Origin: Clostridia bacterium | Lineage (GTDB): Bacteria > Bacillota > Clostridia > Oscillospirales > CAG-272 | Direction: 5' to 3' | DNA: 44,220 nt | Assembly (NCBI GenBank): GCA_017504625.1 | Contig: JAFVQU010000016.1 | Location: 73,129-117,348 of the forward strand | Shown here: one piece after another, positions 1 through 44,220 of the stretch | Layout: each line of letters begins with the position of its first letter | How positions within the stretch are numbered: position 1 is the stretch's first letter | The notes under the pieces: model-generated | Databases searched by the model: none | Seen by the model: only the letters and a program-made list of their open reading frames with translations | What the model was told of the DNA's origin: nothing | Made by a program: the position numbers and the translations under genes

Positions 1-1
1 C

Positions 2-709
2 TTCGGCAGTGAGCTTATGCCCGTGCGTGAGTATGAAAAATGGAGGCGCGCGTATCCCGACGCAACCTTCGTAAATCTCTACGGGCCGACAGAGGCTACG
101 GGTATGTCGTGCTATTGGATAGCGGGGAGAGAGCTTGACGAGGGCGAGGGGATACCTATCGGCAAGCCCTTCCGCAACACCGAGATATTGCTTATTTCGG
201 GCAGGCGGCGCGCGGCCGACGGCGAATGCGGAGAAATATATATCCGCGGCAGGTCGGTCACTCTCGGTTATTTTGGCGAGAGAGAAATGACTGCGGGCGC
301 GTTCGTGCAAAATCCGCTTTCGGATAGCTATAACGATATAGTCTACCGAACGGGCGACGTTGGAAGATATAATAAGCGCGGCGAGCTTGTTTTCGTGTCA
401 AGATGCGACAGGCAGATAAAGCGCAGGGGCAAAAAGGTCTCTCTTGACGAAATAGAAGCGGCGGCGGAGCGGTGCGAGGGAGTTGAGCGCGCGGCGGCGG
501 TCTTTGACGAACAAAGGCAGAAGATAGTGCTTTACTATACCGCGCGGGAGACGGGTGAGGGCTTGGCGGCGCGCCTGAGCGTGCGGCTTTTGCGCCACGC
601 TCTGCCCGATGAATATATACGGCTTGAGGTAATGCCGAGAACGGCAAACGGCAAAAAGGATCGCGTGGCACTTGACCGTATCTCGCGGGGGGAGAGAATA
701 TATGAATGA
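2..709 (+). CDS. DltA-like adenylating ligase, C-terminal part (5' end outside window)
   Basis: The reading frame is already open at the window edge, so the N-terminal half is missing. What remains is the end of an AMP-forming acyl/amino-acid adenylating enzyme. Visible core motifs are NLYGPTEAT (A5), YRTGDVGRY (A7), the hinge region around SRCDRQIKRRGKKVSLDEIE (A8), and PRTANGKKDR near the C terminus, which carries the A10 lysine. Enzymes of this type activate an amino acid, D-alanine in the Dlt family, and load it onto the carrier protein encoded next. The stop overlaps the start of the carrier gene by 8 bases, and an MBOAT and an SGNH gene follow, so the context is DltA-like. The substrate-binding half is not in the window, so D-alanine specificity is inferred from neighbours only. 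Confidence 0.82.
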   Translation, partial: FGSELMPVREYEKWRRAYPDATFVNLYGPTEATGMSCYWIAGRELDEGEGIPIGKPFRNTEILLISGRRRAADGECGEIYIRGRSVTLGYFGEREMTAGAFVQNPLSDSYNDIVYRTGDVGRYNKRGELVFVSRCDRQIKRRGKKVSLDEIEAAAERCEGVERAAAVFDEQRQKIVLYYTARETGEGLAARLSVRLLRHALPDEYIRLEVMPRTANGKKDRVALDRISRGERIYE

Positions 710-929
710 GCTTGTCAAAATACTCTCGTCAATGCATCCCGAGATAGATTTTTCGGTGCATCACGACTTGCTCGACGAGGGAATACTTGATTCGATAGAT
801 ATAGTCACGCTTGTCGGCGAGATAGACGAGGTCTACGGTATACAGGTGCCGCTTGAGGAGATAACTCCCGAAAATTTTTCGTCGGTTGAGGCAATTTATC
901 AGATGATAGAAAGACTTCGGGGGCAGTAG
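702..929 (+). CDS. DltC-like acyl/D-alanyl carrier protein
   Basis: This is a 75-residue acidic carrier protein. The motif GILDSIDIV contains the serine that receives 4'-phosphopantetheine (DSxxxV pattern). In the Dlt pathway the ligase loads D-alanine onto this arm as a thioester for transfer across the membrane by the MBOAT protein. The ATG at 702 is chosen over an in-frame upstream start at 672 because it follows a G-rich ribosome site and gives the usual length for DltC (about 78 residues). It overlaps the ligase stop by 8 bases, and its own stop overlaps the next start by one base, so the three genes are translationally coupled. Confidence 0.85.
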   Translation: MNELVKILSSMHPEIDFSVHHDLLDEGILDSIDIVTLVGEIDEVYGIQVPLEEITPENFSSVEAIYQMIERLRGQ

Positions 930-2512
930 TGTCGACACTTGAGTTTGTCGGCTTTACCGCCGCCGTACTGCTTTTATATTACCTTGTACCGCGACGCGCG
1001 CAGAGTGCCGTATTGCTTGCGGCAAATGTTTTTTACTGTCTGTCGGCAGGTCTTTTGTGTCTTTTGTCGGTTATCGGCGTGACGACGGCCGCCTTTTGCT
1101 CGTCGGTGAAAATTGAGCGCGCGGCGGCGAAAGAACACGCAACCCCACAAGAGCGCGCGGTCACAAAAGAGCACGCAACCCCACAAGAGCGCGCGGTCAC
1201 AAAAGAGCGCGCAACCCCACAAGAGCGCAAAAAAAGCCGCCGCACGCTTGTTTTCGGCTTGGTTTTCACTCTTTCCTCACTTGTCCTCGTCAAGCTTTTT
1301 TCGCTCCTTGAGAGCGCGTCGGTGCTTTTTCGCGAGAGCGAGGGCGGCACGCTCGGACTTGCCTTTTACTCGTTGTCGGCATCGGGGTATCTTATTGACC
1401 TTTATCGCGGAAAGATCAGGCGCGAGAAGAGCTTTTTGAAGCTTTTTATCTTCGTCGGTTTCTTCCCGTGCATCAGACTTGGGCCGATCTCAAGATATTC
1501 TCAGCTCTCGCCGCAGTTGAATAAACCGCACGCGCCCGTATGGGAAAATATCGTTTCGGGCGCGATAAGAATGCTTTGGGGATATTTTAAAAAGCTTGTC
1601 GTCGCCGATACCGCGCTCGTCGCGGTAAGAGCGATAGTGGCAGAGCCGCAAAAATACGGCGGCGGATATATTTTCTTCCTTATAATACTTTATTCCGTGG
1701 CGATCTACGCCGATTTCACGGGCGGCATTGATATTGCGCTCGGCGCCTCAAGGATGCTTGATATTTCGCTTGCCGAAAACTTTGACCGCCCGTTTTCCTC
1801 GGAGTCGGTGCGCGAATATTGGAAGCGTTGGCATATCACGCTCGGCGCGTACTTTACCGACTATGTTTTCTACCCCTTGTCAATTTCAAGGCCGATGCGC
1901 GCGATATCAAAGCGACTTCGGAAAAGCAAATACAAAAAAATCGGCAAAAAGATGCCCGTCTATATCGCGCTTGTCTTTACTTGGTTCCTTACGGGCGCGT
2001 GGCACGGATTAAGCCCTAATTTTATCCTTTGGGGACTTTCAAATGCCGCCGTAATAATTGCCGCGCAGGAGCTTTCGCCATTGTCGGCGCGGTTTCATCA
2101 AAAGCATCCAACCGTAAATAATAATGCGGTATGGCGGCTCTTTTGTGTCGTGAGAACATTTTTGATAATCGGTGCGATAAGGATTTTTGACCTGTGGGGA
2201 AACGCTTTGACTACACCTCGCGCTATCGCGAGTATATTTTTTGACGCGCGCGGCTGGAAAGACCTTTTTGGCGGTGGATTTTTGTCACTCGGGCTTTCTC
2301 TGCCCGAATGGATAGCGCTTGCGGTCGGAGTCGCGCTTATCTTTGCCGTGAGCAAGCTCGATTTTAAAAAAGACGGCAAAATGCGAAATATCGTTACGCG
2401 AAGGCCTCTCCTTACGATGCTTGTGATAGTGGCTCTCGTTTCTGCAACGGCGATCTTCGGCTCTTACGGCGTGGGATTTGACGAGTCGAGCTTTATTTAT
2501 TCGCAATTTTAG
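929..2512 (+). CDS. DltB-like MBOAT membrane O-acyltransferase
   Basis: This is a 527-residue multi-pass membrane protein of the MBOAT family. The family signature is clear in YWKRWHITLGAYFTDYVFYP, where His302 is the conserved active-site histidine, and in FTWFLTGAWHG further on. DltB-type MBOATs take the acyl group from the carrier protein on the inside and pass it to a partner outside the membrane. It starts with GTG, overlapping the carrier stop by one base. It is longer than typical DltB (about 400 residues), partly because of an in-frame 12-residue tandem repeat (about residues 68-100) in the hydrophilic loop after the second membrane segment. The MBOAT family call is firm; D-alanine or teichoic acid as substrate is inferred from the operon. 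Confidence 0.85.
   Translation: MSTLEFVGFTAAVLLLYYLVPRRAQSAVLLAANVFYCLSAGLLCLLSVIGVTTAAFCSSVKIERAAAKEHATPQERAVTKEHATPQERAVTKERATPQERKKSRRTLVFGLVFTLSSLVLVKLFSLLESASVLFRESEGGTLGLAFYSLSASGYLIDLYRGKIRREKSFLKLFIFVGFFPCIRLGPISRYSQLSPQLNKPHAPVWENIVSGAIRMLWGYFKKLVVADTALVAVRAIVAEPQKYGGGYIFFLIILYSVAIYADFTGGIDIALGASRMLDISLAENFDRPFSSESVREYWKRWHITLGAYFTDYVFYPLSISRPMRAISKRLRKSKYKKIGKKMPVYIALVFTWFLTGAWHGLSPNFILWGLSNAAVIIAAQELSPLSARFHQKHPTVNNNAVWRLFCVVRTFLIIGAIRIFDLWGNALTTPRAIASIFFDARGWKDLFGGGFLSLGLSLPEWIALAVGVALIFAVSKLDFKKDGKMRNIVTRRPLLTMLVIVALVSATAIFGSYGVGFDESSFIYSQF
1129..1228 (+). repeat. In-frame 36-bp tandem repeat inside the MBOAT gene
   Basis: Two complete 36-bp units (1129-1164 and 1165-1200) and a 28-bp partial third unit (1201-1228) are nearly identical. 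They encode a 12-residue unit of the form KE(H/R)ATPQERAVT, which is highly charged. Because the unit is a multiple of three, gain or loss of copies keeps the frame. It lies in a loop between membrane segments. DNA identity between copies is almost complete, which suggests recent duplication by slippage or unequal recombination. Confidence 0.9.
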
Positions 2513-2520
2513 GGGGCAAA

Positions 2521-3558
2521 ATGAGAAAAAAGAGGATTTTCAGTATAGTGTTTGCACTCGCGCTCCTTGGCGCAATTCTTGCTTTTTTTTCGCGTCTGCT
2601 CATGCCTAAGCACGTGAGCATGGTGCGCGAGGGCGCGCTTGTCGGAGAATATTATATTGAAGCAGACGAGGGCAGGGAGCATCAGATATTATTTCTTGGT
2701 GATTGCGAGGCATACGGATGCTTTATTCCCGCGATAATATGGGAGGCAAGTGGCTTGACCTCTTACGTCCGCGGAAGCCCCGCGGCTCGCGTTTGGCAAT
2801 CGTACTATCTTTTGCTCGATACGCTTGAATATGAAAAGCCCGACGTGGTCGTGTTAAGCGTTTTTGCGCTTTGCCACGGCGACGCGCAAAGCGAGGCGTA
2901 TAACCGCTTGGCGCTTGACGGCATGCGACTTTCAAAAAATAAGATCAATGCCGTAAAAGCCTCAATGAGTGAGGACGAGATCCTTATTTCATATATTTTT
3001 CCGCTGCTTCGCTATCATTCACGCTGGTCGGAACTGAGGCGCGAGGATATTGATTATCTTTTCGCACGCGAAGCTGTGTCGCATAACGGCTATCTTTTTG
3101 AGAGCGGCTCGCGCGCTCCCGACACCGAGCAATCTCCCGAGGAGCTTTTTGATTATAGTCTGCCCGATCGCGCCATCGAATACCTTGATAAGATACGCCT
3201 GTGCTGTGAGGAAAGGGGAATAGCCCTCGTCCTCGTCAAGTCGCCAACGCAGAGCGGGCATTATTGGTGGTATGACGAGTGGGACGCGCGGGTGCGCGAG
3301 TATGCCGAGCGTTATCGGCTTGATTATTATAATTTAATAGGAAGCGAAGAAATCGGCATTGACGGCGGCGACTATGCTGACGGCGTGCATCTCAATTTCT
3401 TGGGCGCGGAGAAAACGAGCCGATACTTCGGAAAGGTTTTAAAGGAAAAATATTTCCCGTCCGCCGCGCCGCACGGCGAGGAAACCAAGAGGGTATGGAA
3501 GGACAAGCTTGATAAATACTATATTGAAAGAAATAAATTTTCGGAGGGTGAAAAATGA
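2521..3558 (+). CDS. DltD-like SGNH/GDSL-family protein with Cys at the nucleophile position
   Basis: This is a 345-residue protein with one N-terminal membrane segment (about residues 6-27) and the rest presumably outside the membrane. The SGNH block I reads ILFLGDCEAYG, with Cys62 where GDSL enzymes have the nucleophilic serine. Block V is ADGVHLNFLGA, with Asp287 and His290. In Dlt operons the DltD protein works with the MBOAT protein in the final transfer of D-alanine. Here it directly follows the MBOAT gene and overlaps the next gene by 4 bases. From memory, other clostridial SGNH proteins also have GDC in block I, so the change may be a family trait and not a lesion. The SGNH fold call is good; the exact reaction is not known. 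Confidence 0.72.
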   Translation: MRKKRIFSIVFALALLGAILAFFSRLLMPKHVSMVREGALVGEYYIEADEGREHQILFLGDCEAYGCFIPAIIWEASGLTSYVRGSPAARVWQSYYLLLDTLEYEKPDVVVLSVFALCHGDAQSEAYNRLALDGMRLSKNKINAVKASMSEDEILISYIFPLLRYHSRWSELRREDIDYLFAREAVSHNGYLFESGSRAPDTEQSPEELFDYSLPDRAIEYLDKIRLCCEERGIALVLVKSPTQSGHYWWYDEWDARVREYAERYRLDYYNLIGSEEIGIDGGDYADGVHLNFLGAEKTSRYFGKVLKEKYFPSAAPHGEETKRVWKDKLDKYYIERNKFSEGEK

Positions 3559-4028
3559 AAAGGATTTTTTGTTTGATGATGATTACGGTATGCGCGCTCG
3601 CTTTGGGCTCATGCGTGATGAGAGAAGTGAGCGACGATTATTATTTTCACGCAAACGGAGTTGATATCGTGCCGGGTATTCGCGCCGAGGACGTGCTTGG
3701 ATATCTCGGCGAGCATAGGTCAATGCAATCCTCCCCATCGTGCGCTTTTGAGGGAGAGGAGAGAATATATCATTATTCAGACTTTGACGTGTATACCGAG
3801 TGGGAAAACGGTAAGGAGATAATCGAGCGGGTGATCATCACGGGTGACGGCGTCGCTACCAATCGCGGTATACGCATCGGCGACAGTCTTCACGACGTGG
3901 TTAAGCTATACGGCAGAGATTACGACAAAAAAGGCGAAAATATCGAGTACGAAGGGGAGCGTTGCAGACTGCAATTTTTCTTTTCGGAGGGCAAGGTGAC
4001 CTCTATCAGATATTTAGCAGACGAGTGA
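3555..4028 (+). CDS. Small lipoprotein of the Dlt-like operon, function unknown
   Basis: This is a 157-residue protein with a lipoprotein signal peptide: a short basic N terminus, a hydrophobic stretch and the lipobox LALGSC (Cys20). The mature part is hydrophilic and contains GIRIGDSLHDVVKLYG, a pattern typical of small secreted domains in which GxxxGDS precedes an amphipathic helix. It overlaps the SGNH gene by 4 bases (ATGA), so it belongs to the same operon. I do not recognise a named family. Its position suggests an accessory factor on the outer face of the membrane for the acyl-transfer machinery. Confidence 0.65.
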   Translation: MKRIFCLMMITVCALALGSCVMREVSDDYYFHANGVDIVPGIRAEDVLGYLGEHRSMQSSPSCAFEGEERIYHYSDFDVYTEWENGKEIIERVIITGDGVATNRGIRIGDSLHDVVKLYGRDYDKKGENIEYEGERCRLQFFFSEGKVTSIRYLADE

Positions 4029-4079
4029 GCATATTTGCAAGTGTTTACAATTTGTTAACAAAATTATTGCCATTGGGGG

Positions 4080-4108
4080 TTGACAAAAGGGCAAAAAAGC
4101 GGTATATT
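4080..4108 (+). promoter_or_regulatory. Sigma-A type promoter of the hrcA heat-shock operon
   Basis: TTGACA (4080-4085) and TATATT (4103-4108) are separated by 17 bases. The CIRCE operator begins 12 bases after the -10 box, over the expected transcription start. No Dlt operon terminator is obvious in 4029-4079; that stretch holds only the short palindrome TTTGTTAACAAA at 4051-4062. Confidence 0.85.
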
Positions 4109-4119
4109 ATTAGCGTGGG

Positions 4120-4146
4120 TTAGCACTTAAGACAAAAGAGTGCTAA
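4120..4146 (+). promoter_or_regulatory. CIRCE operator (HrcA binding site)
   Basis: The inverted repeat TTAGCACTT, then 9 bases, then GAGTGCTAA matches the CIRCE consensus TTAGCACTC-N9-GAGTGCTAA with one mismatch in the left arm. HrcA binds this site and represses the operon at normal temperature; in this family GroEL helps HrcA to fold. Its place just after the promoter and before hrcA implies autoregulation. Confidence 0.95.
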
Positions 4147-4159
4147 AAATCACGAAAAA

Positions 4160-4188
4160 TCGAGTCGAAAAATTGAAATTTTACTCGA
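4160..4188 (+). promoter_or_regulatory. Leader hairpin before hrcA
   Basis: TCGAGT (4160-4165) pairs with ACTCGA (4183-4188), and AAAATT (4169-4174) pairs with AATTTT (4177-4182), leaving a 3-base bulge and a 2-base loop. The hairpin lies between CIRCE and the presumed ribosome site of hrcA at 4194-4203. It could stabilise the mRNA or modulate initiation. Function is inference. Confidence 0.5.
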
Positions 4189-4213
4189 AATGCGAGGAAA
4201 GGACGAAAAAACG

Positions 4214-5308
4214 GTGTCACAGAACGGCAAAAGCGAGCTTAGCGAAAGAAAAAAGCGAATACTCAAGGCGATAGTCGACGCGCACATCGTTGACGGAGAG
4301 CCTGTCGGATCAAAGTATCTTATGCAAGACGAGCACTTGAACGTATCGTCTGCTACCATCCGAAACGAGATGGCAGAGCTTGAAGCGATGGGTTACCTCG
4401 AGCAGCCCCACACGTCCTCGGGAAGAGTACCGAGTGAGCTTGGATACAGATTTTACGTAGACTCACTTATCGAGAGCTACGCGATGACTACAAGCGAGAT
4501 CACCGAGATAAATAAGCTCCTCAAATCGAAAATGAACGAGCTTGACCAGATTCTTATGGCGGCGTCAAAGGTTGCGGGTAATCTCACCAATTACACCAGC
4601 TTTATGATAAAGCCCCGCGCAAGCTCTGTCAGCATCAAGCGCTTTGACGTTATCTACGTTGACAGACACAGTCTGCTTCTCGTTATGATCAGTAGCAACG
4701 GAAACGTTATTACCAAGCGGCTTTCGATAGAGATGAGAATAAGTCAGCTTACGGCGACAGATCTTTCGATGGCATTAAACGATCACATCGCGGGACTTAC
4801 GGCAAACGAGATAACGCTTCCTATTATTATGAAGCTTGAAAGCGCGATGGGAGATAAGGCGGCTATCGCAACTCCTATCATCAAGATAATATACGAGAGC
4901 ATGAACGAGCTTGACGGCGGCGACCTCAAGGTCAGCGGCATGGATAGGCTTCTTCAATACCCCGAGTACAGCAACAAGGAAGAGCTTCGCGAGCTTCTCG
5001 GCGCGTTTGAGAAGAAGGAGGACATACTTGAGCTTGTGTCCGACACAGACTCCGAGGGCGTAAACGTCGTTATCGGATCTGAAAGCTCGGTTAAGGTAAT
5101 GAACAACTCGGCGCTCGTGTTCAAGCCCGTCATCCGCGATGGAAAAACGCTTGGCGCGATAGGAATTATCGGTCCGCGCAGAATGGACTACGCAAAGGTC
5201 GTTGCAATGATCGAGGGGCTTGCGGATAACATCGAGAGTATTTTGAATGAAACTAATCTTTTAAACGGAAAGGATTTAGACGGAGGCGAGGATAATGGCG
5301 CAGGATGA
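4214..5308 (+). CDS. hrcA: Heat-inducible transcription repressor HrcA
   Basis: HrcA represses the dnaK and groE operons by binding CIRCE. The N-terminal winged-helix is recognisable in LSERKKRILKAIVDAHIV, GEPVGSKYL and SSATIRNEMAELE, followed by GYLEQPHTSSGRVPSELGYRFYVD. The C-terminal part contains the effector and dimer domain ending in IGIIGPRRMDYAKV. I place the start at GTG 4214, because GAGGAAAGGA (4194-4203) is a good ribosome site for it, while the upstream in-frame ATG at 4190 has none; the ATG cannot be excluded. Length is about 364 residues, slightly longer than many HrcA proteins. The stop overlaps grpE by 14 bases. Confidence 0.95.
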   Translation: MSQNGKSELSERKKRILKAIVDAHIVDGEPVGSKYLMQDEHLNVSSATIRNEMAELEAMGYLEQPHTSSGRVPSELGYRFYVDSLIESYAMTTSEITEINKLLKSKMNELDQILMAASKVAGNLTNYTSFMIKPRASSVSIKRFDVIYVDRHSLLLVMISSNGNVITKRLSIEMRISQLTATDLSMALNDHIAGLTANEITLPIIMKLESAMGDKAAIATPIIKIIYESMNELDGGDLKVSGMDRLLQYPEYSNKEELRELLGAFEKKEDILELVSDTDSEGVNVVIGSESSVKVMNNSALVFKPVIRDGKTLGAIGIIGPRRMDYAKVVAMIEGLADNIESILNETNLLNGKDLDGGEDNGAG

Positions 5309-5882
5309 AAAAAAGGTAACGTCTGACGAGGAAATCGATGCGGAGGCGGTGGCAGAGGAAGTGACCGAGGCTGTCGCTGAGGAAAAGGAAACCAAATCAG
5401 ACAAAAAGAAAAATAAAAAGCTTGAGGAAAAGATAGGCAATCTTGAGGTGGCGCTTGAGCAGAAGAGCGGCGAGATAGCAGAGCTTAACGATAAGTATCT
5501 CAGAATGGCGGCGGAATACGACAATTTCCGTAAAAGAAGCGCCAAGGAAAAAGAGGGAATATACGCAGACGCGTATGCAGATGCGCTCTCGCAGATACTT
5601 CCCATAATCGACAATCTTGAGCGCGCGGTCGGCATTACCGATGCAGATGGCGTTGCAAAGGGACTTGAAATGACGCTCAAGGGCGCGGCAGATGCGATGA
5701 CAAGACTTGGCGTTGAGGCGTTCGGAGCAGAGGGTGACGTATTTGATCCCAATATGCACAGCGCGATGATGATGGTCGACGACGAAAACCACAAGGAAGG
5801 CGAGATCGTCACCGTGTTCCAAAAGGGTTACAAAAAAGGCGATAAGATAATTCGTTATGCAATGGTAACGGTAGCCAACTGA
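5295..5882 (+). CDS. grpE: Nucleotide exchange factor GrpE
   Basis: GrpE releases ADP from DnaK and so drives the chaperone cycle in the cytoplasm. The 195-residue protein has a charged, low-complexity N terminus, a long coiled coil (about residues 38-80, with LNDKYLRMAAEYDNFRKR), and the C-terminal beta domain with GVEAFGAEGDVFDPNMHSAM. The ribosome site GGAGGCGAGG sits inside the end of hrcA, and the two genes overlap by 14 bases, so translation is probably coupled. Order hrcA-grpE-dnaK-dnaJ is the standard one in Bacillota. Confidence 0.96.
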   Translation: MAQDEKKVTSDEEIDAEAVAEEVTEAVAEEKETKSDKKKNKKLEEKIGNLEVALEQKSGEIAELNDKYLRMAAEYDNFRKRSAKEKEGIYADAYADALSQILPIIDNLERAVGITDADGVAKGLEMTLKGAADAMTRLGVEAFGAEGDVFDPNMHSAMMMVDDENHKEGEIVTVFQKGYKKGDKIIRYAMVTVAN

Positions 5883-5937
5883 TAACCCCATCATTTCAAA
5901 ACCTAAACAGTAGTAAACAAAAACATTTCATATTGAA

Positions 5938-7848
<1,911 letters not shown>

Positions 7849-7861
7849 TTGATACAAATGA

Positions 7862-7892
7862 TGGGAAAGGTCATCAAAAATGGCCTTTCCCA
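7862..7892 (+). promoter_or_regulatory. Hairpin just after dnaK
   Basis: TGGGAAAGG-T-CAT pairs with ATG-G-CCTTTCCCA around the loop CAAAA, about 13 base pairs with one G-T pair. No run of T follows, so it is not a standard terminator. It may protect or process the dnaK end of the mRNA and lower dnaJ expression. The 262-base gap before dnaJ also holds the family 1 repeat listed next. Confidence 0.55.
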
Positions 7893-7984
7893 AATCAGCT
7901 TTGATATTTTTCCGAACTCATCGTTGTCCTTACAGTCAAGGCAGCTTGAGGTAAATATCATAGCTTAAAATACATCTATTTTTG

Positions 7985-8091
7985 AGGTTTTTGGAGAGGG
8001 TGCAGGGAGAAGCCTCGATGTTTTCGAAGAAAACTCGAAGAGTAGATTGCTTGCAATCTACGTAGTTTTCATGAAAAAGGTTCTCCCTGCA
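7985..8091 (+). repeat. Intergenic hairpin repeat (family 1, copy A)
   Basis: The lead AGGTTTTTGGAGAGGG (from 7985) precedes a nested structure. TGCAGGGAGAA (8001-8011) pairs perfectly with TTCTCCCTGCA (8081-8091). Inside, GAAAACT (8029-8035) pairs with AGTTTTC (8064-8070), and GTAGATTG (8042-8049) with CAATCTAC (8054-8061). The lead and the G-rich outer arm are shared with the other family 1 copies at 9268, 10338, 35594 and 38491. Confidence 0.65.
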
Positions 8092-8110
8092 TTTTCTACA
8101 AGGAGTATAT

Positions 8111-9238
8111 ATGGCAGATAAACGTGATTATTACGAGGTGCTGGGTCTAAGCAAGGGCGCGAGCGAGGCTGAGATAAAGAAGGCATACCGTTCTCTTGCA
8201 AAGAAGTACCACCCCGACATAAACCCAGGCAACAAGGAAGCCGAGGCAAAGTTCAAGGAGGTCAACGAGGCGTACGAGGTGCTTTCCGACTCCGACAAGA
8301 AGGCAAAGTACGATCAGTACGGCCACGCGGCGTTTGATACCGCATCAGGTGCGGGCGGCTTTGGCGGCTTTGGCGGATTTGGCGGCTTTGGTGACGTCGA
8401 TCTCGGTGACATTTTTGGCAGCTTCTTTGGCGGCGGCAGCTCGCGTCAGAGAAGAAACGGCCCCCAGCGCGGCGACGATATAGAGATAGGAGTAACTATC
8501 AATTTTGAGGAGGCGGTGTTCGGTTGTAAGAAGGACATCAGCTTCAACAGATACAAAAAGTGCTCAAAATGTAACGGAAGCGGCTCGGAAAACGGTCAGG
8601 TTGAAACCTGTCCCACCTGTCGCGGCACGGGACAGAGAAGGGTAATGCAGAACCTTGGCGGCATGCAGTTCCAGTCAACCACTACCTGTGAAAATTGTCG
8701 CGGTACGGGTAAATACATCAAAAATCCCTGCTCGAGCTGTCGCGGCTCGGGTATGGAGCGTCAGAACAAGAAGATGACGGTCAATATTCCCGCGGGTATC
8801 GATCACGGCAAGGGACTTGTTATCAGAGGCGAGGGACACGACGGCAAGAATGGCGGCGCATCGGGCGACGTTTACGTTATCGTAAGCGTCAGAAGGAGCA
8901 ACACCTTCGAGCGTGACGGCTATACGCTTTTCTGCGAGGTTCCGATCACTATTTCCGAGGCAACGCTCGGAGCGGAGATCGACGTGCCCACGCTTGAGGG
9001 GCGTGAGAAGTTCACTATCCCCGAGGGAACGCAGACGGGAACCACCTTTACGCTCAAGCAAAAGGGTGTGCCGATGGTGAATTCAAGCCGCCGCGGAGAT
9101 CTTATCTTCCGCGTGAATATTGAAACGCCAAAGGGACTTTCTGACAAGCAAAAGGAGCTTCTCCGCGCGTTTGCAGAGGCTTGCGGCGAGAGCAACTACC
9201 AAAAGAAGAAAAGCTTCTTCAAAAAAGACAAAAAATAA
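8111..9238 (+). CDS. dnaJ: Co-chaperone DnaJ (Hsp40)
   Basis: DnaJ delivers substrates to DnaK and stimulates its ATPase. The 375-residue protein has the J domain with the essential HPD in KYHPDINPG, a Gly/Phe-rich linker ([13 protein letters not shown]), four zinc-binding CxxCxGxG repeats ([32 protein letters not shown]), and the C-terminal substrate domains with [20 protein letters not shown]. It is therefore a full type I DnaJ. The ribosome site AAGGAG (8100-8105) precedes the ATG at good distance. Position after dnaK is standard. Confidence 0.97.
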
Positions 9239-9267
9239 AAATACATCAAACTAATTCCTTTTATTTA

Positions 9268-9346
9268 AGGTTTTTGAAAAGATAGGGGGAGCTTGAGGGG
9301 GGAGGAGAAACTTTTTCTTCAAAAAAAGTTTCTCCTCCCCCCTCAA
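9268..9346 (+). repeat. Intergenic hairpin repeat (family 1, copy B)
   Basis: AAGGTTTTTGAAAAGATAGG (from 9267) leads into a perfect 24-bp inverted repeat: 9293-9316 pairs with 9323-9346 around the 6-base loop CTTCAA. The stem is G-rich on the 5' side and C-rich on the 3' side, and no T run follows. The hairpin ends 10 bases before the annotated prmA start, so it could also block ribosome entry there. Confidence 0.8.
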
Positions 9347-9356
9347 ATAAAAACTT

Positions 9357-10325
9357 ATGAATAATAATGTAGATAAGGATTACGTGTGCGGCGACTTCGG
9401 TGAGGTTACCGAGTGGTTGCAGATAAAGGTTACCGTCAAGACCGAGTGTCTTGACGAGCTTACCTCGCTTATGAGCATGATAAACTCAAATCTTCTCATC
9501 GACGACCTTTCCGACATCGACCTTAAGACCTGCTACGGCGATCTTATTGACGAGAAGATACTTAACGCCGACAAGTCGCACGCGTCGGTGTCCTACTTCG
9601 TGCCCAAGGATGCGAATATTGCCGACGATATGGCGTTTTTGCGTGACAGACTCGCGTCTGCCAACCTGAGTGACGCAAATATTGAGGTCATCGGTCTTTG
9701 CGAGGAGGACTGGGCAAACTCCTGGAAGGAGTTTTACAAGCCCTTCAAGATCGGCAGAATAGTCATCGTTCCCGCTTGGGAAAAATACGAGGCGCAGGGC
9801 GACGAGATCATCGTGACGATGGATCCCGGTATGGCGTTTGGCACGGGTACGCACGAAACGACGCGCCTTATTATCGGATTGCTTCAAAAGTACGTGGGCG
9901 AGGGAATGAGTCTTCTTGACGTCGGCACGGGCAGCGGAATTCTGGCTATCTGCGGCGCAAAGCTTGGCGCTCGTCCTTGCCGCGCTTATGATCTTGATCC
10001 CATGTCGGTGCGCGTTGCAACTGAAAACGTGCGTGACAGCGGACTTGAGGACGTCATCACCTGCGGCAAGAGTGACCTCTTAAAGCAGGCAGAAAATATA
10101 GTCGGCGGTTACGACATCGTTTGCGCTAACATCGTTGCGGACATCATAATTCGTATGACGCCCGACGTCGCGCCCTTTATGCACGAAAAGACGGTCTTGC
10201 TCGCCTCGGGTATCATTTCCGAGCGTTGCGACGACGTGGTTTCTTGCTTCGAGCATCACGGATTTAAAATCGTCGAGCGCGTTGAGGACAACGGCTGGTG
10301 CGCGCTGGCGGTTATGTTGGGATAA
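9357..10325 (+). CDS. prmA: Ribosomal protein L11 methyltransferase PrmA
   Basis: PrmA methylates ribosomal protein L11 using S-adenosylmethionine. The protein has an N-terminal substrate-recognition domain (about residues 15-110), the linker motif WANSWKEFYKPFKIGRIVIV, PGMAFGTGTHETT, the SAM-binding LLDVGTGSGILAI, and CANIVADIII. These motifs are diagnostic. It follows dnaJ, as in many Bacillota. No good ribosome site precedes the ATG at 9357. A GTG at 9384, preceded by AAGGA, is an alternative start that also fits the conserved N terminus better, giving 313 instead of 322 residues. Confidence 0.94.
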   Translation: MNNNVDKDYVCGDFGEVTEWLQIKVTVKTECLDELTSLMSMINSNLLIDDLSDIDLKTCYGDLIDEKILNADKSHASVSYFVPKDANIADDMAFLRDRLASANLSDANIEVIGLCEEDWANSWKEFYKPFKIGRIVIVPAWEKYEAQGDEIIVTMDPGMAFGTGTHETTRLIIGLLQKYVGEGMSLLDVGTGSGILAICGAKLGARPCRAYDLDPMSVRVATENVRDSGLEDVITCGKSDLLKQAENIVGGYDIVCANIVADIIIRMTPDVAPFMHEKTVLLASGIISERCDDVVSCFEHHGFKIVERVEDNGWCALAVMLG

Positions 10326-10337
10326 GAAAGAGGAAAA

Positions 10338-10412
10338 TGCAAGAGGGGGAAAGGGAACTTTTTGGGAAAAAGTTGCCCTTTCCCCCTCCTGCACTTCCCC
10401 CAATCCCTCAAA
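10338..10412 (-). repeat. Intergenic hairpin repeat (family 1, copy C, inverted)
   Basis: Read on the minus strand, GAGTTTTTGAGGG (around 10400-10412) leads into a G-rich arm and a long stem. On the plus strand 10343-10363 pairs with 10367-10388, with one bulged G at 10375, and TGCA at 10338-10341 and 10390-10393 extends the structure. It is opposite in orientation to copies A, B and D. The rest of the 266-base gap between prmA and the LytTR gene holds only the promoter at 10531. Confidence 0.65.
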
Positions 10413-10530
10413 AACTCTGGCAAAAAAGGGAATAGGTTCTCGAGAGATAAATTTTGACAAGGGATAAAGCCACAGAAGCAAGATTTTTACGCGTTTTACC
10501 CACGAATTTCGACCTCTTGACTAAAACCTA

Positions 10531-10559
10531 TTTACAAATTCAAAATAAAATGCTAAAAT
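10531..10559 (+). promoter_or_regulatory. Promoter of the LytTR operon
   Basis: TTTACA (10531-10536), 17-base spacer, TAAAAT (10554-10559). The ribosome site AAGGGAGG (10578-10585) of the downstream TTG start follows, leaving a short leader. Confidence 0.65.
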
Positions 10560-10591
10560 AACATTGTAATCGAGAGAAGGGAGGCGACGGC

Positions 10592-11050
10592 TTGAAGATA
10601 CGGACGGAGATATGCGACGACGGACAAGAGGAGATAATAATCCGTTGCCGCGCGCGCACCGATCAGATAAAAAACATCGAGTCGATGCTTGAGGGGCTCG
10701 TGTCGAGCGAGCGAGAGATGACGCTTCATCTCTCGGGTGTCGAGTATTACGTGCCGATAAAGGACATCCTCTTTTTCGAGGCGTACGACGGAAAGATCTA
10801 CGCGCACACGCAAAAAAAGACCTTTAGTTGTGAGTATAAGCTTTTTGAGCTTGAAAACCTGCTCCCGTCGTGCTTTGCGAGGATCTCAAAATCAACGGTG
10901 GCAAACGTGATGATGATCTCGTCGCTCCGCCGCGAGCTTGTCGGCAACGGCGAGATAGGCTTTAAGGGCTGTGACAAGAGAACCTACTTCTCACGCAGTT
11001 ATTATAAGGTATTAAGGGATAAAATTGACGAAATGAGGTTGGGAAAATGA
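10592..11050 (+). CDS. LytTR-domain DNA-binding regulator
   Basis: This 152-residue protein ends in a LytTR DNA-binding domain (about residues 48-148), seen in GVEYYVPIKDILFFEAYDGKIY, LENLLPSCFARISKSTVAN and the closing RSYYKVLRDKI. It has no receiver domain, so it is a stand-alone regulator and not a classic response regulator. The start is TTG, supported by the strong ribosome site AAGGGAGG seven bases upstream. It overlaps the next gene by 4 bases. Stand-alone LytTR proteins are often encoded with a small membrane protein that controls their activity, which matches this pair. Targets are unknown. Confidence 0.88.
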   Translation: MKIRTEICDDGQEEIIIRCRARTDQIKNIESMLEGLVSSEREMTLHLSGVEYYVPIKDILFFEAYDGKIYAHTQKKTFSCEYKLFELENLLPSCFARISKSTVANVMMISSLRRELVGNGEIGFKGCDKRTYFSRSYYKVLRDKIDEMRLGK

Positions 11051-11757
11051 AAACTGAAAAGATATTTTGGGGACTTGGATTTATACTGCTCGCGGTTGCG
11101 CTTTTGCTCAACGCTCTTGGCGTAATGGCACCCTTTACAAGCGCAATTGGAGAGATATCGTTTATTGCGATCGTCGCTGGGTTGATATTACTATCCTTCA
11201 CGATAGAGAGGATAATAAAGGGCAAGATCAGCGAGATCTTCGTGCCGCTTTCCTTTATCTTTATGCTCTTTGAGAAGAATATAGCAACGCTTTGTTCTCT
11301 TGAGGACGAGAACATAATCAACAACTGGTTGCTTTTCGGCTGTGCGTGCCTGCTCCAGCTCGGATTTGAGATAATTCTCCCGAAGAAAAATCGCCGCAAG
11401 TTCAGGGCGGTGAAGTGTGACGGACATAAATTCCATCGAAGCAGCTCGTCATTCAAATCGAGTGTGAAATACATTGATGCGGAAAGCTTTTTTGAGGAAT
11501 ACGTTGAGAACGATCTCGGCTCGTGCGTTATCAGATTTGCAAACGTTGAAAAATACGCAGGCGGCGGAACGCTTCACGTTGACAATAACCTCGGTTCAAT
11601 GGTAGTTGAGGTGCCTTCAAGCTGGAGATTTGTCCACAATATAGACAACAGTCTTGGAAACGTAGTGGCAGACGTTGACGGCGGTAACCCCGACGGGCCT
11701 CTGCTCAAGATCGAGGGTGACAACAACCTCGGCTCACTGTCGATCAAATACGTTTGA
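11047..11757 (+). CDS. LiaF-like membrane protein paired with the LytTR regulator
   Basis: This 236-residue protein has four hydrophobic segments in its N-terminal half (about residues 7-24, 32-50, 60-75 and 93-115). A cytoplasmic or surface C-terminal beta-rich domain follows, in which the pattern (N/S)LG repeats: NDLGSCVI, NNLGSMVV, NSLGNVVAD, NNLGSLSI. That repeat resembles the C-terminal beta-helical domain of LiaF/YvqF-type proteins that sense cell-wall stress. The ATGA overlap with the LytTR gene points to co-expression and functional pairing, with this protein probably modulating the regulator. The membrane topology is seen; the sensing role is inference. Confidence 0.68.
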   Translation: MKTEKIFWGLGFILLAVALLLNALGVMAPFTSAIGEISFIAIVAGLILLSFTIERIIKGKISEIFVPLSFIFMLFEKNIATLCSLEDENIINNWLLFGCACLLQLGFEIILPKKNRRKFRAVKCDGHKFHRSSSSFKSSVKYIDAESFFEEYVENDLGSCVIRFANVEKYAGGGTLHVDNNLGSMVVEVPSSWRFVHNIDNSLGNVVADVDGGNPDGPLLKIEGDNNLGSLSIKYV

Positions 11758-11765
11758 GAATAAAG

Positions 11766-11793
11766 AAAAGCCTCGCACAAGCGAGGCTTTTTT
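11766..11793. terminator. Bidirectional terminator between convergent operons
   Basis: AAAGCCTCGC, loop ACAA, GCGAGGC followed by TTTTTT; an A run on the 5' side makes it work on both strands. It separates the LytTR operon (plus) from the ABC transporter operon (minus). Confidence 0.9.
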
Positions 11794-12377
11794 CATATTT
11801 TTATTACCCTTGCGCCGAGCTTTTCGGCGTGGCTTTCGTCGTGTGTGACGAGGACAAGGGTCTTTCCCTCTGAGAATTTGTCAAGGAGCGAAAGCATATC
11901 GTCTGCCGTTGCCTTGTCAAGTGCCGAAAAGGGCTCGTCAAGAAGGAGAAGCTGAGCGCCTGTAACGTCGGCAAAGGCAAAAAATCTTGCAAGGGCAACT
12001 CTTTGCGCCATACCGCCCGAGAGAGAATCGGGCATTTTTTCGGCTTCGGCGGCAAGTCCGACCGCCGAAAGATGCCTTTTGGCAAGCTCGATTGCGGGAA
12101 CGCGAGTGCTTTTCGGCAGAACAGCCGCTATATTTTCTATCGCGCTTTTCCACGGAAGAAGTCGAGGCTCCTGAAACATTACCGCGACGGCGTCACTTAC
12201 GCGGATGTTGCCGCCATCAGCCATCTCAAGTCCCGCAATTATATGCAAAAGCGTGGTTTTTCCGCATCCCGACGCACCGACGAGGCAAATGCGCTCGCCT
12301 ATATCTGCCGAGAGCGAAAAATCGGTCAAAACGGCTCTGTCACCGTATGATTTCGATATGTTTTCAAGCTTTATCAT
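11793..12377 (-). CDS. ABC transporter ATPase (SsuB/TauB/ThiZ type)
   Basis: This is the ATP-hydrolysing subunit of an importer, about 194 residues. It has Walker A GASGCGKTT, a Q-loop VMFQEPRLLPW, the ABC signature LSGGMAQRVALARF, Walker B LLLLDEPFSALD and the switch HDES. The motif QEPRLLPW is typical of the nitrate/sulfonate/taurine and pyrimidine-precursor importers. I use the ATG at 12377 because it gives the usual start MIKLENISKSYG and overlaps the permease stop in an ATGA; the longer in-frame reading from 12485 is inside the permease gene. It is shorter than most relatives (about 250), with little after the switch histidine. Confidence 0.9.
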   Translation of the reverse strand: MIKLENISKSYGDRAVLTDFSLSADIGERICLVGASGCGKTTLLHIIAGLEMADGGNIRVSDAVAVMFQEPRLLPWKSAIENIAAVLPKSTRVPAIELAKRHLSAVGLAAEAEKMPDSLSGGMAQRVALARFFAFADVTGAQLLLLDEPFSALDKATADDMLSLLDKFSEGKTLVLVTHDESHAEKLGARVIKI

Positions 12378-13141
12378 TTTGCCGCGCCCCCTTTTACAGA
12401 ATTGAAGCGTTTTGTTGCCGCCCCAAGAAGTGATATCGCGAGCTTTTCGATAATTACGCTCAGAATTATCACTACCACCGTCCACGCAAAGAGGTCGACG
12501 GTTTCAAGATTATATTTAGCCTCAAAAATTCGCGTTCCGATAGCGACCGCGGGCAAAATGAGAGCCTCGGCGGCAACTCCCGCCTTCCACGCAAGACCGA
12601 GCGACGAGTTGAGCGATGCCGCAAGGTACGGCGCGACCGTGGGCAGATAAATATGCCTTATAAGCGCGCCGCGGCTCATCTTGTACGCTCTCGCCATCTC
12701 GAGAAGCTCCTTGTCCGCGCCGAGAATTGCCGTTTCGATATTGCTCCAGACGATAGGAAGCACGACGAGCAGGGAGATTATCACGGGCACGGTATCTCGG
12801 TCAAGCCAAAGCAGAATGAGAATGATAAACGAGGCTATCGGAGTTGATTTTATCACGGCAAGCGCGGGCGTGAAAAAATCCCTTGCTATCTTGTATCTCG
12901 CGGTGAGTATGCCGCCGCCAACACCGAGAATCAATCCGAGCAAAAGTCCCGAGAATATTCTCAAAAATGACGAAAGCAGGGCAGAGTAAAGCTCTTTGGT
13001 AAGGCATAGCGCACATAGCCTTTTTGTCACCTCGACGGGCGAGGGCAAAAGCAAGCTTTCGCTAACCGCCATAGCCGCAATCTGCCAAAGCAAGAGCCAG
13101 ATAAGTGCTATTATCGTGTATTTCAGAATTTTTTTAATCAT
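12374..13141 (-). CDS. ABC transporter permease (SsuC/TauC/ThiX type)
   Basis: This integral membrane subunit has about six transmembrane segments. The coupling motif EMARAYKMSRGALIRHIYLP is the EAA loop that docks with the ATPase, and LNSSLGLAWKAGVAAEAL follows as in the nitrate/sulfonate class. The start at 13141 gives MIKKILKYTI and overlaps the end of the binding-protein gene by 8 bases; an in-frame extension to 13183 lies inside that gene and lacks family similarity. With its neighbours it forms a complete importer. Substrate cannot be decided from the permease. Confidence 0.9.
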   Translation of the reverse strand: MIKKILKYTIIALIWLLLWQIAAMAVSESLLLPSPVEVTKRLCALCLTKELYSALLSSFLRIFSGLLLGLILGVGGGILTARYKIARDFFTPALAVIKSTPIASFIILILLWLDRDTVPVIISLLVVLPIVWSNIETAILGADKELLEMARAYKMSRGALIRHIYLPTVAPYLAASLNSSLGLAWKAGVAAEALILPAVAIGTRIFEAKYNLETVDLFAWTVVVIILSVIIEKLAISLLGAATKRFNSVKGGAAK

Positions 13142-14126
13142 TGTCAATATAATAAATATTCGCGTCGGGTGTCTTTCCGCCAATCGCGGCGGGGTTTACA
13201 GTATAAAGCTTTTGGAAGAATATATCAAGTGAGCTTGCCATCTCCTCGCCGTCAATATAGACGATATTGCAGTTCGGTATTGCCTTTGCGGCTACGTCGT
13301 CTTTGCCCGCAAAAATGCCGACCCCCGTGATGCAAGCCGCCGCCTTCTGAGGCTCTGCGTTGGTAAATTCGATAGAAGCCTTGTAGTCCGCAAGGAACTG
13401 TGCAAGCTCCTTTACGTGCGCCTCTGCCCATTCGGTGCGGACAACGATACATCCCTGCATCAGAGTGCCCTCACCGTAAGCCTTTTCCCATTCTGCCGTA
13501 AGGTCAAGCGCGACCGAGAGATTTGAGTTCGCGCTCGTGGCAATCGTCACCATAGGCTCGGGAAGCACCGCGATATCAACTTCGTCCGTAACGAGTGCCG
13601 CGCGGAGATCGGCGGGCTGAGCGTATCCCGTGTCTATCGTAATGTTTTCGTTTGGAATAAGACCGTTTGCGCGGCAGATCGCCTCAAAAATGAACGCGGG
13701 ATTTTGCGCGGGGCAGTAGACGGTCTTGCTCTCAAGGTCTGAAATGCTTTCCACCGTCACTCCCTCGCTCGTAAGCAGATAAAGCACGCCGAGAGTATTG
13801 ACTGCGGCAATTTTGACCTTGCCGCCCGTTTTGTTATAGAGGTTAGCCGCCGCGTTGGTCGGGAGCGCGGCAATATCAATTGAGCCGTTGATAAGTCCCG
13901 CGGTGATATTTGACGCGTCGGATTCAACTGTGAATTGGTAATTTAAGTCGCTCTGTCCGTTTATCGTGTCGCTTATAAGCGTTGCCGCGCCAAATCCCGT
14001 TGTGCCGTTAAGCACCGAGATATTGATCTCAAGCTCGTTGCCTATCAGTGTAAGTCGGCAGGACGCAAGAAAGGGAACTGCCAGAGCTATTATAAGAAAA
14101 AGTGCCGTGATGCGCAAAAATTTCAT
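13134..14126 (-). CDS. ABC transporter substrate-binding lipoprotein (NMT1/SsuA-like)
   Basis: This extracytoplasmic protein captures the substrate for the importer. It has a lipoprotein signal with lipobox LASC after about 22 hydrophobic residues, and the periplasmic-binding fold of the NMT1/SsuA class (GSIDIAALPTNAAANLY, VDIAVLPEPMVTIA, EWAEAHVKELAQFLADYKASIEF). The class imports sulfonates, nitrate or thiamine pyrimidine precursors. I use ATG 14126, which has the ribosome site GAAAGG 8 bases ahead, instead of upstream ATGs at 14150 and 14135. The leader is short, and I see no TPP riboswitch, so a thiamine role has no regulatory support here. Confidence 0.85.
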   Translation of the reverse strand: MKFLRITALFLIIALAVPFLASCRLTLIGNELEINISVLNGTTGFGAATLISDTINGQSDLNYQFTVESDASNITAGLINGSIDIAALPTNAAANLYNKTGGKVKIAAVNTLGVLYLLTSEGVTVESISDLESKTVYCPAQNPAFIFEAICRANGLIPNENITIDTGYAQPADLRAALVTDEVDIAVLPEPMVTIATSANSNLSVALDLTAEWEKAYGEGTLMQGCIVVRTEWAEAHVKELAQFLADYKASIEFTNAEPQKAAACITGVGIFAGKDDVAAKAIPNCNIVYIDGEEMASSLDIFFQKLYTVNPAAIGGKTPDANIYYIDND

Positions 14127-14164
14127 TATGCCCATCCTTTCATTTTGCAAAATTTACAAGTAAA

Positions 14165-14193
14165 ATTATACTACTTTTCTATTCTTGTGTCAA
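14165..14193 (-). promoter_or_regulatory. Promoter of the ABC transporter operon
   Basis: On the minus strand TTGACA (complement of 14188-14193), 17-base spacer, TATAAT (complement of 14165-14170), both perfect boxes. Transcription should start near 14158, about 32 bases before the chosen start of the binding-protein gene. Confidence 0.88.
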
Positions 14194-14247
14194 GCAAATA
14201 AGGATATATCGCAAAATGTAAAAAAAATATTAAATCGCAAAATATTC

Positions 14248-14276
14248 TTTACATTCGGCATCATTTGATATATAAT
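14248..14276 (+). promoter_or_regulatory. Promoter of galE-galM
   Basis: TTTACA (14248-14253), 17-base spacer, TATAAT (14271-14276). It is divergent from the ABC transporter promoter 55 bases away. The ribosome site GAGGTGG precedes the galE ATG. Confidence 0.82.
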
Positions 14277-14334
14277 TAAAAGGGTGTTGTGCATAAAAGC
14301 ATAACGAAAAAATGATAAAGCTACGAGGTGGAAA

Positions 14335-15354
14335 ATGTCAGTTTTGATTACGGGCGGCGCGGGATTTATAGGCTCTCACGCGGCGGTTGAATTTTTGAAT
14401 GCGGGATACGAGATAGTTATTATGGATAACTTCTCAAACAGTAAGCCCGTCGTGCTTGACAGAATTAAGCAGATCACAGGCAAGGATTTTAAGTTTTATC
14501 GGGCAGATCTGCTTGATCTTGCTTCTCTTGATAAGATATTTGACGAAAATCCCGAAATTGACAGTGTAATTCATTTTGCGGGACTTAAGGCGGTCGGCGA
14601 ATCGGTATCAAAGCCCCTTGAATATTACCATAATAACGTGACGGGAACGCTTATGCTTTGCGATTCAATGCGCCGTCACGGAGTAAAGACGATAGTTTTC
14701 AGCTCATCGGCAACCGTATACGGCGCGCCCGACGAGGTGCCGATCAAGGAGAGCGCAAGAGTTGGCAACGCGACCAATCCTTACGGCGAAACAAAGGTTA
14801 TGATAGAGCGAATTTTGAAGGATATCTACGTGTCCGACAAGGAATGGAACGTGTCGGTTCTTCGCTATTTCAATCCTATCGGCGCGCATAAATCGGGACT
14901 TATCGGCGAGGATCCCAACGGAATTCCGAACAACCTTATGCCTTATATCACAAAGGTTGCGGGCGGTAAGCTCCCCTATCTCCACGTTTTCGGAAACGAT
15001 TATAATACCCACGACGGAACGGGTGTCCGCGATTATATCCACGTAGTTGACCTTGCCCGCGCGCATCTGAAGGCGCTTGAATCTATCAAGGAGCGCCGCG
15101 GCATCGACTATTTCAATATCGGCACGGGCACGGGATATTCTGTGCTTGACATCGTCAAGGCGTACAAGGAAGCTACCGGAGTTGAGATCAAGTACGAGAT
15201 CGAGGGCAGACGTCCCGGCGACATCGACGCTTGCTTTGCAGATCCCACCAAGGCGAGAGAGATTCTCGGCTGGACTGCGGAATACGACATTACCGATATG
15301 TGCCGCGACTCGAATAATTGGCAGAGAAATAATCCCAACGGATACGGAGAATAA
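14335..15354 (+). CDS. galE: UDP-glucose 4-epimerase GalE
   Basis: GalE interconverts UDP-galactose and UDP-glucose in the Leloir pathway using bound NAD. The 339-residue protein has the Rossmann motif [14 protein letters not shown] at the N terminus, FSSSATVYG with the catalytic serine/threonine region, YGETKVMIE with the YxxxK catalytic pair, [18 protein letters not shown], and [10 protein letters not shown]-like [14 protein letters not shown]. Length is typical. The gene is followed after 4 bases by galM, so both work on galactose in one operon. The GH36-like enzyme at 41383 could supply galactose. Confidence 0.97.
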
Positions 15355-15358
15355 AAGA

Positions 15359-16420
15359 ATGAACATAGAGAAGAAACTTTTCGGCACGCACAACGGACGC
15401 GACGTTGACGTTTACACATTGACTAATGATAACGGTATGAGTGCCGACATCATCACCTTTGGCGGTGCGATTCAAAAGCTTATGGTGCCCGACCGCCGCG
15501 GTGAGCTTTGCGATATAGTAGGCGGCTACGACAACCTTCGCTCTTACGTTGAGGGTGACGGCTATCAGGGCGCGCTTATCGGTCGTTTCGGCAACAGAAT
15601 TGATAAGGGTAAATTCATGCTTGACGGCAAGGAGTACACGCTATTTTGCAATGACGGAGCAAACCACCTTCACGGCGGCAAGGTCGGCTTTTCCCATAAA
15701 ATCTGGGATGCGGTTGCATCTGTTGAAGATGACGGCTGTTGCCTTGACCTTTCATATACCTCACCCGACGGCGAGGAGGGCTATCCCGGCACGCTTACCA
15801 TCAACGTAAGATACAAGCTGACGAAGGATAACGCGCTCTCAATAAGCTATCGCGCGACTACCGATAAAAAAACGATTTTGAACCTCACGAATCACACCTA
15901 TTTCAACCTAGGCGGATATGCGTCGGGCAAGATTTTTGACCACGTTATGCAGTCCGATGCGGAGAGCTTCCTTGAAACAGACGAGAATCTTACCCCCACG
16001 GGTAAAATTATCCCCGTTGAGAATACTCCCTTTGATTTCAGAGAGCCTAAGGCAATCGGTCGCGATTTTGACCTTTTCTACGAGCCTATGCGCTTGGCGG
16101 CAGGCTATGACCACTGCCTCAATTTCCCCAAGAGTGATGATCCTATGGCAAAGCCCAGATTTACCGTGTGGGAAGCGAAGAGCGGTAGGGTTATGGAAAC
16201 CTACACGGATATGCCCTGCGCGCATTTCTATACCGGAAATTTCCTTATCAATCCCGATTATCCCTTCAAGGGCGGCTATCCTCAGGGCAAGCAGAACGCA
16301 TTTTGTCTTGAAACCGAGCTTATGCCCGACGCTATAAATCACGAAAACTTCACCGACTGCACGCTTGATGTCGGCGAGGTCTTTGAATCGACTACGGTTT
16401 ATAAATTCTCAACCAAATAA
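15359..16420 (+). CDS. galM: Aldose 1-epimerase GalM (mutarotase)
   Basis: GalM interconverts the alpha and beta anomers of galactose or glucose, feeding galactokinase. The 353-residue protein has GRFGNRI, NHLHGG with a catalytic histidine, NLTNHTYFNLGG with the second histidine, and FCLETELMPDA with the catalytic glutamate. I place the start at ATG 15359, five bases after the galE stop, with GGAG (15345-15348) as ribosome site and the family start MNIEKKLFG. The longer reading back to 15077 runs inside galE in another frame and is not coding. Confidence 0.96.
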   Translation: MNIEKKLFGTHNGRDVDVYTLTNDNGMSADIITFGGAIQKLMVPDRRGELCDIVGGYDNLRSYVEGDGYQGALIGRFGNRIDKGKFMLDGKEYTLFCNDGANHLHGGKVGFSHKIWDAVASVEDDGCCLDLSYTSPDGEEGYPGTLTINVRYKLTKDNALSISYRATTDKKTILNLTNHTYFNLGGYASGKIFDHVMQSDAESFLETDENLTPTGKIIPVENTPFDFREPKAIGRDFDLFYEPMRLAAGYDHCLNFPKSDDPMAKPRFTVWEAKSGRVMETYTDMPCAHFYTGNFLINPDYPFKGGYPQGKQNAFCLETELMPDAINHENFTDCTLDVGEVFESTTVYKFSTK

Positions 16421-16423
16421 AAT

Positions 16424-16453
16424 AAAAAAGGAACGCCTCGGCGTTCCTTTTTT
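16424..16453. terminator. Bidirectional terminator between galM and murI
   Basis: AAAAAAGGAACGC, loop CTCG, GCGTTCCTTTTTT: a 7-bp GC-rich stem flanked by A and T runs on both sides, so it can serve both converging genes. It touches the last codon of murI. Confidence 0.92.
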
Positions 16454-17234
16454 ATCTGTACAAAAGCTTTTTTGAAATTTCGATCATTTTCTCATCTTGC
16501 GAGGTATTGATGATCTCGATTTTGCCGTCAGATTCGCTGCTTGTGTCGCGGAGAAGCCCCGCCTCCAAAAGCTTTCTTTTCGTGTGTCGCGCCGTGCCCT
16601 CGCCGCCGTCGATGATCTTCACGTCGGCAGAGAAATGCTTTGCGATCATTGATCTGACGTGCGGGTAATGGGTGCAGCCAAGCACGATGCCGTCGATCTT
16701 TTCATTCTTATATGGAGCGAAAAGCTTGGCAAGATACTCGTCGAGCTCATCCGACTCAAGGTCGCCCTTTTCGATCAATTCAACGAGCCCGTGGCAGGGA
16801 AGCGGAATGAACTCTCCCTTGCCCCAAAAGCGATTGACAAGCGATTTGAACTTCTCCTCGCGAAGCGTGAGGGCGGTTGCCATCACTATCACTCGCGGTT
16901 TTTCGCATATCTCGGACGCAGGCTTTATCGCAGGCTCGATGCCGACGATGATAAGCTCGGGATTTTCCTCGCGCAAAACTCTGACCGCCGCGCTCGTCGC
17001 GGTGTTGCAGGCGATAACGAGAGCCTTTATTCCTCGCTCCTTCAAGGCGGCGAGGTTTTTCTTCGTCAGTTCAAGCACCTCGCTTTTTGACTTTGAGCCG
17101 TAGGGCGCGTTTTGCGAGTCGCCGAAATATATATAATTTTCTTGTGGCATAATGCGAACAAGCTCGCGAAGCACGCTTATTCCGCCCACTCCCGAGTCAA
17201 GCACCGCTATCGGCAGCTCTCGTCTTGCGTCCAT
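16452..17234 (-). CDS. murI: Glutamate racemase MurI
   Basis: MurI makes D-glutamate for peptidoglycan in the cytoplasm. The 260-residue protein shows VLDSGVGGISVLREL, the substrate loop FGDSQNAPYGSKS, and the two catalytic cysteines in IACNTATSAAV (Cys76) and VLGCTHYPHV. Length is typical. It lies 18 bases after a threonine-aldolase-like gene and shares its promoter at 18329-18357. Its own ribosome site before 17234 is AAGGAAAAGG, which fits the chosen ATG. Together with the Dlt-like operon and the D,D-carboxypeptidase it belongs to the wall-building set of the window. Confidence 0.96.
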   Translation of the reverse strand: MDARRELPIAVLDSGVGGISVLRELVRIMPQENYIYFGDSQNAPYGSKSKSEVLELTKKNLAALKERGIKALVIACNTATSAAVRVLREENPELIIVGIEPAIKPASEICEKPRVIVMATALTLREEKFKSLVNRFWGKGEFIPLPCHGLVELIEKGDLESDELDEYLAKLFAPYKNEKIDGIVLGCTHYPHVRSMIAKHFSADVKIIDGGEGTARHTKRKLLEAGLLRDTSSESDGKIEIINTSQDEKMIEISKKLLYR

Positions 17235-17252
17235 AACCTTTTCCTTTTGTTT

Positions 17253-18278
17253 TTATAAATATTTTGCCAATTCTTCAATATCGGCGTCGGTCGTTGCCCA
17301 GCTCGTTGCAAGGCGCACGACGGTGTGACTGTCATCGTATTTTTCCCAAAATCCGACCGCCACATTCTTCTTAAGCTCTTCAAGCTTACCGTTTTCAACG
17401 ATAATAAACTGCTGATTGGTGGGAGAATCGAGGTGGAATCTGTATCCCTTATCGGCAAGCAATTTTTTCAGCTTTTCCGCTTGATCTATCGCGTTTTTGC
17501 TTATCTCAAAATAAAGTCCGTCGGTGAAAAGCGTGTCAAACTGCACGCCGAGAAGTCTGCCCTTGGCAAGAAGTCCGCCGTGCTGCTTTATCGAGGTCAT
17601 AAAGTGCTTTGGCGTATTGTTTTTCGTAAATACGACCGCCTCGCCGCAGAGTGCGCCGACCTTCGTGCCGCCGATGTAGAAAACGTCGCAAAGACTTGCT
17701 ATCTCGGGGAGTGAGAGGTCTGTGTCACGGCTCATAAGACCGTAGCCAAGACGCGCGCCGTCAAGGAAGAGCGGAATACCTTTCTTGCGGCAGATATCCG
17801 AAATCCTTGTCAGCTCGTCCTTCGTATAAAGCGTGCCGTACTCGGTCGGATGCGATACGTATACCATACCGGGAAATACCATATGCTCGTGGTTATCGTC
17901 GGCGTAAAAATCTTTGATGAAGCCGTCAAGCTCGTCCGCGTCAAGCTTTCCGTTATGGTGGGGAAGCAGGAATACCTTGTGTCCCGTGTATTCTATCGAG
18001 CCTGCCTCGTGAAAGCCGATGTGACCGGTTACCGTTGAGATAACGCCCTCGTATCGCGCAAGCATCGAGGAAATAACGATAGCGTTGGTTTGCGTACCGC
18101 CTGCGATAAGCCATACGTCACTGTCGGGGCATCCGCACGCCACCTTTATCTTTTCCTTTGCGCTGTCGCAGTATTTGTCAAATCCGTAGCCCGCGAGAGC
18201 CTCGAAATTGGTTTCACCAAGGCGGCGGAGAATCTCGGGATGCGCTCCCATTATGTAATCACTCTGAAAATATACCAT
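17253..18278 (-). CDS. Low-specificity threonine aldolase-like PLP enzyme
   Basis: This 341-residue protein belongs to the beta-eliminating lyase/threonine aldolase family, which cleaves threonine to glycine and acetaldehyde with pyridoxal phosphate. The PLP lysine is in FYIGGTKVGALCGEA, and the cofactor aspartate in PLFLDGARLGYGL. N-terminal SDYIMGAHPEILRRL is typical. I choose ATG 18278, preceded by GAGGT at 6 bases, and not the in-frame ATG at 18299. It is first in a two-gene operon with murI. Some members of this family act on other beta-hydroxy amino acids, so substrate is not fixed. Confidence 0.88.
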   Translation of the reverse strand: MVYFQSDYIMGAHPEILRRLGETNFEALAGYGFDKYCDSAKEKIKVACGCPDSDVWLIAGGTQTNAIVISSMLARYEGVISTVTGHIGFHEAGSIEYTGHKVFLLPHHNGKLDADELDGFIKDFYADDNHEHMVFPGMVYVSHPTEYGTLYTKDELTRISDICRKKGIPLFLDGARLGYGLMSRDTDLSLPEIASLCDVFYIGGTKVGALCGEAVVFTKNNTPKHFMTSIKQHGGLLAKGRLLGVQFDTLFTDGLYFEISKNAIDQAEKLKKLLADKGYRFHLDSPTNQQFIIVENGKLEELKKNVAVGFWEKYDDSHTVVRLATSWATTDADIEELAKYL

Positions 18279-18300
18279 GATCGACCTCAAATAACACAAA

Positions 18301-18330
18301 ATAACGGTGGCTTACGCTCACCACCGTTAT
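18301..18330. promoter_or_regulatory. Perfect 10-bp inverted repeat over the aldolase promoter
   Basis: ATAACGGTGG (18301-18310) and CCACCGTTAT (18321-18330) are exact inverted copies 10 bases apart. On the minus strand the repeat overlaps the -10 box and the expected start of the promoter at 18329-18357 and is followed by TTT. It may be an operator, the terminator of clpC, or both. Confidence 0.7.
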
Positions 18331-18357
18331 TATAACATTTTTTTGCGATGATTGCAA
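18329..18357 (-). promoter_or_regulatory. Promoter of the aldolase-murI operon
   Basis: On the minus strand TTGCAA (18352-18357), 17-base spacer, TATAAT (complement of 18329-18334). It lies between the clpC stop and the aldolase start and overlaps the inverted repeat at 18301-18330. Confidence 0.7.
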
Positions 18358-18387
18358 GAATTCACAGTGATTTTTAATGAAAAAATC

Positions 18388-20829
18388 TCAGCCCTTTTTC
18401 TTTTCAAATTCAACGGTGCCGTCTTTGACGAAGGCACGGATGAAATCGCCCTTTTTGAAGCTTCCGTCAAGCAGGGCGCGCGAGTAGGGAAGCTCAACGA
18501 GGTTGATTATCGCGCGGCGTAGCGGTCGCGCGCCGTATTCGTCGGTCTTTCCGCTTTGCGCGATAAGCTCGGCAACCCCGCTATCAAATTCAATGAAAAC
18601 ACCCGAGCCTTCAATTCGGTCTGCGACCTCGGAGAGCATAAGCGTGGCAATTTTAATCAGCTCGTCGCGCGAGAGCTTGTTGAAAATAATTATCTCGTCA
18701 ATACGGTTTAAAAATTCGGGACGGAAGGCGCGGCGAAGCTCGTCCTCAACGCGCTCCTTGACCTCGTTATTGGCATCAGCACCCGCCGAAAAACCAAGCC
18801 TTGCGACCTCACCGTGCCGCTTTGCTCCAAGGTTTGTCGTCATAATGATTATCGCGTTCTTGAAGTCAACGCGTCTGCCCTGCGAATCGGTCAGAATTCC
18901 GTCGTCAAGTATCTGGAGCAGAATATTGAAAACGTCGGGATGCGCCTTCTCTATCTCGTCAAAAAGCACTATTGAATAAGGCTTTCTGCGTACCCTCTCG
19001 GTCAAAAATCCGCCGTCGTCGTAGCCGATATAGCCGGGAGGGGAGCCGATGAGCTTGGAGATCGAGTGCTTTTCCATATACTCCGACATATCAAGCCTTA
19101 TCATCGCGTCGCTGCTGCCGAAAAGCGCGTCTGCAAGCGCGCGGCAAAGCTCGGTCTTGCCCACGCCGGTCTGCCCCGCGAAGATAAACGAGCCGATAGG
19201 ACGCGAGGGATCGCGAAGTCCCGTGCGGCTACGTTGTATAGCCGATGCGACGGCGCGCGCCGCGCTGTCCTGACCGATAACGCGCTCGCACAGCTTTTCT
19301 TCAAGGTGAAGAAGTCGCTCGCTCTCGGACTTGAGCAGGCTGCTTACGGGAATTCCCGTCCACCCCGTAACTATGTCGGCAACGTCGCTCTCGTAAAGCG
19401 TTAAGTCCTCAATATTCTTGCGCTTTTCCCACTCGTCCTTGGCTTCCCGATACTTTTTCTTCAGCTCTTCCTCGCGGTCACGGAGCGATGCGGCAAGCTC
19501 AAAATTCTGCTCAGTCACCGCTTCGATCTTCTCGCTCTCAAGCCGCCTCAGCTCGTTTTCCATTTCTCTGTGCTCGGGCGGGGAGGTGAAGATCTTAAGC
19601 CTCAATCTTGCCGCCGCCTCGTCAATGAGATCGATCGCCTTATCGGGCAAGAAGCGGTCGCTTATATAGCGTACCGAGAGCGAGATCGCCGCGTCTATCG
19701 CCTCGTCTGATATTTTGAGCTTGTGATGCGACTCGTATTTGTGGCGCAGACCGAGGAGTATCTGCTTAGCCTCGCTCTCACTCGGCTCGCCTACCGTCAC
19801 CGATTGAAAACGTCGCTCGAGCGCGGCGTCCTTTTCAATGTGCTTGCGGTATTCCGTGATCGTAGTTGCGCCTATAACCTGCAATTCACCGCGCGCAAGC
19901 GCGGGCTTGATGATGTTTGCCGCGTCAATAGCGCCCTCCGCCGCCCCCGCGCCGATTATCGTGTGTATCTCGTCGATGAATATTATAAGGTCGGGATTTT
20001 TCTGCGCCTCGGCAAGAATATTTTTCAGCCTTTCCTCAAATTCGCCGCGGTATTTTGCGCCCGCGATCATGCTTGAGAGGTCAAGCGTAACTACGTTCTT
20101 GTCGCGCAGGATCTCGGGTACGTCGCCGTCGGCTATCCTCTCTGCAAGTCCTTCGACCACCGCCGTCTTACCAACGCCGGGCTCACCGATAAGGCAGGGA
20201 TTGTTTTTGGTGCGGCGCGAAAGTATCTGTATCACGCGCTCGGTTTCCTTGTCGCGTCCGATTATGGGGTCTATTTTGCCTTGCCGCGCCATATCGACAA
20301 GGCTTCGCCCGAAGGATTGCACCGCACTTTTTTTATCGGCTTGAGAGGATTGTCTGTCGTTGTTCTTTTTTAATACCGCGTCGCGCTTTGAGGGGCTTGC
20401 GTCAATGTAGCTCTCAAGATCGCCCTTGACGTCGTTAGGTGACACGCCGAGGCTCTCGAGAATTCTGACCGCCACGCAATCTCGGTCTGATACCATAGCG
20501 AGCAAAATATGCTCCGTGCCGATATACGCCTGATTTGCGCGCGCCGCCTCGTATGCCGAGCCCTCGATAATTTTCTTTGTCCGCGGAGTCATATCCGACG
20601 GGGAAATAAGCTCGGGAGAGCCGATGCCGCTTATCTCCACGACCGCGCCCTTTACCTTTTCGGTCTTTATTCCGCGCGAGAAAAGTATCCTTGCCGCCGC
20701 GCCGTCGGGCGTTCCGAGAAGCCCGAGTAAAAGATGCTCCGAGCCGATATAGGAATGACCGAGATCAGACGCGCAGGAGAGCGCGACGTTAAGCGCGTAC
20801 TGCGCCTTTGGTGTAAATTTGTTTGCCAT
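18388..20829 (-). CDS. clpC: AAA+ unfoldase ClpC
   Basis: ClpC unfolds proteins and feeds them to the ClpP protease. The 813-residue protein has the double Clp N domain, with the two phosphoarginine-binding glutamates retained in [10 protein letters not shown] (Glu31) and [10 protein letters not shown] (Glu106). The first AAA module has Walker [14 protein letters not shown] and Walker [14 protein letters not shown]-type middle domain follows (about residues 420-480), then the second AAA module with [13 protein letters not shown] and [21 protein letters not shown] matches the ClpP-docking loop. It is the last gene of mcsA-mcsB-clpC, 47 bases after mcsB. Neither a CtsR box nor CIRCE is visible upstream of the operon. 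Confidence 0.97.
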
Positions 20830-20876
20830 AAATTATCCGTTCCGCCGCAAGCGCGGCATAAAGATGTTGTTTTCGC

Positions 20877-21932
20877 TTATATTGCCGCGCCGATAAGCTG
20901 ACTTATAAGCGGTAAAATATATTTTCTCGCCCCGTCGGAGCGCCCTACTCTGCAGTCGTCAAGCGAGTGACAGCTATTGCCGAGAGTTGCCGCGACCGCG
21001 CCGTTTAGTCCCTCGCAGGTCAGCGTGTTGAGAAGCGATATCGGGCATTTTGGCGCGCCGTCGCGACAGGCGGGAAGAGCGATAGCAAGTCTTATGCGCG
21101 AGATCAGCGAGAGAAGCTCGTCCTCGTCGATCATTCGCGCCGTTGCGAGCGTGCCGAGCGCGCGCCACGCCCTGTCGCATATTATTGTGCTCTTATTTGA
21201 AAAAACAATTCGCTCACAGCTTATCTCACTGCTTACAAGATCACCTATAAGCGCGGAAAAGTCCGAGATCGCCTTTTTTTCGTCAAGCGCGAGAGAGGGA
21301 ATATATGAAAGCACGTAAAGGTCGCCCGCGTTGTCGTATTTTGCTAAAAACGGGGATAAGGTCGCGCCGTAAGCCGCCGCCTCGCGTTGCATATCTCCGT
21401 ACCTTGCTCCGTGTCTTGACGCGGGCAAAAACAGACAGACCGAAAGCTCAAGGGCAGAGCCGCAAAGCGCGATGTCGGAGGCAAGATAGCCGAGCTTGTC
21501 CGAGTATGCAAAGCTGAATTCTCGGTCGAGCAGCTCCTCTGCCTCAGAGGCTATTTTGTGCGCCTCGTCAAGCGACAAGCCCGAAAGCAGAGCTTGTATA
21601 TTGAGGTGAAATTCACCGCCCGAAAATATCGTAAGATTGCACGGCTCGTTGAAATAAAGACACCTCTCGCCATTGTCGATTGCAAAGCTGTAATCAATAA
21701 GCTGCTTTTCGGCAAGTGAGTATATCTCAGCGCAAGGGCTGCTCGTCATCTGATGCGAGTGAAAGCCGTTTGCCTCCATCAGCTCGGAAAGTCTTGAGGA
21801 AAAAGTCCCGTGACCAGACGGTAATTCCTTATCCCGCGCGTTGAAGGGAAGTGACGCGATATTTCGCATATATCTTACCTTTGACCAAAGAACGTGAGGA
21901 TTTTTAGAGTCCTCTGTGTTGTACCAGAACAT
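20877..21932 (-). CDS. McsB-like ATP:guanido phosphotransferase homologue, catalytic residues lost
   Basis: By position and alignment this is McsB, the protein arginine kinase that marks proteins for ClpC-ClpP. It aligns along its length (351 residues; about 363 in Bacillus subtilis, from memory), for example VLWSKVRYMRN with VLSSRIRLARN, and LGYL plus 21 colinear residues with the catalytic block. Key residues are gone: the catalytic cysteine of the TSCPTNVGTGLR block is Asp153, that block's last arginine is Glu162, NEEDH reads SGGEFH (104-109), and the C-terminal RDxxRA motif is not kept. The frame is intact with a strong ribosome site AAAGGAG, so it is not simply a pseudogene. It may be a pseudokinase adaptor for ClpC. 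Confidence 0.85.
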   Translation of the reverse strand: MFWYNTEDSKNPHVLWSKVRYMRNIASLPFNARDKELPSGHGTFSSRLSELMEANGFHSHQMTSSPCAEIYSLAEKQLIDYSFAIDNGERCLYFNEPCNLTIFSGGEFHLNIQALLSGLSLDEAHKIASEAEELLDREFSFAYSDKLGYLASDIALCGSALELSVCLFLPASRHGARYGDMQREAAAYGATLSPFLAKYDNAGDLYVLSYIPSLALDEKKAISDFSALIGDLVSSEISCERIVFSNKSTIICDRAWRALGTLATARMIDEDELLSLISRIRLAIALPACRDGAPKCPISLLNTLTCEGLNGAVAATLGNSCHSLDDCRVGRSDGARKYILPLISQLIGAAI

Positions 21933-21950
21933 TTTATTATCTCCTTTCGC

Positions 21951-22466
21951 TTAAAGCTTGTATTCAAGCTTTTTTGCCTTGTCGCGAAGTGTTGCGGCAA
22001 GCTCGTAGTTTTCTTTTTCGATCGCAAGCTTGATCTCGGCTCTGAGCGACTCAAGAGCGCGACGCCTGTCGATGTCGGCGCGCCGTGAGGACGGCATTCT
22101 CGATATCGGAGCGTCCTTTTGGCTTCCTTGCGGATGAGCGAGATAGTCCTCAAAGCATTCGTAGCAATCGGGGCAGGAAAAGCATCCCTGCTTGATTATT
22201 TCATCAAGCGTCGCGCCGCAGGAGGAGCATACCGCCTCGTCACCTGCCGCTCGAAGTATGTAGGGGGATACGGCGCTTTGTCGCTCGTAAAAGGAATAAA
22301 GAGTTCTTTCGGGGATGAATTTTGCCGTGGGGGATTGATTTTTTTCGCATAGCTCGCTTATTTTGTTCATACTGCCGCCGCACGCCGCGCACAAGGCGTG
22401 CCGTATTCCGCCCTCGTCGGCATAAAAGAGGGTTGCTTTTTTGTTTTTGCATTTTTCGCAGTTCAT
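21951..22466 (-). CDS. mcsA: McsA-like zinc-finger/UVR-motif protein
   Basis: McsA activates McsB and acts in stress control around ClpC. The 171-residue protein has four CxxC zinc motifs (CEKC, CAAC, CSSC and CPDC), in two pairs, and a C-terminal UVR motif (about residues 138-171, LRAEIKLAIEKENYELAATLRDKAKKLE). The layout is that of McsA. It lies 18 bases before the mcsB-like gene. The usual first gene of this operon, ctsR, is absent. The 338 bases between this start and the next gene on the plus strand hold the promoter at 22697; I see no clear sigma-A promoter for the minus strand. Confidence 0.92.
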   Translation of the reverse strand: MNCEKCKNKKATLFYADEGGIRHALCAACGGSMNKISELCEKNQSPTAKFIPERTLYSFYERQSAVSPYILRAAGDEAVCSSCGATLDEIIKQGCFSCPDCYECFEDYLAHPQGSQKDAPISRMPSSRRADIDRRRALESLRAEIKLAIEKENYELAATLRDKAKKLEYKL

Positions 22467-22696
22467 TTTTTCGTCCGTGCCTTTCTCTTCGTGTTTTCGT
22501 CTTTCTTTTGGCGTTTATTGCCGCCCGACGTATTTATCAGTATTATTTTACATAATGCGCAAGGAGAAAAAGGTCGTAATCTGCGTGAAAAATAAATTTT
22601 TTTCGGGAGGCGAGGACGAAAAAAGAGGAAGCAGTATTTTTGTGAAGAATGTTCACAAATTCACTAATATTTTACAAATAAATTCAAGCATTTGAT

Positions 22697-22725
22697 TTGA
22701 CAATTATACGTAAATGAGTTATAAT
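22697..22725 (+). promoter_or_regulatory. Promoter of the decarboxylase/carboxyltransferase operon
   Basis: TTGACA (22697-22702), 17-base spacer, TATAAT (22720-22725), both perfect boxes. About 75 bases of leader precede the first ATG at 22805, with GGAGGC as ribosome site. Confidence 0.88.
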
Positions 22726-22804
22726 TATTATAATGGGCGAGAAGGTGTTTTTTTAGCCCTGAAGAAGAAAGAAAATATTTAAAATAAATTTTGGAGGCAG
22801 TTAA

Positions 22805-24118
22805 ATGGACAAGAATTTGACGGTTGGATACCAAAAAACAGCCTCGCTGTTCGATGCAGGAAGCTTCGTTGAGATTGGCGCTTTTATTAAGCGAAGCGGC
22901 GACGATAAGGCTTACGACGGCATAGTTTGCGGCTACGGCTCGATCTCGGGCAAGCTCGCGTTTGCGTTTGTGCAGGACAGCGACAGAACTAAGGGCGCGT
23001 TTGACGAGGCGGGAGCAAAGAAGATCGAAATGCTCTACGATATGGCAATAAAGAACGGCGCACCCGTGATCGGCGTTTTTGACAGCGCGGGCGCGGCGGT
23101 GCTTGACGGAAGCGCAACGCTTTCGGCATACGGAAGATTTATCGCGGCGGTATCTCGCGCGTCGGGAGTTATCCCTCAGATCGCGGTGTTCGACGGCATC
23201 TGCACGGGAATGGCACTCACCATTGCAAATATGTTTGACCTTACCGTTAAGGTTGCCGATAAGGCGGAGCTTTATCTTAAGGCGACCTCAAACAGTAAAG
23301 AGCAGTTCTGCTCTATCGAGGCAGAGAACGAGGCGGCAGCTTTCACGGCGGCTCGTGAGCTTGTCGAGATACTTCCTCAGAACAATAAGGACGATGCAAG
23401 CGGTATGTCGGGCGACGACGCGGGCAGAGCGGTTGCTATCGACGGACTTACCGGCAAGGCACTTATTGAGGCACTTTGCGACAACGGCAAGTTTATCGAG
23501 ATCAACGCAAGAGTCAGCGGAATCGTTACGGGCTTTGCATTCTTCGGCGGCAGACTTTGCGGTGTTATCGCGTCCGACAATACCTGTGACGCGGGTAAGA
23601 TCGGATTTATCGGCGCAAAGAAGGCGGCTGATATCATCTCCTTCTGCGACAGATTTGGAATTTCGATCCTCACGCTCGTTGACAGCGAAGGACTTTGCGA
23701 TTGCGCATGCCCCGTATGCACGGCGGCTCTCGCGTCAGCTTACGCCAACGCTACCTGCGCAAAGGTAACGGCAGTAGTCGGCAAGGCTTACGGAGCAGGC
23801 TTTACACTTCTCGGCTCAAAGGCTATCGGCGCGGATATTGAGATCGCGACCGAGGGCGCGGTCATCAGCGTAATGAGCCCCGAGAGCGCGGTTGCGTTCC
23901 TTATGAACGATCAGATCAGCGCGGACAAGTCGAGAGCCGACGTTGAGGCTGAATGGTGCGAAAAGTACGCGAGCGCAACCTGTGCGGCAGAGAAGGGCGA
24001 TATCGACGATATCATCTCCCCCGAAACCCTCCGCGCAAGAATTTGCTCGGCACTCTATATGCTTGCGGTAAAGGCGGACGGCATTCCCGAGCGCAAGTAC
24101 GCAAGAACTCCTCTTTGA
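22805..24118 (+). CDS. Divergent 12S-type carboxyltransferase subunit (MmdA/acyl-CoA carboxylase beta-like)
   Basis: This 437-residue protein has two crotonase-like carboxyltransferase halves. The first half carries YDGIVCGYGSISGK, APVIGVFDSAGAAV and SGVIPQIAVFDGICTGMA; the second carries VTGFAFFGGRLCGVIA and VVGKAYGAGFTLLGSKAIGADI. It is shorter than usual (about 510). Expected oxyanion-hole motifs are altered: SGGAR reads SAGAA and CAGGA reads CTGMA. The DxPGFxPG loop of the second half is replaced by a segment with four cysteines, C298-D-C300-A-C302-P-V-C305. It heads an operon with the Na+ pump subunits and biotin carrier, so it should exchange a carboxyl group with biotin, but its acyl substrate is unclear. 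Confidence 0.78.
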   Translation: MDKNLTVGYQKTASLFDAGSFVEIGAFIKRSGDDKAYDGIVCGYGSISGKLAFAFVQDSDRTKGAFDEAGAKKIEMLYDMAIKNGAPVIGVFDSAGAAVLDGSATLSAYGRFIAAVSRASGVIPQIAVFDGICTGMALTIANMFDLTVKVADKAELYLKATSNSKEQFCSIEAENEAAAFTAARELVEILPQNNKDDASGMSGDDAGRAVAIDGLTGKALIEALCDNGKFIEINARVSGIVTGFAFFGGRLCGVIASDNTCDAGKIGFIGAKKAADIISFCDRFGISILTLVDSEGLCDCACPVCTAALASAYANATCAKVTAVVGKAYGAGFTLLGSKAIGADIEIATEGAVISVMSPESAVAFLMNDQISADKSRADVEAEWCEKYASATCAAEKGDIDDIISPETLRARICSALYMLAVKADGIPERKYARTPL

Positions 24119-24134
24119 TTTTCGGAGGTAAAAA

Positions 24135-24638
24135 ATGAAAAGAAGTAAGAAGATACGTATATTTGCGATCATGACCGCAATTATCGTAATGCTCTTCAGT
24201 ATTTCGGTTTGCGCGGCTGATAAGCTTGATCAGAATTTGTCGGGCGCGGATATGACGCTCAGTGAGCGCTTTGGATACGCTATGCAGGGGACCGTCACCG
24301 GTATGCTGATGATATTCGCGGTACTTGGACTTCTTTGGGGAATCGTGTCGCTTTCAAAGGTTTTCCTTTACGACATGCCAAACAAAAAGAAGGAAGAGAA
24401 GCCGAAGAGAAGAAAGGTCAGAAAGACCGTTATGGTCGAGGACGACGAGGAGATCTCGGCGGCGTTTGATCCCGCGCAGATCGCTCCCCCCGTACATGAC
24501 GACGGCGAGATAGCAGCAGTTATCACCGCGGCTATCGCGGCTATGCTTGAGAGCGAAGAATATAAGAACGAATTTGTCGGCGGCTTCAGAGTTGTTTCCT
24601 TCAAGAGAAGCACAGAGCGCGCTTGGAATAAGAAATAA
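24135..24638 (+). CDS. OadG/MmdD-like small membrane subunit of Na+-pumping decarboxylase
   Basis: This 167-residue protein has two hydrophobic segments: an N-terminal one (about 10-27), which could be a signal anchor, and a second (about 54-75) in TGMLMIFAVLGLLWGIVSLSKVF. A basic, then acidic linker follows, and the C-terminal motif EIAAVITAAIAAMLE is typical of OadG-type gamma/delta subunits. These subunits hold the soluble carboxyltransferase to the membrane pump. It starts 16 bases after the carboxyltransferase gene with ribosome site GGAGG, and the biotin carrier follows 24 bases later. Confidence 0.82.
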   Translation: MKRSKKIRIFAIMTAIIVMLFSISVCAADKLDQNLSGADMTLSERFGYAMQGTVTGMLMIFAVLGLLWGIVSLSKVFLYDMPNKKKEEKPKRRKVRKTVMVEDDEEISAAFDPAQIAPPVHDDGEIAAVITAAIAAMLESEEYKNEFVGGFRVVSFKRSTERAWNKK

Positions 24639-24662
24639 TAGAAAGGCAAAAGGTATTATAGA

Positions 24663-25046
24663 ATGAGAAGATTTAACGTAACCGTAAACGGTGTATCGTA
24701 CGACGTATTGGTTGAAGAGGTAGGTCAGGAGGCGTCTGCTCCCACAGCAGCACCCGTAGCACCCGCTGCAGCACCTGCAGCAACTCCCGTAGCAGCTCCC
24801 GCGGCTCCCAAGGCACCCGCCGCACCCGCAGGCGCAGTTGCAGTAAAGGCACCTATGCCCGGTACTATTATGAAGATTAACGTAAGCGCAGGTCAGGCAG
24901 TCAAGAAGGGCGACGTTCTTTGCGTGCTTGAGGCTATGAAGATGGAAAACGACATCTGCGCTCCCCAGGATGGCACGGTTGCTTCTGTAAACGTACAGAA
25001 GGGCGCGTCGGTTGCATCCGAGGAAGTTCTCGTAACCCTCAACTGA
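24663..25046 (+). CDS. Biotin carboxyl carrier protein (1.3S/MmdC-like)
   Basis: This 127-residue protein carries the covalently bound biotin that shuttles the carboxyl group between subunits. The C-terminal biotinyl domain shows APMPGTIMKINV and the biotinylation motif EAMKMEND with Lys93. A long Ala/Pro-rich flexible linker (about residues 24-58) connects it to an N-terminal segment (MRRFNVTVNGVSYDVLVEE) typical of MmdC and free 1.3S subunits. Its presence as a separate gene explains why the 5S-type subunit encoded at 26361 has no biotin domain of its own. Confidence 0.94.
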   Translation: MRRFNVTVNGVSYDVLVEEVGQEASAPTAAPVAPAAAPAATPVAAPAAPKAPAAPAGAVAVKAPMPGTIMKINVSAGQAVKKGDVLCVLEAMKMENDICAPQDGTVASVNVQKGASVASEEVLVTLN

Positions 25047-25093
25047 CAGCAATTCCATATTGAAATTTTAAATTTACGAAAGGAATTGTATAG

Positions 25094-26320
25094 ATGTCAG
25101 AGATTCTTGAAACAATAAAGAATTTTATTGGAAGCATGGGCTTCAATTACATCTTTGGCGAAGCAAGCTTTACGGACGGCGTCTGGATGGGATGGCAGTA
25201 TCTCGTCATGTACGCTATCTCGTTCGTGCTTATCTATCTTGCAATTGCCAAAAAGTTTGAGCCTCTGCTCCTTCTCCCGATAGCTATCGGCATGCTGCTT
25301 ACCAACCTGCCTGGCGCAAATCTCTTCCACCTTGAAATGTGGATAGACGACGCGGGAAAGCTCACCGTTCTTGAGTCTATCAAGATGGTAATAAATAAGG
25401 GCGGATTTCTTGATCTGCTCTATATGGGCGTTAAGCTCGGTATTTATCCCTGTATCATATTTATAGGTATCGGAGCTATGACCGACTTTACCCCTCTTAT
25501 CGCAAACCCCAAGTATTTCCTTATCGGTGCGGGCGCACAGTTTGGTGTATTCGTAGCCTTCTCGGCGGCGTTTATGACCGGACTTTATACCATCGGTCAG
25601 GCGGCTTCTATCGGTATTATCGGCGGTGCTGACGGCCCTACCGCGATACTCGTTACCAAGACGCTCGGCCCCGCGCTTCTCGGCGCTATCGCGATCGCGG
25701 CATACTCCTATATGGCGCTTATCCCGATGATCCAGCCTCCCTTTATGAAGCTTCTTACCACTAAGAAAGAAAGACTTATAAAGATGGATAAGCTCCGTCC
25801 CGTATCGCGCCTTGAAAAGCTCGTTTTCCCCATACTCGTAACCTTTGTCGTTGGCATTCTCGTGCCCGACGCGCTTTCGCTTATCGGTTGCTTGATGTTT
25901 GGTAATATACTCAACGTCTGCGGCGTTACCGAGCGACTTTCAAAGACGGTTCAGAACGAGTTTATGAATATCATCACTATCCTTCTCGGTATCTCGGTAG
26001 GCGCGACGGCTTCTGCCGCGAACTTCTTGAGCTTGCAGACGGTAATCATCGTAGTCTGCGGTCTTGTTGCGTTCTGCATCTCGACCTGCGGCGGACTTAT
26101 CACCGCGAAGATAATGAACTGGCTCTCGGGCGGAAAGATCAACCCCCTTATCGGTTCTGCGGGTGTTTCCGCGGTTCCTATGGCGGCAAGAGTTGCTCAG
26201 ACCGTCGGACAGAAGGAGGATCCTTCAAACTTCCTTCTCATGCACGCGATGGGACCCAACGTAGCGGGCGTTATCGGCTCTGCGGTTGCGGCGGGTGTAT
26301 TTCTGTCGTGGATCGGTTGA
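25094..26320 (+). CDS. Na+-translocating decarboxylase beta subunit (OadB/GcdB/MmdB)
   Basis: This 408-residue membrane protein is the pump itself: it decarboxylates carboxybiotin and exports Na+. It has about nine hydrophobic segments. The key motif GIIGGADGPTAI contains the aspartate needed for Na+ transport, and the C-terminal GSAGVSAVPMAARVAQ matches the second Na+ site region of the family. Length (about 375-430 in relatives) is normal. The N terminus has an extra segment before MYAISFVLIYLAIAKKFEPLLLLPIAIGMLL. The call is firm; which decarboxylase it serves depends on the partner subunits. Confidence 0.95.
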   Translation: MSEILETIKNFIGSMGFNYIFGEASFTDGVWMGWQYLVMYAISFVLIYLAIAKKFEPLLLLPIAIGMLLTNLPGANLFHLEMWIDDAGKLTVLESIKMVINKGGFLDLLYMGVKLGIYPCIIFIGIGAMTDFTPLIANPKYFLIGAGAQFGVFVAFSAAFMTGLYTIGQAASIGIIGGADGPTAILVTKTLGPALLGAIAIAAYSYMALIPMIQPPFMKLLTTKKERLIKMDKLRPVSRLEKLVFPILVTFVVGILVPDALSLIGCLMFGNILNVCGVTERLSKTVQNEFMNIITILLGISVGATASAANFLSLQTVIIVVCGLVAFCISTCGGLITAKIMNWLSGGKINPLIGSAGVSAVPMAARVAQTVGQKEDPSNFLLMHAMGPNVAGVIGSAVAAGVFLSWIG

Positions 26321-26360
26321 TGACCGACAAAATTTTCAGAAAGGCTTGGTATATAAATAA

Positions 26361-27761
26361 ATGGCACAGGTAAAAATTACCGAAACTGTACTCCGTGACT
26401 CGCATCAGTCGCTCATCGCGACGAGAATGACGACCGAGGAGATGCTCCCCATTCTTGCCGATATGGACAAGGTGGGCTACCACTCGCTTGAGGCATGGGG
26501 CGGCGCGACCTTTGACGCTTGTATGAGATTTCTTAACGAGGATCCGTGGGAAAGACTCCGCAAGATAAGAAACGAGGTCAAAAACACAAAGCTCCAGATG
26601 CTCTTCCGCGGACAGAATATTCTCGGCTACCGTCACTATTCCGACGACGTGGTTGAGTACTTCGTTCAGAAGTCGATAGCCAACGGCATCGACATTATCC
26701 GTATATTCGACGCGCTCAACGATCCCAGAAACCTCAAGACCGCGATAAACGCGACCAGGAAAGAGGGCGGACACGTTCAGGCGGCGTTCAGCTACACCAC
26801 GGGCCCCGTATACACTATGGATTATTACTCCGAGTACGCAAAGCGTCTTGAGGACATGGGCGCGGACTCTATCTGTATCAAGGATATGGCGGGTCTTCTT
26901 AAGCCCTACGACGCTTACGAGCTTGTAAAAACTCTTAAGGAAAGCACCAAGCTTCCCATTCAGCTTCACACACACTATACCGCAGGTCTTGCTTCAATGA
27001 CGCTTCTTAAGGCGATAGAGGCAGGCGTTGACGTAGTCGACACCGCTATCTCGCCCATGGCTATGGGTACGTCCCAGCCCCCCACGGAAACTCTCGTAGC
27101 GACATTGCAGGGAACAGAGTACGATACGGGAATCAGCCTCGACGCGCTCAACAAGATCAATAAGCACTTTACTCCTCTCCGCGAAAAGTATCTTGCGGAA
27201 GGACTTCTCAACCCCAAGGCACTTAAGGTAGACGTAAACGCTCTGCTTTATCAGGTTCCCGGCGGAATGCTCTCCAACCTTATGTCCCAGCTTAAGCAGG
27301 CGGGCAAGGAGGATAAGCTGACCGAGGTGCTTGAGGAGGTGCCGAGAGTAAGAGCAGACGTAGGATATCCTCCTCTTGTAACTCCTTCCTCACAGATCGT
27401 AGGTACTCAGGCGGTATTCAACGTGCTTAACGGCGAGAGATATAAGACCTGCACCAAGGAGTTCAAGGGCGTTGTTCGCGGCGAGTACGGTAAGACTCCC
27501 GTGGCAATCGATCCCGAGTTCGTAAAGAAGATCCTCGGCGACGACGCAAAGGTGATCGACTACCGTCCCGCTGACGATCTTAAGCCCGAGCTTGACACTC
27601 TCCGCGCGGCTATCCCCGCGGGATATCTCGAGCAGGACGAGGACGTGCTTTCTTACGCTCTCTTCGAGCAGGTAGCGCTCAAGTTCTTCGAGCATAGAAA
27701 GAACCAGAAATACGGCGTGGATGCCAACGCAGACGCGGCATCGGGCGTTCATTCGATCTAA
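26361..27761 (+). CDS. 5S-type carboxyltransferase (oxaloacetate decarboxylase alpha/PycB-like)
   Basis: This 466-residue protein transfers the carboxyl group of oxaloacetate to biotin (or the reverse with pyruvate). It has the HMGL-like TIM barrel with ETVLRDSHQSLIATRM, RGQNILGYRHY, SICIKDMAGLL, and the metal site LPIQLHTHYT. The active-site region VDVVDTAISPMAMGTSQPPTE is present, followed by the PYC/OAD domain (PGGMLSNL). It ends without a biotin domain, as in PycB and the transcarboxylase 5S subunit; the free biotin carrier is encoded two genes upstream. It lies 40 bases after the pump gene and closes the operon. Confidence 0.94.
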   Translation: MAQVKITETVLRDSHQSLIATRMTTEEMLPILADMDKVGYHSLEAWGGATFDACMRFLNEDPWERLRKIRNEVKNTKLQMLFRGQNILGYRHYSDDVVEYFVQKSIANGIDIIRIFDALNDPRNLKTAINATRKEGGHVQAAFSYTTGPVYTMDYYSEYAKRLEDMGADSICIKDMAGLLKPYDAYELVKTLKESTKLPIQLHTHYTAGLASMTLLKAIEAGVDVVDTAISPMAMGTSQPPTETLVATLQGTEYDTGISLDALNKINKHFTPLREKYLAEGLLNPKALKVDVNALLYQVPGGMLSNLMSQLKQAGKEDKLTEVLEEVPRVRADVGYPPLVTPSSQIVGTQAVFNVLNGERYKTCTKEFKGVVRGEYGKTPVAIDPEFVKKILGDDAKVIDYRPADDLKPELDTLRAAIPAGYLEQDEDVLSYALFEQVALKFFEHRKNQKYGVDANADAASGVHSI

Positions 27762-27775
27762 AGTTTAATAAATAA

Positions 27776-27806
27776 AAGGGAGAAGGCAGTTTTGCCCTCT
27801 CCCTTT
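27776..27806 (+). terminator. Terminator of the decarboxylase operon
   Basis: AAAGGGAGAAGGCA and TGCCCTCTCCCTTT form a stem with loop GTTT. The following T-rich stretch is interrupted, so termination may be moderate. The rest of the 301-base gap to rsmE contains only the promoter at 27924. Confidence 0.7.
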
Positions 27807-27923
27807 GTGCATTTTTCTTTGTGTAATTTAGACATTTTGTTTGTTATGCCTTGTAGGAGTTGTGAAAATAAAGATAAATTGTAAATTCTGTGAATGAAAA
27901 TGTTATTTTTTACAAAAAAGGAG

Positions 27924-27952
27924 TTGACAAATTGGTTATTTTGTATTATAAT
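27924..27952 (+). promoter_or_regulatory. Promoter of rsmE
   Basis: TTGACA (27924-27929), 17-base spacer, TATAAT (27947-27952), both perfect. About 104 bases of leader precede the rsmE ATG. Confidence 0.85.
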
Positions 27953-28062
27953 CAAATTCGCTGACAAATTGCGGTTTTGGAGTTTGCTTTGAAAAATAAG
28001 CGTTTTTTGTGCAAAAAGATAACAAAGCCGTTATTTTTAACAAAAGCTACGGAGAACATAAA

Positions 28063-28815
28063 ATGCCACGTTTTTTCGTAAGAAGAGAACAAATAAGTGA
28101 TGGCAATGTCACGATTTTGGGTGACGACGCGCATCATATCTCGCGGTCGCTTCGTATGGCTTCAGGCGAGAAAATAACCGTTTGCGATATGCAAAAGACA
28201 GAATACGATTGCATTTTGGAGGAGTTCTTGCCCGACAGAGTCGTCGCAAGAATTACGGAAGAAAAGCAGTGCGATACCGAGCCGCCATACCGCGCGTATC
28301 TTTATCAGGCGCTTCCCAAGGGTGAAAAGCTTGATTCGGTAATTCAGAAATCGGTCGAGAGCGGCGTTTATTCAATAACGACGTTCAATAGCGAGCGTTG
28401 TATCGCAAAGGAAAAGAGTAACGAGGAAAATAAGCTTCGCAGAAGAAATAAAATCGCGCTTGAGGCTGCAAAGCAGTCGGGCAGAGGACACGTGCCCAAG
28501 GTTAATCCCACCGTTTCGTTCTCCGAGATGCTGAAGGTCGCGTCGGAGTGCGATATTTGCCTTTTCTGCTACGAGGGCGACGGCACAAGACCGCTAAAGG
28601 AGGTCTTGCGCGAAAAAAAGACCGAGCTTGAGAGCCTTGACCGTGAGATAAGCATCTCGCTCGTTATCGGAAGCGAGGGAGGCTTTTCACTTGCGGAGGT
28701 CGAGCGCGCCCGTGAGGCAGGGCTTATCCCCGTGGGACTTGGAAAGAGAATACTCCGCACCGAAACCGCACCCGGCTTTGCGCTCGGATGCCTGGTTTAT
28801 GAATTTGAGCTTTAA
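28063..28815 (+). CDS. rsmE: 16S rRNA m3U1498 methyltransferase RsmE
   Basis: RsmE methylates U1498 (E. coli numbering) of 16S rRNA. The 250-residue protein has the N-terminal PUA-like domain (MPRFFVRREQ, DDAHHISRSLRMASGEKITVCD) and the C-terminal SPOUT methyltransferase fold with the knot motifs IGSEGGFSLAEVERA and LGKRILRTETAPGFAL. The start at 28063 has the ribosome site GGAGA and matches the usual N terminus; an in-frame ATG at 28009 would add 18 unconserved residues. In many Bacillota rsmE follows prmA; here it is 17.7 kb away with its own promoter. Confidence 0.95.
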   Translation: MPRFFVRREQISDGNVTILGDDAHHISRSLRMASGEKITVCDMQKTEYDCILEEFLPDRVVARITEEKQCDTEPPYRAYLYQALPKGEKLDSVIQKSVESGVYSITTFNSERCIAKEKSNEENKLRRRNKIALEAAKQSGRGHVPKVNPTVSFSEMLKVASECDICLFCYEGDGTRPLKEVLREKKTELESLDREISISLVIGSEGGFSLAEVERAREAGLIPVGLGKRILRTETAPGFALGCLVYEFEL

Positions 28816-28863
28816 AAACCCATATATAAAAATTTAAGGAATAACATTTCAAAGAGGTATCAA

Positions 28864-29949
28864 ATGGCAAACAGATTGTTTCAGAACGTAATTCATCAGA
28901 TGAGAACCGCGGTTGACCGCGTTATCGGTGTAATTGACGAGAACGGCGTTGTTATCGCTTGCTCCGAGCTTGTTAAGATCGGCGAGGTTAAGCAGGGAAT
29001 CCGCGACGAGCTCCACTACACCAACGACATTGCGGTTTTGGGCGGATACACCTACCGCCCCTTGACAGCGGGCTCTAAGAACGAGTACGTTGTATTTATG
29101 GAAGGCGAAGACAAGATGGCTGAGAAGATGAGTAAGCTCCTCGCAGTTTCGCTTTGCAACATCAAAAATCTTTATGACGAAAAGTACGATAAGGGACTTT
29201 TCATCAAGAACATCATTCTTGACAATATCCTTCCCAGCGATATTTATATCAAGTCCAAGGAGCTTCACTTCAGCAACGAGGAGAGCAGAATCGTGTTCCT
29301 TATCAAGTTCTACGGTAAGACCGACGTTATGCCCTTCGAGATGCTCCAGAATATGTTCCCCGACAAGTCCAAGGACTACGTTATCAGCGTAGGCGAGCAC
29401 GACGTTGTGCTTGTTAAGGACGTAAAGTCCGACGCGGATATCAAGGACATTGAAAAGATCGCTACCAACATCTCCGACACACTTACCACTGAGTTCTATA
29501 CCAAGGTAAATATCGGTATTTCTACCGTTGTTGACAACCTCAAGGATCTCGCTCGCGCATATAAGGAGGCGCAGGTTGCCCTTGACGTTGGAAAGGTATT
29601 CGAGACCGAGAAGAACATCATCAGCTATGAAAACCTCGGTATCGGCAGACTTATCTATCAGCTTCCCACCACCCTTTGCGAGATGTTCTTGCAGGAGGTA
29701 TTCAAGAAGGGAAGCCTTGAATCTCTCGACAGAGAAACCCTTATGACCATCCAGAGCTTCTTTGAGAACAACCTCAACGTTTCCGAGACCTCAAGAAAGC
29801 TTTTCGTACATAGAAACACTCTCGTTTACAGACTTGAGAAGATCCGCAAGATCACGGGCCTTGACCTCCGCGAGTTCGAGCACGCTATCACCTTCAAGGT
29901 AGCGCTTATGGTTAAAAAGTACCTCGCGTCCAAGCCCACCAAGTTCTGA
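28864..29949 (+). CDS. CdaR/PucR-family transcription regulator
   Basis: This 361-residue protein begins with a sugar-diacid-recognition-like domain (LFQNVIHQMRTAVDRVIGVIDENGVVIA, about residues 5-110). A GGDEF-like middle region follows (NIGISTVVDNLKDLARAYKEAQVAL), and a PucR-type helix-turn-helix closes it (NNLNVSETSRKLFVHRNTLVYRLEKIRKITGLDLREFEHA). Such regulators respond to small organic acids, for example glycerate or diacids in CdaR. It lies 48 bases after rsmE and 1.1 kb after the decarboxylase operon, so it could control it. That link is inference; no binding site was identified. Confidence 0.88.
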   Translation: MANRLFQNVIHQMRTAVDRVIGVIDENGVVIACSELVKIGEVKQGIRDELHYTNDIAVLGGYTYRPLTAGSKNEYVVFMEGEDKMAEKMSKLLAVSLCNIKNLYDEKYDKGLFIKNIILDNILPSDIYIKSKELHFSNEESRIVFLIKFYGKTDVMPFEMLQNMFPDKSKDYVISVGEHDVVLVKDVKSDADIKDIEKIATNISDTLTTEFYTKVNIGISTVVDNLKDLARAYKEAQVALDVGKVFETEKNIISYENLGIGRLIYQLPTTLCEMFLQEVFKKGSLESLDRETLMTIQSFFENNLNVSETSRKLFVHRNTLVYRLEKIRKITGLDLREFEHAITFKVALMVKKYLASKPTKF

Positions 29950-29984
29950 TCCCTCAGATAATTTGATATTTTAGTGAATAAAAT

Positions 29985-30030
29985 ATAAGCGAGACACCGT
30001 CGTTGTTTTTTGATGCGGTGTTTCGCTTAT
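29985..30030 (+). terminator. Long hairpin after the CdaR-like gene
   Basis: ATAAGCGAGACACCG (29985-29999) pairs with CGGTGTTTCGCTTAT (30016-30030), 15 base pairs with one G-T. No T run follows directly, so it may act as an mRNA end or processing site and not as a strict terminator. Next, AACGCT (30094-30099) and AGCGTT (30106-30111) form a small stem just before the ribosome site of the S41 gene. Confidence 0.55.
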
Positions 30031-30126
30031 TGGATTGTTTTGACCTGAATTTGTCGGATAATTTAACGAAAATCATCAAAAAATATCAATAAAAACGCTA
30101 TTTAAAGCGTTATCGAAAGGCGAAAA

Positions 30127-31503
30127 ATGAAAAAAACTCAGAAAAAGCATATACAAGTAAAAAATAAAAAGGTATTGACCTTCGTGGCTCTGCTCTGCGT
30201 CGTTTGTACGCTCATCAGCGCAACGGGTTGTCGGTACGTTACCGAGGTAGTCAATCGCCAGGAGGTAGTCGAGCATAAGATCGTTATAACCCAGGCGGAT
30301 AAGTCGGGGCTTCCCGATTACGTTGCCGATCTTGTAAAACTTGATGAGGTGTTCAGGGCATATTCCTACGACGGCTACGACGAGGAGCTGTTCGGCGAAA
30401 TGCTCCTCAAATACTACATCGCCGCAACGGGCGATATGTTTGCCGAGTATATGAACGCCGAGGAATACGAGGCGTATAATACTGAAAGCACGGGAGAATT
30501 CGTCGGCATCGGCGTTTCGATAATCGACACCTTGCTTGAGATAAACGGCTACAATTACAAAACTCTCCAGGTCATTTCGGTATTTGAAAATTCCCCCGCG
30601 CTTGAGGGCGGAGTAAAGGTCGGCGACCACATCGTTTACGCGGGCGGCGGCGAGGACAGTGAGCTTGTCGACGCGCTCGGATACGACCAGGCACTCAACA
30701 AAATGCGTGGTGAGGAGGGAACGGTTGCTGAATTTACGGTATACCGCCCCGATAAGAGCGAGATAAGCGGATTTAAGATAATTGAATTTGCTATCGAGCG
30801 TAAAAAGGTTATTACCGAATCTGTGAGATACCGTATAAGCGCAAGTGATTCCAAGGTCGGTATCGTTAATATTACGGGCTTTGATCAGACCACCGCAACA
30901 CAGTTCAAAAAGGCGGTGAACGCGCTTATCAAGAGCGGATGCGAATACTTTGTATTCGACGTCAGAAACAATCCCGGCGGCAACCTTTTGTCGATCGAGG
31001 CGGTTCTTTCTTACTTCTTGCAGAGAAACGATCTTATTATCGGTATTGAGTACGGTGACGGAACGAGTGCGGCGGATTACGTCAGCCCCGTTAATTACGG
31101 GCCTCAGTACGAGGGCTTCAACGTGGCGTATAATGAGATCGGTATGTACCGCGATCTCAAATCGGTAGTTCTTACCAATGCAAACACCGCGTCGGCGGCA
31201 GAGCTGTTTACGGCAACCCTCCGCGACTACGAGCTTGCAAAGGTAGTGGGCGAGAAGACCTACGGTAAGGGCTGTATGCAGACCATCGTACCTCTCAAGG
31301 AATACGGACTTGAGGGTGCGCTCAGAGTTACCACCGCAATGTATTTTTCGGCAAGCCGCAAGATATATCACGAGATAGGAATTGAGCCCGATTATGCGGT
31401 TGCACTTCCCGAGGAAGCGTACGAATATAATTTCTTCGTGCTTCCCGAGGAGCTTGACACTCAGCTTCAAAAGGCAATCGAGATAGTCAAGGGAGAACAA
31501 TAA
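30127..31503 (+). CDS. S41 family peptidase (C-terminal processing protease-like), membrane-anchored
   Basis: This 458-residue protein is a PDZ-containing serine protease of the CtpA/CtpB type, acting outside the membrane. The N terminus has a hydrophobic stretch ending in ISATGC, which could be a lipobox (Cys35). A PDZ domain (about 126-220, GEFVGIGVSI, VFENSPALEGGVKVGDHIV) is followed by the S41 core: VGIVNITGFDQTT, FDVRNNPGGNLLS, the catalytic serine in NANTASAAELF (Ser356) and the lysine in GEKTYGKG (Lys377). All catalytic elements are present. It is followed by greA after 42 bases. Substrate is unknown. Confidence 0.92.
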   Translation: MKKTQKKHIQVKNKKVLTFVALLCVVCTLISATGCRYVTEVVNRQEVVEHKIVITQADKSGLPDYVADLVKLDEVFRAYSYDGYDEELFGEMLLKYYIAATGDMFAEYMNAEEYEAYNTESTGEFVGIGVSIIDTLLEINGYNYKTLQVISVFENSPALEGGVKVGDHIVYAGGGEDSELVDALGYDQALNKMRGEEGTVAEFTVYRPDKSEISGFKIIEFAIERKKVITESVRYRISASDSKVGIVNITGFDQTTATQFKKAVNALIKSGCEYFVFDVRNNPGGNLLSIEAVLSYFLQRNDLIIGIEYGDGTSAADYVSPVNYGPQYEGFNVAYNEIGMYRDLKSVVLTNANTASAAELFTATLRDYELAKVVGEKTYGKGCMQTIVPLKEYGLEGALRVTTAMYFSASRKIYHEIGIEPDYAVALPEEAYEYNFFVLPEELDTQLQKAIEIVKGEQ

Positions 31504-31545
31504 AAAATAATTTCACACATACACATATATTAAGGAGAAACCATC

Positions 31546-32037
31546 ATGGCAAATCAGAAGAATTATACCCCCGAAGGCTACAAGGCACTTACAGACGAGC
31601 TTGATTATCTCAAATCGGTCAGAAGAGAAGAGATCAAGGAAGCAATCGCAACCGCGCGCTCGTTCGGTGACCTTTCCGAGAACGCAGAGTACGACGAGGC
31701 AAGAAACGAGCAGGCTAAGACTGAGGCAAGAATCAGCGAGCTTGAGGAGCTTATCGCAAACGCAATTATCGTTGACGAGAACAGCATTGATACAAGCATC
31801 GTATCTCTCGGCTCGGTCGTAACCGTTTACGACGTAGAGTACGACGAGGAGATCGTATATAGCATCGTAGGCTCTAACGAGGTAAATCCTCTTGAGAAGA
31901 AGATCTCCGATCAGTCGCCTATCGGCCGTGCGCTTATGGGTAAGCGCGAGGGTGATACAGTTGTTATCGAGATCCCCGCAGGCACCGTGCACATGGAGAT
32001 CAAGAAGGTAGCGAGAGCGCAGAAGAACGAGGGCTGA
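31546..32037 (+). CDS. greA: Transcription elongation factor GreA
   Basis: GreA reaches into the secondary channel of RNA polymerase and triggers cleavage of backtracked RNA. The 163-residue protein has the N-terminal coiled coil (YKALTDELDYLKSVRREEIKEAIATARSFGDLSENAEYDEARNEQ) with the acidic tip residues in GDLSENAEYD. The C-terminal FKBP-like domain shows VVTVYDVEYDEEIVYSIVG, ISDQSPIGRALMGKREGD and the end VHMEIKKV. A strong ribosome site AAGGAG precedes the ATG. The next gene starts 19 bases later. Confidence 0.97.
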   Translation: MANQKNYTPEGYKALTDELDYLKSVRREEIKEAIATARSFGDLSENAEYDEARNEQAKTEARISELEELIANAIIVDENSIDTSIVSLGSVVTVYDVEYDEEIVYSIVGSNEVNPLEKKISDQSPIGRALMGKREGDTVVIEIPAGTVHMEIKKVARAQKNEG

Positions 32038-32055
32038 TAAGTCGGGAGCAGGGAA

Positions 32056-32823
32056 ATGAACGACAACAGAGATTTCGACGAGTCAAAGCTTGATGGCGCT
32101 GAGATCAGGTTGGCGCCCAACAGCCCGTTTTTCGCAAAGCTTGATAATTTTTGGTATTATCATAAGTGGAAGGTTATAATCATCGCGTTTTTTGCGATAG
32201 TTATCATCGTTGGCGTCGTGCAGATGGTCGGTAAGACCGACGCGGACGCTTCTGTAGTGATTGCCGTTCCCGAAACCGTTACGCCCTTGCAAAGCAGGGA
32301 TATAAGCACGGCTTTGGGGCAGCTTTTGCCCAATGACGCAAACGGCGACGGCAAAAAGGATCTTGACGTGCTGGCATACCCCATATATTCCGAGGAGGAG
32401 CTGGATAAGGCTAACCACACCGAGACCGAAACCGAGGCAGACGGCGGGTGGCATTACGTCCCCGTGGTCGACCAGTCCTATAACGTCGACAGACACAAGG
32501 AATATACCGCGTATCTCCAGGGCGGAGAGGCGGCAGTGCTTTTTGTAAGCGAGTATCTTTTTGAAAGCCTCAGAACTCACGACCGAGTTTTGCCTCTTTC
32601 CGAGATATTCGGCGAAAGCCTTCCCACAGGCGTTGTTGCCGACGGATACGGTGTAAGACTTGGCGACCTTGCGATCTATTCTTATATAGACGCGCTTAAG
32701 GTCATTCCCGAGGACACTATCGTATGTATTCTTCGTCCCTACGTCTTCGGCAAGAACGCAAATGAGGACAGATACGAGTGTGCAAAAGGACTTTTCAAGA
32801 ATATAGTGACCTTTTCCGAATAA
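32056..32823 (+). CDS. Membrane-anchored protein of unknown function with an EF-hand-like loop
   Basis: This 255-residue protein has a short cytoplasmic N terminus, the segment LDNFWYYHKWK, and one strong membrane helix (about residues 41-58). A large outer domain follows. The juxtamembrane aromatic/basic motif is common in clostridial membrane proteins of unknown role. From Asp94 the sequence DANGDGKKDLD matches a calcium-binding EF-hand/dockerin-type loop (DxNxDGxxD). The outer domain may bind a ligand or partner, but I do not recognise a family. It directly follows greA (19 bases) and ends in a strong terminator, so it is last in the S41-greA unit. Confidence 0.75.
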   Translation: MNDNRDFDESKLDGAEIRLAPNSPFFAKLDNFWYYHKWKVIIIAFFAIVIIVGVVQMVGKTDADASVVIAVPETVTPLQSRDISTALGQLLPNDANGDGKKDLDVLAYPIYSEEELDKANHTETETEADGGWHYVPVVDQSYNVDRHKEYTAYLQGGEAAVLFVSEYLFESLRTHDRVLPLSEIFGESLPTGVVADGYGVRLGDLAIYSYIDALKVIPEDTIVCILRPYVFGKNANEDRYECAKGLFKNIVTFSE

Positions 32824-32826
32824 GAT

Positions 32827-32856
32827 AAAAAGAACCGCTGTATAGCGGTTCTTTTT
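32827..32856 (+). terminator. Intrinsic terminator after the membrane protein gene
   Basis: AAAAGAACCGCT, loop GTAT, AGCGGTTCTTTTT. A strong stem with a T run, ending the S41-greA-membrane protein unit and isolating the small RNA genes that follow. Confidence 0.93.
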
Positions 32857-32906
32857 GTGCTCTACGGTAAGATCTTTTAGCTTGTGATTTAAACTATTAT
32901 TTACAC

Positions 32907-32936
32907 TTGACATAACCATACCTCCTGTGATATAAT
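32907..32936 (+). promoter_or_regulatory. Promoter of candidate small RNA 1
   Basis: TTGACA (32907-32912), 18-base spacer, TATAAT (32931-32936). No open reading frame with a ribosome site follows before the terminator at 33030. Confidence 0.82.
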
Positions 32937-32941
32937 ACAAA

Positions 32942-33056
32942 AGCCACCAGCCCCATGTAACAGGGCAGCGTCGGGAGGAATTCCGCGACGACGGAGAAGA
33001 ACGTTTGGCTTTTATGCGTAGACTTCTCACCCACCTCTTCGGAGGTGGGATTTTTT
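32942..33056 (+). ncRNA. Candidate structured small RNA 1 (about 115 nt), family not recognised
   Basis: A perfect-box promoter 6 bases upstream and a strong terminator at the end (CCCACCTC, TTCG, GAGGTGGG, then T run, 33030-33056) frame a short non-coding transcript. It can fold as a three-way junction. The closing stem is AAGCCA (32941-32946) with TGGCTT (33006-33011). GCCC/GGGC forms a small arm. CGTCG with CGACG closes a second arm that contains GGGA/TTCC around a GGAA loop. A single-stranded stretch of about 16 bases lies between the junction and the terminator and could pair with targets. I compared by memory with 6S, SRP, T-box and common riboswitch motifs and found no match. No gene follows within the transcript, so a stand-alone RNA fits better than a riboswitch. 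Confidence 0.6.
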
Positions 33057-33147
33057 ATTTAATCCGGCTCAAAGAAGCTGTCAGGAGTATATGAGCCTCT
33101 GATTCTGCCCTTACTGTCAAAATCAAAGATTTGTATTAAAAGGTCTA

Positions 33148-33175
33148 TTGACTTTTTTTCAATGTGTGGTATAAT
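33148..33175 (+). promoter_or_regulatory. Promoter of candidate small RNA 2
   Basis: TTGACT (33148-33153), 16-base spacer, TATAAT (33170-33175). Confidence 0.75.
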
Positions 33176-33180
33176 AAGTA

Positions 33181-33246
33181 TATGGAATTGCTTCGGCCTT
33201 GCTTTGCAAGGTATAGTCGAAAGGACGCAGCTGCAATTCCTTTTTT
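33181..33246 (+). ncRNA. Candidate structured small RNA 2 (about 65 nt), family not recognised
   Basis: The expected transcript starts at about 33181 and ends in a T run at 33241-33246. Its ends pair perfectly, GGAATTGC (33184-33191) with GCAATTCC (33233-33240), so the closing stem doubles as the terminator stem. Inside are a hairpin CCTTGC/GCAAGG (33197-33211) and a small stem GTC/GAC with a GAAAG loop (33216-33226). The whole RNA is thus a compact closed fold with almost no free end. There is no ribosome site and no reading frame of note. It is separated from small RNA 1 by about 90 bases without features. Confidence 0.58.
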
Positions 33247-33311
33247 ATTTATGATACATTTTCTTTATAAGCTCTTCATTTTTCGATTTTTCGTAAAAAT
33301 ATTTAAAGTTC

Positions 33312-33340
33312 TTTACATTTAAAATCGTTTATGTTATAAT
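33312..33340 (+). promoter_or_regulatory. uvrB: Promoter of uvrB
   Basis: TTTACA (33312-33317), 17-base spacer, TATAAT (33335-33340). The LexA box lies 17 bases after the -10 box, over the early transcribed region. Confidence 0.85.
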
Positions 33341-33356
33341 AATATATAACGCAAAA

Positions 33357-33370
33357 AGAACACGAGTTTC
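33357..33370 (+). promoter_or_regulatory. LexA/DinR-type SOS box before uvrB
   Basis: AGAACACGAGTTTC matches the Gram-positive SOS box CGAACRNRYGTTYC at 12 of 14 positions, with the core GAAC-N4-GTTT. Its place just after the uvrB promoter suits repression by LexA and release after DNA damage. Confidence 0.75.
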
Positions 33371-33387
33371 ATTGAAAGGGGATCAAT

Positions 33388-35364
33388 ATGGACAAGTTCG
33401 TGCTTAAAAGTGAATATAAGCCCACGGGCGATCAGCCCGAAGCGATAGCGGGACTTGTCAAGGGTATCCGCGAGGGGCAGAGAATGCAGACCTTGCTCGG
33501 AGTTACGGGATCGGGCAAGACCTTTACCATGGCAAACGTAATTGCCGAGATAAACCGTCCGACACTCGTGCTTGCGCATAATAAGACGCTTGCGGCGCAG
33601 CTTTGCTCGGAGTTCCGTGAGTTTTTTCCCGATAACGCCGTTGAATACTTTGTCAGCTACTACGATTACTATCAGCCCGAGGCATATATCCCCGGAAAAG
33701 ATATGTATATCGAAAAGGACGCGCTTGTAAACGAGGAGATAGACCGACTTCGCCACTCGGCGACAAGCTCGCTTTTTGAGCGCCGCGACGTCATCATCGT
33801 TGCCAGCGTTTCGTGTATATATTCGCTCGGTGAGCCCGACGATTACAAGGATCTCGTTATCTCGCTCCGTCCCGGTATGCTTATGCCGCGCGAGGAGCTC
33901 ATAAAAAGGCTCATTTCAATAAGCTACACGAGAAATGACCTCAATCTCGTGCGTGACTCCTTCCGTGTGCGCGGCGACGTGGTTGAGATAATCCCCGCGA
34001 GCATGAACGAGCACGCGATCCGCGTTGAGTTTTTCGACGAGGAGATCGACCGCGTTTCTGAGATAAATATCGTCACGGGAGAGGTCATCAGGCATCTTTC
34101 ATACGCGCCGATATACCCCGCAACGCACTATGCTGTGTCCGACGAGAAGCGCGAGGCGGCGATCAAGGAAATTTATGCCGAAATGATCGACCGTGCGAAA
34201 TATTTTGAGTCGGAGGGCAAGCTCATTGAGGCGCAGAGAATAGTTGAGCGCGTCAAATACGATATGGAAATGCTCTCCGAGATAGGCTTTTGCTCGGGAG
34301 TTGAGAACTATTCGCGTATTTTGTCGGGCAGGCCCGCGGGCTCTACGCCCTACACCCTGCTTGACTATTTTCCAAAGGATTTTCTACTTTTCGTCGACGA
34401 GTCGCACGTTACCTTGCCGCAGGTAAGGGGAATGAGCGGAGGCGACACCGCGCGAAAGAAAAACCTTATAGATTACGGATTCCGCTTGCCCTCGGCTTAC
34501 GACAACCGCCCGCTTTTCTTCGAGGAGTTTGAGGAGAGGATCAATCAGGCGGTCTTTGTCAGCGCAACGCCGGGCGATTTTGAGGGAGAGCATTCGGAGC
34601 AAGTGGTCGAGCAAATAATTCGCCCCACGGGACTTCTTGATCCCGAGGTCGAGGTGCGCCCGATCGAGGGTCAGGTCGACGACCTTATGGGCGAGATCAG
34701 AAAGAGAACCGAGAAGGGCGAGAGGGTGCTTGTCACCACGCTTACAAAGAAAATGGCGGAGGATCTCACCGATTATCTTGACGGAAACGGTATCAAGGTG
34801 AGATACATCCATTTCAATATAGACACCATCGAGCGTATTCAGATCATACGCGATCTTCGACTTGGCGTTTTTGACGTGCTTGTCGGAATAAACCTTCTCC
34901 GTGAGGGACTTGATATTCCCGAGGTTTCGCTCGTGGCAATTCTTGATGCCGACAAGGAAGGATTTTTGCGAGCCGAGCGCTCGCTTATCCAGACCATCGG
35001 TCGCGCGGCGAGAAATGCAAGCGGAAAGGTTATAATGTACGCCGATAATATGACGGGATCTATGCAGAGAGCGATTGCCGAAACTAACCGCCGCCGCAAG
35101 ATTCAGGACGATTACAACAAGGCACACGGCATTATTCCCAAGACCGTTATCAAGGGCATTCGCGACGTCATCGACATGGGCGCGCCCGACGACAGCGGAA
35201 AGAGCCGTGCCGACAAGAAGAAGTCGCAAAAGAAGCTCACCGCCACCGAGCGCGAAAAGCTTATCGAAAAGCTTACCCGAGAGATGAAGGATGCCGCGCG
35301 CACGCTTGAATTTGAGAAAGCCGCGTATCTCCGCGACGAGATCAAGAAGCTGAGAGAAGGGTAG
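33388..35364 (+). CDS. uvrB: Excinuclease ABC subunit UvrB
   Basis: UvrB is the damage-verifying helicase-like subunit of nucleotide excision repair; it is loaded by UvrA and recruits UvrC. The 658-residue protein has Walker [17 protein letters not shown], the beta-hairpin region [21 protein letters not shown], Walker [15 protein letters not shown], helicase motifs [29 protein letters not shown] and QTIGRAARN, and a C-terminal UVR motif ([28 protein letters not shown]) for UvrC binding. The ribosome site AAAGGGG supports the ATG. uvrA follows after 281 bases. Regulation by LexA is indicated by the box upstream. Confidence 0.98.
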
Positions 35365-35384
35365 GATGCGGGGATGCGTGCCTC

Positions 35385-35429
35385 CGGCGGCAAGCTTTCT
35401 TGAAAGAAAGCTTGGCAAAGAACTTTGCC
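35385..35429 (-). repeat. Intergenic hairpin repeat (family 2, copy 2, inverted)
   Basis: CAAGCTTTCTT (35391-35401), loop GA, AAGAAAGCTTG (35404-35414) is a perfect 11-bp stem. It is followed by a second stem, GGCAAAG (35414-35420) with CTTTGCC (35423-35429). Read on the minus strand the order AAAGTTCTTTG, then hairpin, is the same as at 5938-5971, with paired substitutions in the stem. Confidence 0.72.
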
Positions 35430-35430
35430 G

Positions 35431-35518
35431 CGGGGTTCTAACTATGGTGGAGTGACGCTGAAATTTGCTCGCAAATTTCAGCCTGCTGTGGTGGAGCACG
35501 CCCTGCAGTGTAGAACCC
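35431..35518. repeat. Nested inverted repeat between uvrB and uvrA
   Basis: GGGTTCTA (35433-35440) pairs with TAGAACCC (35511-35518). Inside lies a perfect 12-bp stem, GCTGAAATTTGC (35457-35468), loop TC, GCAAATTTCAGC (35471-35482). No reading frame or T run accompanies it. It abuts the family 2 repeat and may be part of the same composite element. Confidence 0.65.
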
Positions 35519-35593
35519 AGCCGATACAGTCTTATTTTAAAATAAAGTCCCATTAAGTTGTGTAAACGGTGGGGAATAAACCATTTTTATTAA

Positions 35594-35637
35594 AAGTTTT
35601 GAAAGGTCAAGGAAAACTTTTTCAAAAGTTTTCCTTG
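35594..35637 (+). repeat. Intergenic hairpin repeat (family 1, copy D)
   Basis: AAAGTTTTGAAAGG leads into a perfect 14-bp stem, CAAGGAAAACTTTT (35608-35621), loop TC, AAAAGTTTTCCTTG (35624-35637). It ends 8 bases before the uvrA start. The only ribosome-site-like bases for uvrA (TTGGA, 35635-35639) lie partly in the 3' arm, so the hairpin may limit uvrA translation. Confidence 0.6.
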
Positions 35638-35645
35638 GAAAAAAC

Positions 35646-38483
35646 ATGAACCAAAATCTAACCATCAAGGGCGCACGCGTCCACAATTTGAAGAATATAG
35701 ACGTCACGATACCGAGGGACAAGCTTGTCATTTTGTCGGGACTTTCGGGAAGCGGAAAGTCGTCGCTTGCGTTTGACACGATCTACGCGGAGGGACACAG
35801 GCGTTTCGTTGAGTCGCTTTCAAGCTACGCGAGAATGTTTCTCGGTCAGCTTGACAAGCCTGACGTTGACTCGATAGAGGGCTTGTCACCCGCGATCTCG
35901 ATCGACCAGAAAACGACGTCGAAAAATCCGAGGTCAACGGTAGGAACTGTTACCGAAATATACGATTATCTGCGTTTGCTTTACGCGAGAATAGGCGTTC
36001 CGCACTGTCCTATCTGCGGCAAGGAGATAAGACAGCAGAGCGTTGACCAGATAATCGAGAGAATACTGAAGCTACCCGAGGGAGAGCGATTTTTGGTCGT
36101 TGCTCCCGTTGTCCGCGCGCAAAAGGGTATGCACGAAAAGGTATTTGCCGACGCGAAAAAGAGTGGCTACGTCCGTGTGCGCGTTGACGGAAACCTTTAC
36201 GATCTGAGCGAAGAGATCAAGCTTGATAAGAATAAAAAGCACTCTATTGAAATAGTCGTTGACCGACTTGTGATGCGCGATGGCATACGCGCCCGCCTTG
36301 CCGATTCGGTTGAAACCGCGCTCAAGCTTGCGGAGGGACATCTTATCATCGTTCCCGTGCCTCGCGATGCCGAGGAGAGCGAGGGCGAGGTTCTCAGCTT
36401 CAGTCAGTCCTACGCGTGCGAGGAGCACGGAATATCTGTCGGCGAATTTGAGCCTCGCATGTTCTCGTTCAACAATCCTCAGGGCGCGTGTCCGCATTGC
36501 TCGGGACTTGGAGAAACGAGAAGAATTGCGGTCGACAGACTGATACCTAACAAAAAGCTCTCGCTTTCCGAGGGCGCGATCAACGTAAACGGCTTTAAGA
36601 CGCTTGAGGAGGAGAGCTGGAATGGGCCTCTTTTCTCGGCGGTAGGCGAGAGATTCGGCTTTACGCTTGATATGCCCGTTAAGGATTTTACGGACGAGGC
36701 GTACGATATCCTCATGTACGGCTCGGGCGAGGAAAGCTATGACGTGGTAAGGTATTTCGGCGGCGAGGCGCATAGGAAAAAGGCAAAATTTGACGGACTT
36801 ATCCGTATGATAGAGCAACGTCTCGAATACGGAATGAGCGCAGACTATTACGAGCAATTTATTGAGGAAGCGCCTTGTAAATACTGCGGCGGACAAAGAC
36901 TTAATCCTATGTCCTGCGCGGTGACGGTCGGCGGTGTTAATATCCACTCGCTTTGCTCAATGTCGATACAAAACGCGCTTGATTTCGTTAACAATCTTGA
37001 GCTTACCGATACCGAAAACGAGATAGCGCGCGAGATACTTAAGGAGATACGCGAGCGACTTGGATTCCTTGTCAGCGTTGGACTTGATTACCTCACGCTT
37101 GCGAGAAAAGCGGGAACGCTTTCGGGCGGCGAGGCGCAGAGGATAAGACTTGCCACCCAGATAGGCTCGTCGCTTGTCGGCGTGCTTTATATACTTGACG
37201 AGCCGAGCATCGGACTTCACCAGCGCGACAATTCGCGCCTTATCGCTACGCTCAAAAAGCTCCGTGACCTTGGAAACACCGTTATCGTAGTCGAGCACGA
37301 CGAGGAAACGATGCAGGAGTCCGACTATATTATCGACATCGGCCCCGGCGCGGGAATACACGGCGGCGAGGTCGTAGCGGCGGGAACACCCGACGAGGTA
37401 AAGAAGCATCCCGATTCGATCACGGGAGCGTATCTTTCGGGAAGAAAGAAGATCGCCGTACCCACCGTGCGCCGCGAGGGCAACGGCAAATTTATAACCG
37501 TAAAGGGCGCGAAGGAGCATAATCTAAAGGACATCGACGTTACGATACCGCTTGGTAAGTTCGTTTGTATAAGCGGAGTGTCGGGCTCGGGTAAATCCTC
37601 GCTCGTAAACGGCATACTTTACCCCAAGCTTGCGCACGATCTTAACCGCGCGATAGCATATCCCGGTAAGTGTGACGGAATTGAGGGAATTGAGGAGCTT
37701 GACAAGGTCATCTGCATCGACCAAAGCCCTATCGGACGCACGCCGCGTTCAAATCCCGCAACCTATACGGGTGTTTTCACCGATATACGCGATCTTTTCG
37801 CATCGACGAAGGACGCAAAGGCGAGAGGCTATCTTCCCGGCAGATTTTCTTTTAACACAAAGGGCGGCAGATGTGAGGTCTGCGAGGGCGACGGCGTCAA
37901 GTGTATTGAGATGCACTTCTTGCCCGACGTTTACGTCACCTGCGACGTCTGCAAGGGAAGAAGATACAACGCCGACACGCTTGAGGTCAGATATAAGGGA
38001 AAGAACATTTTTGACGTGCTTGATATGACGGTCGAGGAGGGCTTGTCCTTCTTTGACGGCATACCGAGAGTAACGAGAAAGCTTCAAACTCTCTACGACG
38101 TCGGACTTGGATATATCAAGATAGGTCAGTCCTCGACCACACTTTCGGGTGGCGAGGCGCAGAGAGTAAAGCTTGCGACCGAGCTTGCAAAGCGCAGCAC
38201 GGGCAAGACGATCTATATTCTTGACGAGCCGACCACGGGACTTCACACGGCAGACGTTGCAAAGCTGCTGGAGGTCTTGCAAAAGCTCTGTGACGCGGGC
38301 AACACTCTGCTCGTCATAGAGCATAATCTTGACGTGATCAAGTCGGCAGACCATATCATCGACCTCGGCCCCGAGGGCGGCGACGGCGGCGGAACTATTG
38401 TCGCCGAGGGAACACCGGAGGAGGTCGCAAAGATCAAGGGCTCTTATACGGGACAGTATTTGGCAAAAATGTTGGATAAATGA
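35646..38483 (+). CDS. uvrA: Excinuclease ABC subunit UvrA
   Basis: UvrA is the ATP-driven damage sensor of nucleotide excision repair; as a dimer it loads UvrB. The 945-residue protein has two ABC ATPase modules: Walker [15 protein letters not shown] and [13 protein letters not shown], and signatures [16 protein letters not shown] and [16 protein letters not shown] with [10 protein letters not shown] and [10 protein letters not shown]. Zinc-binding cysteines are seen in [34 protein letters not shown] and CDVCKGRRY. The start matches the family ([21 protein letters not shown]). No SOS box is seen directly before it, so damage induction may rely on read-through from uvrB. Confidence 0.98.
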
Positions 38484-38490
38484 TATTTGT

Positions 38491-38557
38491 GGGGGAAGAA
38501 ATGCTTTTTGTGAGAAGGCCTTTCTTCCCCCGCGCCGTATCTTTTCAAAAACCTGAA
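38491..38557 (-). repeat. Intergenic hairpin repeat (family 1, copy E, inverted)
   Basis: GGGGGAAGAAA (38491-38501) pairs perfectly with TTTCTTCCCCC (38521-38531). On the minus strand the lead CAGGTTTTTGAAAAGATACG precedes the arm, almost identical to the lead of copy B. The element is followed by the promoter at 38566. Confidence 0.72.
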
Positions 38558-38565
38558 AATAACAG

Positions 38566-38594
38566 TAGACAAACAAAAATAAAAGTGCTATAAT
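38566..38594 (+). promoter_or_regulatory. Promoter of the PHP phosphatase gene
   Basis: TAGACA (38566-38571), 17-base spacer, TATAAT (38589-38594). GGAG precedes the ATG at 38630. Confidence 0.75.
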
Positions 38595-38629
38595 TATCAG
38601 AGAAGAATTTTAAATGTCCGGAGCATAAA

Positions 38630-39406
38630 ATGACAGCAAATTACCACACTCACACGCCGAGATGTCATCACGCCGTCGGAAGTGAGAGAGAATTTATAGA
38701 AAAAGCGATAGAGATCGGCTTTTGCGAGCTTGGATTTTCCGATCACGCGCCAATGCCTTACGGTAACGGCTACACCTCACACATCAGAATGTCTCTTGAG
38801 GAAACCGAGGACTATGTAAATACGTTGCTTGATCTCCGCCGTGAATACGAAAAGGATATCAAGATATTCATCGGCTTTGAGGCAGAGTATTATCCCGCGG
38901 TTTTTGACCGATTTATTGATTTTATAGATCAGTATCCCATCGACTATCTCATCATGGGACAGCACTGGCGCAATAACGAGTACGACGGCCCGTATCACGG
39001 CACCGCGACCAATGACGTTGAGTCGCTCAGGGCGTACGTCGATCAGGTCATCGAGGGACTTTCGACGGGTAAGTTTTCGTATCTTGCCCATCCCGATTTG
39101 GTCAACTTCGTCGGTGATGAGGAGCTTTATCGCAAGGAGATTACAAGGCTTATTGAGTTTACCGAAAAGCACGACGTACCGCTTGAGATAAATATGCTCG
39201 GCGCGCAATACGGCAGACATTATCCGCTTGATAATTTCTGGACTGTCGCAAGCGAGCTTGGCGCAAAGACCATAATCGGCTGTGACGGACACGATCCGCG
39301 CGATATAGTACAACCCGATAGCATAAAGAGAGTAAAAAAGCTTATTGAAAAGCACAAGGGACTCAATATAATCGACAAGCTTGAATTCAAGCCGATAAAA
39401 AATTAA
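38630..39406 (+). CDS. PHP-domain phosphatase, histidinol-phosphatase (HisK type)-like
   Basis: This 258-residue protein has the metal-binding PHP fold: NYHTHTPRCHHA at the N terminus, FSDHAPMP, GFEAEYYP, IMGQHW, LAHPDLV, LEINMLGAQYGRHYP and IIGCDGHDPRDI. These fit histidinol-phosphatase of the Gram-positive HisK type, which removes phosphate from L-histidinol phosphate in histidine synthesis. No other his gene is nearby, and PHP phosphatases act on various sugar and nucleotide phosphates, so the specific substrate is uncertain. It has its own promoter and is followed after 20 bases by the DUF5662 gene. Confidence 0.85.
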   Translation: MTANYHTHTPRCHHAVGSEREFIEKAIEIGFCELGFSDHAPMPYGNGYTSHIRMSLEETEDYVNTLLDLRREYEKDIKIFIGFEAEYYPAVFDRFIDFIDQYPIDYLIMGQHWRNNEYDGPYHGTATNDVESLRAYVDQVIEGLSTGKFSYLAHPDLVNFVGDEELYRKEITRLIEFTEKHDVPLEINMLGAQYGRHYPLDNFWTVASELGAKTIIGCDGHDPRDIVQPDSIKRVKKLIEKHKGLNIIDKLEFKPIKN

Positions 39407-39426
39407 ATTGAAAGGAAGGAAAGGTT

Positions 39427-39969
39427 ATGTCGCATCCTATAAAGCATTTTATAACGATAACGCGCCACAGGAATAAGGTGATCGCTCACTGCTTCAAGGC
39501 GGGAATAGGCTGGCAGGGACTTTTCCACGATCTGTCAAAATACAGCCCCACCGAGTTTATCCCAGGCGCGAAATATTTTCTCGGCAACAGAAGCCCTACC
39601 GAAAAGGAGAGAGAGGTCGAGGGACGCTCGGTCGCCTGGATGCACCACAAGGGCAGAAATAAGCACCACTTTGAATATTGGACTGACGTGAACGTACAAA
39701 CGAAAAATTACGAGCCCGTCGAGATGCCGCTTAAGTATCTTATCGAGATGTTTTGCGACAGAATTGCCGCCAGCAAGATATATCAGGGCGATAAGTATAC
39801 CGATGCCTCGCCGCTAAATTATTACAATCGAGGCAGAGCGCGCGACAAGATCCACGCAAACACAGCCGCAACGCTTGAGGAGTGGCTCACGATGCTTTCA
39901 GAGAAGGGCGAAAAAGAAACCTTTGCGTACATAAAAAGGGTTTATCGCCAAAGCCGCAGAAAGAAATGA
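39427..39969 (+). CDS. DUF5662-like protein of unknown function
   Basis: This 180-residue soluble protein has a histidine-rich pattern: HPIKHFITITRHRNKV, the HD-like GLFHDLSKYSPTEF, and VAWMHHKGRNKHHFEYW. Near the C terminus are the motifs MPLKYLIEMFCDRIAASKIYQG and SPLNYYNR. The combination HDLSK, HHKGRNKHH and the MPxKY segment is what I know from the DUF5662 family found in many Clostridia, whose function is not established. The histidines and aspartate suggest metal binding and possibly phosphohydrolase activity, which is inference. It follows the PHP gene by 20 bases, probably in one transcript. Confidence 0.75.
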   Translation: MSHPIKHFITITRHRNKVIAHCFKAGIGWQGLFHDLSKYSPTEFIPGAKYFLGNRSPTEKEREVEGRSVAWMHHKGRNKHHFEYWTDVNVQTKNYEPVEMPLKYLIEMFCDRIAASKIYQGDKYTDASPLNYYNRGRARDKIHANTAATLEEWLTMLSEKGEKETFAYIKRVYRQSRRKK

Positions 39970-39982
39970 GAAAATAAATCAT

Positions 39983-40028
39983 AAAATCACCTTTTGCCTC
40001 AATATAATTGGGTAAGAGGTGATTTTTT
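39983..40028 (+). promoter_or_regulatory. Hairpin acting as terminator or covering the dac ribosome site, with a -10 box in its loop
   Basis: AAAATCACCT (39983-39992) pairs perfectly with AGGTGATTTT (40017-40026), and TTTTTT follows, so it is a terminator for the upstream gene. The right arm is also the ribosome site (GAGGTGA) of the gene starting at 40029. The loop contains TATAAT (40003-40008) with only a weak -35; a transcript started there would lack the left arm and leave the ribosome site free. Confidence 0.6.
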
Positions 40029-41231
40029 ATGTTTATTTCAAAATTTAAAAGATTGGCGGTAATTCTTTTGATACCGCTTCTCGTTTTACAGTTCAGCTTC
40101 TCACCGGTATTTGCAACCGGGGCGGAATGTGAGCAGACGAGCCAGAGCGCGCCGACCGAGGAGGCTTCTCCGTCGCTTGACCTCAATTGCAAGAGCGCGA
40201 TACTTATCGAGGCGACCACGGGGCAGGTGCTTTACGAGCAGAACGCAGACGAAGCGCTTCCGCCAGCGTCGGTCACTAAGGTCATGACGCTTTTGCTGGT
40301 TATGGAGGCGATAGACGAGGGTAAGATAAAGCTCGACGATATGGTAAGCACCAGCGCGCACGCGGCAAGCATGGGCGGCTCGCAGATATTCCTTAAGGAA
40401 GGCGAGGAGATGAGCGTTGAGGATATGCTCAAAAGCGTTGTTATCGCATCGGCAAACGATGCGGCTTGCGCGCTTGCCGAATTTGTTTCGGGAAGTGAGG
40501 AGGCTTTCGTCGCGAGAATGAATCAGCGCGCGGGCGAGCTTGGAATGAAAAATACGACCTTTGAAAACACAAACGGGCTTGACGATACGGCAGAGAATCA
40601 TCTGACGAGTGCGAGAGATATTGCGATAATGTCCGCGGAGCTTATAAAGCACGAAAAGATACTTGAATATAGCTCTATCTGGATGGACACCGTGCGCGAC
40701 GGACAGTTCGGACTTACCAATACCAACCGCCTCGTCAGGTTTTATCGAGGCTGCACGGGACTGAAAACAGGCTCGACCGCAAAGGCGGGATTTTGCATCA
40801 GCGCGACTGCCGAGCGCGACGGCACCAAGCTCGTTGCGGTAATTATGGGTGCGGAGAGCAGAGATATCAGAAACGCGGCGGCGACGAGATTGCTTGACTG
40901 GGGATTTGCAAACTACGGAGTTTATACCCATAGCGGCGAGGTGCTTGATGGGATAAAAACTATCGGAGGCGTGAAAAATTCGCTTAAAGCCGAGTGCGCC
41001 GAGTTTTCCTGTGTACTTGAAAAGTCAAAGATTGGCAAGGTCGAATACAAGCTTGAGCTTCCCGATAAGGTGAGCGCGCCGATAAAGACCGGAGACGTTG
41101 TGGGCAAGATAGTGTTTACCCTCGACGGTGAGGAGATAGGCAGAGCCGATGTTGTTGCGGCAGAGGATATTGAAAAAATAAGCTTTTTTGAGGTCTGGTA
41201 CAGGATATTTACAAAGTTCCTGTTAAAATAA
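40029..41231 (+). CDS. D-alanyl-D-alanine carboxypeptidase (DacF/PBP5 type)
   Basis: This low-molecular-weight penicillin-binding protein (400 residues) trims the terminal D-alanine of peptidoglycan stem peptides outside the membrane. A signal peptide covers about residues 1-30 (ending in SPVFATG). The serine peptidase S11 motifs are all present: SxxK in ASVTKVMT (Ser81, Lys84), SxN in IASANDAAC, and KTG in LKTGSTAKAGF. A C-terminal beta domain (about 300-380) and a final amphipathic/hydrophobic helix (FFEVWYRIFTKFLLK) for membrane anchoring follow, as in DacA and DacF. DacF is usually linked to sporulation loci, but no such gene is next to it here. Confidence 0.94.
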   Translation: MFISKFKRLAVILLIPLLVLQFSFSPVFATGAECEQTSQSAPTEEASPSLDLNCKSAILIEATTGQVLYEQNADEALPPASVTKVMTLLLVMEAIDEGKIKLDDMVSTSAHAASMGGSQIFLKEGEEMSVEDMLKSVVIASANDAACALAEFVSGSEEAFVARMNQRAGELGMKNTTFENTNGLDDTAENHLTSARDIAIMSAELIKHEKILEYSSIWMDTVRDGQFGLTNTNRLVRFYRGCTGLKTGSTAKAGFCISATAERDGTKLVAVIMGAESRDIRNAAATRLLDWGFANYGVYTHSGEVLDGIKTIGGVKNSLKAECAEFSCVLEKSKIGKVEYKLELPDKVSAPIKTGDVVGKIVFTLDGEEIGRADVVAAEDIEKISFFEVWYRIFTKFLLK

Positions 41232-41237
41232 TATTTA

Positions 41238-41272
41238 GGCGGTCTGTCACGGTGTGACGGATCGCCTTTTTT
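41238..41272 (+). terminator. Terminator after the carboxypeptidase gene
   Basis: GGCGGTCTGTCAC, loop GGT, GTGACGGATCGCC, then TTTTTT. A 13-bp stem with two G-T pairs. Confidence 0.92.
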
Positions 41273-41300
41273 ATTGTCGAAAGAAAATATTTAAAGACTA

Positions 41301-41329
41301 TTGCAAAAATCAGAAAAATATGATAAAAT
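41301..41329 (+). promoter_or_regulatory. Promoter of the GH36-like gene
   Basis: TTGCAA (41301-41306), 17-base spacer, TAAAAT (41324-41329). About 50 bases of leader precede ATG 41383. Confidence 0.68.
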
Positions 41330-41382
41330 GTATATGTATATCTTTGTTTGAGCGCCTGAATTTCGGGCGCGGAAAGGAAAAT

Positions 41383-43005
41383 ATGAACCTTAAGATCAAA
41401 GCGGTCGGAGCGTACTACACTCCCGACGGTGTAGTTGCCGATACTCCCAAAAAGCCTCAATATGCAACCTATACTGAGGAAAAAGGCGAGGATACCTACT
41501 CCTTGTTCGTTACCGCGGATTATACACCCGCCGCGCTTTCTGTAAGAATCCCTCTTACCGTAAGCGAGGATTGCGCCGTGTTTATGAACGGTTTTCAGTC
41601 AGCTACAGAGAGCAGAGAATACTCTCTTACCGATAAGATATACGGAATTGACGCAGTTTCAAGCTACGTGCGCCGTATCTGCGCAGAGAAATTCGGTGGC
41701 GACTATTCGATAGTTAAATATAAGAATAAGCCCGGAGTTATCCACGGCTTCTCATATTGTTATTTCAGAGAGGGAGATAAGTTCAAGCTTTTTGCCTCCC
41801 TTGACGAATCGACGGGATATACCGTGTTCAACTACGACGCAAGCACCGCAACCCTCAAAATTTCTAAGGATATTGAGGGAGTCAAGTGCTTCAATAATTA
41901 TAAGGCGATCTCGATCTTCTTCTGCGAGGGCAGTGAGGACGAGGTCTTTGATAAGTGGTTCGAGGCGCTCGGTAAGAGCGAAAATCCCCCCGCAGAGCCT
42001 CTCGTCGGATATTCGACCAAGAAGCTCTCCGAGATAAACGAGGATATCGTGCAGACCAAGCTTGCCGCGGTCAAGGAGAATTTCCCCGTAGAGCCCAATA
42101 TCTTCATCGTTGACGGCAAATATTGCAATAACGGCGATTGGCTCACACCCGATACCAATAAATTCCCCGTAGGCCTTCGCGAGATATCCGACGATATCAA
42201 GGAGGCGGGAATGATGTCGGGACTTTGCATCTCACCCTTTACGGTTGACGAAAATTCTTACGTTTACCTCAAGCATAAGGATTGGCTCACACTCTGTCCC
42301 GACGGCAGATTTTTCAAGACCAAGAAAAATCTCTACGTTCTTGACACCGAGAATGCCGAGGTTCGTGAGTACGTAAGAGACGCCCTTCACACCATCCTCT
42401 TTATGTGGGGCTTTGACCTTGTCAAGCTCGATAATCTTTACGTTGCGGGACTCGTTCCCTCGGCGGGCAAGAGCAGAGGAGAAAAGATGTGCGAGGCGAT
42501 GGCATTCCTCCGCGAGTGCTGCGGCGGTAAGCTCATGTACGCCGATCACACTCCCTTGATGCCCGCGTTCAAGCTTGCCGACTATTGCGCGATAAGCTGT
42601 GACGCTAATTCGGACAATATTCCTTCTATCGGAAAGAAGATAATTTACAGAGAAAGCGCGTCGGTCAGAAATGCGTCTGCCGATATCGTGTTCAGACGTC
42701 ATCTTGACAAGCGCGCGTTTATGAACGCCCCCTGTCCCGTTTCGCTTGACGATAAGGAGTTCTTCCTTGACGGAAAGCTCAATAGCGCGGAGCAGAACGT
42801 GCTTACAAATCTCGAGGGACTTTTTACCTCGGTTCTCATCACGGTCGACAGTACCGCGGCGTATAACCAGAGAAAGAAGCGCAGATTCAAGAGAATGTGC
42901 GCGCTTGACAAGAAGGCTGAAAACGTTACCGTTAATAAGACGACAAACGGCTTCCTTGTTGGTTACAAATACGACGGCAGAGCTTATCTTCTTAAGATTC
43001 GCTGA
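41383..43005 (+). CDS. GH36-like alpha-galactosidase-type glycoside hydrolase
   Basis: This 540-residue cytoplasmic protein (no signal peptide) has an N-terminal beta domain and a central barrel of clan GH-D. The barrel shows the motif series of GH36: KFPVGLREISDDIKEAGMMSGL, YVYLKHKDWLTL, LYVLDTENAEVREYV and MWGFDLVKLDNLYVAG, where Asp350 matches the nucleophile of the KxD motif. DYCAISCDANS may hold the acid/base aspartate. I start at ATG 41383 (ribosome site GAAAGGAAAA); the in-frame extension to 41254 runs over the promoter and terminator. Alpha-galactosidase activity would feed GalM and GalE, but the protein is divergent and other alpha-glycosides are possible. Confidence 0.8.
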   Translation: MNLKIKAVGAYYTPDGVVADTPKKPQYATYTEEKGEDTYSLFVTADYTPAALSVRIPLTVSEDCAVFMNGFQSATESREYSLTDKIYGIDAVSSYVRRICAEKFGGDYSIVKYKNKPGVIHGFSYCYFREGDKFKLFASLDESTGYTVFNYDASTATLKISKDIEGVKCFNNYKAISIFFCEGSEDEVFDKWFEALGKSENPPAEPLVGYSTKKLSEINEDIVQTKLAAVKENFPVEPNIFIVDGKYCNNGDWLTPDTNKFPVGLREISDDIKEAGMMSGLCISPFTVDENSYVYLKHKDWLTLCPDGRFFKTKKNLYVLDTENAEVREYVRDALHTILFMWGFDLVKLDNLYVAGLVPSAGKSRGEKMCEAMAFLRECCGGKLMYADHTPLMPAFKLADYCAISCDANSDNIPSIGKKIIYRESASVRNASADIVFRRHLDKRAFMNAPCPVSLDDKEFFLDGKLNSAEQNVLTNLEGLFTSVLITVDSTAAYNQRKKRRFKRMCALDKKAENVTVNKTTNGFLVGYKYDGRAYLLKIR

Positions 43006-43014
43006 TAATTAAAG

Positions 43015-43044
43015 AGAAAAGACCGCATATGCGGTCTTTTCTTT
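43015..43044. terminator. Bidirectional terminator
   Basis: AAAAGACCGC, loop ATAT, GCGGTCTTTT between the convergent GH36-like gene and the lipoprotein gene; A and T runs on the two sides allow use on both strands. Confidence 0.9.
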
Positions 43045-43047
43045 CGC

Positions 43048-43764
43048 TTATTTATATTCAACCCTGATCCCCCAGCTTTGTGCGTAGGTGTCAATGTATG
43101 AGCCTCGCTCGCACACGATGACGAGAGCGGGGGAGCAGTATTCAAACGCTCCGTATTCGACCGAGATCACGGACGCGGGTACTTCAATTCGATGCAACGC
43201 GCGGCAACCCGAGAATGCAAACCAACCGATCTCCTCGATTCCGTCGGGGATAATTACTTCTTGCACGGACGAATTTTTGAATGCCTCGTCGCCGATGCGA
43301 ATTAATTTGACCTCGTTCACGGTTTGAGGAATCGTGACCGATGTCTTATCGCCGACGTATTCTCCAAGAGTCAACTTTTGCTCAATAACTTCATATTTAT
43401 ATAGTGTGCTTGCCGAGGTCTGCTCGATCTGCTCGGGATATACGTCGTGTCTATCGTTTCGGCTTGATGAATTGCTCTCATTGTTTGCCGTATTGCCCGA
43501 TTGCTGCTTCAGTCCGGATATCTCCTTTTGCAATGCCTCGATCTCGCTCTCATATCCGTGCTTGAGTATGAATTTTTCTTCGCGTTCAGTGATCAATTCG
43601 TTTTGCATTGATTCGAGAAGTGCGGCATAGTGATCAAGCTGTACCTTGTAGCTGTCAATGACTAATTTGGAGGTTTGAATATTATCTCCCGCACTTTCTT
43701 TTGCACAGGAGCATAGCAGGGCACCAAGACAGAGAATAAGTAATGCGAATTTTAAAAGCTTCAT
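43048..43764 (-). CDS. Leucine-rich-repeat (BspA-like) lipoprotein with coiled coil
   Basis: This 238-residue surface protein has a lipoprotein signal with lipobox LLCSC (Cys20). A long coiled-coil stretch follows (about 40-90, LESMQNELITEREEKFILKHGYESEIEALQKEI in the sequence context), then a Ser/Asn-rich linker. The C-terminal domain has BspA-type leucine-rich repeats: IGDEAFKNSSVQEVIIPDGI, IGWFAFSGCRALHRIEVPAS and YGAFEYCSPALVIVC. Such repeats are common in surface proteins of gut bacteria and bind proteins or host ligands. The ribosome site AGGAAGG fits the ATG. No partner gene is adjacent. The role as an adhesin or structural factor is inference. Confidence 0.82.
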   Translation of the reverse strand: MKLLKFALLILCLGALLCSCAKESAGDNIQTSKLVIDSYKVQLDHYAALLESMQNELITEREEKFILKHGYESEIEALQKEISGLKQQSGNTANNESNSSSRNDRHDVYPEQIEQTSASTLYKYEVIEQKLTLGEYVGDKTSVTIPQTVNEVKLIRIGDEAFKNSSVQEVIIPDGIEEIGWFAFSGCRALHRIEVPASVISVEYGAFEYCSPALVIVCERGSYIDTYAQSWGIRVEYK

Positions 43765-43917
43765 TTGATTTCCTTCCTTTTATATACGTATTCCGCGCGT
43801 GCGGTAATAAAGTATATGCCGTACTTGTCCGATTTACTACAAAATAACTACAATTTTGAAGTGAAGCAAGTATTTTTTGTTAAAAATAAAAAATAATGAG
43901 AAAATTCAAAATATCTA

Positions 43918-43946
43918 TTGACAAGTCGGTTGATTTGTGATAAAAT
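43918..43946 (+). promoter_or_regulatory. Promoter of the tRNA gene
   Basis: TTGACA (43918-43923), 17-base spacer, TAAAAT (43941-43946). A small stem GCTGT/ACAGC (43953-43968) lies between it and the tRNA. Confidence 0.8.
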
Positions 43947-43982
43947 TTAAAGGCTGTCGTAAAACAGCACCGTTTTATAAAC

Positions 43983-44059
43983 GGGCCAATAGCTCAGTTG
44001 GTTAGAGCTACCGGCTCATAACCGGTCGGTCCGGGGTTCGAGTCCCTGTTGGCCCACCA
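43983..44059 (+). tRNA. tRNA with anticodon CAT (probably elongator tRNA-Met)
   Basis: The 77-base gene folds as a complete cloverleaf: acceptor stem GGGCCAA/TTGGCCC, D arm AGCTCAGTTGGTTAGAGC, anticodon arm ACCGG-CTCATAA-CCGGT with CAT at 44017-44019, T arm with GGTTCGAGTC, and an encoded CCA end. CAT is used by elongator Met and by Ile (when C34 is modified to lysidine). It is not an initiator, which would have a mismatch at the top of the acceptor stem and GGG/CCC pairs in the anticodon stem. The general sequence suits Met, but tRNA-Ile(CAT) cannot be excluded without tRNAscan scores. Confidence 0.93.
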
Positions 44060-44110
44060 ATCACTTTAAAATCACCTTGAAAATTTTTCAAAAAACTTTC
44101 AAAAAAGGTA

Positions 44111-44139
44111 TTGACAAGGAGGGAAGAAAGTGATATAAT
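44111..44139 (+). promoter_or_regulatory. Strong promoter, possibly of an rRNA operon beyond the window
   Basis: TTGACA (44111-44116), 17-base spacer, TATAAT (44134-44139), both perfect. The following leader has no ribosome site or reading frame up to 44220 and contains TTGACAATTGAACAACAG, which resembles leaders of rRNA operons in Clostridia. The rRNA genes themselves are not in the window, so this is a prediction. Confidence 0.6.
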
Positions 44140-44220
44140 AGACAAGCTCACGAAAAAAAGGGTGAGCGATTGAAACTTGACAATTGAACAACAGAAGATA
44201 GAAGTACAAAGCAAAAAAGC

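Follow-up and report, generated by a model that had tools for sequence, protein, structure and literature searches.

A McsB homologue predicted to lack arginine kinase activity is retained beside mcsA and clpC in gut Clostridia

It is not settled whether Gram-positive bacteria use McsB in protein quality control for anything besides arginine phosphorylation. The locus described here raises this question in a natural setting: what keeps an mcsB-type gene in place between mcsA and clpC when the catalytic residues of its product are gone? A kinase-independent adaptor effect of McsB is hinted at by data from B. subtilis, where, according to the accessible part of PMC7235348, the turnover of MgsR still responds in part to McsB C167S (half-life of 12.3 min compared to 17.7 min in the deletion). 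In the literature searched, which left subscription papers largely out of reach, no report of a natural McsB pseudokinase was recognised.

In the window, the whole stretch of 44,220 nucleotides that was analysed, the three genes are encoded on the same strand (Table 1). The position of mcsB between mcsA and clpC and the integrity of its frame and ribosome site (a 351-aa open reading frame with AGGAG eight bases before the ATG) are as the sequence-only reading had described them, and no internal stop was found in the window mcsB. The gene is a McsB homologue by sequence comparison. Its product is matched by Pfam PF00217 (ATP:guanido phosphotransferase catalytic domain) over the cut-off (E = 7.8e-16), by NCBIfam McsB models down to E = 3.8e-38 and by the PDB McsB 6fh1 (E = 1.5e-19). 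The McsB equivalog cut-offs were missed by far, the best NCBIfam model reaching 131.5 bits versus the 385 demanded. Both the homology, with few gaps over residues 3–290 of 351 in the alignment to PDB McsB chains, and the gene order mcsA-mcsB-clpC are shared with the McsB kinases of B. subtilis, G. stearothermophilus and S. aureus (6tv6, 6fh1, 8gqd). Within the genus, mcsA adjoins mcsB in all 12 genomes and clpC comes next in 11, while the contig of the twelfth ends before that point.

Residues were mapped through the PDB McsB alignments and numbered for B. subtilis as in PMC7235348, R337 being placed via the RDxxRA motif in the family alignment. Unlike the McsB kinases, the window protein is devoid of the catalytic cysteine, the first glutamate of NEEDH (here Gly106) and R29, R125, R176, R207 and R337, which are replaced by Lys18, Asn111, Glu162, Ser193 and Cys327, respectively. 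The earlier claims that the cysteine has given way to Asp153 and an arginine to Glu162 agree with the PDB alignments, as do the readings WSK for SSR (16–18) and SGGEFH for the NEEDH region (104–109). The claim that the RDxxRA motif is gone went too far: R337 is indeed lost in the CRVGRS segment, but Arg331, the equivalent of R341, is kept. Also retained are R31, R34 and the second NEEDH glutamate. As far as the available text of PMC7235348 goes, exchange of R29, R31, R34, R125, R176, R207 or R337 for lysine abolishes the signal of B. subtilis McsB, and five of these seven arginines reported as essential are absent from the window protein; R337 is assigned to the pArg receptor site in the accessible portion of PMC8370763. 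Judged by these residues, loss of catalysis in the window McsB is very likely.

Table 1. Features of the mcsA-mcsB-clpC locus, with positions in the window and residues in window numbering unless stated otherwise
Feature	Position	Strand	Remarks
clpC, 813 aa	18388..20829	minus	downstream of mcsB
mcsB-type gene (predicted pseudokinase)	20877..21932	minus	351 aa, ATG start, intact frame
CRVGRS (327-332) at RDxxRA position	20937..20954	minus	R337 lost, Arg331 (R341 equivalent) kept
Glu272 (S. aureus E277), partner of Arg257	21117..21119	minus	Glu in 29/34 Cys-less McsB, Asp otherwise
Arg257 (S. aureus R262, B. subtilis R272)	21162..21164	minus	kept in 34/34 Cys-less McsB
S193-P194 replacing R207-G208	21351..21356	minus	Pro in 12/12 genus genomes
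Asp153 at catalytic Cys position (C157 S. aureus 8gqd, C167 B. subtilis)	21474..21476	minus	
Y143-Y149 loop, equivalent of S. aureus Y147-Y153	21486..21506	minus	kept; Tyr or Phe at 143
S104-GGEF-H109 replacing NEEDH region	21606..21623	minus	G105, G106 in 12/12 genus genomes
W16-S17-K18 replacing SSR	21879..21887	minus	R29 lost
Ribosome-binding site AGGAG of mcsB	21941..21945	minus	8 bases 5' of ATG
mcsA, 171 aa	21951..22466	minus	upstream of mcsB

The losses extend across the genus. The catalytic cysteine was found in none of the 12 genus McsB sequences, its position being occupied by S, N, H, I, L, F or R in the other species, and the first NEEDH glutamate and R125 are absent in all 12, R207 in 11. 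Out of eight scored residues (R29, E120, E121, R125, C167, R176, R207 and R337), the genus sequences keep none or one, compared to seven or eight in 57 cysteine-bearing McsB. The combination of D153 and SGGEFH, for which the sequence-only reading had proposed a search in related genomes, occurs in this exact form only in the window species, while the loss of the cysteine is common to all 12. The other 11 sequences share 34–44% identity with the window protein, so the pseudokinase state would not be young. A second, canonical mcsB was not found: PF00217 has a single match in the window's own genome (96.9% complete) and exactly one, without stops, in each of the 12 genus genomes, although absences from this search alone are weak evidence, since it gave no match in any of its 14 named control genomes, one of which, B. 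subtilis, is McsB-positive in the literature. A genomic scan of named genomes yielded 16 loci, ten of which (L088–L097) carry genus-type motifs; these ten stem from uncultured 'Oscillospiraceae', 'Clostridia' or 'Eubacteriales' MAGs, four with goat, roe deer or sheep gut named in the title. No relative was found in the viral contigs searched.

The gene is under purifying selection. For mcsB, dN/dS was 0.077–0.174 in eight genus pairs (one with saturated dS), far below 1, and for mcsA it was 0.127–0.218 in the same pairs (one undefined); values were obtained by the Nei-Gojobori method, several pairs have a dS above 1, and pairs with mcsB identity below 55% and clpC identity below 80% were left out. 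Ranges of 0.078–0.103 (six pairs) and 0.025–0.287 (four pairs) were obtained for mcsB of genera g100 and g3, respectively, with 0.110–0.143 for three pairs of cysteine-bearing g3 sequences discussed below, and canonical mcsB gave 0.042–0.205 (ten pairs with defined values). The pseudokinase interpretation put forward earlier withstood both the search for a second copy and the dN/dS test. We consider it probable that McsB is a pseudokinase here, that phosphoarginine signalling has been given up in the clade and that McsA-McsB is kept as an assembly serving ClpC. The cysteine-less McsB of genus g42 evolves faster (dN/dS 0.161–0.368, ten pairs), which counts against this reading.

Column conservation places the losses in McsB. 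At least 90% conservation in 57 canonical sequences was found for 56 McsB columns, 21 of which are kept in at most one of the 12 genus sequences; 14 of these 21 are located in catalytic motifs or the lid. Among 150 equally conserved columns of ClpC, a single one is kept in at most one of 11 genus sequences; the loss thus hits McsB and spares the neighbouring clpC. The canonical-majority residue was kept at a fraction of 0.97 in cysteine-bearing McsB versus 0.22 in the genus for 22 motif columns, 0.88 versus 0.59 for 19 columns of the C-terminal domain, and 0.88 versus 0.45 for 55 non-motif columns. The whole phosphotransferase domain has therefore diverged, beyond the motifs, which also counts against the preferred reading.

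New residues have become fixed at the old active site (G105, G106 and P194 in 12 of 12 genus genomes), and P97, G105, G106, C157, L192 and P194 are derived residues common to the genus and genus g100. Such residues would be expected had the site been repurposed for a new ligand or metal (for example through C98, C157 and the GG turn), McsB then being a binder or an enzyme with no adaptor role for ClpC. C98 is present in all 12 genus sequences, C157 in ten and C327 in nine, the latter two in none of the 57 cysteine-bearing McsB. However, C157 is replaced by threonine in two species, C98 also occurs in seven of the 57, closeness in space of the three cysteines has no support, and conservation of the old site within the genus is not above that of random columns (0.617 versus 0.561, with 13.5% of draws as high). 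We regard a repurposed site as improbable.

The pseudokinase reading gains from the distribution of the other components of the system. The catalytic cysteine is absent in 32 of 72 McsB sequences of the family, in several lineages; this fraction is not a prevalence, since the 72 sequences combine 37 of the 38 McsB carriers among 60 family genomes with 35 others, selected by hand among the 176 matching family genomes from genera whose matches were weak or mixed. The sequences of G040 (family) and of G071 and G093 (order) were left out of the counts, although McsB is present. Among the family genomes, searches for a YwlE-type phosphatase succeeded in 33 of the 40 with the cysteine and in none of the 32 without it (Fisher p = 6.8e-14, an overstatement, since genomes are counted as independent), and CtsR was found in 36 of the 40 versus 7 of the 32. 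Seven cysteine-bearing genomes were without YwlE (G059, G153, G206, G355, G379, G422 and G428), four of which (G059, G153, G355 and G428) are only 66–77% complete. Unlike McsB kinase systems, the window genome yielded neither a YwlE-type phosphatase nor CtsR; the YwlE-type DNA motif and CtsR were found in none of the 12 genus genomes, compared to 34 and 47, respectively, of 98 relatives.

The phosphatases were typed by their motif, in which threonine presumably marks YwlE and isoleucine the tyrosine type of low-molecular-weight (LMW) phosphatase. PF01451 matched in four of the 12 genus genomes, all four reading GNICRSP, as does every LMW phosphatase found in cysteine-less family genomes. The YwlE-type count takes in the GNTCRSPMC of three cysteine-bearing genomes (G364, G401 and G408). 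Genomes without McsB can also encode the threonine type, as do G032, G037 and G091. Outside the family, the cysteine-less G074 encodes one protein reading NTCRSAM.

McsB is missing from 22 of the 60 family genomes. In these, neither a YwlE-type phosphatase nor CtsR was found (two hold divergent threonine-type phosphatases), and the McsA model gave a best E of 8.9e-7 or nothing, the listed matches being partial or in longer frames. Approximately 3 kb upstream of clpC were read in 20 McsB-less regions, none of which contains McsB; 16 of the 20 are from the family and hold neither McsA nor McsB, and McsA was found in a single region (L218 of G094), outside the family. G094 as well as G062 and G086, likewise outside the family, encode a McsA-like protein and CtsR without McsB; as G062 and G086 illustrate, McsA can exist in other lineages in the absence of McsB.

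In a rapidly built tree of ClpC, pseudokinase lineages are interspersed with McsB-less ones. This mixture, the large share of McsB-less relatives and the raised dN/dS in g42 are what would be expected of a decaying relic, that is, of a McsB on its way out after the loss of arginine phosphorylation and preserved for the time being by its place in the operon. Against this stand the intact frame in 12 of 12 genus genomes, 11 of them sharing 34–44% identity with the window protein, the low dN/dS in the genus and the fixation of new residues at the old site, some of them shared with g100. A relic is disfavoured and, in our view, quite unlikely. The pArg pockets of ClpC were considered as a sign of adaptation and proved uninformative: E32 and E106, which we take to be the pocket sites, are kept as glutamate in all groups, including McsB-less sequences (18 of 19 and 19 of 19, respectively). 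ClpC thus gives no sign of adapting, a point that counts against the preferred reading.

The same ClpC tree, which cannot distinguish gain from loss, requires at least seven changes of the cysteine state, and its well-supported (starred) branches force only three for the cysteine-less group, which leaves the count of origins uncertain; recurrent loss of the cysteine in the family is likely. In phylogenetically independent pairs, the differences in YwlE all run in the same direction as those in the cysteine, the pairs on starred branches (four and three) being too few for significance. That McsB turned into a pseudokinase several times in this one family of gut Clostridia, each time without YwlE and with McsA-McsB remaining next to clpC, and that an old and important, phosphorylation-independent job of McsA-McsB on ClpC underlies this, is a tentative proposal to which we give somewhat less than an even chance.

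Two kinds of unusual McsB were observed beside these. In three genomes of genus g3 (loci L178, L181 and L183 of G206, G355 and G379), the cysteine is kept, whereas R337, CtsR and a detected YwlE are absent; these may be intermediates toward a pseudokinase, in which case loss of the phosphatase and of the receptor may precede that of the catalytic residues. Two order-level relatives (L051 of G081 and L056 of G074) have Asp or Ser for the cysteine and keep six of the eight scored residues, so loss of the cysteine alone need not mean death of the enzyme, and their McsB could be unusual active kinases. That the genus protein itself has remained a kinase, using altered chemistry or another phosphoryl acceptor, would fit the clear family homology and the example of these two relatives but is very unlikely given the absence in the genus of R125 (12/12), R207 (11/12) and the first NEEDH glutamate (12/12) and of a detectable YwlE-type phosphatase.

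The reading as a non-catalytic McsA-McsB assembly draws on what has been retained. Fifteen columns are conserved to at least 90% in both cysteine-bearing and cysteine-less McsB, among them R23-N24, R257, R281 and R331 (window numbering), and the aromatic residue at 143, G148, Y149, R257, R281 and R331 are kept in all 34 cysteine-less McsB. Position 272 is glutamate in nine of the 12 genus sequences and in 20 of the 22 remaining cysteine-less ones, and aspartate in the others. The accessible text of PMC12467219 describes the S. aureus loop Y147-Y153, beside the catalytic cysteine, as the docking place of the McsA zinc finger, and an R262-E277 salt bridge as tying McsB heterodimers together at the McsB-McsB interface. 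The window McsB thus resembles the kinases in its McsA-docking loop, the R257-E272 interface pair and the R341 equivalent, and McsA contains all eight zinc-finger cysteines in 12 of 12 genus genomes, the window included.

A mechanism can be proposed along these lines. Phosphoarginine signalling would have been abandoned in the genus and, within the family, in several further lineages: McsB would have lost the residues needed to bind ATP and transfer the phosphoryl group, and the YwlE-type phosphatase, usually together with CtsR, would have disappeared, while purifying selection would maintain the McsA-McsB pair beside clpC. McsB would still dimerise through the Arg257-Glu272 salt bridge, its Tyr143-Tyr149 loop would still accept the second zinc finger of McsA, and the non-catalytic pair would act on ClpC as an adaptor or regulator that needs no phosphorylation. 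We infer that kinase activity is gone and that McsB assembles with McsA; the putative adaptor or scaffold role rests on gene order, McsA pairing, the docking loop and the dimer salt bridge, and a direct action on ClpC and its substrates is speculative. Several observations count against the proposal. The H..H.G segment conserved in canonical McsA was found in none of the 12 genus sequences (complete in 13 of 22 other cysteine-less lineages), so the contact between McsA and McsB may have changed. R255 and R281 of B. subtilis, needed there for stimulation by McsA, are present in 0 and 3 of the 12 genus sequences, respectively, compared to 51 and 20 of the 57 cysteine-bearing McsB. Moreover, in the available part of PMC7235348 the kinase-independent effect is tied by the authors to ClpX, not ClpC.

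The window McsB, predicted to be inactive, is comparable to B. subtilis C167S, for which an adaptor effect independent of the kinase is reported in the text of PMC7235348 that is available. Unlike that laboratory point mutant, it lacks the greater part of the active site and represents a conserved state that arose in nature. Retention of a kinase fold after loss of catalytic residues, as predicted here, is also known from bacterial serine-threonine pseudokinases, whose fold is unrelated; the review on these (PMC12599244), in its accessible part, leaves arginine kinases aside. A clade in which McsA-McsB persists, while the catalytic residues are gone, no YwlE-type phosphatase is detectable and CtsR is mostly missing, offers a natural experiment on the non-kinase function in isolation, and it suggests that the quality-control module can work without a phosphate tag. 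If this holds, the job of McsA-McsB on ClpC would have outlived the arginine-phosphate code itself. The homology-based annotation 'protein arginine kinase' would overstate how widespread phosphoarginine signalling is in gut bacteria.

HrcA appears to govern heat-shock control in the window genome, where no CtsR was found: hrcA (4190–5308, TIGR00331 over the cut-off) is preceded by a CIRCE operator (4120–4146, one mismatch) and followed by grpE and dnaK. CtsR boxes in the window gave four matches versus 3.3 expected by chance. A second Clp-type ATPase, presumably ClpE-like, is encoded outside the window (G000:C6:76397-78664), directly preceded by a McsA-zinc-finger match in a 783-residue open frame; this ATPase is a possible alternative partner. 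The open reading frame downstream of clpC (17253–18299, minus strand) had no NCBIfam match at E 1e-10. Divergently from mcsA, a gene on the plus strand (22805–24118) encodes a protein similar to the methylmalonyl-CoA decarboxylase alpha subunit (227 bits versus a cut-off of 999), its best stretch covering profile positions 214–512 of 512, as in a divergent carboxyltransferase.
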